NCBI GenBank assembly: GCA_014380365.1
Contig: JACMJZ010000012.1
Location: 62,001 to 126,000 of the forward strand
Origin: Pyrinomonadaceae bacterium
Lineage (GTDB): Bacteria; Acidobacteriota; Blastocatellia; Pyrinomonadales; Pyrinomonadaceae
Length of the DNA stretch: 64,000 bases
Reading direction: 5' to 3'
Shown here: in pieces, positions 1-64,000 of the stretch
How the letters are laid out: each line of letters begins with the position of its first letter
How positions within the stretch are numbered: position 1 is the stretch's first letter
Made by a program: the position numbers and the translations under genes
The notes under the pieces: generated by a model
The model's database searches: none
Told to the model about the DNA's origin: nothing
Seen by the model: the letters and a program-made list of their open reading frames with translations, nothing else

Positions 1-694
1 CAACCGTAGTCGAGCTAACGGCGGACAGAATCATGAATAGCTCGTTGCCGCGAACTGGGTAGTCGCCCTTGAGGACGCTTTGATTGTACGGGTCCCACCA
101 GCGCCCACGTCTAAACGGAATGTCCCTGCCTCGTGCAGCGCGATCACCGTAACGATCATATTCTGGGAAGCCGACGCGCCATCGGTCACGGGCTTCGCGC
201 CGATCCTGACTCACAGGCGGCTCGCTCTTAACCGTCTCGGCGCCGGCGTGGCCGGTTGGCTTATTTGATTGACGAGGTGCGGCGTCCTGGACCGGCTTGA
301 GTTCAACCTGATCCAGCGGAATGTCTACCTGCGTTTCCTTCCCTGCTTCGACAATCACATTCTCGATCGCGTCACCTTTTGGAATCGCAAACGCACCGTA
401 GTCTTTGTCTTTTTGAAAAGCAGCTACATGAGGAGCATTCACTTTCAAACGGTACGCACCTGCGGCTAGTTGAAACGAATAGGCTCCGCCGGCATTGCTC
501 CGCGTGCGTTTCCATTTGCCGGTAACTTGATTTGTGACCGTCACGCTGACTCCGGCAACTGGCGCTCCTGAGGCAACCCGCACCGTGCCCCCGAGGCGAC
601 CTGAGCTTTGGCCCAGCGCAGAAATGCCGACCGCATGCGCCAGGCACGCCAGCAAGATAGCGCCAACAAAGCTGGAAAACGTAGTCTTGCTCAT
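1..694 (-). CDS. Secreted carboxypeptidase-regulatory-like domain protein (3' end cut by window edge)
   Basis: Reading the minus strand from the ATG at 692-694, the frame stays open to base 1, so the C-terminus lies outside the window. The first ~28 residues form a signal peptide (MSKTTFSSFVGAILLACLAH, then AVGISALGQSS). It is followed by a beta-sandwich signature (GGTVRVASGAPVAGVSVTV, then GGAYSFQLAAGAYRLKV) typical of CarboxypepD_reg/Cna-B-like domains, which bind or display rather than catalyse. A charged, Arg-rich segment near residue 190 precedes the edge. Such domains often open outer-membrane TonB-type receptors or stand alone in Acidobacteriota; which applies here cannot be told from the visible part. 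Exported, probably periplasmic or outer-membrane. Confidence 0.75.
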   Translation of the reverse strand, partial: MSKTTFSSFVGAILLACLAHAVGISALGQSSGRLGGTVRVASGAPVAGVSVTVTNQVTGKWKRTRSNAGGAYSFQLAAGAYRLKVNAPHVAAFQKDKDYGAFAIPKGDAIENVIVEAGKETQVDIPLDQVELKPVQDAAPRQSNKPTGHAGAETVKSEPPVSQDRREARDRWRVGFPEYDRYGDRAARGRDIPFRRGRWWDPYNQSVLKGDYPVRGNELFMILSAVSSTTV

Positions 695-867
695 GAAAAT
701 TGAGACTGAAAACAGGTGCTTGCCTTGTAGCACACGAGTGGTGCTGAGGCAATCGAAATGTACACGGTGATCAATCTACAGAGCACGCAAGCTTTGTGAT
801 ACATTGTGCCGCAGTTTGTGAAATCGGTGCGCCAATTTAGTAATTGTACTTTGGTAGATTCTTGGCG

Positions 868-2991
868 ATGGATTCAACTCCAAAGTTTAGCTTGCGGAAA
901 CTGTTTCTGCTCGGCGTCGGTTTGATCTTCATTGCCGCCGCTCTGGTCCAGCTGCGACCCACCTCGGCCCAGAGCCCCGGTCCAATTCTCATTAGCCAGC
1001 CTGACTCTACCCGCGCAATCGCTTTTGATTCAGTAACGCACCACCGCGAACCATTCACTGCCATATCGCCAATCCGGTTTAGCGCAGACAGTCGCACGCG
1101 GGTGATGCTTTTTGCGATGAACCTGAATTTGCAACCCGGTGAAACGGCGAGCGTGCTCAGCGTCGATGCTGAGGATGCGTCGCACAATAGCTACCAATTG
1201 GAGGTGGAATACGCCGGGCCGGTTCCGGATCAGCCGTGGGCTACTTCCCTCGTGGTGAGGCTGAACGAAGACATGCAGGATCTGGGCGACGTTCTCATAC
1301 GCGTCAGATACAAGGGCCTTTCTTCAAACCGCGTTCGCCTGGGGCTGGGACACGTAGGTGGTGGACTACCCGATGACGAAGGAGCCGTCCCAACCCCTGG
1401 GACGCTGGTTCCAACAACTATCAACGCGACTGCCGGGAACTTAACCATCGCTGAAGTGCAAACAATAATCAGTCAGGCAGTCTCTGCCGCAGCTTCGTTG
1501 AATCGCGCCGTGACGGTGGCTGTAACCGATCGCGAGGCGAATGTGCTGGGGGTCTTCGTGATGACCGGCGCTCCGTCAAGTACGACGATCCGAAGTGTTG
1601 GCACTTTCGGGCGTGGACTCGAAGGCACGGTGGCGCCGGCGTCGTTCGCCGCCATCTCAAAGGCGGGAACCGGCGCGCTTTTCAGTACTACGGGCAATGC
1701 GTTCACGACGCGCACTGCAGGTTTCATCATTCAGGAGCACTTGCCCCCGGGTATTGACTTCCGTTCAGGTGGGCCGCTGTATGGCGTACAGTTTTCCTCG
1801 CTTCCCTGTTCAGACATCAAGAAGCCGGCGCTGCCGTTGGGACTGTCGGCCGATCCCGGTGGGTTACCGATTTACAAGGATGGCATCGCCGTGGGAGGCG
1901 TTGGGATCGAAGGCGACGGAATTTACACCGTCGATCGCGATCCGCGCGACTCGGATCAACCCGTCGAAGAGTTGATCGCCGCTGCTGCAGTGCGCGGTTT
2001 TGAAGCGCCAGCTTTGATCCGCGGAGATAATATCCTGGTAGATGGCGTGAGGTTGCCGTATTCCAACGTGGTCAATCCTCCAGCGCCTGCGACCATCGCG
2101 TTTCTCAGCTTGCCGGGCTCAGTGTTGGGAGCGTTTCCCATTCAAGGGGCGCAGACTTCGGCGTTTGTGCCGGCCAACGTGGGGGGCGTCAGTGGCGAAG
2201 TTGATACGCGCTTCTTTCCTTTTGCGGGAAGCGTCTTTCCAACGGGCCCGAATTCACTGAGTTCAGGGGACGTGCAAGCAATAATTGCCCACGCTGCGCA
2301 GCAGGCAAACATCACGAGGGCGGCGATTCGGCAACCGCTCGGAAGCAACGCACGCGTCACGATTGCTGTGGTCGATGCGGCTGGAAATGTGCTCGGCGTG
2401 TTTCGCCAACTTGATGCGCCAGTCTTTGGTTTTGATGTCTCAGTACAAAAGGCACGGACCGCGGCGTTCTTTTCAAACTCGACCGCCGGGGCGGTGCTGG
2501 GCGGCGCCGGCTTCGGAACCTACGTTACGCGCGCGGTGGCCGACGGAGTGAAGCTCGATGGCAGCGTAGCTTTCAGCGATCGGGCGGTTGGATTTCTTCA
2601 TCGCCCGCTTTTTCCCGATGGAATTGACAACACGGCTGCAGGACCATTCAGCACTGAGCTTGGCGAATGGAGTCCGTTTAATGTCGGGCTGCAACTCGAC
2701 CTGATCAAGACAAATTTGCTCGCCGCCATTGGCGGCGCAAGCGTTCCCTGCTCCACCATTCCCGGTCTGCCCAACGGAATTCAGATATTTCCTGGGAGCA
2801 TTCCGCTCTACAAGAATGGCGTGCTGGTTGGCGCGATCGGGATCAGCGGCGATGGCGTAGATCAGGACGATATAATTGCCGCAGGTGGTGGAAACGGATT
2901 TGCGCCCGCCCCCGGCATTCGTTCCGACCAGAGTTTTGTTCGCGGTGTGCGACTGCCATTCTTGAAATTCCCGCGCAGCCCCAATCTTTAG
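868..2991 (+). CDS. Secreted protein with two HbpS/GlcG (haem-binding-like) domains
   Basis: This 707-residue exported protein starts at ATG 868 (an in-frame TTG at 844 is less likely) with a signal peptide ending near AQSPG. Two copies of an HbpS/GlcG-type domain (PF03928 family) begin near residues 190 and 465. Both show an NxxxT/RVTIAVxDxxxNVLGVF core and end with a P-L/I-YKxGxxVGxxGIxGDG motif. The first ~150 residues look like a beta-rich extracellular domain. HbpS-like domains bind haem or other tetrapyrroles and form oligomers; a haem-scavenging or redox-sensing role is inferred only. It lies just upstream of a large c-cytochrome cluster, which fits a link to haem, but separate promoters are likely since a repeat separates them. 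Confidence 0.75.
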   Translation: MDSTPKFSLRKLFLLGVGLIFIAAALVQLRPTSAQSPGPILISQPDSTRAIAFDSVTHHREPFTAISPIRFSADSRTRVMLFAMNLNLQPGETASVLSVDAEDASHNSYQLEVEYAGPVPDQPWATSLVVRLNEDMQDLGDVLIRVRYKGLSSNRVRLGLGHVGGGLPDDEGAVPTPGTLVPTTINATAGNLTIAEVQTIISQAVSAAASLNRAVTVAVTDREANVLGVFVMTGAPSSTTIRSVGTFGRGLEGTVAPASFAAISKAGTGALFSTTGNAFTTRTAGFIIQEHLPPGIDFRSGGPLYGVQFSSLPCSDIKKPALPLGLSADPGGLPIYKDGIAVGGVGIEGDGIYTVDRDPRDSDQPVEELIAAAAVRGFEAPALIRGDNILVDGVRLPYSNVVNPPAPATIAFLSLPGSVLGAFPIQGAQTSAFVPANVGGVSGEVDTRFFPFAGSVFPTGPNSLSSGDVQAIIAHAAQQANITRAAIRQPLGSNARVTIAVVDAAGNVLGVFRQLDAPVFGFDVSVQKARTAAFFSNSTAGAVLGGAGFGTYVTRAVADGVKLDGSVAFSDRAVGFLHRPLFPDGIDNTAAGPFSTELGEWSPFNVGLQLDLIKTNLLAAIGGASVPCSTIPGLPNGIQIFPGSIPLYKNGVLVGAIGISGDGVDQDDIIAAGGGNGFAPAPGIRSDQSFVRGVRLPFLKFPRSPNL

Positions 2992-3027
2992 CTCAACACA
3001 GCGAAGGGCCGTGGGGAAAAGGCTTGC

Positions 3028-3098
3028 AGTTTAGGGTTCAAGCTTTAGCTTGCTGGCTTGGGCAAGACACAACCTGAAGGTTGAACTCTGAACCACTT
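3028..3098. repeat. Inverted repeat family A, copy 1
   Basis: Left arm carries GTTCAAGCTTTAGCTTGC and right arm AACCTGAAGGTTGAACTCTG. The same arm-loop-arm plan of about 70 bases is seen at 38381, 40381, 45635 and 57151. It lies just upstream of the next gene's start. Confidence 0.8.
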
Positions 3099-3109
3099 GA
3101 ACCTTGCTG

Positions 3110-3973
3110 ATGATCCAAAGAACCGCAGTTAAAATCATGGCAGTTCCGGGTTTTTCACTCAGTCTCGCTCTGGCGCTATGCTTGTGTTTCCACACGCTCG
3201 GCACAGCTCAAACTCCCACCGCGCTGGCCCCCGAGCCGACAGGTGTCATCCGCCTCCGCGTTAGAGTGGCGGCAGGTGATGGTGCCAAAGCCACGGGCCT
3301 TGCCCGTAAACGCTTCTATCTCATCAAGGGCTCGCTGGAACAGAACAAGACTTTGATCCAGGCCATCGAACAACAATCTGTGATCTCTCGCGACTGTTAC
3401 TACCGCAGCATCGGCGCCAGCGAAGCGCTTATCGCCTGGCTAAAACAGAAGGACTGCGAGTCGGTTTATTGTCGTGAGGTTGAACCGGAGGACGTTGAAG
3501 GTGGTGCGGCAGTTCCCGAGTTTCAGCGAGCAGTAGCAGCCGGTGAGAAAGAATTCGGTAGCAAGGACCTCGCGCGAAAGTGGCTCGCCGTTAATCTAAC
3601 TGAGGACTTGCGAAGCGGATTCTACACAAAGCAACAGCAGAGACTGCGAGAATTGGTCGCCTGGGCGGAAGAGATTTCCAAAGCAAAAGTAGCGTCGGTA
3701 ATGACGGACAGCTTTGGTACGGCTTACTTCACTGACATTGAACCCGGCACTTACATTATTTCGAACCTTGTCCCTGCCGAGTTGGGGACGGTAGGCGAGA
3801 TTTGGAATAGTGAGATCAAGGTTAAGCCCGGCGATCTGGCCACGGAGCTGCCTTTCCTGATTTCGAATCCAGGGAACAAGGACCCGAGAGATAAGAAGAG
3901 TATCAAGCGCCTCAGCGTCGAAAGGTCGCTGCCTGTTTGTGCACCAAAAGTGGCACGGGCGTCCCGCCCGTGA
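3110..3973 (+). CDS. Exported protein of unknown function, repeat-derived C-terminus
   Basis: I do not recognise the family. The start at ATG 3110 gives a basic N-region (MIQRTAVKIM) and hydrophobic core ending near GTAQT, a normal signal peptide; ATG 3137 is an alternative. The mature ~255 residues have a beta-rich opening (GVIRLRVRVAAGDG), a helical, charged middle containing three cysteines (DCYYR, DCESVYC), and a late SFGTAYFTDIEPGTYII segment like the end of a carboxypeptidase-regulatory fold. The last seven codons (VARASRP) and the stop are supplied by a repeat of family D. It precedes the multihaem cytochromes by 60 bases and may be co-transcribed with them. Confidence 0.65.
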   Translation: MIQRTAVKIMAVPGFSLSLALALCLCFHTLGTAQTPTALAPEPTGVIRLRVRVAAGDGAKATGLARKRFYLIKGSLEQNKTLIQAIEQQSVISRDCYYRSIGASEALIAWLKQKDCESVYCREVEPEDVEGGAAVPEFQRAVAAGEKEFGSKDLARKWLAVNLTEDLRSGFYTKQQQRLRELVAWAEEISKAKVASVMTDSFGTAYFTDIEPGTYIISNLVPAELGTVGEIWNSEIKVKPGDLATELPFLISNPGNKDPRDKKSIKRLSVERSLPVCAPKVARASRP

Positions 3974-3974
3974 A
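3950..3974. repeat. Inverted repeat family D, copy 1 (overlaps a gene end)
   Basis: Contains GGCACGGGCGTCCCGCCCGT, a strong GC palindrome. A second copy in reverse orientation sits at 59503-59530. Both are followed at a short distance by a CAAGATGCGC-type element. Here the palindrome encodes the last residues and stop of the exported protein. Confidence 0.75.
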
Positions 3975-4033
3975 TTAGGAGCAAGACGTGCGTGTCAGCG
4001 CCCGCGGATCACGCGCAAGATGCGCGTGCCACA

Positions 4034-5134
4034 ATGAATCGAATGAAACGTTACGTGATTACATCTGTCTTGACCGCGCTGCTCGCCGCTGTCTTCTTTT
4101 TTTATCCGCAGCAGTTTTCAGATGGCGGTGGGGCCGCCGCCCAGAGACGTGGGGTGCGCCGAGGCGTGAAACCAACTCCAGCCCTGAAAACTCGGCGCGA
4201 GTACTCACGATTTTCCCACGCCACTAATGAACATCAGGAGTCGTGCAAGACCTGTCATAAAACGCCTACGCCTAATTGGAAGCAGGTCCGCGACTTCCCC
4301 GACGTCGCCGACTTCCCTGATCACGACGCCTGCGTCCGCTGTCATCGCCCACAATTCTTCAAGAGCGCGCAACCGGTGATCTGCTCCGACTGTCACCAGA
4401 AAACTTCACCGCGTGACTCGGCGCGATTCGACTTTCGCAATCCCGTCAGGCCGAGGCAATTCACTATCGAGTTCCCACACGATAAGCATCAGGACGTGAT
4501 CGCACGTCGCGAGCCATCGATCCCGACGGTAACGCAAACAGTTCGTTTGCGGGCTTGGGCACACTCACAGTCCGTCTTTTATATGGCAACGCAGACTAAC
4601 AGTTTGCGTTACAACAACTGCGAGATATGTCATGTGGCGAATACGAAGCCGCCCGTGGCCCCGAGCAGTGGTTGGACTGACGGCTTCGTGCCGGCGGCGA
4701 ATATGTTCAAGGCCTCGCCGGAGAGTCACGACGCATGTTTTAGCTGTCACTGGAAAAGTGTGGAGCCCACGAAGGACAACTGCGCCGGCTGCCACAAGCC
4801 AGCATCGCCCTACCTGCCTACCGGCATTCCGGAACGCAAATCTCTCCGGTTTACTCATGTGCGCGAACAGCACGTCAAAGAGTGCACGGCGTGCCACATC
4901 AATATCACGAAGTCGGCCTCCGTGAAGGGCTTAAAGCCGGATGTCCCAATCACTTCCTGCACCGAATGCCACAACAAGGAAGGTCTGCGACTAGACGTTA
5001 GTGGCGAGCTGATTGCTCTGGACAAGGACGCAGCTTTCGTCTGTGTCTACTGTCATACTTCAGATGTGGGGCGGCGCAATCCGCCTGCGAGTCACTATTT
5101 GATTTCCGGTCGCGCGCCCGTGAAGCTCCGTTGA
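4034..5134 (+). CDS. Nine-haem c-type cytochrome
   Basis: The ATG at 4034 gives a 366-residue protein with an N-terminal hydrophobic export segment (YVITSVLTALLAAVFFFYP). Nine CxxCH haem-binding motifs are visible: CKTCH, CVRCH, CSDCH, CEICH, CFSCH, CAGCH, CTACH, CTECH and CVYCH, with extra His residues (FSHATNEHQ, FPHDKHQ, FTHVREQH) suited as distal ligands. The spacing resembles cytochrome c3/c7-type multihaem proteins, which act as periplasmic electron wires. Between motifs three and four the protein contains about 28 residues coded by an inverted repeat (4529-4612), with no haem motif. It is first in a tandem with a second nine-haem protein and is probably in one transcript with it. Partner and electron acceptor are unknown. 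Confidence 0.85.
   Translation: MNRMKRYVITSVLTALLAAVFFFYPQQFSDGGGAAAQRRGVRRGVKPTPALKTRREYSRFSHATNEHQESCKTCHKTPTPNWKQVRDFPDVADFPDHDACVRCHRPQFFKSAQPVICSDCHQKTSPRDSARFDFRNPVRPRQFTIEFPHDKHQDVIARREPSIPTVTQTVRLRAWAHSQSVFYMATQTNSLRYNNCEICHVANTKPPVAPSSGWTDGFVPAANMFKASPESHDACFSCHWKSVEPTKDNCAGCHKPASPYLPTGIPERKSLRFTHVREQHVKECTACHINITKSASVKGLKPDVPITSCTECHNKEGLRLDVSGELIALDKDAAFVCVYCHTSDVGRRNPPASHYLISGRAPVKLR
4529..4612. repeat. Inverted repeat inserted in-frame in a cytochrome gene
   Basis: Arms GTAACGCAAACAGTT (4529-4543) and AACAGTTTGCGTTAC (4598-4612) are near-perfect reverse complements (one mismatch) separated by 54 bases. The element keeps the reading frame of the nine-haem cytochrome and encodes a haem-free spacer. 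Confidence 0.8.
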
Positions 5135-5181
5135 TTTGAGGTGCTCATTTCGGTTTTGAGAAAAGTGCTGACTGAAAACCC

Positions 5182-5246
5182 GATCCACGAATTACACAAA
5201 CTGACACGAAAGCGCGTTAGTGAGTCTTCGCGTAATTTCGTGGATC
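5182..5246. repeat. Inverted repeat family G at a gene start
   Basis: Arms GATCCACGAATTAC (5182-5195) and GTAATTTCGTGGATC (5232-5246) pair with one bulge. It covers the likely GTG start of the downstream cytochrome. A related single arm (TTCGTGTGACTTGGTGGATC) occurs at 43950-43969, before the Ser/Thr kinase gene. Confidence 0.7.
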
Positions 5247-6127
5247 GTATCCGTCTGGTGGCGGCTCTGGCTACGCTGTGCTGTTTCGTGCTTTGTTTGT
5301 CGGTGGTGAGCATTACGCGCGCTGCACTCACCACAGAGACACAGAGAGAGTTAGGATTGTTAGTCGGTCCGCCCCAGGGCCCTGACCTCGACTATTCGAC
5401 ATTCAAACACTCAAGCCAGCGCCATGCGTCTCAACCCTGCGCCACGTGTCACCAACGCAGCGACAATTCCGCGACGCCACGATTCCCTGGACACAAGGCT
5501 TGCACGAGCTGCCACCTGGCGCAGTTTGTTACCCCGAATGTGCCGATGTGCGTGATTTGCCATACTGACGTCAACAGTTCAAATCCGGGGCTGAAGAGTT
5601 TTCCGGCGCGGTTCAACGAAAGCTTCAATGTGAAGTTTGATCATGCGCAGCACAACACGGGTGCGGCACGCCCATCGAGTGGATGCGCTGCTTGCCACAG
5701 CCGCGTCAGAAATCGCCCCGCCGCGCTGAGCATTCCCGCGAGTTTGTCAGGGCATAACCAGTGCTACTCGTGTCACACGCCGAGTAGCAAAACAAATTCA
5801 GGCCGGGAGATGGCTTCGTGTGGAGTTTGCCACGATCAAAGAGCCTACTCACGAACCACGACTAACGCGCGGGCATTTCGTTACGCGTTCAGTCATGCGA
5901 AGCATGGCGCCCCGCAGCGTCTGGGATGCGCTGATTGCCATTCGTTAACTGCTGGAGCGCCCCGGTCGCGCCAGGTAAGTTCGCCCGCTACTGCGGAACA
6001 CTTTCCCACCTCGCGCGGCAAGAGTTGTGTCACCTGCCACAATGGCGGCCGGGCGTTCGGCGGTGACCTTGCGTTCAAGGACTGCCGTCGTTGCCATTCG
6101 GGCGCAACGTTCAAGATGCCGATGTAA
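5240..6127 (+). CDS. Second nine-haem c-type cytochrome
   Basis: Nine CxxCH motifs are visible: CATCH, CTSCH, CVICH, CAACH, CYSCH, CGVCH, CADCH, CVTCH and CRRCH. A hydrophobic export segment (LVAALATLCCFVLCLSVVS) ends near ITRA. The start is uncertain: GTG codons at 5141, 5165 and 5240 are all in frame. The last puts the signal peptide at the very N-terminus and is preferred, but none has a strong ribosome site because the region is occupied by repeats. Just after the predicted cleavage point a CACAGAGACACAGAGAG repeat motif (family F) is translated as TTETQRE. Histidine-rich FKHSSQRH, FDHAQH and FSHAKH segments could supply sixth ligands. Paralogous in plan to the gene before it; expected in the periplasm as an electron-transfer protein. 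Confidence 0.82.
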   Translation: MDRIRLVAALATLCCFVLCLSVVSITRAALTTETQRELGLLVGPPQGPDLDYSTFKHSSQRHASQPCATCHQRSDNSATPRFPGHKACTSCHLAQFVTPNVPMCVICHTDVNSSNPGLKSFPARFNESFNVKFDHAQHNTGAARPSSGCAACHSRVRNRPAALSIPASLSGHNQCYSCHTPSSKTNSGREMASCGVCHDQRAYSRTTTNARAFRYAFSHAKHGAPQRLGCADCHSLTAGAPRSRQVSSPATAEHFPTSRGKSCVTCHNGGRAFGGDLAFKDCRRCHSGATFKMPM

Positions 6128-6191
6128 CGGCTGTCGGAGAAAGCTGCAAGAGCGCGCGAGCAAATTCCAAGCGCCCGAACATTATTCAGAA

Positions 6192-6387
6192 GCGCCAAAG
6201 GTGCGGAATGTAATGGCCTGGGGCAACGCCCCAGGATGACGGGAGCAAGAATTCATCCAAGCGCTGAAGGCGCGGAATCACCTGCAGTTCGCTCTCGACC
6301 TATCTCGCTCCTTCAGAGATTCACGGCAATCTTATGTCCCGTACCTGGGGCGATGCCCCAGGCTATTCCATTTCGCGCCTTGGGCGC
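6192..6387. repeat. Long inverted repeat (family M) in the 6128-6528 gap
   Basis: Arms 6192-6235 and 6344-6387, 44 bases each, are imperfect reverse complements centred on CCTGGGGCAACGCCCCAGG and CCTGGGGCGATGCCCCAGG, each itself palindromic. The loop holds a GCGCTGAAGGCGCGGAAT motif related to the arm ends. No gene is visible in the 400-base gap. Confidence 0.85.
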
Positions 6388-6528
6388 TTGCCGTTGCTTG
6401 GGTCGATGTCTGTTGGCGATGTAAAGATTTGACACGTTTCGCCTCGCTCACTAAGATTGGAGCGCCTTGTTTCCCTCCCCAGCTAATTCCATGGCACTGC
6501 TCCTGAACTTTCAACTTGAGGTCGTTCG

Positions 6529-7101
6529 ATGAGAAAGCTATTGATACTAATCGCTCTGCTCGGGTGTGTCGCAGTGGTGCTTGTGGCAAGCAATTCAGCA
6601 TTCACGGCGGGACAGGATATTCCCAAGGAGAGCAAGGTACAGCCGAAGGAAGTGGTTCTGGGGAAAGACAGTCAGTCAGACAAATACGGTGAGGCGCCCT
6701 TCAATCATGAGACGCACTCAACGAAGACTTACTCGATTGACGGCAAAAGCGTCATCGCCTGCGTGGAATGTCATCACACCGATCAGCCGGCCGCCGCGCT
6801 GAAAGCGCCTCTCAAAACGTCTGAGCGTGAGGCGGTTCTAACTACCGCACTGCTGGGTGCCGCCGATGCAAAACCGGTGAAGTCCTGTCGCACCTGTCAT
6901 CTGCAAGCGGGTGACGATAGTGCGGAGATGCCGGCGGTAACTTATGAAGGCAAGCCCGCTCCCACCAAGCTAACAAATGAAGTCGCTTACCACATGAACT
7001 GCAACGTCTGCCACGATAAGTCGATCGCCGCGAGGCCTGCGTTGAAGGGAAAGATTCCCGCCTCCGCCGACTGCCTCATCTGCCACAAACCCGTGAGTTA
7101 A
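6529..7101 (+). CDS. Four-haem cytochrome c3/c7-like protein
   Basis: A 190-residue exported protein with a clear signal peptide (MRKLLILIALLGCVAVVLVA). Four CxxCH sites are visible: CVECH, CRTCH, CNVCH and CLICH. The first is preceded by FNHETHSTKTY and followed by H, as in class III cytochromes where nearby histidines give bis-His haems. The start is the ATG at 6529 after GAGG seven to nine bases upstream. It lies 400 bases after the nine-haem genes and converges on the FHA-cytochrome fusion, with a family B hairpin between them. Likely a small soluble periplasmic carrier linking the larger cytochromes; redox partners are not shown by the sequence. Confidence 0.85.
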   Translation: MRKLLILIALLGCVAVVLVASNSAFTAGQDIPKESKVQPKEVVLGKDSQSDKYGEAPFNHETHSTKTYSIDGKSVIACVECHHTDQPAAALKAPLKTSEREAVLTTALLGAADAKPVKSCRTCHLQAGDDSAEMPAVTYEGKPAPTKLTNEVAYHMNCNVCHDKSIAARPALKGKIPASADCLICHKPVS

Positions 7102-7192
7102 GCAGAAGCCCGACTGTCAGGGAGGGCTCCCGGGCGTATCCTCGATCTCTGTAAGAAGGACCCGGAGCCCTCCCTCACGGTCGGGCTTCTGC
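7102..7192. repeat. Inverted repeat family B, copy 1, between convergent genes
   Basis: Arms GCAGAAGCCCGACTGTCAGG and, on the other side, CCTCCCTCACGGTCGGGCTT pair to make a long hairpin filling the gap between convergent genes. It could act as a two-way transcription terminator. It also codes the last five residues (AEARP) and the stop of the minus-strand gene. Confidence 0.8.
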
Positions 7193-8614
7193 ATGCAATG
7201 CCAGCAGCGAAGGGTTCCAATGGCGCTTGTCCTTGATATGTTGCACATGACATGAGGTGCAGTTTGGCTTGTCGCTGGCAATCACAATTCGGTTCGAACT
7301 CGGGTCGATGCGGCCGTTATGACAACCGGCGCAAGTGGTTCGCGGCGTCTGACGATCGATGGGATTGAAAGTGTTATGACAACTCGAACAGGATAACTGG
7401 CCCTCCGCATTGCCGCGCTGCCCAGGTACTGTGCGTACGCGCTCCAGGTGAAGCGCATGAAACTGCTTGCTGCGCCACGTATCGTCAGTGTCCACCGCCA
7501 GACGCTCCACCGGAATCTGTTTGAGTGACCACTCAGTTTCGTTTAGCCCCTTCCATTTCCATTTTCCTGCCACGACCGGATAGCCAAACGTGCCACCGTG
7601 GGGCGTTGCGACTCCGCGACCATTGTAGGTATCTGAGTTTGCATCGTTGTGGCATCCGGTGCAGGTTCCTAATGCTGCTTCCCCCGGCTTGAAGTTGGCG
7701 CCGCGGTGTTCAGCATGACACGAAACGCAGCCCACGCCGGCCGCCGTGTGCGGTTCAATGACCGTGGCGACAAAGCCCTCCGCGGTGTGGCAGCTGGAAC
7801 AGTTTGCCTCCATGCTCCCCGAGAAAGAATGGCAGGTGGTGCAGGCGTTCCCGTTAGCCTGCGCGGCGATGGCCGGGGACATTTGCAACTGCGACCTTGT
7901 GTGCACAAGGGAAACGGGTGCGGGCGCGAAGGCGTTGGTGTACGAGAAAGCGGCCGCGACTGAAAGCAGTCCCACAACGACCGCGCCCCAGAGGAAAAAT
8001 GATAGTGGCCAACGCGAGATCAGGTCAGTTGTCGGAGTCCAATTGAACTGGGCTTTGCCCGAGCGTCTTTGGCTCTTCGGGAAAAGCGGCGACGGCCGAA
8101 CCATTTTGCCGGCTTCGCGAATGCGCTTGTCCCAGAAAAAATCCAGAGCCTTGTCACCCGGCAGCGGCGCGGCGCGTGGCGCCTTTGGCGCTCGCTTCCC
8201 TTCTCCGGCCAGCGCCGAAGGCAGTACCAACTTTTGCGTGCCCAAATTGGGGCTGCTGACCGAAGCGGTCTCCACGGTCGTACCGATTATCAGCGACACT
8301 TTGATCACCAGAGCGTCGTCGGTGCGATCCAGCTCCAGCAGGAAGGGCCCAACCTCAAGAATGTCGCCGGAAGCGAGCGCTTCGTTCTCTTCGACGGGCT
8401 TTCCATTGAGTTTGACAGGATTGGAAGGACGAAGGCCAAAGAGATAATAATTGCCGCCGCGCCCTTTGATGCCGGCTTGCGCTCGTGAAACCGCCGGGTG
8501 GTTTAGCAACAGCTCGCATTCCAACAGACGGCCAATGAGCAGACCCTCGGTGATGATGGTCACCGGATCCTGCACCAAATCTTCCCGGATGATGATGTAC
8601 CTATTTTGCGTCAT
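7175..8614 (-). CDS. FHA domain - transmembrane - seven-haem cytochrome fusion
   Basis: This 479-residue protein starts with an FHA-like domain (about 23-95: LLIGR, then LNHPAVSRAQ, then LNGKPV). The usual SRxHA histidine is replaced by Gln, so phosphothreonine binding may be weakened or lost. A Pro/Lys-rich linker leads to one transmembrane helix (202-223, PLSFFLWGAVVVGLLSVAAA). Then come seven CxxCH sites: CTTCH, CSSCH, CVSCH, CTGCH, CSSCH, CAGCH and CTSCH. Since haem attachment occurs outside the cytoplasmic membrane, the FHA part should be cytoplasmic and the haems periplasmic. It is followed on the same strand, in transcription order after the big cNMP/ferredoxin gene, suggesting one operon. 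I infer a membrane-anchored cytochrome that can be docked or tuned from inside. No named family matches the full architecture. Confidence 0.82.
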   Translation of the reverse strand: MTQNRYIIIREDLVQDPVTIITEGLLIGRLLECELLLNHPAVSRAQAGIKGRGGNYYLFGLRPSNPVKLNGKPVEENEALASGDILEVGPFLLELDRTDDALVIKVSLIIGTTVETASVSSPNLGTQKLVLPSALAGEGKRAPKAPRAAPLPGDKALDFFWDKRIREAGKMVRPSPLFPKSQRRSGKAQFNWTPTTDLISRWPLSFFLWGAVVVGLLSVAAAFSYTNAFAPAPVSLVHTRSQLQMSPAIAAQANGNACTTCHSFSGSMEANCSSCHTAEGFVATVIEPHTAAGVGCVSCHAEHRGANFKPGEAALGTCTGCHNDANSDTYNGRGVATPHGGTFGYPVVAGKWKWKGLNETEWSLKQIPVERLAVDTDDTWRSKQFHALHLERVRTVPGQRGNAEGQLSCSSCHNTFNPIDRQTPRTTCAGCHNGRIDPSSNRIVIASDKPNCTSCHVQHIKDKRHWNPSLLALHAEARP

Positions 8615-8626
8615 CTATTTCCGAAG

Positions 8627-8760
8627 ATAAGCGGGGGCAAGCCCCCTTCCCAACCCTAGAGTGTTCCAAAATTGTCATTAATTTCGACAGCCCTTCAAGC
8701 AATGATTGGGAATTCAACTCTCACCGGGCTCGAGGTCGGGAAGGCGGGCTTGCCCCCGCT
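8627..8760. repeat. Inverted repeat family E, copy 1
   Basis: Arms AAGCGGGGGCAAGCCCCCTT (from 8629) and GGAAGGCGGGCTTGCCCCCG (to 8759) flank about 85 bases between two minus-strand genes. A second copy lies at 12278-12412. Confidence 0.8.
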
Positions 8761-8773
8761 GGCCGGCCAACGA

Positions 8774-11257
8774 TCACTTGACTGCGAAATAGACGACCTG
8801 GATCACATGAACGATCATCAACGCCAACATCAGCGCCGTCGAAATCACATGAGGCGCAATCCAGAGCTTCAGAAGCTTGTGCAAATAGATCAGCGCGTCC
8901 AAACGCCTGACAGTGACCGCCGTCTCAACCGCCTTAAGCAAGAGATCTCTTTCCTCAGCCGTGGCCAGCCGCGTCAAGCGTTCCTTGAAAGGTTGGCGCG
9001 CGTCCGCAAGTAACGCAGTTAACGATTCCCGGCGAATCACCTGTCGCGCCAAAAACGAGAAGGTGCCGAAACGCTTCGCGACTTTCTGTTCAATTTCTTC
9101 GCGCAGCCAGCCCTCGCTCTGCTTCACAACTCCGTCGAACTCCGTTTGCAGCTCGCTGCGCCGCGCCACTAAATCCTCGACCAATAGTGGATCGCCCTCG
9201 ATGCTGGTCAGGATTCTCGGCGCGACGATGTATGACGCAATGCCGAACAGACCCGAAAGGATCACCAGATCAAAAGCCAGGTAAAGCGAGGTCGTAAGAA
9301 GCCCGCCGGTCCGCGTTCCCGCGTGTAATAACAGAACCACACCGGCGAGCGCTCCGAGGTAAACATGAGCCAGCATCCAGTGACGCAGTGCGCCGGCACG
9401 TTTCCGGTAGACCTGCTTGCGTAGCGGATAGGTCATCACGGCAGCCACGCCAAAAAGCCCGACCAGCCCGGTTGCCCACCGCATCGTCAACCAGGAACCA
9501 GCCAAAACTCCATCGAACCCGCGCGTTGCCAGTCCCCAGATTGCGGCGATAGCGGCGATCAGAGTTATAGCCGCGCCGGCAACGTGGAACGCCCTGGCCA
9601 GCGGATCGCACTTGTGAATGTTGCGTCCAAACGCCTGAGTGTCGCTGCGGAAAATCAGGCCCTGGGTGCTCTCAACCTCGGCGAAATATTTCAACGGGTC
9701 AACTCGCACGAGCGCGCCGGTCGGACAGTTTTCTTCACAAGAGTATGCCTGGCGGCTCACGCCCTGCGGATTAAGTGGCGTGTGTTCGCAGAGGTTGCAT
9801 TTGATTGCCACTACGTCGTCTGAAGGCGTCAGGGTGGGAAGAGTTTGGGGGACGCGCAGGCTGAAAGTTTTCTTCAAACTTCCCATCAGATCAAAGCTGA
9901 CGACGGGTTCTACGCCACCATTTCGCGGCACCATGGTGATGGCGTCGTAAGGACACTGCGTGGCGCAATCGAAGCAGCCGATGCACGTCGCGGCGTCGAT
10001 ATCGACATAGCCGCGGGGGTCGCGGAAGATGGCGCCGGTCGGGCAACCCGTCAGGCACTCCGGATCTTTGCAGTGCATGCAGACCTGTGGGGAAAGCACA
10101 TGCTGCGTACGCTCGCTGCCGATCGAAACCGGACGCGTGATGTGAATCCCTCGCCGCAACAAGCGCGATTGCCCATGAACTTTGTGACAGGCCAGCGAGC
10201 AGTTGCCACACCTGACGCAAAGGTCCATGTCCATGACCAGCAGGTTCGCACCGTCAACGACGCCTGTCGTTATCTCCTGTTCCGCCGCGGCCAGGGCCCG
10301 GAGATCCTTGACAGCCTCAATTGCCGGCGGCTGATCATCTGCACTGGAGAAGCCGGCGAACGCCGCGACGATGCGGTCGCGCAACGCTGGGTCGGCAGCA
10401 AGTGGCGCAATCGGGATCTCCAGAACTTCGGTTCGCGCCATCATCGAGGCGCTGTACTTCCAGGTCTCGTTTTGTTCTGCGCCCTCGAGGCCCAGACAGT
10501 TTCCCGAGCCAAGAAAGTCGACGCCGATTGCCTGGCCCATACCGGCGATCCCGCTCGACGCAGGGTCGAGAGGAATTCCGCGAATTCTCCGGACCCAGCC
10601 ACTCTTGATCACGACGATGTTTTCTATAGGAGCTTCTTCCTGGCAAATCACATGGTGCTTGCCATAAACCATGAACCGCGCGATGGATCGCAGCTTTTCG
10701 ACCATCTCCTTGTCAAGAGGATTCTTGATTCCCTGATTCAAGTCCGCGAGGAAGCGTGCGAATCCATGAGCGCGGTAGGTGTCGTCCAGGACCTGGCCAA
10801 ACTTCGGGAGCTTTCGTAAAAGGCGCAATGCCGGACGGGTAACTTCGAGCACCGTCGCGCTCCCGCGTCCGGCGGGAACGCCCACCGTCGCGTTTCGTTC
10901 CACGCCCGCAAGCACAGCCATCTCGCCAAAGCAGGCGCCGGGATGGAGTTCGCCTATTTTCTGTTCCGTGTGAGATGAATCGGAAATGGAAACGTCGAGC
11001 ACGCCAGCGACCGACATGTAGAACGTGTTGCCGCCCCACTCGCCCTGACGCATAACCTTCTCGCCACCCTCATAGACCAGCAGCCGCACGTATGGCCCAA
11101 CTTTTTTGCCATTGTCGTAGGCGCGCCCGTGAAGAATGACCTCCTGATCACCGGCGTACTTTGGTTTGCCTTTCAACTCTTCGAAGAGCTCGGCGGTGAG
11201 GCTCAGGTTCTTGACGGCGTTGACAAGCAACTCCTGATCGACGATTTCGCGCGGCAT
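8774..11257 (-). CDS. cNMP-binding / 4x[4Fe-4S] ferredoxin / dihaem-b-like membrane protein
   Basis: An 827-residue multidomain protein. Two cyclic-nucleotide-binding-like domains occupy about 45-155 (GGEKVMRQGEWGGNTFYMS, then GACFGEMAVL) and 190-300 (HVICQEEAPIENIVVIKSG). Four ferredoxin-type cysteine clusters follow from about 346: CVRCGNCSLAC, CMHCKDPECLTGC, CIGCFDCATQC and CNLCEH with a later CEENC. This is the arrangement of NrfC/DmsB-like electron-transfer subunits. The C-terminal third has about five membrane helices with two His pairs (HWMLAHVYLG/LLLHAG and APHVIST/LMIVHVIQ) spaced as in dihaem four-helix cytochromes b. No signal peptide is seen, so the cNMP and Fe-S parts are cytoplasmic. 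It probably moves electrons between cytoplasmic Fe-S clusters and periplasmic cytochromes under nucleotide control. That role is inferred from architecture and neighbours. Confidence 0.8.
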   Translation of the reverse strand: MPREIVDQELLVNAVKNLSLTAELFEELKGKPKYAGDQEVILHGRAYDNGKKVGPYVRLLVYEGGEKVMRQGEWGGNTFYMSVAGVLDVSISDSSHTEQKIGELHPGACFGEMAVLAGVERNATVGVPAGRGSATVLEVTRPALRLLRKLPKFGQVLDDTYRAHGFARFLADLNQGIKNPLDKEMVEKLRSIARFMVYGKHHVICQEEAPIENIVVIKSGWVRRIRGIPLDPASSGIAGMGQAIGVDFLGSGNCLGLEGAEQNETWKYSASMMARTEVLEIPIAPLAADPALRDRIVAAFAGFSSADDQPPAIEAVKDLRALAAAEQEITTGVVDGANLLVMDMDLCVRCGNCSLACHKVHGQSRLLRRGIHITRPVSIGSERTQHVLSPQVCMHCKDPECLTGCPTGAIFRDPRGYVDIDAATCIGCFDCATQCPYDAITMVPRNGGVEPVVSFDLMGSLKKTFSLRVPQTLPTLTPSDDVVAIKCNLCEHTPLNPQGVSRQAYSCEENCPTGALVRVDPLKYFAEVESTQGLIFRSDTQAFGRNIHKCDPLARAFHVAGAAITLIAAIAAIWGLATRGFDGVLAGSWLTMRWATGLVGLFGVAAVMTYPLRKQVYRKRAGALRHWMLAHVYLGALAGVVLLLHAGTRTGGLLTTSLYLAFDLVILSGLFGIASYIVAPRILTSIEGDPLLVEDLVARRSELQTEFDGVVKQSEGWLREEIEQKVAKRFGTFSFLARQVIRRESLTALLADARQPFKERLTRLATAEERDLLLKAVETAVTVRRLDALIYLHKLLKLWIAPHVISTALMLALMIVHVIQVVYFAVK

Positions 11258-11344
11258 GGTCGATTTATACTACGTTGGCGAATAAAGATAAATGAGTATC
11301 TGGGCGAACGGGAGAAGGAAGCACGAACGCAAAGCAGAAGTCCG

Positions 11345-11444
11345 TCAGCGGCTCCGCCCCAGCACAGTGCGGTAAGGCTCTGCTTTACCGTCGCATCTCT
11401 GTACTTACAAGAGGCTACGCCTCCCCGCTGAGGCGGAGCCGCTC
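11345..11444. repeat. Inverted repeat (family L)
   Basis: Arms TCAGCGGCTCCGCC (11345-11358) and GGCGGAGCCGCT (11432-11443) enclose an inner hairpin GGTAAGGCTC...TTACC. It lies in the gap between two minus-strand genes (11258-11457). Confidence 0.7.
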
Positions 11445-11457
11445 AATCGCGCAGAGG

Positions 11458-12246
11458 TCACCCAAGCTCCAGCTTGAACATCTTCGCGAAGTTGTTCGTC
11501 GTGATCTTTGCCATCTCTGCAAGCTCAACGCCTCGAAGCTCAGCCAAGCAACGGGCCACTTCAACCACATAGGCGGGCTCGTTTCGTTTGCCGCGAAAAG
11601 GGATGGGAGTTAGGTAGGGGCAGTCAGTCTCAATCAGGAGACGATTCAGAGGCACTTGCTTTGCCACCGCTCTCAACTCATCGGCTTTCTTAAACGTCAC
11701 GATACCCGAAAAGGAAATCGAGAATCCTAACTCTATCGCCTTCTCAGCCAGGTCAGCGCTGCCGCTGAAGCAATGCATGATTCCCGGAAGATTCGAGCCA
11801 CCCCAGTGCGACTTCAAAATCTCCGCGGTTTCAGTTTCCGCTTCCCTGGTGTGGATGATCACCGGCAAGCTAAGTTCGCGCGCCAAACGAAGCTGCCATT
11901 GGAAGACGTCGATCTGCACTTCGCGTGGCGAATTGTCGTAGTGGAAGTCCAGCCCAATTTCACCCCAGGCGATTACTTTCCGGCTGTCGGTTGCGAGCTT
12001 GCAGATTCGTTCCTCAGCTCTTTCGTCAAACAGGCGGGCGTCGTGAGGATGTGTGCCGACGGCGGCGTAGATATCCGGATTGCTTTCGGCCAACTCCACC
12101 GCTCGCTCCAGCACGCCACTGTGGGGATCGCCGGTGCCAACATTCAAGATTGCGGAGACACCCGCATCGCGCGCACGCTGAATTACCTGTTCTCGATCCG
12201 CTTCAAACTCCGGACCGTCAATGTGCGCGTGCGAGTCGATCAGCAT
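11458..12246 (-). CDS. tatD: TatD family metal-dependent hydrolase (DNase)
   Basis: A 262-residue TIM-barrel hydrolase, the usual length for TatD. Visible signatures are the N-terminal metal motif MLIDSHAHID, YAAVGTHPHDARL, the IAWGEIGLDFHYDNSP box, LPVIIHTREAETE, IMHCFSGS and the late LIETDCPYLTP with its aspartate ligand. Members are cytoplasmic 3'-5' exonucleases or deoxyribonucleases acting in DNA repair or RNA/DNA turnover. The ATG at 12246 fits the conserved N-terminus exactly. It follows the M3 peptidase gene on the same strand, separated by a family E repeat, so co-transcription is possible but not shown. Confidence 0.93.
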   Translation of the reverse strand: MLIDSHAHIDGPEFEADREQVIQRARDAGVSAILNVGTGDPHSGVLERAVELAESNPDIYAAVGTHPHDARLFDERAEERICKLATDSRKVIAWGEIGLDFHYDNSPREVQIDVFQWQLRLARELSLPVIIHTREAETETAEILKSHWGGSNLPGIMHCFSGSADLAEKAIELGFSISFSGIVTFKKADELRAVAKQVPLNRLLIETDCPYLTPIPFRGKRNEPAYVVEVARCLAELRGVELAEMAKITTNNFAKMFKLELG

Positions 12247-12277
12247 GTCTCAGCTCAGCAGTGCTACAAAAAGAAAG

Positions 12278-12412
12278 AGCGGGGGTAAACCCGCCTTCCT
12301 AACCTGAGAGATCCCGTTCCTGAACATTTCTTCGTGAGAGCCCTTCCCCGATGGGAGTACAGCTCAACTCGCATCAGCTCGTGGTCAGGAAGGCGGGTTT
12401 ACCCCCGCATCT
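12278..12412. repeat. Inverted repeat family E, copy 2
   Basis: Arms AGCGGGGGTAAACCCGCCTT (from 12278) and AAGGCGGGTTTACCCCCGC (to 12409) flank a 90-base loop. It fills the 185-base gap between two minus-strand genes. Confidence 0.8.
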
Positions 12413-12431
12413 TATTTAGGCCAAAGCGTCC

Positions 12432-14636
12432 TTAGTTGCCGCCCTTTGAGTCTTTCACTGGAAAGCCGCGCTTTTTCATCAGTGCTTCGACCTTTGGTTC
12501 GCGGCCGCGAAAGCCGCGATAGCCTTCTGCCGGATCGATCGTGTTGCCGACTGAAAAGACATGCTTGCGGAGCCGTTCGGCGACCGTTGCGTCGTATGGG
12601 CCTTTGCCCTCAACGAAGGCGCCAAAAGCATCGGCAGTTATGACGTCTGACCAGAGATAGCTGTAATAGCCGGCCGAATAGGCATCGCTCGAGAACACGT
12701 GACTGAAATGCGGCGTGCGATGACGCATTACGATTTCCTTCGGCATGCCCAACTCCGTGAGCGTCTCTCGTTCAAAGGCGTCGGCGTCGATCTTCCTGGC
12801 TCCCGCGAGGTGAAGTTTCATATCAACCAAAGCGGCTGACAAATATTCGACGGTGATGAAGCCCTGATTAAACGTGGAAGACTTCGTAATGCGGTCGACC
12901 AGCGCCTGAGGAATTGGTTTACCGGTCTGATAGTGAACCGCAAAACGTTGCAGCACTTCCGGCGTTGGGAGCCAATGCTCCAGAAGCTGCGAAGGAAACT
13001 CCACATAATCGCGCGCCACCGCCGTCCCTGAAAGTGACGGGTACGTGACCCGGGAACTCAGGCCGTGCAGCGCGTGTCCAAACTCATGAAACATCGTGGT
13101 CGCGTCGTCCCAGGAAATCAGCACCGGCTCGCCCGGCTTTCCCTTCACGAAGTTTGAGTTGTTTGAAACGATGGTCGTGATTTCTCCATCAACTCGTTGC
13201 TGAGTGCGGTAAGCATTCATCCACGCACCCGAGCGTTTGCCCGCGCGCGCATATGGATCGAAATACCAAAGACCAATATGTTTCTTCGAGGTCTTGTCGG
13301 TCACCTCCCAAACGCGCACGTCCGGATGATTCACCGGAACATTGACTGCAGGTGTGAAGTTAAAGTTGAAAAGCTCTCCCGCAACCCAGAAGATTCCCTC
13401 GCGCAACTTCTCGAGTTGTAGATACTGCTTCACTTCATTCTGGTCCAGGTCGTAACGCTCCTTGCGGACCTTCTCCGCGTAGTAACGATAGTCCCACGGT
13501 TCGATCTGAATCTTCGCGCCCTCTTTGTTTGCGAGCGCCTGCATGTCCGCCACTTCCTCGTGCACCCGCGCCACTGCCGGCTTCCAAACTGCCTCCATCA
13601 ACTCCATGGCACGCTCCGGTGTCTTGGCCATTGAGTTTTGAAGTCGCCAATGCGCATGCGTGGGAAATCCGAGCAAGCCCGCCCGCTCCGCCCGCAACTG
13701 GAGTATCTCGGAGATGATTGCGTTGTTGTCACGCTCGCCGCCGTTGTCGCCGCGATTGATGAACATCCGCCAGGCCTTCTCACGCAGGGGACGCACGTCG
13801 GAATAGGTTAGAAACGGGTCGATCGAAGAACGCGTGTTCGAAATCACCCATGCGCCCGGCATCTTCTTTGTCGCCGCCGCTTCGGCAGCAGCATCACGGA
13901 GAGATTGCGGCAGCCCCGCAAGCTCGGCGTCCGTTTTGAGCACCAGGATTTGATCGGTCTCTTCGGCCAACGTGTTTTGGCTAAACTTCGTGAAGAGTCC
14001 AGCTAGTTTTTGATTGATCTCTGACAGACGAACTTTGGCTTCGGGTTTCAGTTGAGCGCCCGCCCGGACGAAATTTGTGTAGTAGACCCAGGTCAGACGC
14101 TTTTGCTCCGGGGTCATCGCTTCCTTCGATTCGTAAACCGACTTGATGCGATTGAAGAGCGGTTCGTTTTGAGTGATTTTGTCGTTGAAGGCTGAGAGAC
14201 GTGGCGCCATTTCCCGCTGCACCACCTGGAACTCCGGGCCACTCATCGTCCCTCCCCAAACCCCATAGACACTCGCAACGCGATTGAGTGTCTTGCCGGC
14301 GCGTTCCAGCGCGGATATCGTGTTTTCGAAACTCGGTGCGGCAGGATCCGCCGCGACTCGTTCTACCTCCGCGAGATTTTCAGCCATGGCGGCTTCCAGC
14401 GCCGGCTTAAATTGCGCGACCTGCACCCGATCAAAAGGGGGCACGCCGCCATAAGGTCCGTCCCATTTTGCCAGCAGCGGATTCTGATCTTGAGTCGTCA
14501 TACGGTGACCTGCATCGGTCGAGTCGCTCACGTTCGCGTTCATCGCGTTTGAGCTGTCCATAGGGTTAATCAAGACGATGGCGACTGCGGAAGTAGCGAC
14601 CAGCAGCGCGATGCTGCGAACAATTGTTTTGCCCAT
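12432..14636 (-). CDS. Exported M3-family zinc metallopeptidase (peptidyl-dipeptidase Dcp-like)
   Basis: A 734-residue protein, typical of the Dcp/OpdA branch of family M3. It has an N-terminal export segment (SIALLVATSAVAIVLI), unlike the cytoplasmic E. coli enzymes, and DQNPLLAKWDGPYGGVPPFD just after it. The zinc motif HEFGH is at 517-521 with the third-ligand Glu region (YVEFPSQLLEHW) downstream. C-terminal hallmarks are HVFSSDAYSAGYYSYLWSDV and FRGREPKVEALMKKRGF. It should remove dipeptides from C-termini of short peptides in the periplasm. That would supply the oligopeptide importer seen further along the window, though no direct link is shown. Confidence 0.93.
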   Translation of the reverse strand: MGKTIVRSIALLVATSAVAIVLINPMDSSNAMNANVSDSTDAGHRMTTQDQNPLLAKWDGPYGGVPPFDRVQVAQFKPALEAAMAENLAEVERVAADPAAPSFENTISALERAGKTLNRVASVYGVWGGTMSGPEFQVVQREMAPRLSAFNDKITQNEPLFNRIKSVYESKEAMTPEQKRLTWVYYTNFVRAGAQLKPEAKVRLSEINQKLAGLFTKFSQNTLAEETDQILVLKTDAELAGLPQSLRDAAAEAAATKKMPGAWVISNTRSSIDPFLTYSDVRPLREKAWRMFINRGDNGGERDNNAIISEILQLRAERAGLLGFPTHAHWRLQNSMAKTPERAMELMEAVWKPAVARVHEEVADMQALANKEGAKIQIEPWDYRYYAEKVRKERYDLDQNEVKQYLQLEKLREGIFWVAGELFNFNFTPAVNVPVNHPDVRVWEVTDKTSKKHIGLWYFDPYARAGKRSGAWMNAYRTQQRVDGEITTIVSNNSNFVKGKPGEPVLISWDDATTMFHEFGHALHGLSSRVTYPSLSGTAVARDYVEFPSQLLEHWLPTPEVLQRFAVHYQTGKPIPQALVDRITKSSTFNQGFITVEYLSAALVDMKLHLAGARKIDADAFERETLTELGMPKEIVMRHRTPHFSHVFSSDAYSAGYYSYLWSDVITADAFGAFVEGKGPYDATVAERLRKHVFSVGNTIDPAEGYRGFRGREPKVEALMKKRGFPVKDSKGGN

Positions 14637-14805
14637 AAGTATTCACCATTCCAGATAACGGACCACGCCTGTCGTTTTCCTTTTGAATTTTTCGGATTCA
14701 AGCATCGGCCGGGCCGGCGCTGAGGAGGAGTTGCGAGCGATTAGTATATTTGTGGTCGGATATGGTTGTACAGCAGCACTTCTAGCCGGCTAGTGTCCGA
14801 TTTTC

Positions 14806-14903
14806 ATTTCCTCTGCGTAACCTCGTGTTCCTCTGTCTCACTGTGGCGGAGATCGCCAACAAAGATTCACCACTGAGTCACAGTGCACGCAGAGAGATTA
14901 GTT
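14806..14903. repeat. Inverted repeat family F copy in the 14637-15014 gap
   Basis: CCTCTGCGTAACCTCGTGTT and CCTCTGTCTCACTGTGG pair imperfectly with CACCACTGAGTCACAGTGC and ACGCAGAGAGA. Related copies are at 5328-5345 (single arm, inside a gene) and 58278-58379. The rest of the 378-base gap has no recognisable gene. Confidence 0.6.
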
Positions 14904-14953
14904 CGATAATGAAACCATGACAGTCCTTCAAACGGCAGCCAGCATTTCGTCGT

Positions 14954-15000
14954 AAAACGCCGAAGAGATCATCGATGATCCCTTCGGCGTTTTTGTTTTC
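14954..15000 (-). terminator. Intrinsic terminator after the Pro-tailed secreted protein gene
   Basis: AAAACGCCGAAG (14954-14965) and CTTCGGCGTTTT (14982-14993) form a perfect 12-base stem with a 16-base loop and A/T tracts on both sides. It is placed 15 bases past the stop of the minus-strand gene and could also work on the plus strand. Confidence 0.8.
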
Positions 15001-15014
15001 ATATGAGTCAGTAT

Positions 15015-16070
15015 TTACGGCTTTGCCGGCGTCGCTGGTGTGGGGGTTTGTACAGGCGCGGGCGGAGTCGGCAAGGTTGTGATCGGAGTGGGAGTGTCAG
15101 GAAGCGGTTTCTGAAGAACCCCACTCAACAATTGGGTCAGGCCCGCATCCGAATTGTTGTTCCTAAACTTGTACATGTCGGTTAGGCTTTGCGTCCATTC
15201 AGCTTTACGCGATTGTAGTTTTGGATCTGTACCGGCGAGTGCAATCGCCCGAGCGTATGCATCAATAATACGATCTACGGTCTGATAGATGTTTTGCAAT
15301 GCCAGCTTCTGTTCAGGACTTTCAGGTTTGTCGGCATATTGCTTGTAGTTTTCTCCCTGCTTCGCGTAGCCAACTTCATAAGCCTGCGCGATGCTGACAT
15401 AGGTGAGCGGATTCGTCTTGAAGAGACCTTCATAGCGAGCGGCTTTCAGCAGATAAGGTAATGCTTCACTCGGCGAGGCGTTCAGATAATGAGCCATCGA
15501 AGAATTCAACCAGGCCAACGCATCGTCCTTACCCGCATAAGGCTTCCAGTCATCCGGAGTCTTACCACTCTCGATAAGTTCGATAGCCTTTTTCGCGTAA
15601 GGCATCGACTCCGCACTGAGCGAGTTATTGCCGCCGGCGGATGCCAGATACCCCACGATGCCAAGCAATATGTATCCACGAACGTAGGCGGGATCGTCGG
15701 CGAGCACTTGCTTGCCTAACCTCATCATCTCTGCATAGTTCTTCTTATCGTAGGCGCTGAGAAATTGAGTTTTGCGCGACTCGACCTCGTATGACGCCCC
15801 CCACTTAGCCATGTACTCAGCCGGCGCTGATTGGTCCGCTGGACACAGCGCCTTATATTCCTTCGTCGTGTTATAGGCAACTTCCTGATCGCCTGTCGGA
15901 TTCTCAGCGGTCTTCCCTTTGCGGTTGGCAAGAAACTTGGCGTACAGAGCGTTTTTCGCCTCGGCAGTACAAGCATCCGCAGGCGTTGAGGGGGCCTGCG
16001 CCCGACTCACTACGGGCACTACGAGGGCGAGCATCACACCCACGATAAGCGGTTTGATTTGTTGCTTCAT
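15015..16070 (-). CDS. Secreted helical-repeat (TPR-like) protein with proline-rich tail
   Basis: 351 residues from the ATG at 16068-16070, which directly opens a signal peptide (MKQQIKPLIVGVMLALVVPV ending SRAQA); the frame extends further upstream but without need. The mature part is alpha-helical, with TPR-like pieces (YAEMMRLGKQVLADDPAYV, then YILLGIVGYLAS) and a long middle with no catalytic motif. The tail (PTPITTLPTPPAPVQTPTP) is Pro/Thr-rich and probably extended. Function is unknown; TPR-like exported proteins usually scaffold protein complexes. It lies 250 bases downstream of the alpha-2-macroglobulin gene on the same strand, and ends in a strong terminator. Confidence 0.75.
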   Translation of the reverse strand: MKQQIKPLIVGVMLALVVPVVSRAQAPSTPADACTAEAKNALYAKFLANRKGKTAENPTGDQEVAYNTTKEYKALCPADQSAPAEYMAKWGASYEVESRKTQFLSAYDKKNYAEMMRLGKQVLADDPAYVRGYILLGIVGYLASAGGNNSLSAESMPYAKKAIELIESGKTPDDWKPYAGKDDALAWLNSSMAHYLNASPSEALPYLLKAARYEGLFKTNPLTYVSIAQAYEVGYAKQGENYKQYADKPESPEQKLALQNIYQTVDRIIDAYARAIALAGTDPKLQSRKAEWTQSLTDMYKFRNNNSDAGLTQLLSGVLQKPLPDTPTPITTLPTPPAPVQTPTPATPAKP

Positions 16071-16319
16071 CGTTTTGCGAATCCTCCGAATCTTATTTAC
16101 GAAGACCTCACGATCAGCCGGCTGCATTAAGGCGTTGGAGAGAGGCGCCATCCTAACACGCGTCCTCCTGCGCAGTCCTGCTCAAACCGATAGTAAGGGC
16201 ATCGGGAACCGGCTCAAAGCGGGACCGATCCACCAAATGACACTAAACAACCAAGTTCTTCTTAGTGTTCTTCCGTACATTTCGTAGACGGGGTTCGTTC
16301 CCGATCTTGCACTAACGGA

Positions 16320-19300
16320 TTAGTCAACCACGCGGATGCGGATCTCCGCGCCGTTGGTGCGAATCTCCGGAACGTACATGGCGTGACCGAGTACTGGCAG
16401 CGCGTGAAACTGGCCGGGGCTCTCGGCTCGCATCTCATAACTCAACTGCCAGACACCTTCCGGAAGTTTATCGATGAACAGCGCAACTTTGCGGTCACGT
16501 AGCTCCTGGTAAACCCAGCGACTGCGGCCCGTGAAATCCGCAGCAGATTTGAAGTTCATCAGCGCAGCATTCTTGCCTGCGAGAGCGCCGGACTTAAGTT
16601 CCCGAGCGTAGAGGCTCTCACCGCTGCGAATCTCCACCGCTTCCAGTCCGCCAGGTTTCAAGTCTTCGAATATCAAATATTCATAATTGTTCTTCGCCTC
16701 AATCGTCAGCACCACTTCGACTCGCTCGCCGCTCTTAACAGTCTCGCCATCGTTGAGAGGCACGCGTTGGGAGACGTATCCCTTCAGCAGCGTCGGATGG
16801 TTGACGAGTTTGAAATACTGGCGGCGCACGAAAATCTCGTTGCCCGCGGGAGCAATCGGTTCTTCCAGACTGAAGAACTTCGCCTCGGCCGAGAAATAGA
16901 TCGGGCCAGAGCCCTGCGTGCGCCGGATAGTGATTTCGTTGGCCCCGTCGCGAATTGAGTCGCGGGGGATTTGAAACTTACTAGGGGCGCTGAGCGCATC
17001 GTCCGCGCTGATCTGCTTCGTCGCGATTGACTTCCCGTTTACTAACAACTCATAGCCGAGCACGGGAGACAACTCACCGCTCACCTTCAGGTAATCGTTG
17101 AGCGTCAGCACGACGATAGCCGTGTCGCGCGTGTTGCTCCATTGGCTGCCGCGACGGTTCTTGATCAGCCAGTTGGTGACAGGCTCGATCAGCTTGTTCT
17201 TCGGATCGATAGCCAGGAAGGCGCGCAACGCAAAGGCCGTCGCTTCGACGCCGCCGTCCGACCAGCGCCAGGAGACACCGTCTTCGCCCCAGTGGGCAGT
17301 GGCGATTACAGAAGGATCCGACGCCTGTCCACCACGCTGCACGACTGAAGTGTCAGGTTTCGAATCGATCTTCACGCCGTTTTCGAGATTCGCGACCAAC
17401 GTTTTCGCTTTGTCAGCATAGCCGAGGTGCTGCGCAGCGAGTGCGAGCAACGCACGCGTATAGGCGTTGAGCCGGTCGCGGTTGGCCCACAGGTTGTCGA
17501 AGGCTTTGGCTTGGAACGCACTGGCAGCGGTCGAACTACGGCCGGATGCAGGCAGGATGCCTGCGCTCCCAGCTTTTGCGCTCCCAGCGTTGTGATAGAC
17601 GGCGAGGGCGTGGAGCAACCAGGCCTGTGCGTCATGGTTGGCATCTTCTTCGACGAGTTCCTTGTCGAGATACGCGGCCGCGCGGGCGGCGACTTCTGGT
17701 TTGACTTGAATCCCGGCCTGAGTTGCGAGTGTCATCCCCCAGAGGACGTAGGCAGTCATGAAGTGATCGCTTTCGCCTTCTTTCCACCAGCCCCAACCGC
17801 CGTCAGCGTGCTGGAAGTTGTAAAGACGCTCAAGCCCCTGACGCGTGATCGCATCCAGCTCCTTCAGGTCTCGCTTACCTTTCGGATGGGTAGCCGCCGC
17901 GCTTGATTCTTCGATGCCGCCAAAGATTTTCTGCATCGCGGTCTCGGGTTTGAGCCCCAAATCGCGCAGGGTCTTGGCAGTGATCGCTGCGGGAAGAAAG
18001 CGGCTCATCGTCTGTTCGGTGCAGCCGTAGGGATAGTCAATCAGGTAAGGCAGCGCATCGAGCATTGTCGTGGCCATGCTGGGCGCGACCTGCACGGTGA
18101 GCTCAGTTGTTTCGGCGCGACGAGCCTTGGGAATATCGAGCCCAATCGTCACGCTGTCCGCACGCATCTTGCCCGACCGGGAGACAAACTTCTCAATCCC
18201 GTGTTCGTAAACGGTGAACGTCTTCTCCATCGCATCGGCATACTTCTCGCCGCGCGCTTCCACTTTCAACTTCGCTTCTCCGGCCTGCGCTACCGTTACC
18301 AGCCAATCAACCCTTGCTTCGCTCCCGGCCTTTACTTCAACTGTAGCCCTGTAACCCTTCACAGTTTCGCCGTTGACCAGCAGTCCATAAACAGTCAGCC
18401 CTTCGGCCTGCAGCGCCGAAGACACAGACATCGGCTGGTCCGTGTTGTTATTGACGACTCCCGAGACTGTTACGCGATCGCCTACAACAAAGAAGCGCGG
18501 CGACTGGAGACGCACGATCAGCGGTTGCTTTGTACGCGTCGCCGTACTGCCGGTTCCGAACTGGTTTCCAGCGGAGGCTGCTCGCGCCGTAGCGCTCCAG
18601 GTCGTTAAGGAGTCTGGATACTTCACCTTCACGATGGCCGTGCCGTCCGCATCGGTCCTCACGTCCGGTTGCCAGAAAATGGTTGAGCGGAAATCGCTGC
18701 GTACCTGGACGGCGGGTTCCTGTCCTGGGCTCGGTGGCGGCGGTGGTGCGGTGCCAGAACTGAGAAGTCCCATACTCTTGAGACTGCGACTGTTTGTTGG
18801 CAGATCTTGGATTTGCCGGGCCGAGATGCCGTCGACGCTCACCGTCTCGGAAGAAGCGGTCGGCGCATTTACCGGGCCACTCGCATCCGCGGCATTGAAA
18901 TTTCCGCCCCGGCCGCCCGCGAAACCAACATCGCCGCGCGCCCTGGCGTCGTCTTCGTCTTCCAGTCGCGTTCGACTGTCAATCAACTGTCCTTTGCCGT
19001 TATCAACGAATCGAATGTAGGACTTTTGGTTGAACGTGCTTTGCGTTTGCACCATGTGCGACCGCTTCGTTCCGTAATAAAACTGCCTGGGATCGCCGGC
19101 GTAGTCCTGCTGAATATATTTGACGGACTCATCAACCAGACCCAGGGCAATCTCAGCGGAGACAGGTTTACCGCCGGCGTCTTTGGCAGTCACCGTCAGC
19201 GTCCCCTCCTCGCGCGGCTGATACTGCTCGCGGTCGGCCTTCACGTCGATGGAGAGGAACCTGTCGACGGGGGGCACGACGATCTGTTTCGTATCGACGT

Positions 19301-22300
19301 GCAACTGCGCGTCGCTCACCATTGCGGCGCTGAGGTAAATATTGGGTACGTGCTTCTCTTCGATTGGAAGTTCGAGCAGTTTAGCGGTGCCGGTCATATG
19401 GACTAGCCGGTAACTGTAAAGGTCTTCACCTTCCACGCTGAAAAGAACATATCGTTCGCCGCCTTCGGGGACAAACAACATTACCGGCGCCGTCTGTCCG
19501 GCGCGAACGGTCTCTTTATCGACGACGATCTCGACGCCGTTATATCGGTATCCGAGGTCAGTCGAGCGATTGCTGGCCACAAAAACTGCGGTCTCCGCCT
19601 TCACCGGCGGCAGGAAGCGGTCGCGCTTAGCCGTGCCCTTTTGACTACTTTCCCACGCGACGCGAAAGTAACCCTCGCGCTGAGGAGTGAAGATCAATTG
19701 TGCGTTGCCCTCGGCGTCGGTCTTCAGCGTTTGCGTCAATATCTCCTCGCGTTCATAACCACGAAACTTCAAGCGCCAACGCTTTCCACTCTTGGTTACT
19801 GGCGCTGGGAATGGTTCTCCCCTGGCGCGCAGTAGACGCAGTTCTTCACCCTTCACTTCACGACCGTTGGGATCAAGCCAAACTTCCCACCAGTAGTCCC
19901 GCGTGACTTTAACCGTGCCTTCGGTTGTCACCGGCTGCTCGTTAGCATCCAGCGCCTTAATATCGACGGTGACTTTATCGCCGGGCCGGTAGATGTTTCG
20001 TTGTGGCCGGGGATAGACGTAGTAACGCTGGCGGGTGACGCGCACGGTATCGCTGGCGACGATCTCGCGCCTCGATGAATCGGTTACGCGCGCTTCGATT
20101 CGATATTCGAAATCCTGATTGTAGTTCTCGCGCGGGGTGTCAAAAGTCAGCCTCGCCTTGCCGGTTGCGTCTGTCTTGATCGTCTCGCGCTTAACCTCCT
20201 GCCCCTGTCCGCCGTAGTAGTACGGTCGTCGCTGGCGTTCGATGTCGTCGTAATACCAGGCGTAATCGCGATGGGGGTGCCAGTAATGATAGAAAGGATT
20301 TTGATAGACGACTACTTCAACTGACGCGTTGCCGACTGGCCCGCCGAAGTAATAGTCGGCCTGGATGTCCACTCCCACTTGCTCACCCAAGCGAAAGGCC
20401 TTCTTCTTTCCCTGCTCCTCTGGAGTTCTGACCGATACCTTAAACTCCGGCAGCTTGTATTCTTCGAGCCGAAAGAGTTTCGCGCTGCCAATACCGTTAG
20501 CTCGCCCGGCATCCCAAAACTGAATGTTGTACTCACCGAGCGGCAACTGCTCGGTGAGTTCCAGCGATCCCCAGGCACTGCCAAAGTCGTTGAGCGTCGC
20601 TTTGCCTTCGCTCACCTTGGCGCCGCGCGGGTCGCTGATCTGATATTCGACTACCTGGTTCGCCGGAGTTGAGTAGACTCCATTACCAAACCGACGTGCG
20701 ATGAACTTCCACTGGACAGTTTCCTTTGGCCGGTATGCGGGCCGGTCGGTGAAGGCATAAATGCGCCAGGCGTCGCCGCTGCCGCCATAACTGTTCGCAT
20801 AGGCGTTAACAAACGCCTGGCGAGCATTACCAGCGGTGATCACGCTGGCGGCAGCGAACAGACTGCGCGAATTCGTAACGTCTTTAAGCGCGAACATCGC
20901 CAGCCCGTCGCTGTTCGTAGTTTGCCGGTAGCGGCGCCAGTGCCATTTGTTGTTGCTGTAGTAGCTTTCCCAAAGCGCTACCGAACCGTTTGCGATAGGC
21001 GCGCCCGTCATGGCATGGCTGAAGTATGCGAGGGCTTGCTTGCCGGATGACTTAAGAACCAGCGACGCGTCGGTGACGAGAACCAACTCGCGCGAAGAAA
21101 GAGAACCGCCTCGCGCCTCAAGCAAATATGCGCCAACCGGCAGTTTAGTCTCGATCCTGACTTGTTCGCTGACGGGTTTGTGGTCATTTTTGACATCAAG
21201 AGTTTTCGACCATGTTTTAACTACCTCTCGGCCTGCGGTCGGGGTCTTCTGAAGCCAGGTGGTATTGCCGTCCTCGCGTTCGCCTTCGTCTTCCTCGGAT
21301 GTGGACGTGAAGTAAGCGTCGCGAGTGAGGTCGATTCTGTAAAGCGCGAAATCAACGCGCTTGAGGTTGCGGGCATTCAAACCAAACTGCGCTTCGGAAT
21401 CAGGCAGGAATATGTTTGACACGCCAACGCCCAGGGTTGGCTCCGTGATGTTTTTGATTTGCTGCTGTGCCTGATCGTAGTAGCGAGTCTCGCCCTTCTT
21501 GAATTCTCTAATCAGTCGGCGGTAAAGCTCGAGCGCTTTGATGTAGTCAGCCTGTTGCTGCCACTGCCCATTCTCGAGCTGAACGATCGTCCCGTTGCTG
21601 TTCATCCACTCGGCGTAGTTGTAGAGTCCGTCGTCGTACCAATCAGTTTGTCTGCTGCCTTTGAGGGCTTCCTCAAATTCATCCGCAACACGTTGGCGCG
21701 ACTCCCAGTCGCCGCCGGAATTCCGCATAGTCATCGCAATCAAAAAATGGAGCCGGGCCTTCTCATTTTCGCTGGCGCTGATCTTCAGCGCGTTTTCCAA
21801 CACCGGCAGAGGGATGTAACTACCGTAATAGCCGTAGTGGTAATACTGATCCTGATTGGGTGGCTGAGCAGCTCGGAAAACGATCTTGAGATAATGCTCG
21901 CGCGCTGGCTCAATCTCACGCTGGCCCGCCCACCAGTCGAGCGCCTGCTGGTAATGCGGCCAGGCGGCGCCCCAGTTCATCTGGCTACGGCGCGTCCAAT
22001 AGAAATCGCCGAGTGACTCATGAGCTTCGGCCCAAACAAGATCTCGATCCTCATCTTTATCGTTTGTGCGAATCAGCTCTGCAAGTTTGTTCTGTGCCAG
22101 TTCGAATTTGGTGTTGTCGGAAGTTGCCGTGCCGGCCTGAGCGCGCCAGTCTGTGTCGGCCAAACGAAACTCGACCCAGCGCAGCTCCGCTGGAGGCAAA
22201 CTCTTCTTGTCGACACGGTTGTAGATTTCGTTGGCCCGGGAATAGGAACCCTGCGCGTAATTTCTCTCGGCATCCAGCTTGACTTGCTGGTAGTCAGCTT

Positions 22301-22361
22301 GTTGCGCGGGAGCGTTGAATAGCAGAAAGATAAATGCGCTGATGGAAATGATGATTTTCAT
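16320..22361 (-). CDS. Alpha-2-macroglobulin-like thioester protein
   Basis: At 2013 residues this is a full bacterial alpha-2-macroglobulin, an exported protease trap. A signal peptide (MKIIISISAFIFLLFNAPAQ) is followed by a helical TPR-like N-terminal region (~25-320), then beta macroglobulin domains (e.g. FTDRPAYRPKETVQWKF). The thioester motif PYGCTEQ has Cys-Gln in residues 1446-1450 and is followed by the helical thioester domain (AAITAKTLRDLGL; DGGWGWWKEGESDHFMTAYV). The region around 1160-1200 (TVSVDGISARQIQDLPTNSR) is unexpected: it resembles the plug motif of TonB-type receptors and sits near the likely bait region. About residues 1590-1610 contain a repeat-derived AGSAGILPASGR. No PBP1C gene is adjacent, unlike in many proteobacteria. 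Confidence 0.92.
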   Translation of the reverse strand: MKIIISISAFIFLLFNAPAQQADYQQVKLDAERNYAQGSYSRANEIYNRVDKKSLPPAELRWVEFRLADTDWRAQAGTATSDNTKFELAQNKLAELIRTNDKDEDRDLVWAEAHESLGDFYWTRRSQMNWGAAWPHYQQALDWWAGQREIEPAREHYLKIVFRAAQPPNQDQYYHYGYYGSYIPLPVLENALKISASENEKARLHFLIAMTMRNSGGDWESRQRVADEFEEALKGSRQTDWYDDGLYNYAEWMNSNGTIVQLENGQWQQQADYIKALELYRRLIREFKKGETRYYDQAQQQIKNITEPTLGVGVSNIFLPDSEAQFGLNARNLKRVDFALYRIDLTRDAYFTSTSEEDEGEREDGNTTWLQKTPTAGREVVKTWSKTLDVKNDHKPVSEQVRIETKLPVGAYLLEARGGSLSSRELVLVTDASLVLKSSGKQALAYFSHAMTGAPIANGSVALWESYYSNNKWHWRRYRQTTNSDGLAMFALKDVTNSRSLFAAASVITAGNARQAFVNAYANSYGGSGDAWRIYAFTDRPAYRPKETVQWKFIARRFGNGVYSTPANQVVEYQISDPRGAKVSEGKATLNDFGSAWGSLELTEQLPLGEYNIQFWDAGRANGIGSAKLFRLEEYKLPEFKVSVRTPEEQGKKKAFRLGEQVGVDIQADYYFGGPVGNASVEVVVYQNPFYHYWHPHRDYAWYYDDIERQRRPYYYGGQGQEVKRETIKTDATGKARLTFDTPRENYNQDFEYRIEARVTDSSRREIVASDTVRVTRQRYYVYPRPQRNIYRPGDKVTVDIKALDANEQPVTTEGTVKVTRDYWWEVWLDPNGREVKGEELRLLRARGEPFPAPVTKSGKRWRLKFRGYEREEILTQTLKTDAEGNAQLIFTPQREGYFRVAWESSQKGTAKRDRFLPPVKAETAVFVASNRSTDLGYRYNGVEIVVDKETVRAGQTAPVMLFVPEGGERYVLFSVEGEDLYSYRLVHMTGTAKLLELPIEEKHVPNIYLSAAMVSDAQLHVDTKQIVVPPVDRFLSIDVKADREQYQPREEGTLTVTAKDAGGKPVSAEIALGLVDESVKYIQQDYAGDPRQFYYGTKRSHMVQTQSTFNQKSYIRFVDNGKGQLIDSRTRLEDEDDARARGDVGFAGGRGGNFNAADASGPVNAPTASSETVSVDGISARQIQDLPTNSRSLKSMGLLSSGTAPPPPPSPGQEPAVQVRSDFRSTIFWQPDVRTDADGTAIVKVKYPDSLTTWSATARAASAGNQFGTGSTATRTKQPLIVRLQSPRFFVVGDRVTVSGVVNNNTDQPMSVSSALQAEGLTVYGLLVNGETVKGYRATVEVKAGSEARVDWLVTVAQAGEAKLKVEARGEKYADAMEKTFTVYEHGIEKFVSRSGKMRADSVTIGLDIPKARRAETTELTVQVAPSMATTMLDALPYLIDYPYGCTEQTMSRFLPAAITAKTLRDLGLKPETAMQKIFGGIEESSAAATHPKGKRDLKELDAITRQGLERLYNFQHADGGWGWWKEGESDHFMTAYVLWGMTLATQAGIQVKPEVAARAAAYLDKELVEEDANHDAQAWLLHALAVYHNAGSAKAGSAGILPASGRSSTAASAFQAKAFDNLWANRDRLNAYTRALLALAAQHLGYADKAKTLVANLENGVKIDSKPDTSVVQRGGQASDPSVIATAHWGEDGVSWRWSDGGVEATAFALRAFLAIDPKNKLIEPVTNWLIKNRRGSQWSNTRDTAIVVLTLNDYLKVSGELSPVLGYELLVNGKSIATKQISADDALSAPSKFQIPRDSIRDGANEITIRRTQGSGPIYFSAEAKFFSLEEPIAPAGNEIFVRRQYFKLVNHPTLLKGYVSQRVPLNDGETVKSGERVEVVLTIEAKNNYEYLIFEDLKPGGLEAVEIRSGESLYARELKSGALAGKNAALMNFKSAADFTGRSRWVYQELRDRKVALFIDKLPEGVWQLSYEMRAESPGQFHALPVLGHAMYVPEIRTNGAEIRIRVVD
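17530..17592. repeat. Repeat encoding AGSAGILPASGR inside the macroglobulin gene
   Basis: GCCGGATGCAGGCAGGATGC and CTGCGCTCCCAGC form a palindromic GC-rich element read in-frame. A related CTGCGCTCCCAGC stretch is found at 51437-51460 between the STAS and ATPase genes. Confidence 0.65.
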
Positions 22362-22640
22362 AATCTGATGAACTGGGACGTTTCAAATTTGCCTAGGTTT
22401 GGCCCTGTTCGTGAAAGCCAACAGGCCAGCCGGAACGCTAAGGATGAACTCAATTCGACAGGATGGGAGACGGTTGGCGCTACCGCGAGATGGACCAAAC
22501 CTGGTTGTGATGTTCTCGCTCTTTAGAACTTCCGCCATAACCGAACGTTGCCTGCCCCCTTCTACCACTGCCAGCAAAGGAACGAGCTTACGGCAAGGAC
22601 TTGCGCGTTGTACCACCTTCAGGTGGTTAGCCCGCAGGGC

Positions 22641-22817
22641 GATTAGGCCAGCCGTTCGACGGCCGGTTAACGGGCTGAGTGATCTTCATAGGCCGTTTCA
22701 ACGGTCTCGAGTTACAGCTACGGGCTTGAATGCCGGTTAGTAAAACAAAAGGCCGTTGAACCGGCCTCTTGAAAAAGTTGGCAGCCATTAACCAGCCGTC
22801 AAACGGCTGGCCTAATC
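22641..22817. repeat. Inverted repeat (family J) in the 22362-22880 gap
   Basis: Arms 22641-22662 and 22796-22817 (GATTAGGCCAGCCGTTCGAC and its complement) match over 22 bases with one mismatch. The spacer holds further GGCCGTTGAACCGGCC and GGCCGTTTCAACGG palindromes. The 519-base gap between two minus-strand genes otherwise shows no gene. Confidence 0.8.
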
Positions 22818-22880
22818 GGCCTGCGGACTAGCGCCGAAAGGCGGCAGGAGGCATTTTGTTGGAATCGGTTCGTCTGGACA

Positions 22881-25118
22881 CTATTTAAGTCGCGCGCCGT
22901 TGGGAACGTCTTCAGTAAACGTAGCGAGAACAGGCTTGTCCCCATCGCCTACGGAAGCGGCCAGCAGCATGCCCTGCGATTCATGACCGCGCATCTTGCG
23001 TGGCTTGAGGTTCGCCACTACGGCTATCTTGCGGCCTACGAGCTGATCTGGTTCGTAATGTTCCGCTATCCCGGCAAGGATGGTTCGCGGCTTCTCTTCG
23101 CCGACATCTACAGTTAGTAGCAAGAGCTTGTCGGCTTTTGGGATACGCGCTGCGGTCAAGACTTCGCCGACGCGTAGCTCCACTTTTGTGAAGTCCGTGA
23201 TGTCGATGAAATTGGTTACCCCCTCAACGCCTGCAACTGCGTCCGCTTCAGTCGCGCCCTGCTGTGGCGGCGCGGGTTTCGTGTCAGGCGCGGTTGGACT
23301 GTTGGCGACGGCGTCGGCTTCGGTTGCGCGTGCACCTCTATCAAGCGACTCTTCTTGGTCGCCCGCGGCTGACATTTCCTTACTTACCCGGTCGCTACCG
23401 CTCCCGGGACTGACAGCGCTCGCGGGTGCGTCTTGGGTTGTCGCCGCTGAAGTTTCTGATTCGTGGATTTCATTCATGGTTTTTACTTTGTCGATTCTCG
23501 GGAATAGTGGTTTCACTTCGCCAATGATTGTGCCTTCGGCAAGCTCGCCCCATTTCAGTTTCGCGGGATCGCTCGCTGACGGCGAATCTTGCAGGCCGAG
23601 TTGCTGCCAAACCTCCGTAGTGGCGCCGGGCATCACTGGGTAGAGCATGACACACAACCAACGCAGTGATTCAGCCGCGCGATACAGCACCGCATTCAAC
23701 GTCTGCTTCTGGTTTTCATCTTTGGCGAGTTCCCATGGCTTCGCTTCCGAAATCATTTTGTCGGCGCGCGCCACAATCGACCACGCAACTTCGAGTGCCC
23801 GGCTGAAGGCGTAGGCGTCGAAGTGTTGGAGAAACTGATCGCGAGCGAGTGCGATGAAACCGGAGATCGTTGTTTCGTCGGTGTCGACCAAGGCACGTTT
23901 CGCCAGCAGCAGCTTCTCTTCTGAAATAGCGCCCGACGGCACGCCCCCGTCCGAGTAACGCGAAATCATAGTCAGCGTTCGGCTCGAAAGATTTCCCAGT
24001 CCGCTTGCTAGATCGCTGTTGGTTCGATCGATCAACGCTTCGTAGCCAAACTTTCCGTCCTGGCCGAAGACCATCTCGCGGAGACAGAAATACCTGATCG
24101 CATCAATCGGGAAGTAACGATTCAGCACATCCAGCTCTACCGTGTTGCCGAGCGTCTTCGACATTTTTCGCCCGTTTGGATCGAGCCACATGCCGTGGGC
24201 CACAACTGCGCGCGGCTGCTCCACACCCGCGGCCATCAGGAACGCCGGCCAATAGACGGCGTGAAAACGCAAAATGTCTTTGCCCACCAGGTGGAGCGCG
24301 GGCCAGAATTTCTCAAAGCCCACCGCTCGTTCCCGCTCTTGGTTTCCAAATCCAATCGCCGTTATGTAATTTGTCAGCGCGTCGAACCACACGTACATCG
24401 TGTGCTCGGGATCGTCTGGCACAGGAACGCCCCAGCTAACTGACGTTCTCAACCGACTGACCGAGAGGTCCTGTAGGCCACCCTGTACAAAACTCATTAC
24501 CTCGTTTCGTCTTGATTGAGGCTGCACAAACTCCGGACGCGCGTTGTACAAATCCAGAAGCGCTTCAGCGTAGTCGCCGAGCCGAAAGAAGTAACTGTCT
24601 TCGGAAACGCGATCGAGCGGAGTTTCATGAACCAGGCAAGTCGGCGGTGCATCAGGATTCGTCGGTTTTGCGTATTCGTCCTCCGTCTTGTACGCCGCGC
24701 AAGGTGCGCAAAACCAGCCTTCATAGTGTCCTTTGTAGATTGCGCTATTGCCTTTCGGCGTCTTTGCCGCCGCGGCTCGCCGCCAGAGTTCGCTGACGCC
24801 CTGATAGTGGAAAGGCTCGCTGGTGCGCATGAAGATGTCGTAACCGCCATGCTCCGTATCGAGACGAAACTCAGCGGTCATCTTCTTAAAATAACTGACT
24901 ACATAATCGGCTTGTTCACGCGGGCTACGACCCGCACGCGCAGCCGCACGTTCGATATTTATTCCGTGCTCGTCGGTGCCGGTCAGGAAAAACGTTTCAA
25001 TTCCCTGCTGTCGTTTGCGGCGCGCAATCGTGTCCGCGACGATCATCGTGTAGAGATGGCCGAGATGCGGAAGGCTGTTGGCGTAGTAGATGGGTGTTGT
25101 GACGTAGAAGGTATTCAT
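22881..25118 (-). CDS. metG: Methionine--tRNA ligase with C-terminal tRNA-binding domain
   Basis: A class I synthetase charging tRNA-Met. The ATG at 25116-25118 gives MNTFYVTTPIYYANSLPHLG, placing the HLGH signature at 18-21 exactly as in the family; a longer reading is open but unsupported. A zinc-knuckle pair (CAPC, later CLVHE) and the KMSKT loop at 318-322 are present. The anticodon-binding helical domain follows. The last ~105 residues (FTKVELRVGEVLTAARIPKA, then KPRKMRGHESQGMLLAAS) are an EMAP/Arc1p-like tRNA-binding domain that helps dimerise the enzyme. A ~75-residue low-complexity linker (GATEADAVA twice, AVSPGSGSDRVSKE) separates them; part of it is coded by a repeat, unusual for an essential enzyme. 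Confidence 0.95.
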   Translation of the reverse strand: MNTFYVTTPIYYANSLPHLGHLYTMIVADTIARRKRQQGIETFFLTGTDEHGINIERAAARAGRSPREQADYVVSYFKKMTAEFRLDTEHGGYDIFMRTSEPFHYQGVSELWRRAAAAKTPKGNSAIYKGHYEGWFCAPCAAYKTEDEYAKPTNPDAPPTCLVHETPLDRVSEDSYFFRLGDYAEALLDLYNARPEFVQPQSRRNEVMSFVQGGLQDLSVSRLRTSVSWGVPVPDDPEHTMYVWFDALTNYITAIGFGNQERERAVGFEKFWPALHLVGKDILRFHAVYWPAFLMAAGVEQPRAVVAHGMWLDPNGRKMSKTLGNTVELDVLNRYFPIDAIRYFCLREMVFGQDGKFGYEALIDRTNSDLASGLGNLSSRTLTMISRYSDGGVPSGAISEEKLLLAKRALVDTDETTISGFIALARDQFLQHFDAYAFSRALEVAWSIVARADKMISEAKPWELAKDENQKQTLNAVLYRAAESLRWLCVMLYPVMPGATTEVWQQLGLQDSPSASDPAKLKWGELAEGTIIGEVKPLFPRIDKVKTMNEIHESETSAATTQDAPASAVSPGSGSDRVSKEMSAAGDQEESLDRGARATEADAVANSPTAPDTKPAPPQQGATEADAVAGVEGVTNFIDITDFTKVELRVGEVLTAARIPKADKLLLLTVDVGEEKPRTILAGIAEHYEPDQLVGRKIAVVANLKPRKMRGHESQGMLLAASVGDGDKPVLATFTEDVPNGARLK
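23387..23413. repeat. Short palindromic repeat inside metG linker
   Basis: ACCCGGTCGCTACCGCTCCC is a near-palindrome read in-frame as part of PGSGSDRVS. It falls exactly in the low-complexity linker between the anticodon-binding and tRNA-binding domains. Confidence 0.5.
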
Positions 25119-25357
25119 GCGAGCTATACAGCAACCGACCCTTCTCTTCTCCATTGGTTGAAACGCAATATCATACACTCTGCAAACTTTCGATGCGCAT
25201 ACTGGTAAATGCAAAACTTCTGGCAGCGCACCTATGTCTCTGTGCGGTCCTGATCTCTTTAATCCGCCACTCAATGCGTATATAAGTGTCGTCAGGAGTT
25301 TCTATCGCACGGCGAGGCCGGGAGAAGAATAAGCGTGAGAGGTTAGAAATCAAAGTC

Positions 25358-25558
25358 ATGGCGATTCTAATTTTGTTTCAGACAGACCCTGGTGCGCTGG
25401 GAGAAATTGTGAAGTCCGTCGCCGTAATCGGATTGGCGCCGACACTGCTTATCGTCGCGCTCTGGGCCTACAAAAATAGAACAGATGCTACAATCAAGTA
25501 TTTAGAAGACCAGAATAGACAATTGTTGACTGAGATTCTTAGGGGAAAAAGATCATGA
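25358..25558 (+). CDS. Small single-pass membrane protein (66 aa), pair member 1
   Basis: ATG at 25358 gives 66 residues: a short polar start, one hydrophobic segment (IVKSVAVIGLAPTLLIVALW) and a charged, helical tail (ATIKYLEDQNRQLLTEIL) able to form a coiled coil. No family recognised. Its stop overlaps the start of the next small gene (ATGA at 25555-25558), which implies translational coupling. The layout is reminiscent of holin-like or small regulatory membrane peptides, but there are no phage genes nearby, so this is only a resemblance. Confidence 0.55.
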   Translation: MAILILFQTDPGALGEIVKSVAVIGLAPTLLIVALWAYKNRTDATIKYLEDQNRQLLTEILRGKRS

Positions 25559-25716
25559 CTGAGAATTTGATTGAAGGCGGGATGATCCTTATCGCGACTG
25601 TCGTTTCGTTAGCTGTTGGTTTTACTCTCTTTCGTAATGCTAAAGCACACGAGCGATCTGCTCAAGCTCTTGGTGCAAAGATTGAACGGGCGGGAATTAA
25701 CTTGAGACAAGGTTAG
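25555..25716 (+). CDS. Small membrane protein (53 aa), pair member 2
   Basis: ATG at 25555 overlaps the previous stop by four bases and has an AGGGGAAAAA ribosome-binding stretch upstream. The 53 residues hold one membrane helix (GGMILIATVVSLAVGFTLF) followed by a basic, amphipathic tail (KAHERSAQALGAKIERAGI). It ends 11 bases before the convergent GTP cyclohydrolase gene. Unknown function. The coupling and matching single-pass plan suggest the two small proteins act as a pair. Confidence 0.5.
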   Translation: MTENLIEGGMILIATVVSLAVGFTLFRNAKAHERSAQALGAKIERAGINLRQG

Positions 25717-25727
25717 TCGCCTCAAAC

Positions 25728-26354
25728 TCATTCTCTGCCCGTAATCAGCGCCATTGCTTCGGATCGTGTGCGCGGATCATTCCGGAATCCACCCAGCACG
25801 GCTGAGGTGATAGTCTTCGCGTCGGCCTTCCTCACACCTCGTAACGTCATGCAGGTGTGCGCGGCTTCGATCACCACCATCACACCGACCGGCTTGAGGC
25901 CTTCGTAGAGTGTGTTGGCAATCTCGGTAGTCAAACGCTCCTGGAGCTGCAGCCTGCGCGAAAAAGTTTCGGCGAGTCGCGCGAGCTTGGATATGCCGAG
26001 AATGCGACCGTCTTTCGGAATGTAGGCGATGTGGCACTTGCCGACGAAGGGGGCCAGATGGTGCTCGCAGAGCGACGCGATCGAGATGTCTTTGACGATC
26101 ACCATCTCATCATGTTTGTCACCGGGGAGCGGAACCACGTGCTGCGTCGGATCTTCACGCATGCCGGAGGTCAATTCCGCATACATCTCCGCTACACGGT
26201 TCGGCGTGTCGAGTAACCCGGCTCGCTCCGGATTCTCTCCGATGCCTTCGAGAATCAGGCGCACACCCTGGGCGATGCGCTCAAGGTCGACCGCCGGCAA
26301 AGGATTCTCCGCGGACTCTAAATTCGCTCTCTTGTCGGAAAACTTCGTAACCAT
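25728..26354 (-). CDS. folE: GTP cyclohydrolase I
   Basis: 208 residues, standard length for FolE. It converts GTP to 7,8-dihydroneopterin triphosphate, the first step of folate (and, in some bacteria, queuosine) synthesis, in the cytoplasm. The zinc and catalytic signatures are intact: SLCEHHLAPFVGKCHIAYIP, and EAAHTCMTLRGVRK with the second zinc cysteine. The N-terminal ERIAQGVRLILEGIGENPER helix is typical. The ATG at 26354 fits the family start. It is 58 bases downstream of larC on the same strand and may be co-transcribed with it, but no other folate gene is seen nearby. Confidence 0.95.
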   Translation of the reverse strand: MVTKFSDKRANLESAENPLPAVDLERIAQGVRLILEGIGENPERAGLLDTPNRVAEMYAELTSGMREDPTQHVVPLPGDKHDEMVIVKDISIASLCEHHLAPFVGKCHIAYIPKDGRILGISKLARLAETFSRRLQLQERLTTEIANTLYEGLKPVGVMVVIEAAHTCMTLRGVRKADAKTITSAVLGGFRNDPRTRSEAMALITGRE

Positions 26355-26412
26355 TGAGCCTCTTGTCTGACCACAGACTCTACTTCATCGACCTGTTCCG
26401 AATAACGACAAC

Positions 26413-27597
26413 CTAAAGGTCGTCGGACTTTGCAAATGCTGCCCGGGCTGCTTCTTCTACAACTCGAAGGGGCACACTTGCTGCCGCGGCAGCCAGCCGG
26501 CACTGTTCATATTCCGGCATTGCATTCACCACCTTGTCACCCAGTCGCGCTACTTTAACATCAATAGGGCCATACTGCGTTTCGACGCGAACAGTTTGGC
26601 GTGCGAGCGCGCGCCGGTCAACTTCATAGCTGCGAATGCCCAGTGTCGTAGTTTCCTCAAACAACATTTGCATAAACTTCTCCCGGTCCCCGCGCCGACA
26701 AAGCACAGTTAACAAAATTCCGGGCCGATTCTTCTTCATCTGGACCGGCGTGAAATAGCAGTCAAGCGCGCCCAGGCCGAATGCTCGCTCCATTACATAT
26801 CCGAACACCTTCGGCGACATGTCGTCCACATTCGTTTCCAACACCAGTAGCTTTTCATCTAACGCCCGTTCGCGTTCATCACTTTCATTCCCAATCAGCA
26901 CTCTCAACACGTTGGGAAACTTCTCGTACGTGCGTGTACCGGCGCCATAGCCAGTCTGCTCGAGCTTAAGCTGCGGTACCGGCCCAAACTCGGAAGCCAC
27001 AGTCGTGATTATGGCGGCGCCAGTAGGCGTTAGGAGTTCGCCTGCAATATCCGTCGAGTAAAACGGCACGCCCTTCAGTAGCTCCGCGACGGCGGGCGGC
27101 GGCACGGGAAATCGGCCGTGTTCCATATCCACGGTTCCTGAACCCACATGCAATGGCGAGCTAACAAACCGCTCTATGCCAAGGAACTCGAAACAGATGG
27201 CTGCGCCGACCACGTCGATGATTGCGTCAAGCGCGCCAACTTCATGAAAATGCACTTTCTCGATGGGGATGTTGTGGACGCGTGCTTCAGCCTCGCCCAG
27301 GCGCGAAAATATGCTGGCCGCTCGGTCTTTAACAGAATCAGACAAACGCGAGTCGTTGATCAGCTTCAGAATGTCGCGCAGGTGGCGATGCGCATGCTCA
27401 TGTTTCGTTTGAACTTTGGCGTAGGTCGCACTAATGCCGGAACGGTCGACAATTTCAAAGTCGACGGTGTAGCCCGACACGTGGAGCAGGGAAAGTTGTT
27501 GCTTGAAAGTTTCCTGGTCTACGCCGGCGGCGACCATCGCGCCCAGGATCATGTCGCCACTCGCGCCGGCAAAGCAGTCGAAGTAAAGAGTCTTCAT
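26413..27597 (-). CDS. larC: Nickel-pincer cofactor biosynthesis protein LarC
   Basis: 394 residues from the ATG at 27597, opening with MKTLYFDCFAGASGDMILGA, the hallmark of the LarC/DUF111 family. LarC inserts nickel into pyridinium-3,5-bisthiocarboxylate mononucleotide to make the cofactor of lactate racemase and related enzymes. The His-rich KHEHAHRHLRDI metal region and FHEVGALDAIIDVVGA motif are present, and the C-terminal nucleotide-dependent half (VLETNVDDMSPKVFGYVMER) is fused in the same frame. In Lactobacillus the two halves are joined by programmed frameshifting; here one continuous frame suffices. No larA, larB or larE is seen in this window. Confidence 0.92.
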   Translation of the reverse strand: MKTLYFDCFAGASGDMILGAMVAAGVDQETFKQQLSLLHVSGYTVDFEIVDRSGISATYAKVQTKHEHAHRHLRDILKLINDSRLSDSVKDRAASIFSRLGEAEARVHNIPIEKVHFHEVGALDAIIDVVGAAICFEFLGIERFVSSPLHVGSGTVDMEHGRFPVPPPAVAELLKGVPFYSTDIAGELLTPTGAAIITTVASEFGPVPQLKLEQTGYGAGTRTYEKFPNVLRVLIGNESDERERALDEKLLVLETNVDDMSPKVFGYVMERAFGLGALDCYFTPVQMKKNRPGILLTVLCRRGDREKFMQMLFEETTTLGIRSYEVDRRALARQTVRVETQYGPIDVKVARLGDKVVNAMPEYEQCRLAAAAASVPLRVVEEAARAAFAKSDDL

Positions 27598-27600
27598 AAG

Positions 27601-27624
27601 TAGGACAGACATTCTTGTCTGTCA
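27601..27624. repeat. Inverted repeat family C, copy 1
   Basis: GGACAGACATTCTTGTCTGT, a simple palindrome just upstream of the larC start. Related copies are at 34546 and 60455. Confidence 0.7.
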
Positions 27625-27660
27625 TTCATTCATTTCGCGGGGAACGGATGGTAACAAAAA

Positions 27661-27770
27661 CAGAAGCCCGACCGTTAGGGAGGGCCCTTCTGAGCGGTTA
27701 AGTAACTGGCAGCCGCGCTGAGGAGCCTTGCTAACGCGCAAGCTTCTGATTGGGCGGGCTTCTGATTCAT
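27661..27770. repeat. Inverted repeat family B, copy 2
   Basis: CAGAAGCCCGACCGTTAGGG with a degenerate partner TGGGCGGGCTTCTGATT 90 bases later. It lies in the divergent region between larC and argS. Confidence 0.65.
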
Positions 27771-27865
27771 CAGGCTTCGGATTAGTTTGCCTAAACCACC
27801 TAAGCTATACTTTCCGCTTTTGCGGGACGTGGGGTTCCGGCACAGACGAGGAAGAACAGAGCGAA

Positions 27866-29926
27866 GTGAACCTAATCGAAATTCAAGATCGACTGAAACA
27901 GCAAGTACGTGCATCCGCGCTTGAGCTTTTTGGCGTGGAACTTGACCAAGTTAACGCCGAAACACCGCCGCGGGCTGAACTGGGCGACTTAGCGTTTCCC
28001 GTAGCTTTCGAGTTGGCCAAGCTCGTCAAGCAAGGCACGGGCGTGAAACTACCGCCGCGAACAATCGCTGAACAGTTGAAGGCAAAGCTGGAACATTCAC
28101 CAGAGGTAGATAGAGTCGAAGTTGCCGGCGCGGGTTACCTTAACGTGTTTTTCAATCGTGCCAGGCTGCTTGCGTTGTTCGCTGTTGCGAAAGCGGACCC
28201 TGAAGGTGTGCCTTCGCCGTTACCGGATCGGCCAAAGAAAATGGTCGAACACACCAGCATCAACCCAAACAAAGCCGCGCACATTGGCCACGTGCGAAAC
28301 GCAGTGCTCGGCGATACATTCGTTCGAATTCTCCAGGCTGCCGACGAACGTGTGGAAGTTCAAAATTACATCGACAACACCGGCGTGCAGGTTGCCGACG
28401 TAGTAGTGGGCTTCATGCACATCGAGAAGATGAACCTCGATGACATCAAGGCGCTGGACAGTTCACTTCCTTCCGAACGGCCTTTTGATTACTACTGCTG
28501 GGACCTTTACACCAAGGTCGGCCTCTTTTACCGCGACGGCAACCCGCAGACAGAACCAAATGCCGAGCGGCTAAAACTACGCACTGACGTATTGCATGCG
28601 CTTGAGGAGGGCAACAGTTCCACCGCCGCACTTGCTGATTACGTCGCTACGCGAAACGTCGAGTGCATTCTCGACACTATGGAGCGCCTGGAGATTCGGT
28701 ACGATCTGCTGGCGCGAGAATCAGACATCCTGCATCTGCATTTTTGGGACAGGGCCTTTGAACTGATGAAAGCGGCCGGTGTACTCAGGTTGGAAACTGA
28801 GGGCAAGCACGCGGGGTGCTGGGTGATGCCGTTTGAGTCGCACACAGGAACGGACGAACACGAGTCTGACAAGATAATCGTGCGTTCGAATGGAACGGTG
28901 ACCTACACCGGCAAAGACATCGCCTACCAACTTTGGAAGCTCGGCCACTTGGGCTTGGATTTCAATTACAAGCCCTTTCGCGCCTATCCGGATGGGCACA
29001 TCGCATGGGTCACGACAACGGAGCCCAACAGTGAGATGTTACCCGAGGTGCCGCGTCCGGATTTTGGCAGCGGCGTTAAGGTTTACAACGTTATCGACTC
29101 GCGACAGTCGTATCCGCAGGAGATTGTTGCACGCGGTGTTGCCGCGGTTGTTCCCGAGGTCGGTGCTGACTCCAGCACGCATCTTGGTTACGAAATGGTG
29201 GCGCTTTCACCGGCCGCTTGCGCTGAACTGGGAATTCAGTTGAGCGATGCAGATCGCGCCCGGCCTTTCGTTGAAATGAGCGGAAGGAAAGGCCTGGGCG
29301 TGAAGGCCGATGACCTGATTGATCGCCTCGAAGCGGACGCGTTTCGAGAGGTTGCGACCAGGCATGCAGAACTATCAATTGCCGAACAACAGGAAACCGC
29401 GCATCAGATCGCGGTCGGGGCCCTCCGCTATTTCCTGCTGAAGTTCACCCGGAATTCCGTAATTGCCTTCGACTTCAAGGAAGCGCTTTCCTTTGAAGGT
29501 GAGACGGGTCCCTACTGTCAATACGCAGCGGTGCGCGCTAATTCAATCTTCCGCAAGCTTGGTGATGAGGCAGCGGCTGCAGTGGCCGCTCTGGTTGACG
29601 ACACGAGCGGTAAACCCGAGATGGCGTCACGCGTTTCTGAACCTCTGGCAGGTGAGTCTGGGACTGAAATCTGGTCGCTGGTGATGTTGGCTGAACGGCT
29701 TGACGAGGTCATCGCGCTTTGTGCCGCCTCTGCTGAGCCGGCGAACCTGGCGAAGTACACGTTCACACTCGCGCGCGCATTCAACCTCTTCTATCATCGT
29801 CACCGAATAATCGCTGAACAGGATGAGACGAAGCGCGCGGTGCTGATTGCCGTTGCCCAGATTGCTCGCCGCCGTCTGACTTCAGCCCTGGCAACCTTGG
29901 GAATTGCTGTTCCGGAGCGGATGTAG
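27866..29926 (+). CDS. argS: Arginine--tRNA ligase
   Basis: A 686-residue class I synthetase that charges tRNA-Arg. The GTG at 27866, with GAGGAAG about a dozen bases upstream, gives the family N-terminus (Add1 domain: IQDRLKQQVRASALELFGVE); the frame is open further upstream but that part is not conserved. TSINPNKAAHIGHVRNAVLG holds the HIGH motif. The second signature loop is MSGRKGLGVKADDLID, the non-canonical form usual for ArgRS instead of KMSKS. The C-terminal anticodon domain starts with ALSFEGETGPYCQYAAVR. It is transcribed away from larC and precedes the low-GC tryptophan block by 118 bases. Single copy in this window; essential housekeeping role expected. Confidence 0.95.
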   Translation: MNLIEIQDRLKQQVRASALELFGVELDQVNAETPPRAELGDLAFPVAFELAKLVKQGTGVKLPPRTIAEQLKAKLEHSPEVDRVEVAGAGYLNVFFNRARLLALFAVAKADPEGVPSPLPDRPKKMVEHTSINPNKAAHIGHVRNAVLGDTFVRILQAADERVEVQNYIDNTGVQVADVVVGFMHIEKMNLDDIKALDSSLPSERPFDYYCWDLYTKVGLFYRDGNPQTEPNAERLKLRTDVLHALEEGNSSTAALADYVATRNVECILDTMERLEIRYDLLARESDILHLHFWDRAFELMKAAGVLRLETEGKHAGCWVMPFESHTGTDEHESDKIIVRSNGTVTYTGKDIAYQLWKLGHLGLDFNYKPFRAYPDGHIAWVTTTEPNSEMLPEVPRPDFGSGVKVYNVIDSRQSYPQEIVARGVAAVVPEVGADSSTHLGYEMVALSPAACAELGIQLSDADRARPFVEMSGRKGLGVKADDLIDRLEADAFREVATRHAELSIAEQQETAHQIAVGALRYFLLKFTRNSVIAFDFKEALSFEGETGPYCQYAAVRANSIFRKLGDEAAAAVAALVDDTSGKPEMASRVSEPLAGESGTEIWSLVMLAERLDEVIALCAASAEPANLAKYTFTLARAFNLFYHRHRIIAEQDETKRAVLIAVAQIARRRLTSALATLGIAVPERM

Positions 29927-29964
29927 CACGGGGCCGCTCATCAAGCGACTTCACGCTTTTAGAT

Positions 29965-29996
29965 TTGACCTAATTCCGGGTAGAGTACACTATACT
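29965..29996 (+). promoter_or_regulatory. Candidate promoter for the tryptophan block
   Basis: TTGACC (29965-29970) and TATACT (29991-29996) look like -35 and -10 boxes, but the 20-base spacing is long; TACACT five bases earlier gives 15. It lies about 50 bases before the first gene of the block, in an AT-rich stretch. Confidence 0.3.
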
Positions 29997-30044
29997 TTAG
30001 TCGTCGAACATGAAACTCTGATAGCCATCTCATAAGGCTGACGT

Positions 30045-30836
30045 ATGTCCTTACCTCTTCCGTTCGAGTATCAATCAAGTGGATTCTCAGAGCCGGGAAT
30101 CTTCGTTGAGCTATACCTCCCGAAGCGAGCAAAATTCCAAGGCATCCTGTACAAGACTTTGACCAATGGATTCGATTTTGATCACGTACGTCGTCACTTC
30201 TTAAATCCCCGGAAGCGACCATTGATCAAGAAGGTACTGCAACATCATGATCAGTGGAGAAAGTATTCAAGCAAGAGCATCCTGGAGATGAAGCCCTTCT
30301 ATTGGGGATACTCGTTGTATGAGGTTGATGGGGTGTTTTTCGGTAAGCAGGGCCGGAGAGTCAAGAAACGACAGATCATTGAAGAACGAACGCAAGTCAT
30401 TAGAATGATGTTCTTACCGGAGCTGGGCGGAGCGGTTGGTAAGCTCAGGCCAAGAATGGCCCGCAAAACGGTAGTCGATATTTTCAAGCTTTATCTGCGA
30501 ACTTCCGGGCACAAGCGAGGAGTGCGCGGTGCCAGCGTTGTTGAGAAGAGCATCGTTGAACGCATGATGGACCGTAAAGATCCTAAGCTACTTAGACAAT
30601 TGAAGAACGGCAACATCGATAAATTGCTTCAGTACATCGAGAAGTGGTTTGATGATATAGGGCTCTTCCTTTTTGGTTATGTGATTTTCGAGATTTGCTC
30701 CGAAATAAAGATAGTGGGTAAGGACAAGGAAGTTGAATATGAAGATGAGCTTTGGTTAACTTCTTTTTGGAATCTTAATGTGAATCGAGTTAACCTTCTC
30801 AAACAGCCCCGCCCTAAGGAGTTAAGAAAACAATGA
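30045..30836 (+). CDS. Unknown protein opening the TrpRS-TDO block
   Basis: 263 residues, family not recognised. ATG at 30045 with TAAGG nine to thirteen bases upstream. The protein is basic, rich in aromatic and charged residues (SKSILEMKPFYWGYSLYEVD), with Lys/Arg patches (GRRVKKRQIIEER; SGHKRGVRGAS) that could bind nucleic acid. The later part looks helical and hydrophobic (FDDIGLFLFGYVIFEIC). No signal peptide, no clear catalytic motif, no Cys pairs. Its stop overlaps the start of the TrpRS gene by four bases (ATGA at 30833), so the two are translationally coupled and probably function together. Base composition is distinctly AT-richer than argS (23 of 60 G/C at 30661-30720). Confidence 0.65.
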   Translation: MSLPLPFEYQSSGFSEPGIFVELYLPKRAKFQGILYKTLTNGFDFDHVRRHFLNPRKRPLIKKVLQHHDQWRKYSSKSILEMKPFYWGYSLYEVDGVFFGKQGRRVKKRQIIEERTQVIRMMFLPELGGAVGKLRPRMARKTVVDIFKLYLRTSGHKRGVRGASVVEKSIVERMMDRKDPKLLRQLKNGNIDKLLQYIEKWFDDIGLFLFGYVIFEICSEIKIVGKDKEVEYEDELWLTSFWNLNVNRVNLLKQPRPKELRKQ

Positions 30837-31840
30837 AATCGAGAGTTCTCTCCTGTATTCAACCAACCGCGGAAATGCACATCGGCAACTATTTCGGTGC
30901 CGTCAAGAACTGGGTCGATCTCCAGGACTCTCACGACTGCATCTACGGAATTGTCGATTTACATGCGATAACGATGCCCTATGATCCATCGCATCTTCGA
31001 GCGAATACTGAAAGAATGGTGATTGATCTCCTGTCCTGTGGCATCGATCCGGAGAAGGCGATTCTTTTCATCCAGTCTCTCGTTCCAGAGCATGCGGAGT
31101 TATGCTGGATTCTTGGCTGTCTCTGTCCTTATGGAGAGTTGAGCCGAATGACTCAGTTCAAGGATAAGTCGGAGCTCTTAGAGTCTGGGAAGTCATTCAT
31201 CTCGGCGGGTCTTTTCACTTATCCGGTTTTGCAGGCTGCCGATATTCTGATTTACCGCGCTAATTTTGTTCCGGTTGGCAAAGACCAGGAGCAACATCTG
31301 GAGCTGTCGCGCGATTTGGCAGACCGCTTTAACAGGCAGTTTGGCACACAGCTTCTGGTGAAGCCGCAAGCGTTATTCACCGAAACCTCAAAGGTCATGT
31401 CCCTCGCTGATCCGAACAGGAAAATGAGCAAGAGCCTCGGGGATCGTCACTATGTTGGACTGTTTGAAGAAGAGAGCAGCATAAGAGACAAAATAAAGTC
31501 AGCAGTGACGGACAGTGGAGTGCTTCCACCTGGTGTTGGAATGAGCGCTGGAGTAGCAAACCTATTTGAAATTCTTAAGGCATGCGGTAAGAAAGAAGAG
31601 GCATCCTTATTGTGGGGACAATATGAAAGCGGAGGGCTGAAGTACACGGAACTCAAGGACGTTGTAGCGAACTCCCTTGTCGAGCTTACCACCCGTCTCA
31701 GAAGTCGCCGTAAGGAGATTTCGGACGATGCCACCACTTTGAACGCCAAAGTTAAAGAAATGTCCGAAAGGGCTCGTGATCTGGCGAAAGAAACACTAAA
31801 GCTGGTTCGTGAAGTAGTCGGCCTGCCTGAAAGGGAGTAG
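30833..31840 (+). CDS. trpS: Tryptophan--tRNA ligase
   Basis: 335 residues, usual bacterial TrpRS length. It activates tryptophan and loads tRNA-Trp. Class I signatures are intact: HIGN at 16-19 and KMSKS at 197-201. GELSRMTQFKDKS, TYPVLQAADILIY (Asp137, the residue type that reads the indole nitrogen) and VPVGKDQEQHLELSRDLA are as in well-studied TrpRS. One difference is PTAEMHIGN where a Gly usually follows the Thr. Strong ribosome site AAGGAG. It overlaps the unknown gene upstream by four bases and is followed after three bases by a tryptophan dioxygenase. The setting and low GC suggest an accessory copy, but whether the genome has another trpS cannot be seen here. Confidence 0.92.
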   Translation: MKSRVLSCIQPTAEMHIGNYFGAVKNWVDLQDSHDCIYGIVDLHAITMPYDPSHLRANTERMVIDLLSCGIDPEKAILFIQSLVPEHAELCWILGCLCPYGELSRMTQFKDKSELLESGKSFISAGLFTYPVLQAADILIYRANFVPVGKDQEQHLELSRDLADRFNRQFGTQLLVKPQALFTETSKVMSLADPNRKMSKSLGDRHYVGLFEEESSIRDKIKSAVTDSGVLPPGVGMSAGVANLFEILKACGKKEEASLLWGQYESGGLKYTELKDVVANSLVELTTRLRSRRKEISDDATTLNAKVKEMSERARDLAKETLKLVREVVGLPERE

Positions 31841-31843
31841 TAG

Positions 31844-33154
31844 ATGACTGAGACCATTCGAACGGGTGGATCTGATGGCAACTGGTGGTCGTTCTCCATT
31901 AGTGATGAGAAGCGTCGGCTAAAGATCCAAACCGATGTGTCCAGGAACACCTTAGAGGTGAATCCTAATGGACAAATGGATTACACGTCGTATATTGGGC
32001 TCGACGAGCTGCTTGCTTGCCAAGTTCCGAGCTCGCAGATTCCGGATGAACGAGTTTTTATTATTGTTCATCAGCTATTTGAACTAATCTTCAAGCTAAT
32101 GATTTTTGACTTGGCTGTTATTGCCAGGACATTCGAACAACTCCTTCAAGTTCAGGATGACAGCAAATTCTTCCGTATGTGCATGGAGGAGGAAACCTTC
32201 TGGCGTCCCGCCTTGACTGCTAGCGGAAGAATCGAACTCAATTCAAAAACGCTGTTGGGCAACGTTCTAAAAAATCTGAACAACGACGCAACATTTAGCA
32301 GTAAGGAGTTCTACTTCTTCAGACCTTATCTTCCACCGGCTAGTGGATTTCAGACTGCGCAATACAGGCTAATTCAACGGGCATTTGGTAAATCGAATCT
32401 GTTGACGATACGGTTATTTCCCAGCGACATGTTCCGGGAGAAATATGAAGGCAAGACTGACGCAGCCCCTCCTATACAGGTTGTTGATCAATTGATCCTG
32501 CGTGAGGGGGGGGAAATTGCCACTCCGGCAGAAAGCAGAGACTTTGCAATTGTTGCCCGGTTGGATGCTCTTTCACATCAGGTTCTCAGCAGACTTCCCG
32601 ATCCCACCGAGAGTGGATATCAGATAACTACACTGAAGAAGATCCGACCACATGACGTCGACGACGCGGTAGAACAACTAGAATCAAACCTGGCTAATCA
32701 CAGAAAGAAGCAGGGCAGCAAAAAGCCCCCAAACGCCGCAGAGGTCGACGCCGCCGCCTTAAAGCAATTTAGGGAGGACATAGAGGATTCGAAAAATAGA
32801 GAAAATGAACGAAGAGAACTGCTAACTGCGGCTCGTGCAGGTGCAGTTTATCTGCGTAACTTTGCGCCGTGGTCCCATCTTTCGGAAGTGCTAAAGCGAC
32901 TCGTGACTGCTGACAAGGCGCTCCATGGAAAAGATGAGAGTTTCCTGAAACATCACTTCGATCTCGCTGTACGGCAAGAAGCGAGAATAGAAAGACATGC
33001 CGTGGACAGGGGAGAGGCTGAGCAACCGACAGGAACAGGAGGCGGTGGCACTCGGTATTTACTATTAGCCAGACAACTGATCGACTTATTTCCAGCATTG
33101 GTAGCATTTCGTGAACTAGGAGATGTGCACGAAAGATTGAGTTTTGTCGACTAG
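31844..33154 (+). CDS. Tryptophan 2,3-dioxygenase family haem enzyme, extended form
   Basis: 436 residues; canonical TDO opens the indole ring of Trp with O2 to give N-formylkynurenine using haem. Signatures: MDYTSYIGLDELLACQVPSS, FIIVHQLFELIFKL (His76, active-site histidine type), PPASGFQTAQYR (Arg175, substrate carboxylate type), and the C-terminal haem ligand region RHAVDR (His385) with PTGTGGGGTRYL. All key positions expected for catalysis are retained. It is longer than the ~300-residue bacterial enzymes because of an extra, highly charged stretch around 205-335 (e.g. NHRKKQGSKKPPNAAEVD). AGGGAG ribosome site, three bases after trpS. No kynurenine formamidase, kynureninase or other catabolic gene is nearby, so a simple degradation role is not supported. 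Confidence 0.85.
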   Translation: MTETIRTGGSDGNWWSFSISDEKRRLKIQTDVSRNTLEVNPNGQMDYTSYIGLDELLACQVPSSQIPDERVFIIVHQLFELIFKLMIFDLAVIARTFEQLLQVQDDSKFFRMCMEEETFWRPALTASGRIELNSKTLLGNVLKNLNNDATFSSKEFYFFRPYLPPASGFQTAQYRLIQRAFGKSNLLTIRLFPSDMFREKYEGKTDAAPPIQVVDQLILREGGEIATPAESRDFAIVARLDALSHQVLSRLPDPTESGYQITTLKKIRPHDVDDAVEQLESNLANHRKKQGSKKPPNAAEVDAAALKQFREDIEDSKNRENERRELLTAARAGAVYLRNFAPWSHLSEVLKRLVTADKALHGKDESFLKHHFDLAVRQEARIERHAVDRGEAEQPTGTGGGGTRYLLLARQLIDLFPALVAFRELGDVHERLSFVD

Positions 33155-33186
33155 ATAGATAAAACCCGTTAGTAGAAGTGTGAAAT

Positions 33187-33261
33187 GGGGGTATGGTGTT
33201 AATGGCAGCATCGCGGTCTCCAAAACCGAAGGTCCGGGTTCAAATCCTGGTACCCCTGCCA
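33187..33261 (+). tRNA. tRNA-Trp (CCA)
   Basis: A full cloverleaf: acceptor GGGGGTA with TACCCCT (one G-T pair), a D arm GTGT/GCAT with GG in the loop, anticodon loop CTCCAAA with CCA at 33220-33222, a four-base variable loop, and T arm CCGGG/CCTGG around TTCAAAT. Discriminator G and an encoded CCA end follow (33258-33261). The top pair of the anticodon stem is a G-A mismatch (33213/33229). It lies 33 bases after the dioxygenase stop, on the same strand, beside a TrpRS gene. Many bacteria keep the housekeeping tRNA-Trp next to secE, which is not here. Confidence 0.92.
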
Positions 33262-33521
33262 ACAATAGTTTGGGGCTTCGAGCCGACATCTGCGTCACTC
33301 CGACACAAAGCTTCCCAAACCAAGCGAGTGGATTTGAATGAACCCTCCGTCCAGGTCTTACTTCTCCCTTCTTGATTTCTACGCCGCTTATGGCCTTTGG
33401 TGATAGAGTAAACAGTGCCGAACAGTACCGCTTGCTAAAGTAATCAGCCGCCTGTGGATGTTATGGTATGTCGATTCGGTTTGTTGAATCTGTAAATCAA
33501 AAGTGAATGTGGGGAGAGCCA

Positions 33522-34541
33522 GTGCTTATCCTAATGCAAGCTAACGCGACGGACAGCCAGATTGAGGCCGTTGTGCGCGCGATTGAAGACCTGGGTTACC
33601 GGGCGCATGTAATGCCGGGGGCGACGCGCGTCGCAATTGGGGTTACAGGAAATGAAGGCGCTATCGATGCCGCACGCTTCGAGAACATGCCGGGAATTGC
33701 GGAAGCAGTTCGCGTAAGCAAGCCTTACAAACTAGTCACTCTCGATTTTCATTCCGAAAAGACAGTTGTCCGTGTAGGCGACGCAACCATCGGCGGCGAC
33801 GACTTGGCAATCATTGCCGGACCCTGTGCCATTGAAAGCCGCGCTCAGGCATTCGCTATTGCTGAAACAGTACGTCGCAGTGGGGCTCGCTTCTTTCGCG
33901 GCGGCGCATTTAAACCACGAACGTCTCCCTATGCTTTCCAGGGTCTCGGCGAAGAGGGACTCAGAATTTTGGCAGAGATTCGAGAGACCTATGGATTGAA
34001 AATAGTTACCGAAGCTGTCGACGAAGCTGGCGTAGACCTCGTCGAGCGCTATGGCGATGTGATTCAAATCGGCGCCCGCAGCATGCAAAACTTTACGTTG
34101 CTGCGCCGCGCGGGCAAATCCCGGCTGCCGGTACTGCTAAAACGCGGACTATCGGCAACTCTCGATGAATGGTTGCTCGCAGCGGAATACATCATGTCGG
34201 AGGGCAACTCTCAAGTCGTTCTCTGCGAGCGAGGCATCCGCACGTTTTCCCAGCACACCCGGAACACATTAGACCTCGCAGTCATACCTGCCGTGCGTCG
34301 CGTTTCGCATCTGCCGGTCATAGTGGATCCGTCCCATGGAACCGGGAAGAACTACATGGTTACGGCACTCGCGCGCGCAGGTGTAGCGGTTGGAGCCGAC
34401 GGTCTAATCGTGGAAGTGCACGATGCTCCGGCGCAAGCGCTCTCGGATGGCGCTCAGGCACTGAGATTGGAACAGTATGAACAACTGGTCAGCGAGGTAC
34501 GGGCGATTCACGAGGTAATGGCGCCAGCTGCGGTCAGCTAG
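33522..34541 (+). CDS. aroF: 3-deoxy-7-phosphoheptulonate synthase (DAHP synthase, AroF/AroG type I-beta)
   Basis: 339 residues from the GTG at 33522, which has GGGGAGA six bases upstream; an ATG at 33507 is in frame but precedes this ribosome site. It joins phosphoenolpyruvate and erythrose-4-phosphate, the first step towards Phe, Tyr and Trp. The N-terminal ~90 residues form the ferredoxin-like regulatory domain ([33 protein letters not shown]) of the I-beta class. Barrel signatures are [41 protein letters not shown] and [13 protein letters not shown]. It is 260 bases downstream of the tRNA-Trp; that gap shows no gene. Its neighbourhood with a tryptophan block is suggestive, but no direct link is visible. 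Confidence 0.94.
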
Positions 34542-34545
34542 GTCG

Positions 34546-34618
34546 CAGTAGGACAGGCATTCCTGCCTGTCCATGCAAGTTTTGCCGCCAACCCAGACAG
34601 GAATGTCTGTCTTACTGC
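34546..34618. repeat. Inverted repeat family C, copy 2 (between convergent genes)
   Basis: GCAGTAGGACAGGCATTCCT pairs with AGGAATGTCTGTCTTACTGC across a ~30-base loop. The right arm contains the stop codon of the minus-strand receiver-like gene; it could terminate both genes. Confidence 0.8.
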
Positions 34619-35004
34619 TTCTTATTCAGGCTCGTCCCCGCCAAAATGTTTGCCAGGTCACGAGCAAACAACGAACGCGGCAACACTTCATCATAGCCGG
34701 CGGCAAGAGCCTGGCGCTGCAAATCCACATTTACATGCGAAAAGAAACCTAGCAAGGGAACAGACTTCAAGGTTTCACTTGATTTGAGTTGCGTCGCCAG
34801 GTCGATCGGGTTGAGTCGGGCGTTGTGCAAATCGACAATAAACAAGTCAGGCAGCTCGTCGCCGGCCAAAGATATTAACGCCGCCAGGGTTCGAGGAAAG
34901 TTGACGACCATCCCCAGCGCCTTCGCCGTTGCTCGAATCTTCGAGGCAAAAAACATGTCGTCAACCGCAGCAATCACGGTACGAATCCCAGGTTCCTGGC
35001 TCAC
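34612..35004 (-). CDS. Receiver-like (REC fold) single-domain protein
   Basis: 130 residues with the pattern of a response-regulator receiver: hydrophobic beta strand with acidic pair (IRTVIAAVDDMFFASKI), a central DLFIVDLHNARLNPIDLATQ with Asp in the phospho-acceptor position, LLGFFSHVN and GYDEVLPRSLFARDLANIL ends. The usual Thr/Ser after beta4 is seen in FFSHV, and the conserved Lys is replaced by Pro-Arg (LPRS), so phosphorylation is uncertain. The GTG at 35004 has GGAGG 11 bases upstream and is preferred over a TTG at 35022. No output domain; probably a diguanylate-free adaptor or degenerate regulator. It is divergent from the nuclease/phosphatase gene. Confidence 0.65.
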   Translation of the reverse strand: MSQEPGIRTVIAAVDDMFFASKIRATAKALGMVVNFPRTLAALISLAGDELPDLFIVDLHNARLNPIDLATQLKSSETLKSVPLLGFFSHVNVDLQRQALAAGYDEVLPRSLFARDLANILAGTSLNKKQ

Positions 35005-35135
35005 AGCGTTCGCAGCCTCCAATCAACAATCAGCACGCGAGAGAAATTTTCAGACAGCTTACGGAAAAGTCCGTAAGTATGTCGGGGCAGGTAACGGTTT
35101 TGAAATCTACGCCGTTTCGCGTAAAGATAGCAACG

Positions 35136-36074
35136 ATGGCGACGGCGATTCCCCCTCTGAAAGAATCGGAACAAATCGAGTTTGGCGAAATCTTGCCTGT
35201 CGGGAGGTCGGATGAAACCGTCTCCAAAATCACCGTGGCATCATACAACATTCGCTACGCAGTGGGCCGGTTCCTGATCTCCGGTGGACTTCTGCGTAAG
35301 GCAGGCATTGTGTCGTCGAAGGGTCGCGCACGTCAGATTGCAGAGAACATCCGTGCTGCCGCCAACGCGTTTTCGAACAATAGACTCTTACCGCGCGTTG
35401 ATGTCCTGGCTTTGCAGGAAGCCGACAAGCGAACCGCACGCGCCGGCGGACATCATGTCGCACGCGAGCTGGCCGAGGCGCTCGGAACATCATGGGTACA
35501 TTTGCCGGCTGGGATACCAAGAGGACAAGAGCCGATGGCGAGGCAATGGTGGCTCGACTTTGAAGAACCCATCGGACTCTACGATGAGGGTGACACGGGG
35601 GTCGCCCTACTCAGTCGTTTGCCGATGAGCGAAGTGACGCGAATTGATTTGTCATGGAAGGAATGCCCGTGGCGACCACGTCTGGCGATGGGCGCTACGG
35701 TGTCTGTAGGTGATCGAAGTTTGCGAATCATCAACGCCCACGTCGATCCCCACGCGGCAGTCGGAGGCCAGCTCGAGCAGCTTGAGGTCCTCCTGGAGAA
35801 TGCAGAACGGTCAACTCTGCCAACGCTTATTCTGGGCGACTTCAATACTCTGTCAAAACGGAAAGCCATCGAGACGCGAAACTTCCTGGAATCTCAAGGC
35901 TACTCAACACCGTTCCCTACCGGCACTCCAACCTGGCGTGGCGCGGGGATTCGCCTGCATGCTGACTGGATATTCGGGCGAGGTGTCAACATAAGTAACT
36001 GGGGCGTCGCACGGCCACTTAACGTCTCCGACCATTGGCCCATCTGGGCTGAAATTGATGTTTCGAGTTCCTAG
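35136..36074 (+). CDS. Endonuclease/exonuclease/phosphatase (EEP) family protein
   Basis: About 312 residues (ATG 35136; ATG 35079 also possible, neither with a strong ribosome site). The EEP fold is shown by ITVASYNIRYAVG, VDVLALQEADKRTARAGG (catalytic Glu), the GDTGVALLSRLPM strand, IINAHVDPHAAVGG, LILGDFNTLSKR (Asp-Asn) and the terminal VSDHWPIWAEID (Asp-His). All catalytic residues needed for Mg-dependent phosphodiester or phosphomonoester cleavage are present. The family spans DNases, sphingomyelinases and inositol phosphatases; the exact substrate cannot be read here. No signal peptide with the chosen start. Confidence 0.85.
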   Translation: MATAIPPLKESEQIEFGEILPVGRSDETVSKITVASYNIRYAVGRFLISGGLLRKAGIVSSKGRARQIAENIRAAANAFSNNRLLPRVDVLALQEADKRTARAGGHHVARELAEALGTSWVHLPAGIPRGQEPMARQWWLDFEEPIGLYDEGDTGVALLSRLPMSEVTRIDLSWKECPWRPRLAMGATVSVGDRSLRIINAHVDPHAAVGGQLEQLEVLLENAERSTLPTLILGDFNTLSKRKAIETRNFLESQGYSTPFPTGTPTWRGAGIRLHADWIFGRGVNISNWGVARPLNVSDHWPIWAEIDVSSS

Positions 36075-36240
36075 TTTCGAGTTTCGAATTGTTTCGGCTA
36101 GTCTCAACAAGCAAGAGCGGATCTCGAAATCGACCTTGGGCTACGCCATCGAGGAACGGACCCTCGCGCTGCCCGACTGGAAATATGGAACTCAAAATCA
36201 CGTTTGACTTGGCCTAAACTTGAAACTTGAAACGCCAAAC

Positions 36241-37035
36241 TTGAAACCTATTCAAAGCCGCGACAATTCCCTGCTCCGCCATGCGCGCGCTGTGCGTGAC
36301 GGCAAAGTCGACGAGTCGATCTTTGTCGAGGGCCTGCGTCTCTGCGAGGAGGCCTACCGCTCGGGCCTCCGAATTGAGATGGTGATCTACTCCGACGAGA
36401 TTGCAGGTAAGGAACGGGCGGCAACCCTCCTAGCTAAACTGACGAAGGCGTGTGACCGTGTCGCAGTGGTGAGCGAAAGCCTGTTGAAGACCGTCTCTTC
36501 TACAAAGACTCCTCAAGGAATTATCGTCATTGCGAAGCGACCTGAATCCGGTAGCACTGTTCTTGAAACTAAAGGCGCAGGATCGCCTCTACTTATCGTC
36601 CTGCACGGGCTGAACAATCCGGTAAACGTAGGTGCTATCCTGCGAAGCGCCGAGGCAGCTGGCGCCTCCGGAGTGATTACCACGGTTAACACTGCAGATC
36701 CGTTTTCCCCGAAAGCTCTGCGCGGCGCCATGGGTTCAGCTTTCCGTTTGCCGATCTGGATTGGGCCAAGCTACACCGAGGCGACGGGCTGGTGCGCCGA
36801 GCATGAAATACAGACCGTGGGCGCCGATCTTAACGCGACAACGGCGTACACCGATCTCGACTGGACAGTACCAAGAGCTTTAATCGTTGGCGCTGAATCA
36901 ACAGGACTCAGCGCTGAGGAAGTTGGTAGGGCAAGGGACGCAATCAGAATTCCGATGCGCGGCGAGGTTGAGAGCCTTAATGTCGCTGCGGCTGCGACGA
37001 TTGTTCTTTACGAAGCTGCGAGGCAACGAGGCTAA
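36241..37035 (+). CDS. SpoU/TrmH family rRNA/tRNA 2'-O-methyltransferase
   Basis: About 264 residues. There is no ATG at the front: TTG codons at 36220 and 36241 are the only reasonable starts, in a repetitive ACTTGAAAC stretch. An N-terminal substrate-binding domain (SRDNSLLRHARAVRDGKVDE; FVEGLRLCEEAYRSG) is followed by the SPOUT methyltransferase knot with its three motifs: LIVLHGLNNPVNVGAILRSA, ALRGAMGSAFRLPIW and ALIVGAESTGLSAE...IPMRGEVESLNVAAA. It should use S-adenosylmethionine to methylate ribose in rRNA or tRNA. It is followed by a convergent small coiled-coil gene. Exact target nucleotide unknown. Confidence 0.9.
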   Translation: MKPIQSRDNSLLRHARAVRDGKVDESIFVEGLRLCEEAYRSGLRIEMVIYSDEIAGKERAATLLAKLTKACDRVAVVSESLLKTVSSTKTPQGIIVIAKRPESGSTVLETKGAGSPLLIVLHGLNNPVNVGAILRSAEAAGASGVITTVNTADPFSPKALRGAMGSAFRLPIWIGPSYTEATGWCAEHEIQTVGADLNATTAYTDLDWTVPRALIVGAESTGLSAEEVGRARDAIRIPMRGEVESLNVAAAATIVLYEAARQRG

Positions 37036-37041
37036 ACGCGC

Positions 37042-37269
37042 TCAGACGCCATTCAGCTTGCGTTCGACAGTATCAAGCTTCTGACTTACTGCTAGAATTT
37101 CAGCAAGCGCCCGCTCCCATATTGGTTTTGTGTCATAAGACTTAGCTTCCAATTTCTGCAGCCGAGCATCAAGACCTTTCAAGATAGAATCCAAAGCATC
37201 GAAGCGTGCAAAAACACGTTCCTCAAAAGAACGGCCACCATTTATATCTTGAGTCGGTTCTTCACTCAT
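37042..37269 (-). CDS. Small coiled-coil protein (75 aa)
   Basis: 75 residues from ATG 37269; no family recognised. The sequence is acidic at the front and then shows heptad-like leucines (FDALDSILKGLDARLQKLEA; ILAVSQKLDTVERKLNGV), i.e. two short coiled-coil segments separated by a Pro-Trp turn (TKPIWERAL). It converges with the SpoU methylase, whose stop is seven bases from its own. Such small coiled-coil proteins are common as oligomerising adaptors; nothing more can be said. Confidence 0.6.
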   Translation of the reverse strand: MSEEPTQDINGGRSFEERVFARFDALDSILKGLDARLQKLEAKSYDTKPIWERALAEILAVSQKLDTVERKLNGV

Positions 37270-37446
37270 GCGGGGAAATTATGAAGTCTATTGGTCTTTG
37301 GTTCAAGTGACCCCCGACTCGGGCTGTCTTCGCAATTGACTTCCGCCCTACTATCAAGAAACGCTTTCGGCTAGAATAGCGCCGCTCCAGGCATTTAACT
37401 TTGGTGTTCGCGCAGTCACGCAAGGACTGCGTTTTTTGCACCGGGG

Positions 37447-37518
37447 GCAGTAGCCCGACCGTAAGGGAGGGCGCTTGAGGGCCCTGGTCACATGCCCTCC
37501 CTTACGGTTGGCTACTGC
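37447..37518. repeat. Inverted repeat family B, copy 3
   Basis: GCAGTAGCCCGACCGTAAGG and its near-complement CCTCCCTTACGGTTGGCTAC make a long hairpin upstream of the DUF3662-FHA gene. The remaining 37270-37540 gap shows no gene. Confidence 0.8.
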
Positions 37519-37540
37519 CCAGCCATCTTGAGTTTAGATT

Positions 37541-38368
37541 ATGACTAACGAACAAAAACCACCCGGAAAAAAGAAGCGCGAAGAAGCGCTGCCCGAGCGT
37601 CTACTGCGGCGTGTGTTGGAGAGCATGGGCGACGTAGTGGATCGCAAGTTTGGCCGCACGGTTGAACCGCGAAGCGGGTTGACCACGTCACAACTCATCG
37701 ATCGCATGAAGAAGTTGATCGACGAACGGGTGCGAGATGAGGGCCGCAAGGGCCGCATCGCTCCGCATCACTTGAAGCTGAAGGTTGAATGGGGCACGCA
37801 CTCCGAGGCGCCGGAGCAAATCATAAAGGACCTGGAACACGAGATTCTGGCCGCGGCCATAGATCACATTAACGATCACCGCTATCGCACCCTCGCCCCC
37901 GCGAAAGTTGAAACTGAAGTTGATATTTTCACCACCGGGATTTCTGTCGATCCGACCTTCGGCGAATTTGAAGAGGAACTCAAGCAGGCGGACGAAGCGA
38001 AGCGGGAGAGAGAAGATCCGCACATTCCAAAGGGCGCGCCGCCAGTGTCTGACGTGCCGGTGATCGCCCGAATTACGCTGAACAGCGTTACCCGCGAACT
38101 CCCACTCGCCTTTAAGCCTGGAGGCCGCAGACTGAATGTGGGACGCGTTTCGGACAATGATATGGCTTTGAACGACGCGAGCGTCTCAAAGATCCACGCG
38201 ACCTTAATGATGAATTCGCAACGGACTATTCTGGTCGCCGACACGGGATCGACAAACGGCACTTATATAAACGGTCGACGTATTTCGTACGGCGAAGCGC
38301 GGCAAATCGAAGCCGGCGATGTGGTTGGCTTTGGAGATGTCGAAGTTCGTTTTCGGATGGACGAGTAA
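37541..38368 (+). CDS. DUF3662-FHA domain protein (FhaA-like)
   Basis: 275 residues. The N-terminal ~130 residues (LLRRVLESMGDVVDRKFGRT; LTTSQLIDRMKKLIDERVRD) match the DUF3662 domain seen in mycobacterial FhaA. After a charged linker comes a textbook FHA domain (about 185-270): LNVGRVSDNDMALNDASVSK, IHATL, and DTGSTNGTYINGRRIS with all phosphothreonine-contacting residues (Arg, Ser, Asn, Thr). It is the first gene of a six-gene cluster with PBP, SEDS, PP2C and Ser/Thr kinase genes. By analogy it should be a cytoplasmic reader of kinase-made phosphothreonines in the control of cell-wall synthesis. Confidence 0.88.
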   Translation: MTNEQKPPGKKKREEALPERLLRRVLESMGDVVDRKFGRTVEPRSGLTTSQLIDRMKKLIDERVRDEGRKGRIAPHHLKLKVEWGTHSEAPEQIIKDLEHEILAAAIDHINDHRYRTLAPAKVETEVDIFTTGISVDPTFGEFEEELKQADEAKREREDPHIPKGAPPVSDVPVIARITLNSVTRELPLAFKPGGRRLNVGRVSDNDMALNDASVSKIHATLMMNSQRTILVADTGSTNGTYINGRRISYGEARQIEAGDVVGFGDVEVRFRMDE

Positions 38369-38380
38369 GGGTCGAGCCCA

Positions 38381-38450
38381 GAGTCCAGAGTTCAAGCTTT
38401 AGCTTGCCGCGTTGCCAAAACGCAAACTAAAGTTTGAACTCTAAACTACT
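38381..38450. repeat. Inverted repeat family A, copy 2
   Basis: GAGTTCAAGCTTTAGCTTGC and CGCAAACTAAAGTTTGAACT are near-perfect reverse complements around a 16-base loop, just before the PBP gene start. Confidence 0.85.
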
Positions 38451-38464
38451 TGAATGAACGCCTA

Positions 38465-40375
38465 ATGACATTTTTTCTGTTGCTCCAATCTCCGACGCCC
38501 GCCGAAGTTGCCGCTAGTGTGCCGGAGAAGGTGCCTGCGATTCTCACGCTGATTTACCTTGGCGGTTTCCTGCTGATAGTTCTCGTTCTGCTAGTCTCGC
38601 TATTTCTAAATCGTCGAAAAAGCTCTACTCCGACGGGTGCCGTGCCTGCCGATCTTCCGAAAGAAGTGAGGCGCCGGCTCAGTTCAACCTCCACGAACCG
38701 CGGGCTGCGTGGTTTGCGTTGGCTGTTTGTCATGCTCGCCCTGGCCATTCTCGGCTTTCACTTCTATTGGACGCATTACGCTCCGGAGAGTAACGAAAAA
38801 TTTCAGGAGCTCAGCTACAAAGACCTTCGCAACCGACGCCTTTCGGAGTCTACTTTGCGCGGCTGGTTACTCGACCGCAGCGGCAAACTGGAGAACTCCC
38901 TCGCGCTATACCGCCGCGACTCGAGTGGCAACATCACGCGCGAATACCCAATGGATCAGGCGTTTGCGCACCTCTTTGGCTCCGACCGTGGCGATCCGGG
39001 CCTCGAGCGCGCGCTGTTCGGAATTCAAAGCGGTGCACTGCCGGAGGCCCTGGAAGTTGTTAACGGCAAGAGCGTCGAGTTTAAGGGAAACACGGATGTT
39101 CGGCTGACGATTGATCGCGACCTGCAGCAGGCTGCGGTCGAACAGTTGAAAGGCAAACACGGGGCGGTCGTTGTCTTGAATCCGCAGACAGGCGAAGTTC
39201 TGGCGCTTTACAGTGAACCGTCTTACAGCCTCAAAGAAGTGGAAGACGAAAGCACCTGGATCAGGCTCGAAGCCAACCAGCGCGATCGCCCTTTGGTGAG
39301 CCGGGCCACAGGGGCCTACTACATTCCGGGATCGACTTTCAAGACGGTGACGATGACCGCAGCCTTCATCGCCGGCTTCCAGGACACTGAGTTCACTTGC
39401 AGCGGCGGCGGATACTACGCTGCGCCGGGAGCAAACGTGATCTTCGACGATGGCGGCGCAGGCGAAGTGCACGGCAGGATTGGTATTCACACTGCCTATG
39501 AGGTTTCGTGCAATCAGTATTTCGCGCAGATGGGTGTGAAGCTCGGCGCTGAAAATCTAAAGCGTGCGGCGCAGTTGCTCGGCATCGGAGCTTACGACAC
39601 GCCCGCTGAAGCGCTGCGCGGCAAGAAACAACCGCAGATTTGGAATGCTTCAACCGATGCGGTCAAGCGTGCGCTCGCTCCCAGGGAGGCTACGATTGTC
39701 ACCGGCAAGCAAGTTTCGCGATACGACTTGGCTTTGATCGGTTATGGCCAGGGATACGCCGGGCAGATGACAACTTTGCAGATGGCTCTGGCCGCCGCGG
39801 CAATCGGCAATATGGAAGGCAAGCTGATGAAACCGCGGATTGAGTTTGACCGCGCGCCAGAAATGTTCAATCAGGTGATCACCCCACAAGCCGCTGCCAC
39901 GATGCGCGGCATTATGGGTCTGGTAACCGGTGGCGCGAGCGGTACGGCGCGCGGGGTTTTTGCGCCAGTCGCAGCCGCAGGAATCAGTACAGGGGGCAAG
40001 ACTGGCACTGCACAAAAGGTGGTTCCCGTTTACGACCCAAAAACGGGTGAACCGAAGACACGGCATCGAGTGGAAAAGGACAACCGGGGAAATATTATTC
40101 GTGAGTATGAAGAGACGATCATGGACGAGCAGAATCCTCGCATAGACGGGTGGTTTCTGTGCATTGCGCCGTTGGAGCGTCCGCAGCTCGCGATAGCTGT
40201 GATTGTGGAAGGCGGCGGCTACGGATCGAAGTCGGCGGCGCCGATTGCTGCGGCTCTGGTGCTGAAGGCGAAGGAATTGGGTTATTTCAAAGGCGCGGTC
40301 GGCCCGGTGAGCAATCAGCCCGGCCCAAGAGTAACTCCGCGCCAGCCGCGGCGGGCAGCTACGCCGCGCCAATGA
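38465..40375 (+). CDS. Penicillin-binding protein 2-type D,D-transpeptidase
   Basis: 636 residues from ATG 38465 (a TTG at 38450 lies in a repeat). Two membrane helices (ILTLIYLGGFLLIVLVLLVS; WLFVMLALAILGFHFYW) precede an extracytoplasmic part. The transpeptidase motifs are all present: STFK with Ser290, SCN at 348-350 and KTGT at 512-515. A SYKDLRNRRLSESTLRGWLL segment before them resembles the PBP dimerisation head of mycobacterial PbpA. It cross-links peptidoglycan stem peptides together with the SEDS polymerase encoded next. The two N-terminal helices are unusual; most class B PBPs have one. Confidence 0.92.
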   Translation: MTFFLLLQSPTPAEVAASVPEKVPAILTLIYLGGFLLIVLVLLVSLFLNRRKSSTPTGAVPADLPKEVRRRLSSTSTNRGLRGLRWLFVMLALAILGFHFYWTHYAPESNEKFQELSYKDLRNRRLSESTLRGWLLDRSGKLENSLALYRRDSSGNITREYPMDQAFAHLFGSDRGDPGLERALFGIQSGALPEALEVVNGKSVEFKGNTDVRLTIDRDLQQAAVEQLKGKHGAVVVLNPQTGEVLALYSEPSYSLKEVEDESTWIRLEANQRDRPLVSRATGAYYIPGSTFKTVTMTAAFIAGFQDTEFTCSGGGYYAAPGANVIFDDGGAGEVHGRIGIHTAYEVSCNQYFAQMGVKLGAENLKRAAQLLGIGAYDTPAEALRGKKQPQIWNASTDAVKRALAPREATIVTGKQVSRYDLALIGYGQGYAGQMTTLQMALAAAAIGNMEGKLMKPRIEFDRAPEMFNQVITPQAAATMRGIMGLVTGGASGTARGVFAPVAAAGISTGGKTGTAQKVVPVYDPKTGEPKTRHRVEKDNRGNIIREYEETIMDEQNPRIDGWFLCIAPLERPQLAIAVIVEGGGYGSKSAAPIAAALVLKAKELGYFKGAVGPVSNQPGPRVTPRQPRRAATPRQ

Positions 40376-40380
40376 CAGGC

Positions 40381-40446
40381 GTACAAAGTACAACCTTTAG
40401 GTTGCCGCCGCCCACACAGCAAACTAAAGCTTGTACTCTATACACC
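40381..40446. repeat. Inverted repeat family A, copy 3
   Basis: GTACAACCTTTAGGTTGCCG and GCAAACTAAAGCTTGTACTC flank a short loop between the transpeptidase and SEDS genes. Confidence 0.8.
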
Positions 40447-40543
40447 TGGAATGCCACGATCGTTTTTCGACAGACTCTGCGTGACTGTCAAAACGGACCC
40501 AGGTACTACTGACCACGGACTACTGAAAACTGACCAACGTGAA

Positions 40544-42235
40544 ATGAAAAATCGCGCGTCATCACATCTGCTAATTATCCTGTTGATACTCGGGCTGGAG
40601 ATTGCCGGCTACTGGGGCATACATCGCGCCGCGCTACTACGCGGCTACGAGACGTCCACCGTCGGCGCAGTACGCGATCTGTTCATGTTTGTTCCGCTAT
40701 TTATTCTCGTGATTTGGCTTTCGCGGGTGATGAAATATAGCGGCCAGTGGGTTCTATTCACCGCTGCCATCGTGCTCTTCTCCGTCGGCATGCTGATTCA
40801 GTACCGGCTCTACAGCGATCCCGAATACAACGCGCGCAACAAAGCCGCAGCCCGCCAGGAAAAAATGGCGGCCTTGCGCACACGCTACATCATTGAAAAC
40901 TACGACGCGCCAAAGAAGCAGATGATGGGTCTGCCGGCAACACCCGCGCAGGCGATCGACCTCGACCAGCTTCCTAAGCGTGAGTCAAACTACTCAATCG
41001 GCGATGCCCTGACCTCGAGCTACACGTGGATTCCAATTTTTTCTTTCATAGCGTTTGGCCTCGCATATTCTTTTTGCCTGCGTGATGGTTTTCTGCTTTG
41101 GATCCAGAGAAACAGTTTCATAATCGTGCTGCTTACCTTGGTTCCTCTGGCAGTAGCTGTCGTTACCTCCAGCGCCGGAAAAGCGCTAGGGAACATGACG
41201 CCGTGGGAGCCTTCGAAGATTCCTTTTCTGCTGGGCTTCGCCGGAATTTTGACTGCGCGTTACAAAGACCTGGCTGAAACTTACTGGGGTATTCCGCGCG
41301 CGCGCGACATTGTTCCACTTCTGGTAATGGGGATGTTGCCGTTTGTGCCGTTCTTTGCGCTGAAGGACTTCGGCCAGATGCTAATTTTCAGCGGCGCATA
41401 CACGACGCTGTATCTCGTCGCAGTCAGGCGTTGGCCACAACTCCTACTGTTTGTAGGTTCATTGATGCTGGTGATCGGCATCCTCGTCGTGGGTGCATTG
41501 CCGAGAAACGTCCAGGAGAAGGTGCCGCTGCTGCCGACTATCTCGCGACCGATCCAGGCGATGCTGCCGTCGCGCATTCAGCAACGGTTTCACTTGTGGC
41601 TCGACGGTTTCGACCCGCCATCGCCCGAAGTGGCCTGGTGGAAAAAAGACTACACCGACGCAATCGACAAAGATCCGAAGATGAAAGAGTTGGCCGAACA
41701 GAGCCCGGCGATGCAGAAGATAGTCAACGTCGACGTGTGGTTTGACAAGCTGGCGTTTCAACCGGCGCAGGCGATTTTCGGAATCGCTTCGGGGAAAAAC
41801 ACCGGCCGGGGCTTTGGGCTCGGTTATCCGGAAGTGATTCCGATTGCCGACTCTGATTACGTCTATGCCGCGTTGGCCGAGGAACTCGGGCTGACGGGAG
41901 GCGTGATTCTGATTCTGGCGGTCATCATTTTTGTAATTGCCGGTGTTCGTACTTCCCTCGATGCGCGTGATATGTTTACCAAGCTTTGCGCAGCCGGACT
42001 AACGGCCTTTGTCGGCTTCCAGGCACTCGTCAACATTGGCGGCATCCTGCGCGCATTGCCGATGACGGGAATCACTTTGCCATTCGTTAGTCATGGCGGC
42101 TTTAGTCTGATTACCAGCTTTGCCATGTTGGGAATGTTGATGGCTTTTTCCCACCGCAATTCGCGCGACTTTGTGATCGCGGAGAGAGTCACGCGAGAAC
42201 AACCCTCGTCACTGAACCTGGAGGCGGTCCAATGA
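40544..42235 (+). CDS. FtsW/RodA/SpoVE (SEDS) family peptidoglycan glycosyltransferase
   Basis: 563 residues from ATG 40544, longer than the usual ~400. About ten membrane helices are visible. The catalytic extracytoplasmic region is recognisable (FQPAQAIFGIASGKNTGRGF; DSDYVYAALAEELGLTGG), as is the late LPFVSHGGFSLITSFAMLGM motif. It should polymerise lipid II, paired with the adjacent transpeptidase. The extra length comes from a ~70-residue charged loop after the third helix (YRLYSDPEYNARNKAAARQE onward) and a ~50-residue addition before the catalytic motif. The stop overlaps the PP2C start by four bases, so wall synthesis and dephosphorylation are co-expressed. Confidence 0.93.
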   Translation: MKNRASSHLLIILLILGLEIAGYWGIHRAALLRGYETSTVGAVRDLFMFVPLFILVIWLSRVMKYSGQWVLFTAAIVLFSVGMLIQYRLYSDPEYNARNKAAARQEKMAALRTRYIIENYDAPKKQMMGLPATPAQAIDLDQLPKRESNYSIGDALTSSYTWIPIFSFIAFGLAYSFCLRDGFLLWIQRNSFIIVLLTLVPLAVAVVTSSAGKALGNMTPWEPSKIPFLLGFAGILTARYKDLAETYWGIPRARDIVPLLVMGMLPFVPFFALKDFGQMLIFSGAYTTLYLVAVRRWPQLLLFVGSLMLVIGILVVGALPRNVQEKVPLLPTISRPIQAMLPSRIQQRFHLWLDGFDPPSPEVAWWKKDYTDAIDKDPKMKELAEQSPAMQKIVNVDVWFDKLAFQPAQAIFGIASGKNTGRGFGLGYPEVIPIADSDYVYAALAEELGLTGGVILILAVIIFVIAGVRTSLDARDMFTKLCAAGLTAFVGFQALVNIGGILRALPMTGITLPFVSHGGFSLITSFAMLGMLMAFSHRNSRDFVIAERVTREQPSSLNLEAVQ

Positions 42236-43836
42236 ACCAGCCCGACAGCCATTCGAAGCTATCCATAAAATCTTCGGCCGTGACAGACCGTGGGCTGAAC
42301 AAGAAGCGGCCTCTGAACGAAGACTCGTTTCTCGCCGACAGCGAACGCGGAATCTTCGCCGTGGCTGACGGCGTCGGCGGCGCGGAAGCCGGCGAAGTGG
42401 CTTCGCAAACTGCGATCGAGGTGCTTGATGAAGCGTTTCGTCACCACCCGGACGGCGCGGACATCGAAGACTTGATGGAGCTCGCCATCCAGCGGGCCAA
42501 CGCTTCAATTCATCAGATGGCGCAAGACTCGGCGAAGTTTTCGATGATGGCGACCACGATTGTTGGTCTTCATATCGAGGGGAAAATCGCGACCATCGGA
42601 CATGTTGGCGATTCGCGCTTGTACCGCTTGACGCCCGACGGCCAGCTTGTGCGCGAGACTGAAGACCACTCGGTGGTTGAGGAAGAAGTGCGCGCCGGAC
42701 GAATGACCGCCGAGCAAGCCGCTAATCATCCCAGCAAGAATGTCATCAGTCGCGCCATCGGCGCTGAGACCGGCGTTGAAGTTGACATGAAGGTGATCGA
42801 GGTGGAGGACGGCACCGAGTTTCTGCTCTGCACCGACGGCATCACGCGCCACATCCCCGATCACGAGTTGCGGCAATTGATGCTGGTAAACGACGACTTG
42901 GCAACGTTGTGCGCACAGCTCAAGCAGCGATGTTTCGAGCGTGGCGCTGAAGACAACTTAACGGCGGTAGTCGTTCGCGTGGGCTCGCGGATTTCGACTG
43001 ATCAGCGCACAGAGGATTTGGAGAAGACTATTTCCCCGGAACTGACTTCCCATGTGGCTGATGCGACGATAGAGAGTCCTCAATCAGCCGTTGCCGCACC
43101 GCCACCCGAACACGTCAGCCCAACACTTCAGCCCGCATCGCGCACGGCGTTTCCATCGCTACCTCAACCGGCACGACATTCTGGCGAAGCGATAGCCGAG
43201 CGCCTGGAAGTCGCGCCCCCGGTTCGCACGAAAGGTGGGATTGAGCGCACCATGACGCGGTTCCTGCTCCTTGTGCTGGTGCTCGGTGCGCTGGCCGGTG
43301 CTTTTTATGGCGGCCGGAAATACAAGGGACCGGTTCCTTTTCTGGATCCTGGCGAGCCACTCGCGCAAGCTTCGCCGGCGCCCTCAGTGGCCCTGGGTCG
43401 AACGCCTGACGCAGCCGAAGAGTCGCTGCTGAAGTTTGAGCAAGCGAAGCAGGAAGTGGACAAAGAGCCGAACGCATGGCTGGCAAACCAGTTGAAGAGT
43501 GAACTGCTAAGACAGGGTTTACAGAATCCGCTCGAGTCGGCAGACCCGGCGTTCTTGTATCTATACGGCCGCGCTTCCCTGCTTGCCGGTAACGCCGAGG
43601 AAGCAGTTCGAGCCTTCGAGGCGGCGATAGCCAAACCCGATCTCAGTGCGTCCGCAGCAAGCTCCACGCTCAAGAACGAAGCTATTTTCGGACTGGCCGC
43701 AGCGGCACTGAAGTTGGAGACTGCCCGGCCGTCTGCTCAAACACGATTGGAGGAAGCGATACGTCGACCGTCCCCACCCTCCACGCTTGGGTCCCCGCCT
43801 GCTTCTCCCCCCGGTTCTCCACTTAGCTCCCCCTAA
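42232..43836 (+). CDS. PP2C-type Ser/Thr phosphatase with membrane anchor (PstP-like)
   Basis: 534 residues. The catalytic domain (about 12-250) has the PPM motifs: RPLNEDSFLADSERGIFAVA, ADGVGGAEAGEVAS, GHVGDSRLYRL, LLCTDGITRH and GAEDNLTAVVVR, with the metal-binding aspartates present. One transmembrane helix (~343-362, FLLLVLVLGALAGAFYGG) leads to an outside domain with TPR-like character and a Ser/Pro tail (PPSTLGSPPASPPGSPLSSP). Thus the phosphatase faces the cytoplasm. It should reverse phosphorylation made by the kinase gene that follows. Coupled to the SEDS gene by an ATGA overlap. Confidence 0.92.
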   Translation: MNQPDSHSKLSIKSSAVTDRGLNKKRPLNEDSFLADSERGIFAVADGVGGAEAGEVASQTAIEVLDEAFRHHPDGADIEDLMELAIQRANASIHQMAQDSAKFSMMATTIVGLHIEGKIATIGHVGDSRLYRLTPDGQLVRETEDHSVVEEEVRAGRMTAEQAANHPSKNVISRAIGAETGVEVDMKVIEVEDGTEFLLCTDGITRHIPDHELRQLMLVNDDLATLCAQLKQRCFERGAEDNLTAVVVRVGSRISTDQRTEDLEKTISPELTSHVADATIESPQSAVAAPPPEHVSPTLQPASRTAFPSLPQPARHSGEAIAERLEVAPPVRTKGGIERTMTRFLLLVLVLGALAGAFYGGRKYKGPVPFLDPGEPLAQASPAPSVALGRTPDAAEESLLKFEQAKQEVDKEPNAWLANQLKSELLRQGLQNPLESADPAFLYLYGRASLLAGNAEEAVRAFEAAIAKPDLSASAASSTLKNEAIFGLAAAALKLETARPSAQTRLEEAIRRPSPPSTLGSPPASPPGSPLSSP

Positions 43837-43984
43837 AGTTTCCCCACCAGGCTGCCTGAAAAGGAGTATCCCCATTCTTATGGACAATATGACGGTCCAC
43901 CCGACCACACGAAATGACGACAACTAGGAATTTCTTTTTCGTGCATCTTCGTGTGACTTGGTGGATCACTCTTAGCGCGAACTG

Positions 43985-45565
43985 ATGGCAGATCTCAAAC
44001 TACAACAAAGCCGGCTCGACGGTCGTTACGACATCATCGAATGTCTGGGCCGCGGGAGCTATGCCGAGATCTACGTCGCGCATGACAATGCTGCCTCGGA
44101 AGGCGCGCCCACCACGGTGGTCATCAAGGCGCTCAACATGTTCCTCCAGGACGACCCTGACGCGGAACTTGAAGCGACGCTGATTGCGAATTTCCAAAAT
44201 GAAGCCGTCGCGCTTGATCGCGTGCGCCATCCAAACATCATCAGCCGCCTGGGCCACGGGACCGCGATCGACCTCAGCGGCACGACCTTTCACTACATCG
44301 TGTTGGAATACCTATCCGGCGGGGACATGATGGCGCTTTCGCGCAACCGTCCGCTCACGATTGACAAGGCGATCTTCTATCTCGAGCAGGTCTGCTCCGG
44401 GCTCGCGCACGCTCACGCGGGCGGCGTCATCCACCGGGACATTAAACCGCAGAACCTACTGCTTACTGCCGACCGCCAGGTAGTGAAGATTGCGGACTTC
44501 GGCGTCGCGCGTTTGGAGGCCAACGAAGGCGCCATCACGCGCGTGGGCACCAACATCTATTCGGCGCCCGAACATAACCCCCTCGTCCAAACCGGACAGT
44601 TAGACACGGGCCTGCTCGCGCTTAAACATGAACATTTAACTCCCTCCGCTGACATCTATTCGCTCGCCAAGACAACTTATTCACTGCTCGCCGGTGAGTC
44701 GCCGCGCCGCTTTGCACAACACGCGATTCGCGAACTGCCCGCGGCTGTCAGTCAGCACCATTGGTCTGCTACCGTTCTGCGCGTTCTGGAAAAGGCAACG
44801 CAGACCCGCCCTGAGAATCGCTACCAGACTGTTCAGGAATTCTGGGACGAACTGGCCGAGGCAGCGCTGCCGCCGACTAAACCCCTCGGCGTAGATTCAG
44901 AATCCCGCACGGCAGATAGTACACATGAAGGTCGCAAGCCGAGCGCTGATCTTACCCTGGACATCGCGCCGGATGAGTTTACCGAGGCGCCGCCCAAGCC
45001 TCGCTTCGAGCCGGTGCAGACTCCACCGGCACGAGCATACGTTGATGATGCTCTGGAGCGACGACCTAAGATTGTGGTGCCGGTAAGCGCGCTTGAAAGG
45101 GCCGGCAGTCAGAATGCGGTTCCGCAGCTAACCGCGAAAGAGCGAATAGCCGCGCTTCCAAACCAGGCGAGGATTGGAAACCGGCCCCACCCACGCGGAC
45201 CTGTCATCCCGCGGCGCGCGCGACCCTTCCTGGTTGCGGTGTTACTTGTTCTCGCCTTTTCCGGAATGCTCTTGGCGACTCACAAGTACGTCACTTCCCA
45301 TTGGAACCCGTTTGCCGGCATCTCGCAGTTGAGTGATATTTTTGTAGTCGGGAGCGAGGGTGTTACGACAACAGATGTCAGACTGAGGCCCGATCCGAGT
45401 ACATCCAATCCGCATATTGGCTTGGCTGAAAACGGTTCCCGCGTGAAGGTGCTGAGCGCAACTGACAACTGGTATGAGGTCCAGGTCCTGGAGCATGGAC
45501 GCCCCAAGACCGATCCTTTTACCTCGGATCGTGGCTGGATAAATAAGAAATTTGTAAAGTTCTAA
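43985..45565 (+). CDS. Membrane Ser/Thr protein kinase with extracytoplasmic SH3 domain
   Basis: 526 residues. A Hanks-type kinase domain occupies ~12-290: GRGSYAEIYVA loop, VVIKAL (catalytic Lys), VIHRDIKPQNLLL, IADFGVAR and YSAPEHNP. A Pro/Ala-rich juxtamembrane part leads to one helix (~413-433, FLVAVLLVLAFSGMLLA). The C-terminal ~75 residues form a bacterial SH3 domain (TDVRLRPDPSTSNPHIGLAE; NWYEVQVLE), a cell-wall-binding module. This replaces the PASTA repeats of PknB-like kinases. It is 150 bases after the phosphatase, in the same direction, and likely senses the wall and signals to the FHA proteins. Confidence 0.92.
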   Translation: MADLKLQQSRLDGRYDIIECLGRGSYAEIYVAHDNAASEGAPTTVVIKALNMFLQDDPDAELEATLIANFQNEAVALDRVRHPNIISRLGHGTAIDLSGTTFHYIVLEYLSGGDMMALSRNRPLTIDKAIFYLEQVCSGLAHAHAGGVIHRDIKPQNLLLTADRQVVKIADFGVARLEANEGAITRVGTNIYSAPEHNPLVQTGQLDTGLLALKHEHLTPSADIYSLAKTTYSLLAGESPRRFAQHAIRELPAAVSQHHWSATVLRVLEKATQTRPENRYQTVQEFWDELAEAALPPTKPLGVDSESRTADSTHEGRKPSADLTLDIAPDEFTEAPPKPRFEPVQTPPARAYVDDALERRPKIVVPVSALERAGSQNAVPQLTAKERIAALPNQARIGNRPHPRGPVIPRRARPFLVAVLLVLAFSGMLLATHKYVTSHWNPFAGISQLSDIFVVGSEGVTTTDVRLRPDPSTSNPHIGLAENGSRVKVLSATDNWYEVQVLEHGRPKTDPFTSDRGWINKKFVKF

Positions 45566-45567
45566 AA

Positions 45568-45593
45568 CAGCAGCCCCACCGTCAGGGAGGGCT
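45568..45593. repeat. Half copy of repeat family B
   Basis: CAGCAGCCCCACCGTCAGGG follows the kinase stop directly. The second arm is missing here. Confidence 0.5.
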
Positions 45594-45634
45594 TAAATCG
45601 AACGGCAGGCGATAGACGGCAGAAACAGCCAAGC

Positions 45635-45705
45635 AGTTCAGAGTTCAACCTTTAGGTTGCGTTTTTGGCGAGCAAGCAAGCTAAAGCTTGTACTCTAAAC
45701 TACCT
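45635..45705. repeat. Inverted repeat family A, copy 4
   Basis: AGTTCAACCTTTAGGTTGCG and AAGCTAAAGCTTGTACTCTA flank a loop between the kinase and the second FHA gene. Confidence 0.8.
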
Positions 45706-45762
45706 GACTGTCGCCCGTCGTGATTTCACTATTAACTATTTACCATTTACTATTCACCATCT

Positions 45763-46668
45763 ATGGGCCTGATTGAATCAATTCGAAAATGGATCGACGG
45801 CGAGACCGGCGAAGACCTGCTCGAGGCTGCGGACGAGCACGCCAAGCCACGCCGCATCTGGGAAGAGTTTCTCGTGAAGATTGCGCGCGAGGTTGAGGCG
45901 GTAATGCAGCGTGAAATGTTCACGCCTCCCGGTGGGCCGACTTACATCCCGCGTGAGTACATCGTCTACCTCAGCGCCGACGACGATAAGGACTGGCAGG
46001 GTGACAAGCGCAAAGGACTCGAACAGGGACTCTTCCACGTCCTTTCAGAACGCGCTCGTGAGCTCAGCGGCGCCAACCAGCTCGCGGCGAAATCCTTTGC
46101 GGTGGAACTGCGCGTTGACGGCACACTCGAGAAGGGTCAGTTTCGCGTGCAGGGTGTCTGGGATGAAACTGAAAGCGGCCACACGATGGTGACGCCGCGG
46201 GCTTCCTCCGGGGGCGGGGCCTCCGCGCCAGCGCCTTTGAATTTCAATGACACGATCCGCGAACGCGCCGACGGCAGCCGGGATGAAGAAGGCGGCGATG
46301 CTGATAGCGGTGATAGCGAGCTTGGCGAACAAACGGTGGTGCGCAAGCGCATTCAGACGCTCTACTCAATTGAACTCTGGCGCGACGGCGTGCGCGAAGC
46401 GGTCGTGCCGATTACTAAACCTGAAATCACGATTGGGCGTGGGTCGAGATCAATTACCGTCGATCTACCGTTGAAGGGTGATCCTGAGGTGAGCCGGGTT
46501 CACGCCGTGCTCACGCTCGAGAACGACGGGCGCTACTGGATCGTTTCCAAAGGCCGTAATCCCCTGCTCATCAACGGCCGTGAGATTCCCCGCGAAGAAC
46601 GCACCGAAGTCGTGCCCGATCAAAAGATCGCCATCTGCGCCTTCATCATCCGCATCCAGCCGAAGTAA
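45763..46668 (+). CDS. Second DUF3662-like/FHA domain protein
   Basis: 301 residues. The N-terminal ~130 (MGLIESIRKWIDGETGEDLL; REYIVYLSADDDKDWQGDKR) is again DUF3662-like but diverged from the first copy. A Gly/Asp-rich linker (ADGSRDEEGGDADSGDSELG) precedes an FHA domain (about 205-300): ITIGRGSRSITVDLPLKG, EVSRVHAVL and LLINGREI. The Arg and Ser of the phosphothreonine pocket are present; the usual NGT is NGR. It closes the kinase/phosphatase cluster and is followed by a terminator hairpin. Likely a second phosphothreonine reader of the same kinase. Confidence 0.85.
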   Translation: MGLIESIRKWIDGETGEDLLEAADEHAKPRRIWEEFLVKIAREVEAVMQREMFTPPGGPTYIPREYIVYLSADDDKDWQGDKRKGLEQGLFHVLSERARELSGANQLAAKSFAVELRVDGTLEKGQFRVQGVWDETESGHTMVTPRASSGGGASAPAPLNFNDTIRERADGSRDEEGGDADSGDSELGEQTVVRKRIQTLYSIELWRDGVREAVVPITKPEITIGRGSRSITVDLPLKGDPEVSRVHAVLTLENDGRYWIVSKGRNPLLINGREIPREERTEVVPDQKIAICAFIIRIQPK

Positions 46669-46686
46669 TCAATTGACAAAATAATA

Positions 46687-46722
46687 CGGCGGGAGTCTTT
46701 CAACTCCCGCCGCTTCTCAACT
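46687..46722 (+). terminator. Terminator of the cell-wall/kinase cluster
   Basis: CGGCGGGAGT (46687-46696) and ACTCCCGCCG (46703-46712) form a perfect ten-base stem with a six-base loop 18 bases after the stop, then a weak T-rich tail. Confidence 0.75.
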
Positions 46723-46824
46723 TCACCATTAAGAAGGCGCCGTTCTCATGCCTTTTAAAGTTCGACGCGCCAGCATTCTACTCCTCCCGCAGTTCCCGTC
46801 AATAGCTTATTTGCCGATTTTAAC

Positions 46825-47004
46825 GTCAGGTCCGAAGGACCGATAGTAAGTAGCCCCGTCCGTGAGGACGGGGACCAAGCGCCGATCCTTATGGCGGAGG
46901 CCCGAAGGGCCGGTCAACGCCTTCAGCGTTATTCATCGCACCCTGACTTCTGACACAGTTTCTTACGGACGTGGCTACTGATTGACGGTCCTTCGGACCT
47001 AAGA
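46825..47004. repeat. Nested inverted repeat (family K) in the 46723-47524 gap
   Basis: Outer arms GTCAGGTCCGAAGGACCG (46825-46842) and CGGTCCTTCGGACCT (46986-47000) enclose AGTAGCCCCGTCCGT and ACGGACGTGGCTACT, also complementary, and palindromic inner pieces (GCCCGAAGGGC). Confidence 0.75.
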
Positions 47005-47077
47005 CTTACACCCGGCGTCCAATGGGTCCGCAACAATAAATAATGCGTACCTCGCCATGGCTCGCTAGTACTACCTG

Positions 47078-47326
47078 ATGACTACGGAGTACCTCACGCC
47101 AGACATCCAGTACGCCATGCCGGCGAATGAGTACGCCCTCACGACCGGCGAGTACGCGATGATTATCAACGAGTACCCGACGGCGACCAATGAGTAGCCA
47201 ACGGCGACTAACGAGTACTCTACGGCGGCCAACGAGTACCCGACAGCGACCAACGAGTACTCTACGGCGGCCAGCGGGAACTCGATGCCGACTATTGGGT
47301 ACTCCACATCGTCCAGCGGATTCTAA
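47078..47326. repeat. 21-base minisatellite, about 11 imperfect units
   Basis: Units such as AACGAGTACTCTACGGCGGC and GACCAACGAGTACCCGACAG repeat every 21 bases. Because 21 is a multiple of three, every frame codes a heptad repeat. The plus frame from ATG 47078 reads units of the type YPTATNE/YSTAANE, broken by one TAG (47195-47197) and ending with TAA at 47324-47326. Reverse frames are open across the block. No ribosome site is evident, so I do not call a gene. Confidence 0.75.
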
Positions 47327-47524
47327 TTGCTCGGTATCTAGTTTTACCTGAAGACCAACCGGTTCGCCGCCGTAACGGATTGGAACCAATCCACGACGCA
47401 GCACGACGCGAAAAAGGCTTGAGTTTCCAAGCAAAAGGCATATACTGCGCGCCTCAAGCCTCGATTCCGGTCCTCGACTTTCAAGTCTTTGACCTCAACC
47501 CTTTTTCCCTGGAGGTATCTCACC

Positions 47525-47935
47525 ATGGCACGTCTCAAACGAACATCAACAGTCCTCGAAACTGCCCGGCATCGCCTCGCCGGACTCAAGACAGTCGACC
47601 CCGAATTCAACTTTGGTCCCGGCTTCACGCGCGCTGAGGTCGAAGCTGAAATCAAGGATGTCGAAGACACACTCGATGAGTACAACACCATTCTGTCTCA
47701 GGCAGATGAAGTGAAGAACCGCTACGAAGCCAAGGAGAAGGCGCAACAAACAAAGAACGCGCGCCTGCTCTCGATGATCGCAGCGCGCTTCGGAACGGAC
47801 AGCAGCGAGTATGAAATATGCGGCGGCACCCGCACCAGCGAACGCAAGAAGCCCACCCGCAAAGGTTCAGGTGGGACCGGCTCCGGTGGAACCTCCGGTG
47901 CAACCGGAGGTGGCAGCACTCCGCCTCAATCATAA
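47525..47935 (+). CDS. Small coiled-coil protein with Gly/Ser/Thr-rich tail
   Basis: 136 residues from ATG 47525, with a good GGAGG eight to nine bases upstream. The first ~85 residues are helical and charged (VLETARHRLAGLKTVDPEF; EVEAEIKDVEDTLDEYNTIL; VKNRYEAKEKAQQTKNARLL), suggesting coiled-coil association. A conserved-looking FGTDSSEYEICGGTRTSERK segment leads to a low-complexity tail (GSGGTGSGGTSGATGGGS). No signal peptide or catalytic motif; family not recognised. It sits alone between the minisatellite and a gene remnant. Confidence 0.75.
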   Translation: MARLKRTSTVLETARHRLAGLKTVDPEFNFGPGFTRAEVEAEIKDVEDTLDEYNTILSQADEVKNRYEAKEKAQQTKNARLLSMIAARFGTDSSEYEICGGTRTSERKKPTRKGSGGTGSGGTSGATGGGSTPPQS

Positions 47936-48133
47936 GGGTGTAAGCTTGGATGGTGCGATGAAGGCCAACGAGGAACCTTCACCGCACCGTTTGAAACTCA
48001 AACAGCCAAAGTAGGATGCTTATGGCGGTCAATGGACATATGTAGTAGGCTGGGTTAGCTCATCTCCGTACCCCATTTTAGATGCGATCTGTTTTGGAAC
48101 GCAGAGTAAAGGGCACGTCAGATTCCGGACACC

Positions 48134-48409
48134 ATGATCTTCAAACATCAAACGGCTGCTAATTTGCTTCGCGCTCTCGATCTCGGTTCATCAATTGCCG
48201 AACAAGATACGTTGCTTGAGTCAGCACGGGTAGAAACCTCCGCGTTCAGTGATCTCCTGCAAGACAGGGTTGATCTAATTCCAGGAACTAAAGGATCTGG
48301 GAAGAGCGCTCTCTTCCGTATTTTTGTGGACTTTTTACCGGAACGTTTACTTGCGCAACGAAAAGTGGTCATCGCTCACGGCGTGCAAAAACATGGTGAT
48401 AACGATTAA
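48134..48409 (+). pseudogene. Truncated P-loop ATPase remnant
   Basis: 91 residues with a clear Walker A (GTKGSGKSALFR) 50 residues in, followed by FVDFLPERLLAQRKVVIAHG and then a stop just where the ATPase fold should continue. No Walker B, sensor or later motif is found downstream in any nearby frame. The N-terminal NLLRALDLGSSIAEQDTLLE and the KGSGKSALFR loop recall the large ATPases found in bacterial defence loci. I read it as a decayed gene, with the alternative that it is a real short protein. It lies in a patch of lower GC together with the next gene. Confidence 0.6.
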
Positions 48410-48534
48410 GGAGAATTTGGTTGACCGTGTCAACAGGTCTGTAATATCGTGCGTCTACCTCGCTCCTAAGGGTATTTATCCTCAATGTTTTTTAGTTGCA
48501 GCTCGACTCGAAGACTAGGATCCAATTAATCAAA

Positions 48535-49536
48535 ATGAAGACGGAAGCGACCCGATATTTCCAGCTTGGATTTGTGTTGACAGAAGGAGAACTGCGTCGA
48601 CTAGTTTCACTGGTGGAGGAGCAACTAGGTAAGGTCCCGAATGGGAAGACTATCGACACCTTGTTTGAGTTGAAGTTCAGAAATGGTGCCTTCGCGACTA
48701 CCGCATCGCTTGACGAAGTACTGATACAGGAGAATCACGGCACGTCATCAATCACGGAATTGCAGTTCACAAGCGTTTTGAATGACGTGCCCGACAACAC
48801 TTCGATTTCAGTTCGATTCACGAACCCAGCATTCGCAAGTGAGCAACAAACAAAACCCATCAGCTTTGTTGTAAGAGGACCTTCTCGCGATTGGGTATTT
48901 GTGACTAGCTCACTCCTAGAGGAGAGATTGCTTAAGCTGAAGCGTTTCCCTCTAAAACGTTATCTGGGTCTTCAAGGCGATTCAGCGACAGCGGTGTATC
49001 TTGCCTTTCTCCTTACGGGATTGATAATCGGAATGGTGGTCTATATGACGAGGTCCAATGCCGCATTTGATAGATTGACTGCACCAGAAGGCAATTCGGT
49101 CATTATTGAGGAGGCAGTAGAGGCGAAGCCTTTCAGTCAGCGATATGACGAGGCTCTAAAGGCTAATAACGTCACTGATCCGGTGGCAGCGATGCTCGTG
49201 AGGGAGCAAGTATTAGAAAAGGCACGTAATGAGGAAGAGGCGAGGTTCCGTGAGCGTGTGAGAAAGCAAGGCCCGCCCCCTAGGTTATCAGAGACACAGC
49301 CATCGTTACCTTGGACCGTTGCGATTGTTGCACCGATACCTTTAATCGTTCTTCTCCTTACTAACCTTTTTCTAGTACTTTATTTTCCTGCCTACAATTT
49401 CTGCTGGGGTGATTATTTGGACACATTTCGAAAGAAAGAGTCTGTCAAAAAGTTTATTCTTGGAGTGTTACTTACTGGTCTAATCGTGTCGTTTATAGGC
49501 GGCATTCTCGCCAACGTCACCCACATCGGCAGGTGA
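48535..49536 (+). CDS. Membrane protein of unknown function, lower GC
   Basis: 333 residues from ATG 48535. The N-terminal ~150 form a soluble, mixed alpha/beta region (LGFVLTEGELRRLVSLVEEQ; ITELQFTSVLNDVPDNTSIS) without known motif. Membrane helices follow at about YLAFLLTGLIIGMVVYM, VAIVAPIPLIVLLLTNLFLV and FILGVLLTGLIVSFIGGIL, with a charged helical segment between the first two (VREQVLEKARNEEEARFRER). No family recognised. With the truncated ATPase it forms a small patch of lower GC (25 of 60 at 49021-49080), possibly acquired; an ATPase plus a membrane effector is a layout seen in defence systems, but this is only a resemblance. Confidence 0.65.
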   Translation: MKTEATRYFQLGFVLTEGELRRLVSLVEEQLGKVPNGKTIDTLFELKFRNGAFATTASLDEVLIQENHGTSSITELQFTSVLNDVPDNTSISVRFTNPAFASEQQTKPISFVVRGPSRDWVFVTSSLLEERLLKLKRFPLKRYLGLQGDSATAVYLAFLLTGLIIGMVVYMTRSNAAFDRLTAPEGNSVIIEEAVEAKPFSQRYDEALKANNVTDPVAAMLVREQVLEKARNEEEARFRERVRKQGPPPRLSETQPSLPWTVAIVAPIPLIVLLLTNLFLVLYFPAYNFCWGDYLDTFRKKESVKKFILGVLLTGLIVSFIGGILANVTHIGR

Positions 49537-49598
49537 AAGGCGAAGGATCTTTTCTAGCTAAGACCCACTCATTGGGAAGTACCTGCACTCTCGTTAGC

Positions 49599-50876
49599 CT
49601 ATCCAACAGCGGCGGCGGCTTGGGTGTTGGGGTCGAGTTCGTTGAGTAGTTCGCGAAGGAGTGGGGCGTCCTTTTCCGCGTCGAGGTAGTTCTTGCCGAG
49701 CATCTTCAGGAACTTCCGTTCCTTAGTCTCACCGGTTAATTCCTTCAATAACGCGCGGCAGAAGGCGGCGACGACTTGAACGTCAAACTGCTTGCCGGTG
49801 TTCGCGCGCAGGTCGTGAATCACAGAGTCGAAGGCCCGGCGCGTTTTATACGGACGGTCCGTGGTCATCGCGTCAAACGAGTCTGCGAGGCTGACGATCT
49901 TGGCGCCGATAGGAATTTGCGTGTCAGTTAGCCCATCCGGATAACCGCGGCCGTCGAGGCGCTCGTGATGGTATTTCGCCATCAGGGGAATGTCGGCGTA
50001 GGGATGATGAATCGGCGACAGGATGTCGAAGCCGGCAGCTGGGTGCCGGTTTAGTTCGCTGGACTCCTTCGCGTCGATCCGGTAAGGCGCATTGATTATC
50101 TTCCGCTCGACGGCGAGCTTGCCGATGTCGTGGAGGTAGCCGGCGATGGCAATACCCTCCACTTCGTTTTCGCCCCAACCCATCTCCTGCGCAATGATCT
50201 CGCTGTACTTGCCGACGCGTTCGGAATGCCCTTGCGTGTAAGTGTCTTTGACGTCGATGGCCGCGGCGAAGGCGCGCACCGTGTCGCGATAGATGGCGCG
50301 CAGGTCCTGGTAGAGTCGCTCGTTTTCTTCCGCTCGTTGTTTTATTTCGCCAAGCAGGCGATGCGTGTGAATACCGACGCCGATGTGACGCACCATCGCG
50401 CGGATCACTTCAATGTCTTCGGAGGTGAACGGTTCATCGGTGGCTTTGCGTCCGAGCAGTACCAGACCGGTAACAGCCCCGCGAACAACTGTAGGGACGA
50501 CGAGCTCAATTTCCTGGGCGCGCAGTTCGTCACGATGGCGAGAGAGAAACGCACTAAGTGGCTGCTCGTCGCCTTCAACGTCCGCATCTATTCGCAGCGC
50601 GCCTTCAGTCAAACCCAGGAAAGCGGCTCGATCTTCTTCATGAACGGTTAAGGTCGCTTGATAGTCTTCGCCCAGGCCCCAGAGCGCGAGCGTGTTGGTC
50701 TCTTCGCGGTGAATGAGACACTCGACTACCGCGCCACGACGGATGCCGATGGTGCCCAGCAGCAGATGAAGCGACGTGCGAACCATTTCGATGAAGTCGC
50801 CGGAGTCCGCAATTTCCTGTCCCAGGTCAGCGAGCGCGCTGAAGGAGTGGATAAGTTTTTGGGTATTGGATTCCAT
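49599..50876 (-). CDS. GAF - HD-GYP cyclic-di-GMP phosphodiesterase
   Basis: 425 residues from ATG 50874-50876. The N-terminal ~170 residues are GAF-like (SALADLGQEIADSGDFIEMV; VVPTVVRGAVTGLVLLGRKA). An HD-GYP domain follows: HSERVGKYSEI, GYLHDIGKLAVE, HPAAGFDIL, KYHHERLDGRGYPDG and IVSLADSFDAMTTDRPYK, with the metal-binding HD and the HHE/GYP residues intact. It should hydrolyse cyclic-di-GMP in the cytoplasm in response to a small ligand or redox state. Last gene of a minus-strand operon whose first gene makes cyclic-di-GMP. Confidence 0.93.
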   Translation of the reverse strand: MESNTQKLIHSFSALADLGQEIADSGDFIEMVRTSLHLLLGTIGIRRGAVVECLIHREETNTLALWGLGEDYQATLTVHEEDRAAFLGLTEGALRIDADVEGDEQPLSAFLSRHRDELRAQEIELVVPTVVRGAVTGLVLLGRKATDEPFTSEDIEVIRAMVRHIGVGIHTHRLLGEIKQRAEENERLYQDLRAIYRDTVRAFAAAIDVKDTYTQGHSERVGKYSEIIAQEMGWGENEVEGIAIAGYLHDIGKLAVERKIINAPYRIDAKESSELNRHPAAGFDILSPIHHPYADIPLMAKYHHERLDGRGYPDGLTDTQIPIGAKIVSLADSFDAMTTDRPYKTRRAFDSVIHDLRANTGKQFDVQVVAAFCRALLKELTGETKERKFLKMLGKNYLDAEKDAPLLRELLNELDPNTQAAAAVG

Positions 50877-50893
50877 AAAAAACCGAGCGAGAG

Positions 50894-50967
50894 TTGTAGG
50901 GGCGTCACTCTGTGGGCGCCCCCTACCGCGCCAAACGAGGGGCACCCACGGATGGACGCCCCTACAA
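50894..50967. repeat. Inverted repeat (family N)
   Basis: TTGTAGGGGCGTCACTCTGT and ATGGACGCCCCTACAA are complementary, enclosing GGGCGCCCC and GGGGCACCC. It lies between the STAS gene stop and the HD-GYP start, within the operon. Confidence 0.8.
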
Positions 50968-50968
50968 G

Positions 50969-51352
50969 TTAGTGGCTCATGGCCTGGGTTTGGGTCGGGG
51001 GAGTAAAGAGGTTGAGAGCTTCCTGCTCGTCCTTTGCCAGCACGACGTGCTTGATTACGCCGAGCATTTCGAAAAGTTGAATGGTTTGGTCATTAACGTC
51101 GGAGAACACGACGCGGGCTTCTCGCTTTTCGGCGATGTCGATGATGCCGAGGAGAATTGAAACCGCGATGCTGTTGACGATGCCGGTGTCGCTAAAATCG
51201 ATCACGAGGGTGCGGCAGCCGGAGTCGAGTTGCTTCTTGCACTCGCGCTCGATTCTTTCGCCGGTGAGTTTGTTTAAGTAGTCGCTCGCGTAGACGACGG
51301 CGGTTGTGCCGACGATGTGGGAGCGAACGTTCGATGTAAGCGGCTCTGACAA
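50969..51352 (-). CDS. STAS-domain anti-sigma-factor antagonist
   Basis: 127 residues, standard for RsbV/SpoIIAA-like proteins. A TTG at 51350-51352 is the only sensible start, with AGAAGGGAAG about ten bases upstream. The STAS core is VIDFSDTGIVNSIAVSILLG, with Ser in the phosphoacceptor position (NSIAVS). Such antagonists free a sigma factor or other target by binding an RsbW-type kinase when dephosphorylated. Here the kinase-like partner is encoded directly upstream (51461-53776), so this is probably the switch partner. Confidence 0.88.
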   Translation of the reverse strand: MSEPLTSNVRSHIVGTTAVVYASDYLNKLTGERIERECKKQLDSGCRTLVIDFSDTGIVNSIAVSILLGIIDIAEKREARVVFSDVNDQTIQLFEMLGVIKHVVLAKDEQEALNLFTPPTQTQAMSH

Positions 51353-51460
51353 ATCGATTGCTTCCCTTCTGTTCGCGTCCTGACGGCGCTCAGTGCAGGC
51401 AGGACGTGCACCCCAGCCGGGCTGCCCGGCCGGGGACCCCGCTTGTCTGCGCTCCCAGCT

Positions 51461-53776
51461 TTACTTGCGGAGGTACTTCACCATGCGCAAGCTGGTGCCT
51501 TCGTCGACGCGCTCAAACTCAACTTCGTCCATCAGCGTCTGAATTAGTTTAAGTCCCCAGCCGCGGCGTTGCTCGGCAGCATTGCCAAACTCATCGGATA
51601 CATCACCAACTAAACCATCCGTCGTTTCGCCGGAGCCAGTATGCGAGATTGCACCATTCCTGCTTTCAATATTCGCCGGCACAATGCCTCGACTCGCAAT
51701 AGTAATCACCAATTTATCATCTTCGACCCGAAAGCGCTGATATATTTTCCGGTCGGGACTCAAACTGTGTTCTGAGGCGTTGATACAAGCTTCGACAATT
51801 GCGGTCTTGATTTGGTTAATTGCTTCGGGACTAAACTGCGCCCGACGCGCAAGTTGCTCGACGGTGTTCGCCGCCAGTAGCTCGCTGTCGCTGCCCATGG
51901 GAAGAACGAGGACAAACTCGGCAGGATCACCCGAATGGGAAGCCGGATCCTCGCCTTCGCTCAAGCGAGCGCTCAAAAGCTGAAACTGCTGCTGGCTGGA
52001 TCCATAGGCTCCACGTTTGCGGAGTAAGCTGCCAGCCTCGGAATCAAAACCCTCATTCGCGATCAACCAAATCTGAGTGCGCACAAACGCCCGGCGGCGG
52101 GCCATGGCTTCCAAACGGTCGAGCCACTGCTCAGTGAGCTGTGCGCTCGCTTCGAGCTTGCTTTCAATCTTTGCCACCAGCCAAACAATTTCGTTGGCAT
52201 CCGAGTAGGTAGCGCCCTCAAAGGCATGAGCGACCACGCAACTGTCTTCGTCGGCAAACTGACGCAGCTCCGGATTAAAGGATACGCCACTCGTTGTGTG
52301 AAAGACCTGCGGGAGTTTTATTAGTTTGGTATCGGCATCCAGTTGAGCGGCAACCTCCGCGGGGTCGGCGCCTTTGTAAAGCCCGGCAAAGTCGGAATAA
52401 TTGAATAGACGGCTGGGGACGCGTTGGGAGTTGAAACGGGAAATCAGTTCGCGCAGGAGAAGGTGTGCGCCCTGCCGGTAGTGACGTGCGACTCTTTCCG
52501 GGGCACGCTTTAAGGCCGCGGCCATTAAGTCTGCAAACACCAGCGCGCGAGGCTCGCGCAGCGCATCCAGACGAAATCTACTTCGTAAGTAATCTTTCCA
52601 GGCTTCAGGGCCGCCATTGGCATTAACCGTGTCGCCGTCCCAGTTAACCAATTCCTGGATATGCAGCCGATGAAGGATCTTTTCAACTTCAACAGCCTCG
52701 AGCTCCAGGCGTCTGAACCAGGTTTCAAACGAAGCAGTCTTCATCCCGCTTGAAGATTTGGAAGTCGCCGATTCGGAGAGTAGACGCACCAGAGCGCGGC
52801 GCGTCTCAGGGTCGGCGGTTACCCGCTCGAGCGTGGCGGCAAAGTATCGGCTGAGCTGGCCGCCCATCACTTCCTCGACATACAAACGCTCACAGGCGAG
52901 ATAGGAATCGAGGGAGACATGTTTAGCCCGCGCGGATTGAAGGAGGGCGGTAATGAAGAGTGGGCTGCCTTCGAGCTGCTGCACCAGGAGGTCTCGCGTT
53001 TCGTCGTTTACTGATACTGCCAGTCGCCGGGCCGCGCTCCTGATCAGTGTGCCCGCGTCTTCTTCGTCGAGAGGATTTAGCTGAATCACTTCAAGTGAGC
53101 GTGCGTTGAGACCGGCGCGATCAAAGGTATCCGCAACTTCGCGTCGCAATCCCGCAAACACAAAAGGCAAATCGGAAAACACCAGCGCACGGACGATCTC
53201 AGTCGCGAAGGGTACGGATTCGTCGTCGTAGCCCGACAACTGCACGGCGTCAAACATCACAAACGGTCGGGCACAGTGAGAGGGAACCCGTGAAGGAGCG
53301 CTTAAACAGAAACGCACCAGCGCACGGTCGTCGTCACCAAAGCGTTGCTGGTTGTAGTTCGTAACAAGTTCTTCAACCCAATCAACGTCGGCCACGGGTG
53401 CAAGTTTGACCAAATCGTTCAGCGTGAGCGAAGCGTGGGCGAGCGAGGGTTCATTGCGGCGACAGGCGATGTACTGAAGCAGGAAGGTGTTGAGAAACTC
53501 AATGGCAGCGCTGACGGCGGTAGTTTCAGTCTGCGGAAGTGCGAAGTAAACAGGGACGATATCTCCCTGCCGGTTGTAGATCTGGTCATAAGCCTGACGA
53601 AGCAACTCCGAAACGCCGGCAAGTGGAGCGAGCAGGATTAACAGGCCGCCATCTCGGTCACCCAGTTTTGAGGACGCTGCATGCGACACGATGCGCTGGA
53701 GTTCAGCGGCACGTCCCGCAAACTCTTCTCGCTTTACGCGGCCGAGTACTTGCCGCATTTCTTCAGTCGCGTTCAT
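51461..53776 (-). CDS. ATPase-like protein with C-terminal RsbW-type anti-sigma kinase domain
   Basis: 771 residues, far longer than a plain RsbW (~150). The N-terminal ~480 residues look like a STAND/AAA-type ATPase region (GGLLILLAPLAGVSELLRQA; RPFVMFDAVQLSGYDDESVP; LDEEDAGTLIRSAARRLAVS), although the Walker A is not canonical. The C-terminal ~130 form a HATPase domain of the RsbW/SpoIIAB family: INQIKTAIVEACINASEHSL (N box), KLVITIASRGI and GWGLKLIQTLMDEVEF (G box). It likely senses a signal and phosphorylates the STAS protein next to it. The ATG overlaps the stop of the GGDEF gene by four bases. Confidence 0.82.
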   Translation of the reverse strand: MNATEEMRQVLGRVKREEFAGRAAELQRIVSHAASSKLGDRDGGLLILLAPLAGVSELLRQAYDQIYNRQGDIVPVYFALPQTETTAVSAAIEFLNTFLLQYIACRRNEPSLAHASLTLNDLVKLAPVADVDWVEELVTNYNQQRFGDDDRALVRFCLSAPSRVPSHCARPFVMFDAVQLSGYDDESVPFATEIVRALVFSDLPFVFAGLRREVADTFDRAGLNARSLEVIQLNPLDEEDAGTLIRSAARRLAVSVNDETRDLLVQQLEGSPLFITALLQSARAKHVSLDSYLACERLYVEEVMGGQLSRYFAATLERVTADPETRRALVRLLSESATSKSSSGMKTASFETWFRRLELEAVEVEKILHRLHIQELVNWDGDTVNANGGPEAWKDYLRSRFRLDALREPRALVFADLMAAALKRAPERVARHYRQGAHLLLRELISRFNSQRVPSRLFNYSDFAGLYKGADPAEVAAQLDADTKLIKLPQVFHTTSGVSFNPELRQFADEDSCVVAHAFEGATYSDANEIVWLVAKIESKLEASAQLTEQWLDRLEAMARRRAFVRTQIWLIANEGFDSEAGSLLRKRGAYGSSQQQFQLLSARLSEGEDPASHSGDPAEFVLVLPMGSDSELLAANTVEQLARRAQFSPEAINQIKTAIVEACINASEHSLSPDRKIYQRFRVEDDKLVITIASRGIVPANIESRNGAISHTGSGETTDGLVGDVSDEFGNAAEQRRGWGLKLIQTLMDEVEFERVDEGTSLRMVKYLRK

Positions 53777-55557
53777 TTACCTGCAAAAGCTCCAGCCAGA
53801 TGGCCATCGTAAAACTCAATTCGGTTTTTGCCTTCAGCCTTGGCATGGTAGAGGGCCCGGTCCGCTGCGGCGATCACCCGCTCCGCAGTGTCGATATTCC
53901 TGGCAAGAGTAGATATTCCGATGCTGATGCTGACGTTACCCATCGGCTGCGCCTTGCCGAAAGGATAATCAGTTTCCGCCACGCGCTGGCGCATGCGTTC
54001 GGCAATCACGCCCGCTTCGCTGACACTGGTCTGAGGCAGGAGGACGCAAAACTCTTCGCCACCATAACGACAGGCAACGTCCGCCGATCGCAGTGAGGCT
54101 TTCAGACTGTGCGCGGTAATCTTCAGGGCCACGTCGCCAGCCTGGTGCCCGTTGCGATCGTTATATTTCTTGAAGTCGTCTATGTCGATCATCAGGCAGC
54201 TCATGGGATAGTTGTAGCGGCTGGATCGGTTTAGTTCTTCAGTCAAACGCTCTTCGAGGTAACGACGATTGAGCAGGCCCGTCAGTGGATCGGTGATCGA
54301 CATCAACTGAAATTGGGTGGCGCGCTCCTGCCAATCCGCACGCTCGAGCGCCACGGCGATCTGCGGGCCGATTATTTCAAGTAAGCTCAGGTCGACGTCG
54401 TTAAAGCTTCCGCCGTCGGTCTTGTCGGTAAAATTCAACAAGCCGATGCGCCGGCCGCGGACGACTATGGGGTAACTTATGAACGACTTTGTTTTGTAGG
54501 AGCGACCCGCAGGAACTTGCGTAAAGCCCGCGGTGTCAAGATTCTCAACCACCAGCGGCTTGCCTGATTCAAGTGTCTGGCCGGCAATCCCTTCACCCAG
54601 ACTGACCCGGCTGACTTCACCTTCGTCGGCCGTGATTCCGACCGACGCCTTGAGCACGATTTCGTTTGAACCTTCGTCGTAAACCATTAAAGACGCGCGG
54701 TCGGCCTTAAGCAGTTCTCTCGAATGCGTGAGAATTGCCAGATAGGTCTCTTCCGGATTCGTAGAACTAATGCGCGCCAGAAAACTCTGCAGCGAATGAA
54801 CCAGATGCGATCGATGTTCAAGTTCACCGCGAAGCCGATCCACTTCGAGTTGAAGGTCGAACTGCGGTCGACGCGATGCAAGCTGTGCTTCTGCCGCAAC
54901 CGGAGTCAGATCGGCGTCGTTGGTTGGTTCCACTGCGGTGGGGGTTGAGTCTGTCTCTGCGACTGCCGGCTTCTCGATTGTGGCTGGTGACAAGGGTGGG
55001 TTAACTGTAGCGGAGCCAAACTTCCGTACCGCCTTGTGCACACGTTCAGGCAACTCGTCGAGCCTCTGGGGTTCGGCGAAGACGACATTTTCAAATGGTC
55101 CTTTGTCGAGCAGCTCGTTTAACTCACCCGCACGAAAGCGGTCAACGAGTGTGCGGTAGTCAACTGCTGAAACAAACGCACGCCCTGCTATCACCGCCAG
55201 ATTTTGTTCACGTCCAATTTGCACGGGCATCGTGACGCACTGAAGTCCCGCATGGCATTTATACTGGACCGCAGAACCTGCGCTCATCGCCCGGCGATGC
55301 GCATCGCCGCAGTAGGGATCGCAGAGGCCAACGTGTGCGGGCGAAGACTGAAAGGCCTGGCAGATGGAATTGTTGTTGGAGACTACCAGCGCGGGGGGCT
55401 GTCGACCGTCGACGAGCAAGACGGAGAGGCCGACCGCGCCGGCAAGTTTGTCCTGCGCTTCAGGCCATCCCAGGGGGGCATCCTCGCGATGCTCCTGAAG
55501 AATTTCAGAAACCTTCTCAGGCTCCAGGGAAATCGGCTTTGAAGACTTTTTGTTCAT
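53773..55557 (-). CDS. PocR - GAF - GGDEF diguanylate cyclase
   Basis: 594 residues from ATG 55557 (a TTG one codon earlier is in frame). The N-terminal ~150 resemble the PocR sensory domain: conserved cysteines in AHVGLCDPYCGDAH and YKCHAGLQCVTMPV could bind a metal or cofactor. A GAF domain follows (ILTHSRELLKADRASLMVYD; SYPIVVRGRRIGLLNFTDK). The C-terminal GGDEF domain has TDPLTGLLNRRYLEERLT, IDIDDFKKYNDRNGHQAGD and RYGGEEFCVLLP, all catalytic residues present, so it should make cyclic-di-GMP. First gene of the operon with the RsbW-like kinase, STAS and HD-GYP proteins. Confidence 0.93.
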   Translation of the reverse strand: MNKKSSKPISLEPEKVSEILQEHREDAPLGWPEAQDKLAGAVGLSVLLVDGRQPPALVVSNNNSICQAFQSSPAHVGLCDPYCGDAHRRAMSAGSAVQYKCHAGLQCVTMPVQIGREQNLAVIAGRAFVSAVDYRTLVDRFRAGELNELLDKGPFENVVFAEPQRLDELPERVHKAVRKFGSATVNPPLSPATIEKPAVAETDSTPTAVEPTNDADLTPVAAEAQLASRRPQFDLQLEVDRLRGELEHRSHLVHSLQSFLARISSTNPEETYLAILTHSRELLKADRASLMVYDEGSNEIVLKASVGITADEGEVSRVSLGEGIAGQTLESGKPLVVENLDTAGFTQVPAGRSYKTKSFISYPIVVRGRRIGLLNFTDKTDGGSFNDVDLSLLEIIGPQIAVALERADWQERATQFQLMSITDPLTGLLNRRYLEERLTEELNRSSRYNYPMSCLMIDIDDFKKYNDRNGHQAGDVALKITAHSLKASLRSADVACRYGGEEFCVLLPQTSVSEAGVIAERMRQRVAETDYPFGKAQPMGNVSISIGISTLARNIDTAERVIAAADRALYHAKAEGKNRIEFYDGHLAGAFAGK

Positions 55558-55797
55558 CAAGACTTGAGTAACGTACGGCTGCCAGCAACAGGAAGTACGA
55601 TTAGAAGGATTCTAATAAAGGGCACCCCAGCGGATTAGGAGTCCCATTCAGCGTTTAGGGAAATGCAAACAACCGCGAAGCACAAAACAACTCACCCTAT
55701 TCGTATACGACCAATACGCGGGTCTTTTCATGTCGGCAGCGGTTTGCTGCCAGAGGATTTGGCTAAAGTTTTGGGCGATTTCGGCGAAAGTGTGAGA

Positions 55798-57120
55798 TTA
55801 GGAACGAATTGTCTTCCCATCTTCAACTGTCGCCCTGGCGGCGGCTAGTCCAGGGGCGACCCCCTCCGCGACCTGCTCGATGTCCGGCTGTTCGGGGCTG
55901 ATGCGAATACAGGCGGCGAAGTGGTTCGGCTTGATCTCCACGAGCGGCGGCACGACTTCCTTGCAAGCCGGAATCACATAAGGGCACCGCGTATGGAAAC
56001 GGCAGCCTTCAGGAGGGTTTATCGGCGAGGGCACGTCGCCCTGAAGCACGATTCTCTCCCGCTGATCTTCGGCAATCGGATCCGGGATCGGAACGGCTGA
56101 AATCAGCGCCTTTGTGTAAGGCATGAGAGGGTCGTCGTAGATTGTTTTGGCATCCGCGAGTTCAACCAGCTTGCCCAGGTACATCACCGCCACCCGGTCA
56201 GAAACGTGTCGAATCGCACGCAGGTCATGCGATATGAACAGGTAAGTCAGATTCTTTTCGCGTCGCAGCCGCTCCAGAAGGTTCATCACCTGCGCCTGAA
56301 TGGATACATCGAGCGCGGAAATTGGTTCGTCGGCCACGATGAAAACGGGATCCACCGCCAGCGCCCGAGCCATACCAATCCGCTGGCGCTGTCCTCCTGA
56401 GAACTCATGCGGATATCGCCTGATGAAACGCTTGCTGAGCCCGACCGTCTCCATCAGCTCCTGCACGCGCCGCTCGGCTTCCCTGCCCTTCGCAATCTTG
56501 AACGTTTCCAGCGGCTCGCCAACAATCTGACGCACGGTCATGCGCGGGTTAAGCGAGGCGTACGGGTCCTGGAAGATTATCTGAAGGTGGCGGCGATGCT
56601 GGCGCATTTGGCGCGCAGAAAGATGCGCCAGATCAAGCTCCTCATAAAGCACCTGGCCCGAAGTAGGCTTGAGGAGACGTAGGATGGCGAGTCCCAGGGT
56701 CGACTTACCACAGCCTGATTCGCCAACCAGCCCCAGCGTCTCGCCGCGATAGATGTCGAGCGAAACTCCGTCGACCGCCTTCACCGTACGTCGTGGAGGC
56801 TTACCCAAGACACGCAAGACCAACCTGTCGGCGAGCAGGTAAGCGAAGACAAAGATAACGGCGGTTAGAACTACCCTAGCCCAACTGCCCGTGGGGTAGA
56901 ATCCAAGACGAATCGCCAGAAGGACAACTCCCGCGCAAACTAGAGCTGCAACAGCCAGGCTCAGTACTTTCCCAATTACGCCCTTGCCGGGTTTGACCCC
57001 CAGGTCAAAATGGACGAACAAATCCTGAATCGCGATCAACGGCCCACCGCGCTCGGCGTTTTGAGCAACGACCGGCGGCGGATGTTGGATTACGCCCAGC
57101 TCTGATTGCTGTGTGCTCAT
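55798..57120 (-). CDS. oppF: Oligopeptide ABC transporter ATPase OppF-like, with membrane insertion
   Basis: 440 residues, about 100 more than usual. The ATPase motifs are intact: Walker A GESGCGKS at 133-140, SGGQRQR signature, and [20 protein letters not shown]. The C-terminal oligopeptide domain ([16 protein letters not shown]) with its [4Fe-4S]-type cysteine pattern is present. Between the first strand ([13 protein letters not shown]) and the Walker A region is an added block with two hydrophobic helices (51-70, [20 protein letters not shown]; 82-98, [17 protein letters not shown]). This is not found in ordinary OppF and would tether the ATPase to the membrane. Last gene of the operon. 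Confidence 0.9.
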
Positions 57121-57150
57121 ACTGGTCAGTGACCCCGGGCTTCCTCAGGT

Positions 57151-57218
57151 AGTTTAGAGTACAAGCTTTAGCTTGCTATTTCCCAACCAGAGCAAACTAA
57201 AGTTTGTACTCTGAACTT
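57151..57218. repeat. Inverted repeat family A, copy 5
   Basis: AGTTTAGAGTACAAGCTTTA and AAACTAAAGTTTGTACTCTG flank a short loop in the gap between oppD and oppF. Confidence 0.85.
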
Positions 57219-57248
57219 CTTTTGTGCTCCTGCTAGCTGCAAACCTGG

Positions 57249-57274
57249 TCCCTCCCTTACGGTCGGGCTTCTGC
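57249..57274. repeat. Half copy of repeat family B at the oppD end
   Basis: TCCCTCCCTTACGGTCGGGC followed by TTCTGC covers the last codons and stop of oppD, giving the C-terminus AEARP, the same as that of the FHA-cytochrome protein at 7175. Confidence 0.75.
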
Positions 57275-58270
57275 TTGGGACTTTTCGTAGACCTCACTAG
57301 CGAAGTGACATAACGAGAAATGCTCGGCGGTCAGTTGCACAAACGGCGGAAACTCCCGATGACAAAGCTCCTCGGCCCGTTCACATCGCGGCGCGAATGG
57401 ACACCCGGGCGGCAGATGCGCCACGTCCGGAGGCTGTCCCGGAATCTGGTAAAGTTTGCCCTGCTCGTCCGTTGGATCTGGAACCGAGCGCAGCAGTCCT
57501 TTAGTGTAGGGATTACCGGGAGTCGCGAACAAATCCCTGGTAGGCGCCTGCTCGAAGACTTTCCCCGCATACATCACGATCAAGTGATCCGTCATGCCGG
57601 CAACCACGCCGAGGTCGTGACTGACTAGTATTACGCTGGTGCCCGTTACGCTTTTCAATGTCTTGATCAATTCAAGAATCTGCGCCTGGATAGTTACATC
57701 GAGAGCGGTCGTCGGTTCATCGGCGATTAGCAACTCCGGCTCACAGGAGAGCGCCATGGCAATCATCACTCGCTGGCGCATTCCTCCCGAGAACTCATGT
57801 GGATAGCTATCAATGCGATCACGCGCCTCGGGAATACCTACTGTTTCCAGCATCTTGATCGCGTGTTCGCGTGCCTCGCGCTTCGTGTGACCAAGATGCA
57901 GTTGAGTGGTCTCCATCAACTGCCGGGAAATCTTCATGAACGGGTTGAGCGATGACATGGGGTCCTGGAAGACCATCGCGATGCGTCGTCCACGAATCTT
58001 GCGGATCTCGGATTCGGAAAGTTTGAGAAGGTCCTGACCGCCAAATCTCACTTCGCCGGAGACGATCTCACCGGGGGGCGTGGGAATCAGACGGATGATT
58101 GACAGGTTGGTGACTGACTTGCCCGAACCGGATTCACCCACGATGCCCAGCGTCTCACCCCGCTTCAGATCAAATGAAATGCCGTCGACGGCTTTCACCG
58201 TGCCGTCTTCCGTTTGGAAGTAGGTTCGCAGGTCCCTGACTTCCAGGACATTGCCGTTGTTCGTGCTCAT
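57257..58270 (-). CDS. oppD: Oligopeptide ABC transporter ATPase OppD-like
   Basis: 337 residues, standard. Cytoplasmic ATPase of the peptide importer: Walker [10 protein letters not shown]-loop region [15 protein letters not shown], signature [11 protein letters not shown], Walker [14 protein letters not shown] and H-loop SHDLGVVAG. The C-terminal oligopeptide domain ([20 protein letters not shown]) carries the cysteine cluster typical of OppD/DppD. The final residues AEARP and the stop come from a family B repeat. It lies between oppC (downstream side separated by a family F repeat) and oppF. Confidence 0.95.
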
Positions 58271-58277
58271 ATTATTT

Positions 58278-58379
58278 CACTACGGAGGACACAGAGGATC
58301 ACAGAGGAACAAGCCAGCTCACTTAAAGGGTTTGACTCCATCGTTGTTCATTCTCTGTGTTCCTCTGTGTCCTCCGTGG
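58278..58379. repeat. Inverted repeat family F, copy 3
   Basis: CTACGGAGGACACAGAGGAT and CTCTGTGTCCTCCGTGG are complementary around a ~60-base loop, in the oppC-oppD gap. Confidence 0.8.
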
Positions 58380-58390
58380 TAAATCCAATT

Positions 58391-59476
58391 TCAGAATTTT
58401 CGCATTCGCGGGTCCAGGGCATCGCGCAGTCCGTCGCCCAGAAAGTTTAACGAGAACAGTGTTAGGGCCATGGTCAGCCCAGGAAAAATAAGTTGCCACG
58501 GGAAGATTCCAATGTTTTGAACGCCGTCGGTCACCAGGCTTCCCCACGAAGCCAGGGGCGGCTGCACGCCGAATCCGAGAAACGAAAGAAATGCCTCGGC
58601 CAGCATCACCGAGGGGATCGTTAGCGTGGCGTAAACGATTACGGGACCGAGGGTGTTGGGCACGATATGCCGGAAGATAATGCGCGGCGTCGAGACTCCG
58701 GTGGCCCGTGCCGCCAGCACGAATTCCTGGTGCTTCAACGAGAGCACCTGACCGCGTACGATACGCGCCATCGTTAACCACGAGACCGACCCCAAAGCAA
58801 TGAAGAGCAGAATTAGTTGGCCACGCGGAGTTTGATCCTTAAACATCGCCAATAGCACGATGACCAGGATGATGTAGGGAATTGCGTAGAGGACATCCAC
58901 CAGCCGCATCATCAGATTATCCACTCGCCCGCCCAAATATCCTGCGATCGCTCCGTAGCTAACGCCAATGACGAGGGACATCAGCGTGGCAATGACGCCA
59001 ACCATTAGCGATATCTGGCCGCCCTGAAGCACCCGGGCCAGCATGTCACGGCCCTGACGATCTGTGCCCATGGGATGCGTCCACGAAAAAGACCCGTCCG
59101 GCGCAGTAAACGGCGGAAACGATCTTATTAACGCGGCGTCGCCCGGTATGTAATCGGGTGTCATACCGGTTATCAGTTTGAGAACGAAAGGCCCAACAAT
59201 TGAGGCGACGGTAACTATTGAAACTACTATTAAACCAAATACAGCCAGCTTGTTTTTGAGCAACCGACGCCGCGCGTCCTTCCATAGTGAAGTGCCGCTT
59301 ACAAAATCGTCTTCCGCAGTTAAACGAACGTCGCCTTCGGCCACGGCGACCTCGGGCGGCGTATGAAGGACATCGTCACTTAAAGGAGCGACTACCGACA
59401 GCGACAGCGGGGCGCCGAGCGCCGTCGATGACGGTTCGGTCTCATCTGCTGGCAGTTTTGGTTCGTCTTCGTTCAT
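58391..59476 (-). CDS. oppC: Oligopeptide ABC transporter permease OppC-like
   Basis: 361 residues from the ATG at 59474-59476; a longer open frame upstream overlaps oppB and is not credible. A ~85-residue cytoplasmic front (Pro/Glu-rich, MNEDEPKLPADETEP...) precedes the first helix (LAVFGLIVVSIVTVASIVGP), longer than in E. coli OppC. The extracytoplasmic TDRQGRDMLARVLQGGQISL motif and further helices are typical. The EAA loop is REQ-like RATGVSTPRIIFRHIVPNTL, which docks the ATPases. Integral membrane component of the peptide importer. Confidence 0.93.
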   Translation of the reverse strand: MNEDEPKLPADETEPSSTALGAPLSLSVVAPLSDDVLHTPPEVAVAEGDVRLTAEDDFVSGTSLWKDARRRLLKNKLAVFGLIVVSIVTVASIVGPFVLKLITGMTPDYIPGDAALIRSFPPFTAPDGSFSWTHPMGTDRQGRDMLARVLQGGQISLMVGVIATLMSLVIGVSYGAIAGYLGGRVDNLMMRLVDVLYAIPYIILVIVLLAMFKDQTPRGQLILLFIALGSVSWLTMARIVRGQVLSLKHQEFVLAARATGVSTPRIIFRHIVPNTLGPVIVYATLTIPSVMLAEAFLSFLGFGVQPPLASWGSLVTDGVQNIGIFPWQLIFPGLTMALTLFSLNFLGDGLRDALDPRMRKF

Positions 59477-59502
59477 AGGTAGCGCGAGCGCATCTTGCCT
59501 GT

Positions 59503-59530
59503 GATTCACGGGCGGGACACCCGTGCCACT
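59503..59530. repeat. Inverted repeat family D, copy 2
   Basis: TCACGGGCGGGACACCCGTG, the reverse orientation of the element at 3950, in the oppB-oppC gap and directly beside the oppB stop. Confidence 0.75.
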
Positions 59531-60450
59531 CAATATCGAATCCGTGGATCCAGGTAAGCGTAAGTAATGTCCACCAACAAGTTCATCAATAAAAGTATGA
59601 TGGCCACGAAAGCAACGATGCCGATGATCAGCGGCTCGTCGCGATTTGAGGCTGCCTGAAGAAAATAATGTCCCAGCCCCGGCAGCGCGAATATGCGTTC
59701 CACCACCACTGTGCCGGTTAACAAAAAGGCGAGCGCCGGCCCGGTGTAGGAAACAACCGGCAGAAGTCCGCCGCGCAACGCGTGGCGGATCACCACCTGA
59801 CTCTCGCTCAGACCTTTGGCCCGGGCAGTGCGGATGTAATCCGAGTTGAGCACCTCCAACATTCCTGCACGCGTAAGCCGCGCAATGTAAGCCATGTAAA
59901 TTCCCGACAGCGTAATTACGGGAAGCACCACGTTCCAGCTCGGAAAGCCCTCCCAGCGGGAAGGCGGCAACCAATAGAGCATCAGGGAGAAAACCAGGAC
60001 GAGGATGGGGCCGAGAACAAAGTTTGGGATGGAGATTCCCAGCATCGCGAGGGTCATCGATGCGTAATCCCACTTTGAGTTTTGCTTCAGGGCCGCAACT
60101 GAGCCCGCGACAATTCCCACCGCCAAAGCGAGGAGATAAGCGAGGAGGCCGATGGTTGCCGAGACGGGAAGCGCGCGCCCGATAATCGCGTTAACAGGTT
60201 GGCCGGGGTAACTCAATGAGGTTCCGAAGTCGAGCACCATGATGTGGCTCATCATGCGCAGATACTGCTCACGCCATGGTTTGTCCAACCCGTATTTCTC
60301 GCGAATGTTTTGTTCGATTGCGGCTGGAAGCTTCTTCTCACCCGTATAGAAATTGCCGGGAGCAAGCCGGACCAGCGCCCACGTGATCGTGATCACCACG
60401 AGGATCGTAGGTATGGTAATCAGTAGGCGTCGAAGAATGAAGCGAAGCAT
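59530..60450 (-). CDS. oppB: Oligopeptide ABC transporter permease OppB-like
   Basis: 306 residues from the ATG at 60448-60450 (MLRFILRRLLITIPTILVVI); a TTG six codons upstream lies in a repeat. The first helix with the following LVRLAPGNFYTGEKKLP loop, then YGLDKPWREQYLRMM, are hallmarks of the OppB/DppB family. The EAA loop is TARAKGLSESQVVIRHALRG. It forms the membrane channel with OppC. Sits between the peptide-binding protein gene and oppC, all in one direction. Confidence 0.95.
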   Translation of the reverse strand: MLRFILRRLLITIPTILVVITITWALVRLAPGNFYTGEKKLPAAIEQNIREKYGLDKPWREQYLRMMSHIMVLDFGTSLSYPGQPVNAIIGRALPVSATIGLLAYLLALAVGIVAGSVAALKQNSKWDYASMTLAMLGISIPNFVLGPILVLVFSLMLYWLPPSRWEGFPSWNVVLPVITLSGIYMAYIARLTRAGMLEVLNSDYIRTARAKGLSESQVVIRHALRGGLLPVVSYTGPALAFLLTGTVVVERIFALPGLGHYFLQAASNRDEPLIIGIVAFVAIILLLMNLLVDITYAYLDPRIRY

Positions 60451-60454
60451 TAAC

Positions 60455-60524
60455 AGTGGGACAGACATTCTTGTCTGTCATTTTTTGACGCTCGCAACAG
60501 ACAGGCTGGAATGCCTGTTCTACT
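60455..60524. repeat. Inverted repeat family C, copy 3
   Basis: GTGGGACAGACATTCTTGTC and CAGGCTGGAATGCCTGTTCT flank a ~25-base loop, between the oppA stop and oppB start. Confidence 0.75.
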
Positions 60525-62503
60525 CAATCCGCCAGGCTGGGTGTCTTGTAGTCCCACTTAGACGAATCGCGTTCGATGTATACAAACTTCCACGGATAAA
60601 GCGACGCGGGATTTGGATACATCCCTTTCACATAAGGTTTCTTAACCCAGTTAACCGAAGGTGTCTCGATTGGGATTATTGGCTGAGCGTCCAGCATATA
60701 CTTCTCCGCCTTCGCCAACAGTTCATAACGTTTTTGCCTGTCGAGCGTGTGATTCGCCTCTTCAAGAAGATCCACATATTTCTGGTCCCACCAGCCACTG
60801 CCGCTATCGCCCGGAGTTAGGAAGATGTTAAGGAAGCTGGTCGGGTCCATGTAATCAGCGCCCCAAATGCCGAGCGCAAAGCCCTTATACTCGAGATTGT
60901 TTCGCGCCGCGTAATAAGTCTTGCTCTCCATGTTGCTCAACGAAATCGTGATGCCGAGGTTCTGTTTCCACTGCGCCTGCATAAACTCCGACAGGGCCCT
61001 ATTCGAGCTGTGGGTCGGGTAGATCAACGTAAGACCGGCAGCCGGAAACGACTCACACGCAAAACTTCCATCCGCATTCTGCGTGACCGGAAAACCCGCC
61101 GCGCCCAATAATCTTCTGGCTTGGTCGGGATCGAAGGGTTCACCTTTGGGCTGGGGATAGCCCACGAAAATCCCCTGGGGTGTAAACGCCGACAGCGGTG
61201 TCGTAGTGCGTTTGGCCTTCGAATAAGTGACCTTGTCGATGGCCATATTGAACGCCCTGCGCACCCTAAGGTCGTTCATCGGCGGCTGCGTTGTGTTCAT
61301 GAGGATATATGTGATGACCGCCTCGGCTGCATCCATGTAGTCCTTCTTCGGTCGAATAACGTCGAGCCAGGGGTTTGGTACGGAGTGATTGAGCAACGCG
61401 TCGGCCTCACCCACCCGATAGAGATTCATACTCGTCGGGTGATCAGACGAAGTGTAAAAGCGTATCTCTTCGAGTTGAACATTCGCCACGTCCCAATACA
61501 TCGGGTCGCGCTCGACAACCAATTCGTTATTTGGCTTCCACCACTTCACCTTGAAGGCGCCACAAGTAACGATGTTTGCGGGGGCAGTCCAGGCGGCGCC
61601 GTATTTTTCAATTGTCTTGCGCGGCACCAGGCGAAAGAGTTGATGCGCCATAAGGTCGACGAAGTATGGCGCCGGTTGAGAAAGGGAAATGCGAACGGTG
61701 TAGTTATCTACGGCTTCCACGCCGATGTCCTCGCCGGTTACTTTGACAAACTCTTTTCCAGCCACCGCGGTCCCCAGCTTTGCATTGCCTGCCAGGAGCT
61801 TGTTGCGTTTCTTTTCATCCGCCGGCAGGACTAGTCGTCCAGGCGAATGCATAAGCTGATGAAAAGCTGTGTCGGGATGGGGTTCAGGCTGTGCAGTCGT
61901 GGGTTGATATTCCCTCTCGTTGGCCTTGAGGGACTTCTGACTTATTGGTTCGCTCAACGAAGCGCTGCGGCTGGCAAAGTCCGAGTCCAGGAGAAACTGG
62001 TTCGACCCGGCGTCGCGCACGAAGACAGACTTCTCATTGAACGCCTGTGCATACTTGATGTAGTAAGCAAGCGCTGCAGTCCGAGACGCGACCTCGGGCA
62101 AAAGCGCACGCCGGATGCTATAGACGAAATCATGCGCGTCGATCGGCTCGCCATTCGACCAGCGCGCATTCCGGCGCAGGTGGAAAACAAACTCGGAAGA
62201 ATCGTTGTTGATGTCCCAGCGTTCGGCGATGGCCGGAATCGCGTTGAGCGACTTTGGGTGGTATTCAACCAGCCCCTCGTAAAGCGCCATGTAAATATGT
62301 GCTTCCGATTGGCCCGAACTCACCGCCGGATCGAGCGATTCGGGTTCGGGTCCATTCACATAGCGGAGCAGGTTGCGCGCGGGTGGCGTGGTCTTGCCGA
62401 AGAATTCTTCATTCGTTGCGAGGACCTTGCAAGAGATTGTCGCGAAGATAAGCGAACTAATGGCTACCCCAGTGATCAGTTGTTTCAAGTAGACGCTAGC
62501 CAT
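60524..62503 (-). CDS. oppA: Oligopeptide-binding protein OppA-like (lipoprotein)
   Basis: 659 residues from ATG 62501-62503; the frame is open upstream but only this start gives an export signal (MASVYLKQLITGVAISSLIF) followed by ATISC, a plausible lipobox cysteine. The SBP_bac_5 signature appears as LLRYVNGPEPESLDPAVSSG and WSNGEPIDAHDFVYSIRRAL, then VRRAFNMAIDK and LIYPTHSSNRALSEFMQAQW. It is larger than typical (about 530) because of ~100 extra residues between the first and second lobes (residues ~180-250). It binds peptides outside the membrane and delivers them to the OppBC channel. Confidence 0.92.
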   Translation of the reverse strand: MASVYLKQLITGVAISSLIFATISCKVLATNEEFFGKTTPPARNLLRYVNGPEPESLDPAVSSGQSEAHIYMALYEGLVEYHPKSLNAIPAIAERWDINNDSSEFVFHLRRNARWSNGEPIDAHDFVYSIRRALLPEVASRTAALAYYIKYAQAFNEKSVFVRDAGSNQFLLDSDFASRSASLSEPISQKSLKANEREYQPTTAQPEPHPDTAFHQLMHSPGRLVLPADEKKRNKLLAGNAKLGTAVAGKEFVKVTGEDIGVEAVDNYTVRISLSQPAPYFVDLMAHQLFRLVPRKTIEKYGAAWTAPANIVTCGAFKVKWWKPNNELVVERDPMYWDVANVQLEEIRFYTSSDHPTSMNLYRVGEADALLNHSVPNPWLDVIRPKKDYMDAAEAVITYILMNTTQPPMNDLRVRRAFNMAIDKVTYSKAKRTTTPLSAFTPQGIFVGYPQPKGEPFDPDQARRLLGAAGFPVTQNADGSFACESFPAAGLTLIYPTHSSNRALSEFMQAQWKQNLGITISLSNMESKTYYAARNNLEYKGFALGIWGADYMDPTSFLNIFLTPGDSGSGWWDQKYVDLLEEANHTLDRQKRYELLAKAEKYMLDAQPIIPIETPSVNWVKKPYVKGMYPNPASLYPWKFVYIERDSSKWDYKTPSLAD

Positions 62504-62660
62504 CGTTTGTCTTTGGGAACAAAAAGCTGTGCTCGTGTTAGAGCGCAACTTAACACGCGCACCATGATTGAGCAAGATTCTCCTTAAATCAGGCGTCTCT
62601 TGCGTGCGGGTCGAGAACCTCCGCTCTCTTGCTGCTCGCAAGCGGTGTGCTAGCGAACTC

Positions 62661-64000
62661 TCATTTGTTCCAGGTTGAGCCGGTGGGTTCTGGCTGCTTC
62701 CAGTTCGCGTTAATGCGCACGGTTTTCAAGGATGGTGCATCCAGGACGTTTGAATCGAAGCCGGTAACGTATGGTTTTACCAGCGCGTATGACGAAGCGA
62801 AGTAGATCGGCATCGCACTTAGATCATTGAGTGCTTGCGATTCTGTTTCCAAACGTTCGGATGCGCCCCCCTTGTCCTCGTTGGCGAGAGCTGCTCCACC
62901 GTTTCTCGCGCCGGCTTCATTCCCGGATGGGAGGCCGCTGGTAGCGTCATGATCCGTGGCTGACAAACGGTCATGGAAGATCATGCGCATGTTCGTCAGT
63001 TCATCGGTGGTCTGGATCACCACTCCGCGTCGCACCACATCAAATTCGCCCAAGCGGATAGCCTGCTCGTATTCGTCCCAGTTCTTAACCACTATTTCGG
63101 TTTCAACGTTAAGTGCGGTCCTCCACATCGCCGCTACCGCCTGGGCAACGGTACGTTGTTGCTCGTTGCGATTAACCAACAGGCGTACTCTTGGAAACCC
63201 CTTCCCGTCGGGAAAGCCCGCCTCGGCGAGCAACTCTTTCGCTCGCAGGGTATCCTTCTCCAATAGCTCTGACTTGCCCACGACCGGTTTCGCGGGCTCA
63301 CTTATGGCATCCGGAAGGAAGCGCTTGGCCGGCTCCGTCGCGCCGCCCAGGTCGTCGGAACTAATCCTATCGCGATCGATCGCCAGCGCCAGCGCTTCTC
63401 TCACTCGCACATCGTCGAACGGCGCCTGCGCTTTGTTGAAAGTGTAATAAGTGAGAGCACCGTAAGTTGTGCGACGAAAATCCTCGTAAGGCTTTAGAAG
63501 TTTTATTGCCAAAGGTTCGAGGGCGGCATTTGTCACCGCGTCAACTTCGCCGTCGTGGTAAGCCGCAAGCGCAGACTCTGCATCCATTTGGTCGACGAAT
63601 TCGACGCGCTCGAGGGTAACCTGCTCCTTGTCCCAGTAGTTGTTTGCTCGTTCCAGAAGCACTCGTTTACTCTCGTTCTTTGAAAGAGAAAACGCCCCGT
63701 TGGAAACCAGGTTGCCTGGTGCCAGCTCCCGAGTCGTTTCGCCATCGTCGAGTTTGACCGGACGAAATACCGGATGGGCTACAAGAGCGGGAAAGTTCAT
63801 GTCCGGGCGGCGTAATCGCACGCGCAGGACCGATTTTGAAACAGCTTCAGCCGGTCCCTTGATATTCGCCAGGAGTTCCGTATGAGGGGCCAGGTCCCCG
63901 ATCTTGAGCGTGCGTTGCCACGAACGTACGAAGTCGTTTGCGGTCACTATCTCGCCGTTTGTCCAGCGCGCATCAGCGCGCAAATAGAAGGTCCACACCC
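62661..64000 (-). CDS. Second OppA-type substrate-binding protein (5' end cut by window edge)
   Basis: The frame is open to the right edge, so the N-terminus and signal peptide are missing; about 446 residues are visible. SBP_bac_5 features: VWTFYLRADARWTNGEIVTA, NDFVRSWQRTLKI, then VREALALAIDRDRIS and AEAGFPDGKGFPRVRLLVNR. A low-complexity stretch near the end (SGLPSGNEAGARNGGAALAN) is unusual. It is a paralogue of the binding protein just downstream, 158 bases away on the same strand. Two binding proteins feeding one importer would widen the peptide range. Confidence 0.85.
   Translation of the reverse strand, partial: VWTFYLRADARWTNGEIVTANDFVRSWQRTLKIGDLAPHTELLANIKGPAEAVSKSVLRVRLRRPDMNFPALVAHPVFRPVKLDDGETTRELAPGNLVSNGAFSLSKNESKRVLLERANNYWDKEQVTLERVEFVDQMDAESALAAYHDGEVDAVTNAALEPLAIKLLKPYEDFRRTTYGALTYYTFNKAQAPFDDVRVREALALAIDRDRISSDDLGGATEPAKRFLPDAISEPAKPVVGKSELLEKDTLRAKELLAEAGFPDGKGFPRVRLLVNRNEQQRTVAQAVAAMWRTALNVETEIVVKNWDEYEQAIRLGEFDVVRRGVVIQTTDELTNMRMIFHDRLSATDHDATSGLPSGNEAGARNGGAALANEDKGGASERLETESQALNDLSAMPIYFASSYALVKPYVTGFDSNVLDAPSLKTVRINANWKQPEPTGSTWNK

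What the first reader, a model, noticed from the sequence alone, without database searches (positions are those of the whole stretch)
30045..33261. Four-gene tryptophan block: unknown protein, TrpRS, tryptophan dioxygenase and tRNA-Trp
Seen: the unknown gene overlaps trpS by 4 bases, trpS is 3 bases from a TDO-family gene, and a CCA-anticodon tRNA-Trp follows after 33 bases, all on one strand and mostly AT-richer (38% and 32% GC on single 60-base lines at 30661 and 32041, against 63% at 29281 in argS). No kynurenine pathway genes are nearby. Known parallels: Deinococcus radiodurans pairs an auxiliary TrpRS with nitric oxide synthase, another haem enzyme acting on Trp; in mammals IDO and TrpRS are induced together by interferon-gamma. 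Inference: a tRNA-linked Trp oxidation or Trp-depletion system in which a dedicated TrpRS/tRNA pair either presents Trp to the dioxygenase or protects translation.
Basis: partly seen in the sequence, partly recalled or inferred. Interest (0 to 1): 0.88.

Follow-up and report, generated by a model that had tools for sequence, protein, structure and literature searches.

The report
Imported TrpRS cassette replaced native trpS
This bacterium appears to have lost its own gene for the essential enzyme that loads tryptophan onto tRNA and to rely on a foreign copy, packed in a small cassette with a tryptophan-oxidising-type enzyme, a protein of unknown kind and a tryptophan tRNA.

Summary
The four-part block is real: orphan ORF, trpS, TDO-family ORF and tRNA-Trp, tightly packed on one strand. 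It is a GC-poor insertion between argS and aroF, which are neighbours without it in 13 of 13 congeners with an argS match. The trpS does not look auxiliary. It is the only trpS over cut-off in the 95%-complete assembly. The ancestral trpS, found between an M50 protease gene and scpA in 11 of 12 congener trpS loci (the 12th is cut by its contig end), is missing from that assembled locus here. The imported TrpRS belongs to a distant clade, while the tRNA-Trp resembles the local class type, so the two seem to differ in origin. The TDO homologue keeps a TDO-type pocket (F72, H76, R160, PASG, GTGG) but is long and divergent. The orphan has no credible relative. The cassette was found nowhere else in what was searched. 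Whether the native tRNA-Trp survives cannot be told. Best reading: an acquired cassette displaced the housekeeping TrpRS. A link between Trp oxidation and charging is inferred, not shown.

The parts
30045..30836 (+). orphan ORF, 263 aa, pI about 10, first gene of the cassette; function unknown
   Evidence: no credible hit in Pfam, NCBIfam, PADLOC, PHROGs, none in plasmids, phages, viral contigs; in 1 of 396 phylum genomes, its own
30833..31840 (+). trpS, 335 aa; only TrpRS gene over cut-off in the assembly; xenologue of the genus type
   Evidence: HIGN at 16, KMSKS at 197, Q154/E157, D137, H44 kept
31844..33154 (+). TDO-family (haem-dependent aromatic oxygenase) homologue, 436 aa, with an N-terminal extension and insertions of about 22 and 100 residues; F72, H76, R160, PASG 165-168, GTGG 397-400
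   Evidence: loop motifs from PMC11904535 passages
33187..33261 (+). tRNA-Trp (CCA), class-type but diverged, CCA end encoded; Rfam 49.1 bits
27854..29926 (+). argS, left flank (first codon set here at 27854 by me; the longest ORF starts at 27728)
33507..34541 (+). DAHP synthase gene (aroF type), right flank

Best explanation
A small foreign cassette (orphan, trpS, TDO homologue, with a tRNA-Trp behind) sits between argS and aroF in this one lineage, and the cell has since lost its own trpS, so the cassette's TrpRS now charges all tRNA-Trp. Shown by sequence: the insertion, the sole trpS over cut-off in the assembly, the absence of the ancestral trpS at its own assembled locus, the foreign clade of the TrpRS, and the kept TDO pocket residues. 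Inferred: by supplying an essential enzyme the cassette has become hard to lose. The TDO homologue is probably an active haem enzyme on Trp or a Trp-like indole, made together with TrpRS, so that Trp oxidation and Trp charging are set together; TrpRS and the extra tRNA-Trp keep translation going. The orphan, basic and possibly nucleic-acid binding, is unassigned.
For: argS-aroF adjacent (about 11-466 bases apart) without the cassette in 13 of 13 congeners with an argS match, of 15 congeners searched. One TIGR00233 match over cut-off in the own genome; the second match is TyrRS. M50 protease, trpS and scpA in a row in 11 of 12 congener trpS loci (the 12th starts inside trpS at a contig end) and in 5 of 8 loci of other class members (the other 3 show trpS alone within the 1.5-kb flanks held); in G000 the protease stop and the scpA start are 45 bases apart with no trpS, the neighbours keep the congener order, and there is no N. 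Island TrpRS in a 100/99 clade with G059, Chloroflexota and Bacteroidota rows, apart from the genus clade (100/100) and the class clade (97/96). GC and GC3 shift. TDO motifs.
Against: The assembly is 95% complete, and a moved native trpS in a gap is not excluded; two congeners of lower completeness (G405, G408) also show no trpS over cut-off. The cassette was found once only, so no conserved gene order supports a joint function. The proximal haem histidine could not be placed (H385 is a candidate). Promoter- and terminator-like sites are no more than in shuffles, and the repeats found are short two-copy ones. Both structure models are unusable. The displacement core is shared with the first three rivals, so the confidences do not add up to one.
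Confidence: 0.6

Rival explanations
1. Plain xenologous replacement of an aminoacyl-tRNA synthetase, with the TDO homologue and orphan as unrelated passengers (the TDO perhaps just a catabolic Trp dioxygenase). No functional system.
For: The block was found nowhere else. Loci of the nearest TrpRS genes hold no TDO homologue or orphan: 0 of 80 loci (flanks up to 6 kb, shorter at contig ends) and 0 of 5 loci. TrpRS exchange looks common here: the genus TrpRS is itself of another clade than that of other class members.
Against: Tight overlap and 3-base spacing, and three Trp-related parts of four in 3.2 kb, with a tRNA-Trp added.
Confidence: 0.3
2. Antibiotic-resistance cassette: a TrpRS insensitive to a Trp-mimicking inhibitor, with the TDO homologue opening the indole ring of the drug.
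For: Second, resistant TrpRS genes are known in indolmycin producers (PMC9437257 and PMC5069768, passages). Repeated replacement of TrpRS in this lineage. A target replaced as a whole.
Against: The indolmycin contacts named in PMC4899734 (Bs H43, D132, Q147; passages) correspond, by motif (my mapping; the Bs sequence was not aligned), to H44, D137 and Q152, which are invariant in alignment A3 (51), so the best-known resistance change is absent. Nothing here points to a drug.
Confidence: 0.12
3. Defence or abortive system: the TDO homologue (and orphan) deplete Trp or attack tRNA-Trp on a trigger, while the island TrpRS and altered tRNA-Trp are spared; the native trpS was lost because it was superseded.
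For: The tRNA-Trp differs at sites constant or nearly so in ten class members. Basic orphan. Small foreign island. The same argS-aroF gap in congener G406 holds a RelB-like antitoxin ORF (96, 97).
Against: No credible PADLOC hit for the three proteins. The ten flanking ORFs scanned with Pfam show no obvious defence gene; PADLOC was not run on them. No relatives to show linkage with defence islands.
Confidence: 0.13
4. The native trpS (and tRNA-Trp) still exist in an unassembled part and the cassette is auxiliary.
For: Completeness 95%. nusG, next to secE and tRNA-Trp in G197, was not found in the assembly (one search had no positive control).
Against: The native trpS locus itself is assembled, without N, and lacks trpS.
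Confidence: 0.1

Closest known systems
Xenologous displacement of aminoacyl-tRNA synthetases, including ileS2/mupirocin- and trpS/indolmycin-type resistant copies
   Same: A foreign synthetase takes over or backs up an essential charging step.
   Different: Here the ancestral gene is missing from its locus, the foreign gene sits elsewhere in a cassette with a TDO homologue, an orphan and a tRNA-Trp, and the named indolmycin contacts are of the sensitive type (51, 93).
Deinococcus TrpRS II with nitric oxide synthase
   Same: TrpRS associated with a haem enzyme that acts on Trp (PMC9437257 passages).
   Different: The chain named TrpRS II (2a4m) scores 138.9 bits against 278.2 for the best ordinary bacterial TrpRS; here the TrpRS is the sole copy found and the partner is a TDO-family protein. 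That 2a4m is from Deinococcus is recalled.
Tryptophan 2,3-dioxygenase (KynA, TIGR03036/PF03301)
   Same: Pocket residues F, H, R, PASG, GTGG; significant profile match over the first half.
   Different: 436 aa against about 260-290 for the 11 ordinary rows of A2, with insertions; 65 bits against a TIGR03036 cut-off of 390.7.
MarE-type 2-oxindole monooxygenase
   Same: Same superfamily, acting on a Trp derivative.
   Different: MarE has DATG/SLGGR loops (PMC11904535 passages); the island protein has PASG/GTGG.
Interferon-induced IDO with TrpRS in mammals
   Same: Trp oxidation paired with Trp charging (abstract starts in the listing).
   Different: IDO is another subfamily (recalled); no induction or function was tested here.

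Membership tests
bacterial TrpRS (TIGR00233) | profile score over cut-off and class I signatures | tested here: met
   297.7 against 176.75 bits; HIGN 16, KMSKS 197 (91)
bacterial TrpRS (TIGR00233) | G73-reading Gln/Glu (Ec Q152, E155) and indole-reading Asp | tested here: met
   Q154, E157, D137 invariant in A3 (51), matched to the E. coli residues by motif; meaning from PMC12135181 passages
bacterial TrpRS (TIGR00233) | charges tRNA-Trp | not testable with these tools
   needs an assay
tryptophan 2,3-dioxygenase | PF03301 gathering score | tested here: met
   63.3 against 34.9 bits, residues 43-191 only
tryptophan 2,3-dioxygenase | TIGR03036 equivalog cut-off | tested here: not met
   65 against 390.7 bits
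tryptophan 2,3-dioxygenase | distal Phe/His, carboxylate Arg, PASG and GTGGS loops | tested here: met
   F72, H76, R160, PASG, GTGGG: the last Ser is Gly (45, 91)
tryptophan 2,3-dioxygenase | proximal haem His 13 residues before GTGG (as in the ordinary rows of A2) | tested here: inconclusive
   H385 lies 12 before G397; MAFFT put another His (H286) in that column, and a profile of ordinary TDOs did not align the stretch
Deinococcus TrpRS II | closest to TrpRS II sequences and auxiliary to another TrpRS | tested here: not met
   138.9 against 278.2 bits; sole trpS over cut-off
indolmycin-resistant TrpRS | loss of the Bs H43-type contact | tested here: not met
   H44 kept; contact from PMC4899734 passages, mapped by motif
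known anti-phage system | match to a PADLOC model | tested here: not met
   only a 14.8-bit match (E 0.0024) to Cas12u1 over residues 271-332 of the TDO homologue, judged chance
tRNA-Trp | cloverleaf, CCA anticodon, G73 | tested here: met
   one non-standard pair, the outermost of the anticodon stem; G1 in place of A1 (37)

The most novel reading that the evidence does not exclude
A Trp-conflict cassette: the TDO homologue and basic orphan attack Trp, a Trp-like compound or tRNA-Trp, the island TrpRS and altered tRNA-Trp are the immune partner, and once present the cassette made the native trpS dispensable and itself essential, an addiction module built on a housekeeping synthetase.
Probability: 0.17. 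Interest if true: 0.85.

Novelty: new variant of a known kind. Interest (0 to 1): 0.52.

Why it matters
Loss of the ancestral gene for an essential synthetase, caught with the replacing cassette in place, lets one ask directly how an imported TrpRS takes over and why it travels with a Trp oxygenase homologue and a tRNA. If the parts work together, it would be a bacterial pairing of Trp destruction and Trp charging, and a way for a small element to make itself indispensable.

Tried and rejected
Finding the cassette elsewhere. TDO protein: scans of genome contigs and viral contigs, which need an exact stretch of eight residues and so reach close relatives only, gave none; a viral scan with alignment A2 gave none; phages none; plasmids 71 records, all under 60% identity and none covering 80% of the query. 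In 297 phylum genomes 69 besides its own have a match at E 0.001, the best at 5e-11 (12). Of the 29 such loci looked at, 20 gave TDO-like ORF matches at 26-32% identity, and none matched the C-terminal part beyond chance. In 162 class genomes one besides its own passes E 1e-9, at 4e-10 (68). Orphan: plasmids, phages, viral contigs, 396 phylum genomes, none besides its own. No metagenome scan was allowed.

Structures: both AlphaFold2 models, made without alignment, had mean pLDDT 36.4 and 40.5 (67, 65), so no fold search was run. A weak PDB match of the orphan to a gasdermin-like protein (E 0.05, 16.4 bits) was taken as chance.

The nusG search found nothing in G000 but had no positive control; the query is a true NusG by Pfam.

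tRNA comparison: the donor-side pattern hit 4 of 12 genomes, so 8 are not represented. Rows dropped before the identity count: L232 and L069, in which ARAGORN found no tRNA.

A first TrpRS tree contained wrong reading frames for high-GC rows and was discarded; one search replaces it with rows taken from tblastn (42 rows chosen by me from the loci at hand). Holding the island TrpRS and G059 together is not rejected (p-AU 0.577).

In print: open PubMed Central searches (no paper with all three terms; 20 of 1,778 listed; 15 of 461 listed; 4 listed) showed nothing on a bacterial TrpRS-TDO operon; two were on resistance and mobile synthetases. Only those listings were seen. PMC2922099, on synthetase-like proteins in peptide synthesis, was searched for passages and names no such pair (63).

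Changed after checking: identities, the GC range, the tRNA pair count and the wording on absence were mended; some searches were added.
Full report
What is there. The block is as described: an orphan ORF (30045-30836), trpS (30833-31840), a TDO-family ORF (31844-33154) and tRNA-Trp (33187-33261), with a 4-base overlap, a 3-base gap and a 32-base gap. The trpS is a full bacterial TrpRS. The third ORF passes the Pfam TDO cut-off over residues 43-191 but falls far short of the TDO equivalog cut-off. The orphan has no credible family match and a calculated pI near 10. GC is 45-49% per gene and GC3 0.48-0.54, against 0.63 for the other ORFs of the window together.

Where it sits. In relatives, argS and the DAHP synthase gene aroF are neighbours: the 13 congeners with an argS match, of 15 searched, all show both on one locus, about 11 to 466 bases apart, with no match to the orphan or the TDO homologue. 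The gap differs in content between the nine relatives whose sequence was read, and in G406 it holds a RelB-like antitoxin ORF, so this spot accepts small insertions. The block is therefore an insertion in this lineage, a little over 3 kb long; its exact ends cannot be set because the surrounding intergenic DNA is poorly conserved.

The trpS is the only one found, and the ancestral one is missing. A TIGR00233 search of the own assembly (95.07% complete, 34 contigs) gives one match over cut-off, this gene; the second, weak match is TyrRS. In congeners trpS lies between an M50 protease gene and scpA: 11 of 12 congener trpS loci show all three, and the 12th, cut by its contig end, shows trpS followed by scpA. 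The same row is seen in 5 of 8 loci of other class members; the other 3 show trpS alone within the flanks held. In this genome the same region is assembled without N, with the neighbours in order, but the protease stop and the scpA start are 45 bases apart and trpS is absent. Two incomplete congeners (G405, G408) also show no trpS over cut-off, which cautions against reading absence from an assembly alone; here, however, the locus itself is present.

Origins. The island TrpRS is 39-43% identical to the TrpRS of its congeners and 65% identical to that of G059, a member of another class of the same phylum. In the tree it falls in a 100/99 clade, unresolved inside, with G059, a Chloroflexota MAG and Bacteroidota; the congeners form a 100/100 clade and seven other class members a third clade (97/96). 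The loci of the nearest TrpRS genes show no TDO homologue or orphan. In one Saprospiraceae locus trpS lies between a RidA-type and an S-adenosylmethionine synthetase gene; that the other loci hold ordinary chromosomal genes was read by eye only. The tRNA-Trp, in contrast, is 82-88% identical to those of ten class members (six of them congeners) and 65-72% identical to those of four genomes with island-type or next-nearest TrpRS (the pattern used found a tRNA in 4 of 12 such genomes). It differs from the class consensus by G1, one D-loop base fewer and a non-standard outermost pair of the anticodon stem. So TrpRS and tRNA probably did not come together from the island-type lineages sampled; an unsampled donor with both is not excluded. 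The native tRNA-Trp cannot be judged: nusG, which with secE follows tRNA-Trp in G197, was not found in this assembly (without a positive control), and the tRNA pattern finds the native type in 6 of 14 congeners only.

The TDO homologue. Against 11 ordinary TDOs it keeps F72, H76, R160, PASG 165-168 and GTGG 397-400. According to passages of PMC11904535, PASG and GTGGS are the loops of true TDOs, whereas the monooxygenase MarE has DATG and SLGGR; the island protein is thus of TDO type, with the last Ser changed to Gly. It has an N-terminal extension of about 40 residues and insertions of about 22 and 100 residues, and the proximal haem histidine is not certain: H385 stands 12 residues before GTGG, against 13 in the ordinary rows. 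No other TDO-like match at E 0.001 was found in the own genome.

Mechanism. Shown: an inserted cassette carries the only TrpRS gene found, and the ancestral gene is missing from its locus. Inferred: the cassette is now indispensable; its TDO homologue is an active haem enzyme on Trp or a Trp-like indole; and joint translation with TrpRS sets Trp oxidation and charging together. The indolmycin contacts named in PMC4899734 passages are, mapped by motif, all kept in the island TrpRS, which speaks against the simplest resistance reading. The TrpRS is not of the TrpRS II type. A plain replacement with unrelated passengers remains a serious rival, because the cassette was found nowhere else: own genome only among 162 class genomes by the TDO protein and among 396 phylum genomes by the orphan, and none in the viral, phage and plasmid collections searched.

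Limits. Structure models were of no use. No metagenome scan was allowed. Function was not tested.

Noticed in passing
L037-L047 against L048-L050, L053, L055 (native trpS loci): The TrpRS of the genus is of another clade than that of other class members although both sit between an M50 protease gene and scpA, which suggests an earlier in-place replacement.
   Followed up: partly
L105, reverse strand, argS-aroF gap (G406): A RelB-like antitoxin ORF and an adjoining frame sit in the same intergenic gap in a congener, a second small insertion at this spot.
   Followed up: partly
L100:8510-9178 and congener loci: Two types of the M50 protease gene (about 42-53% identical) occur at the same locus within one genus.
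   Followed up: no
L148:3346-4359: In a Chloroflexota MAG with an island-type TrpRS, a DAHP synthase gene lies about 0.9 kb upstream of trpS; possibly chance, but aroF also flanks the island here.
   Followed up: no
window 22881-25274 and 27854-29926: A methionyl-tRNA synthetase-like gene and argS also lie close by, so with trpS three synthetase genes fall within about 9 kb.
   Followed up: no
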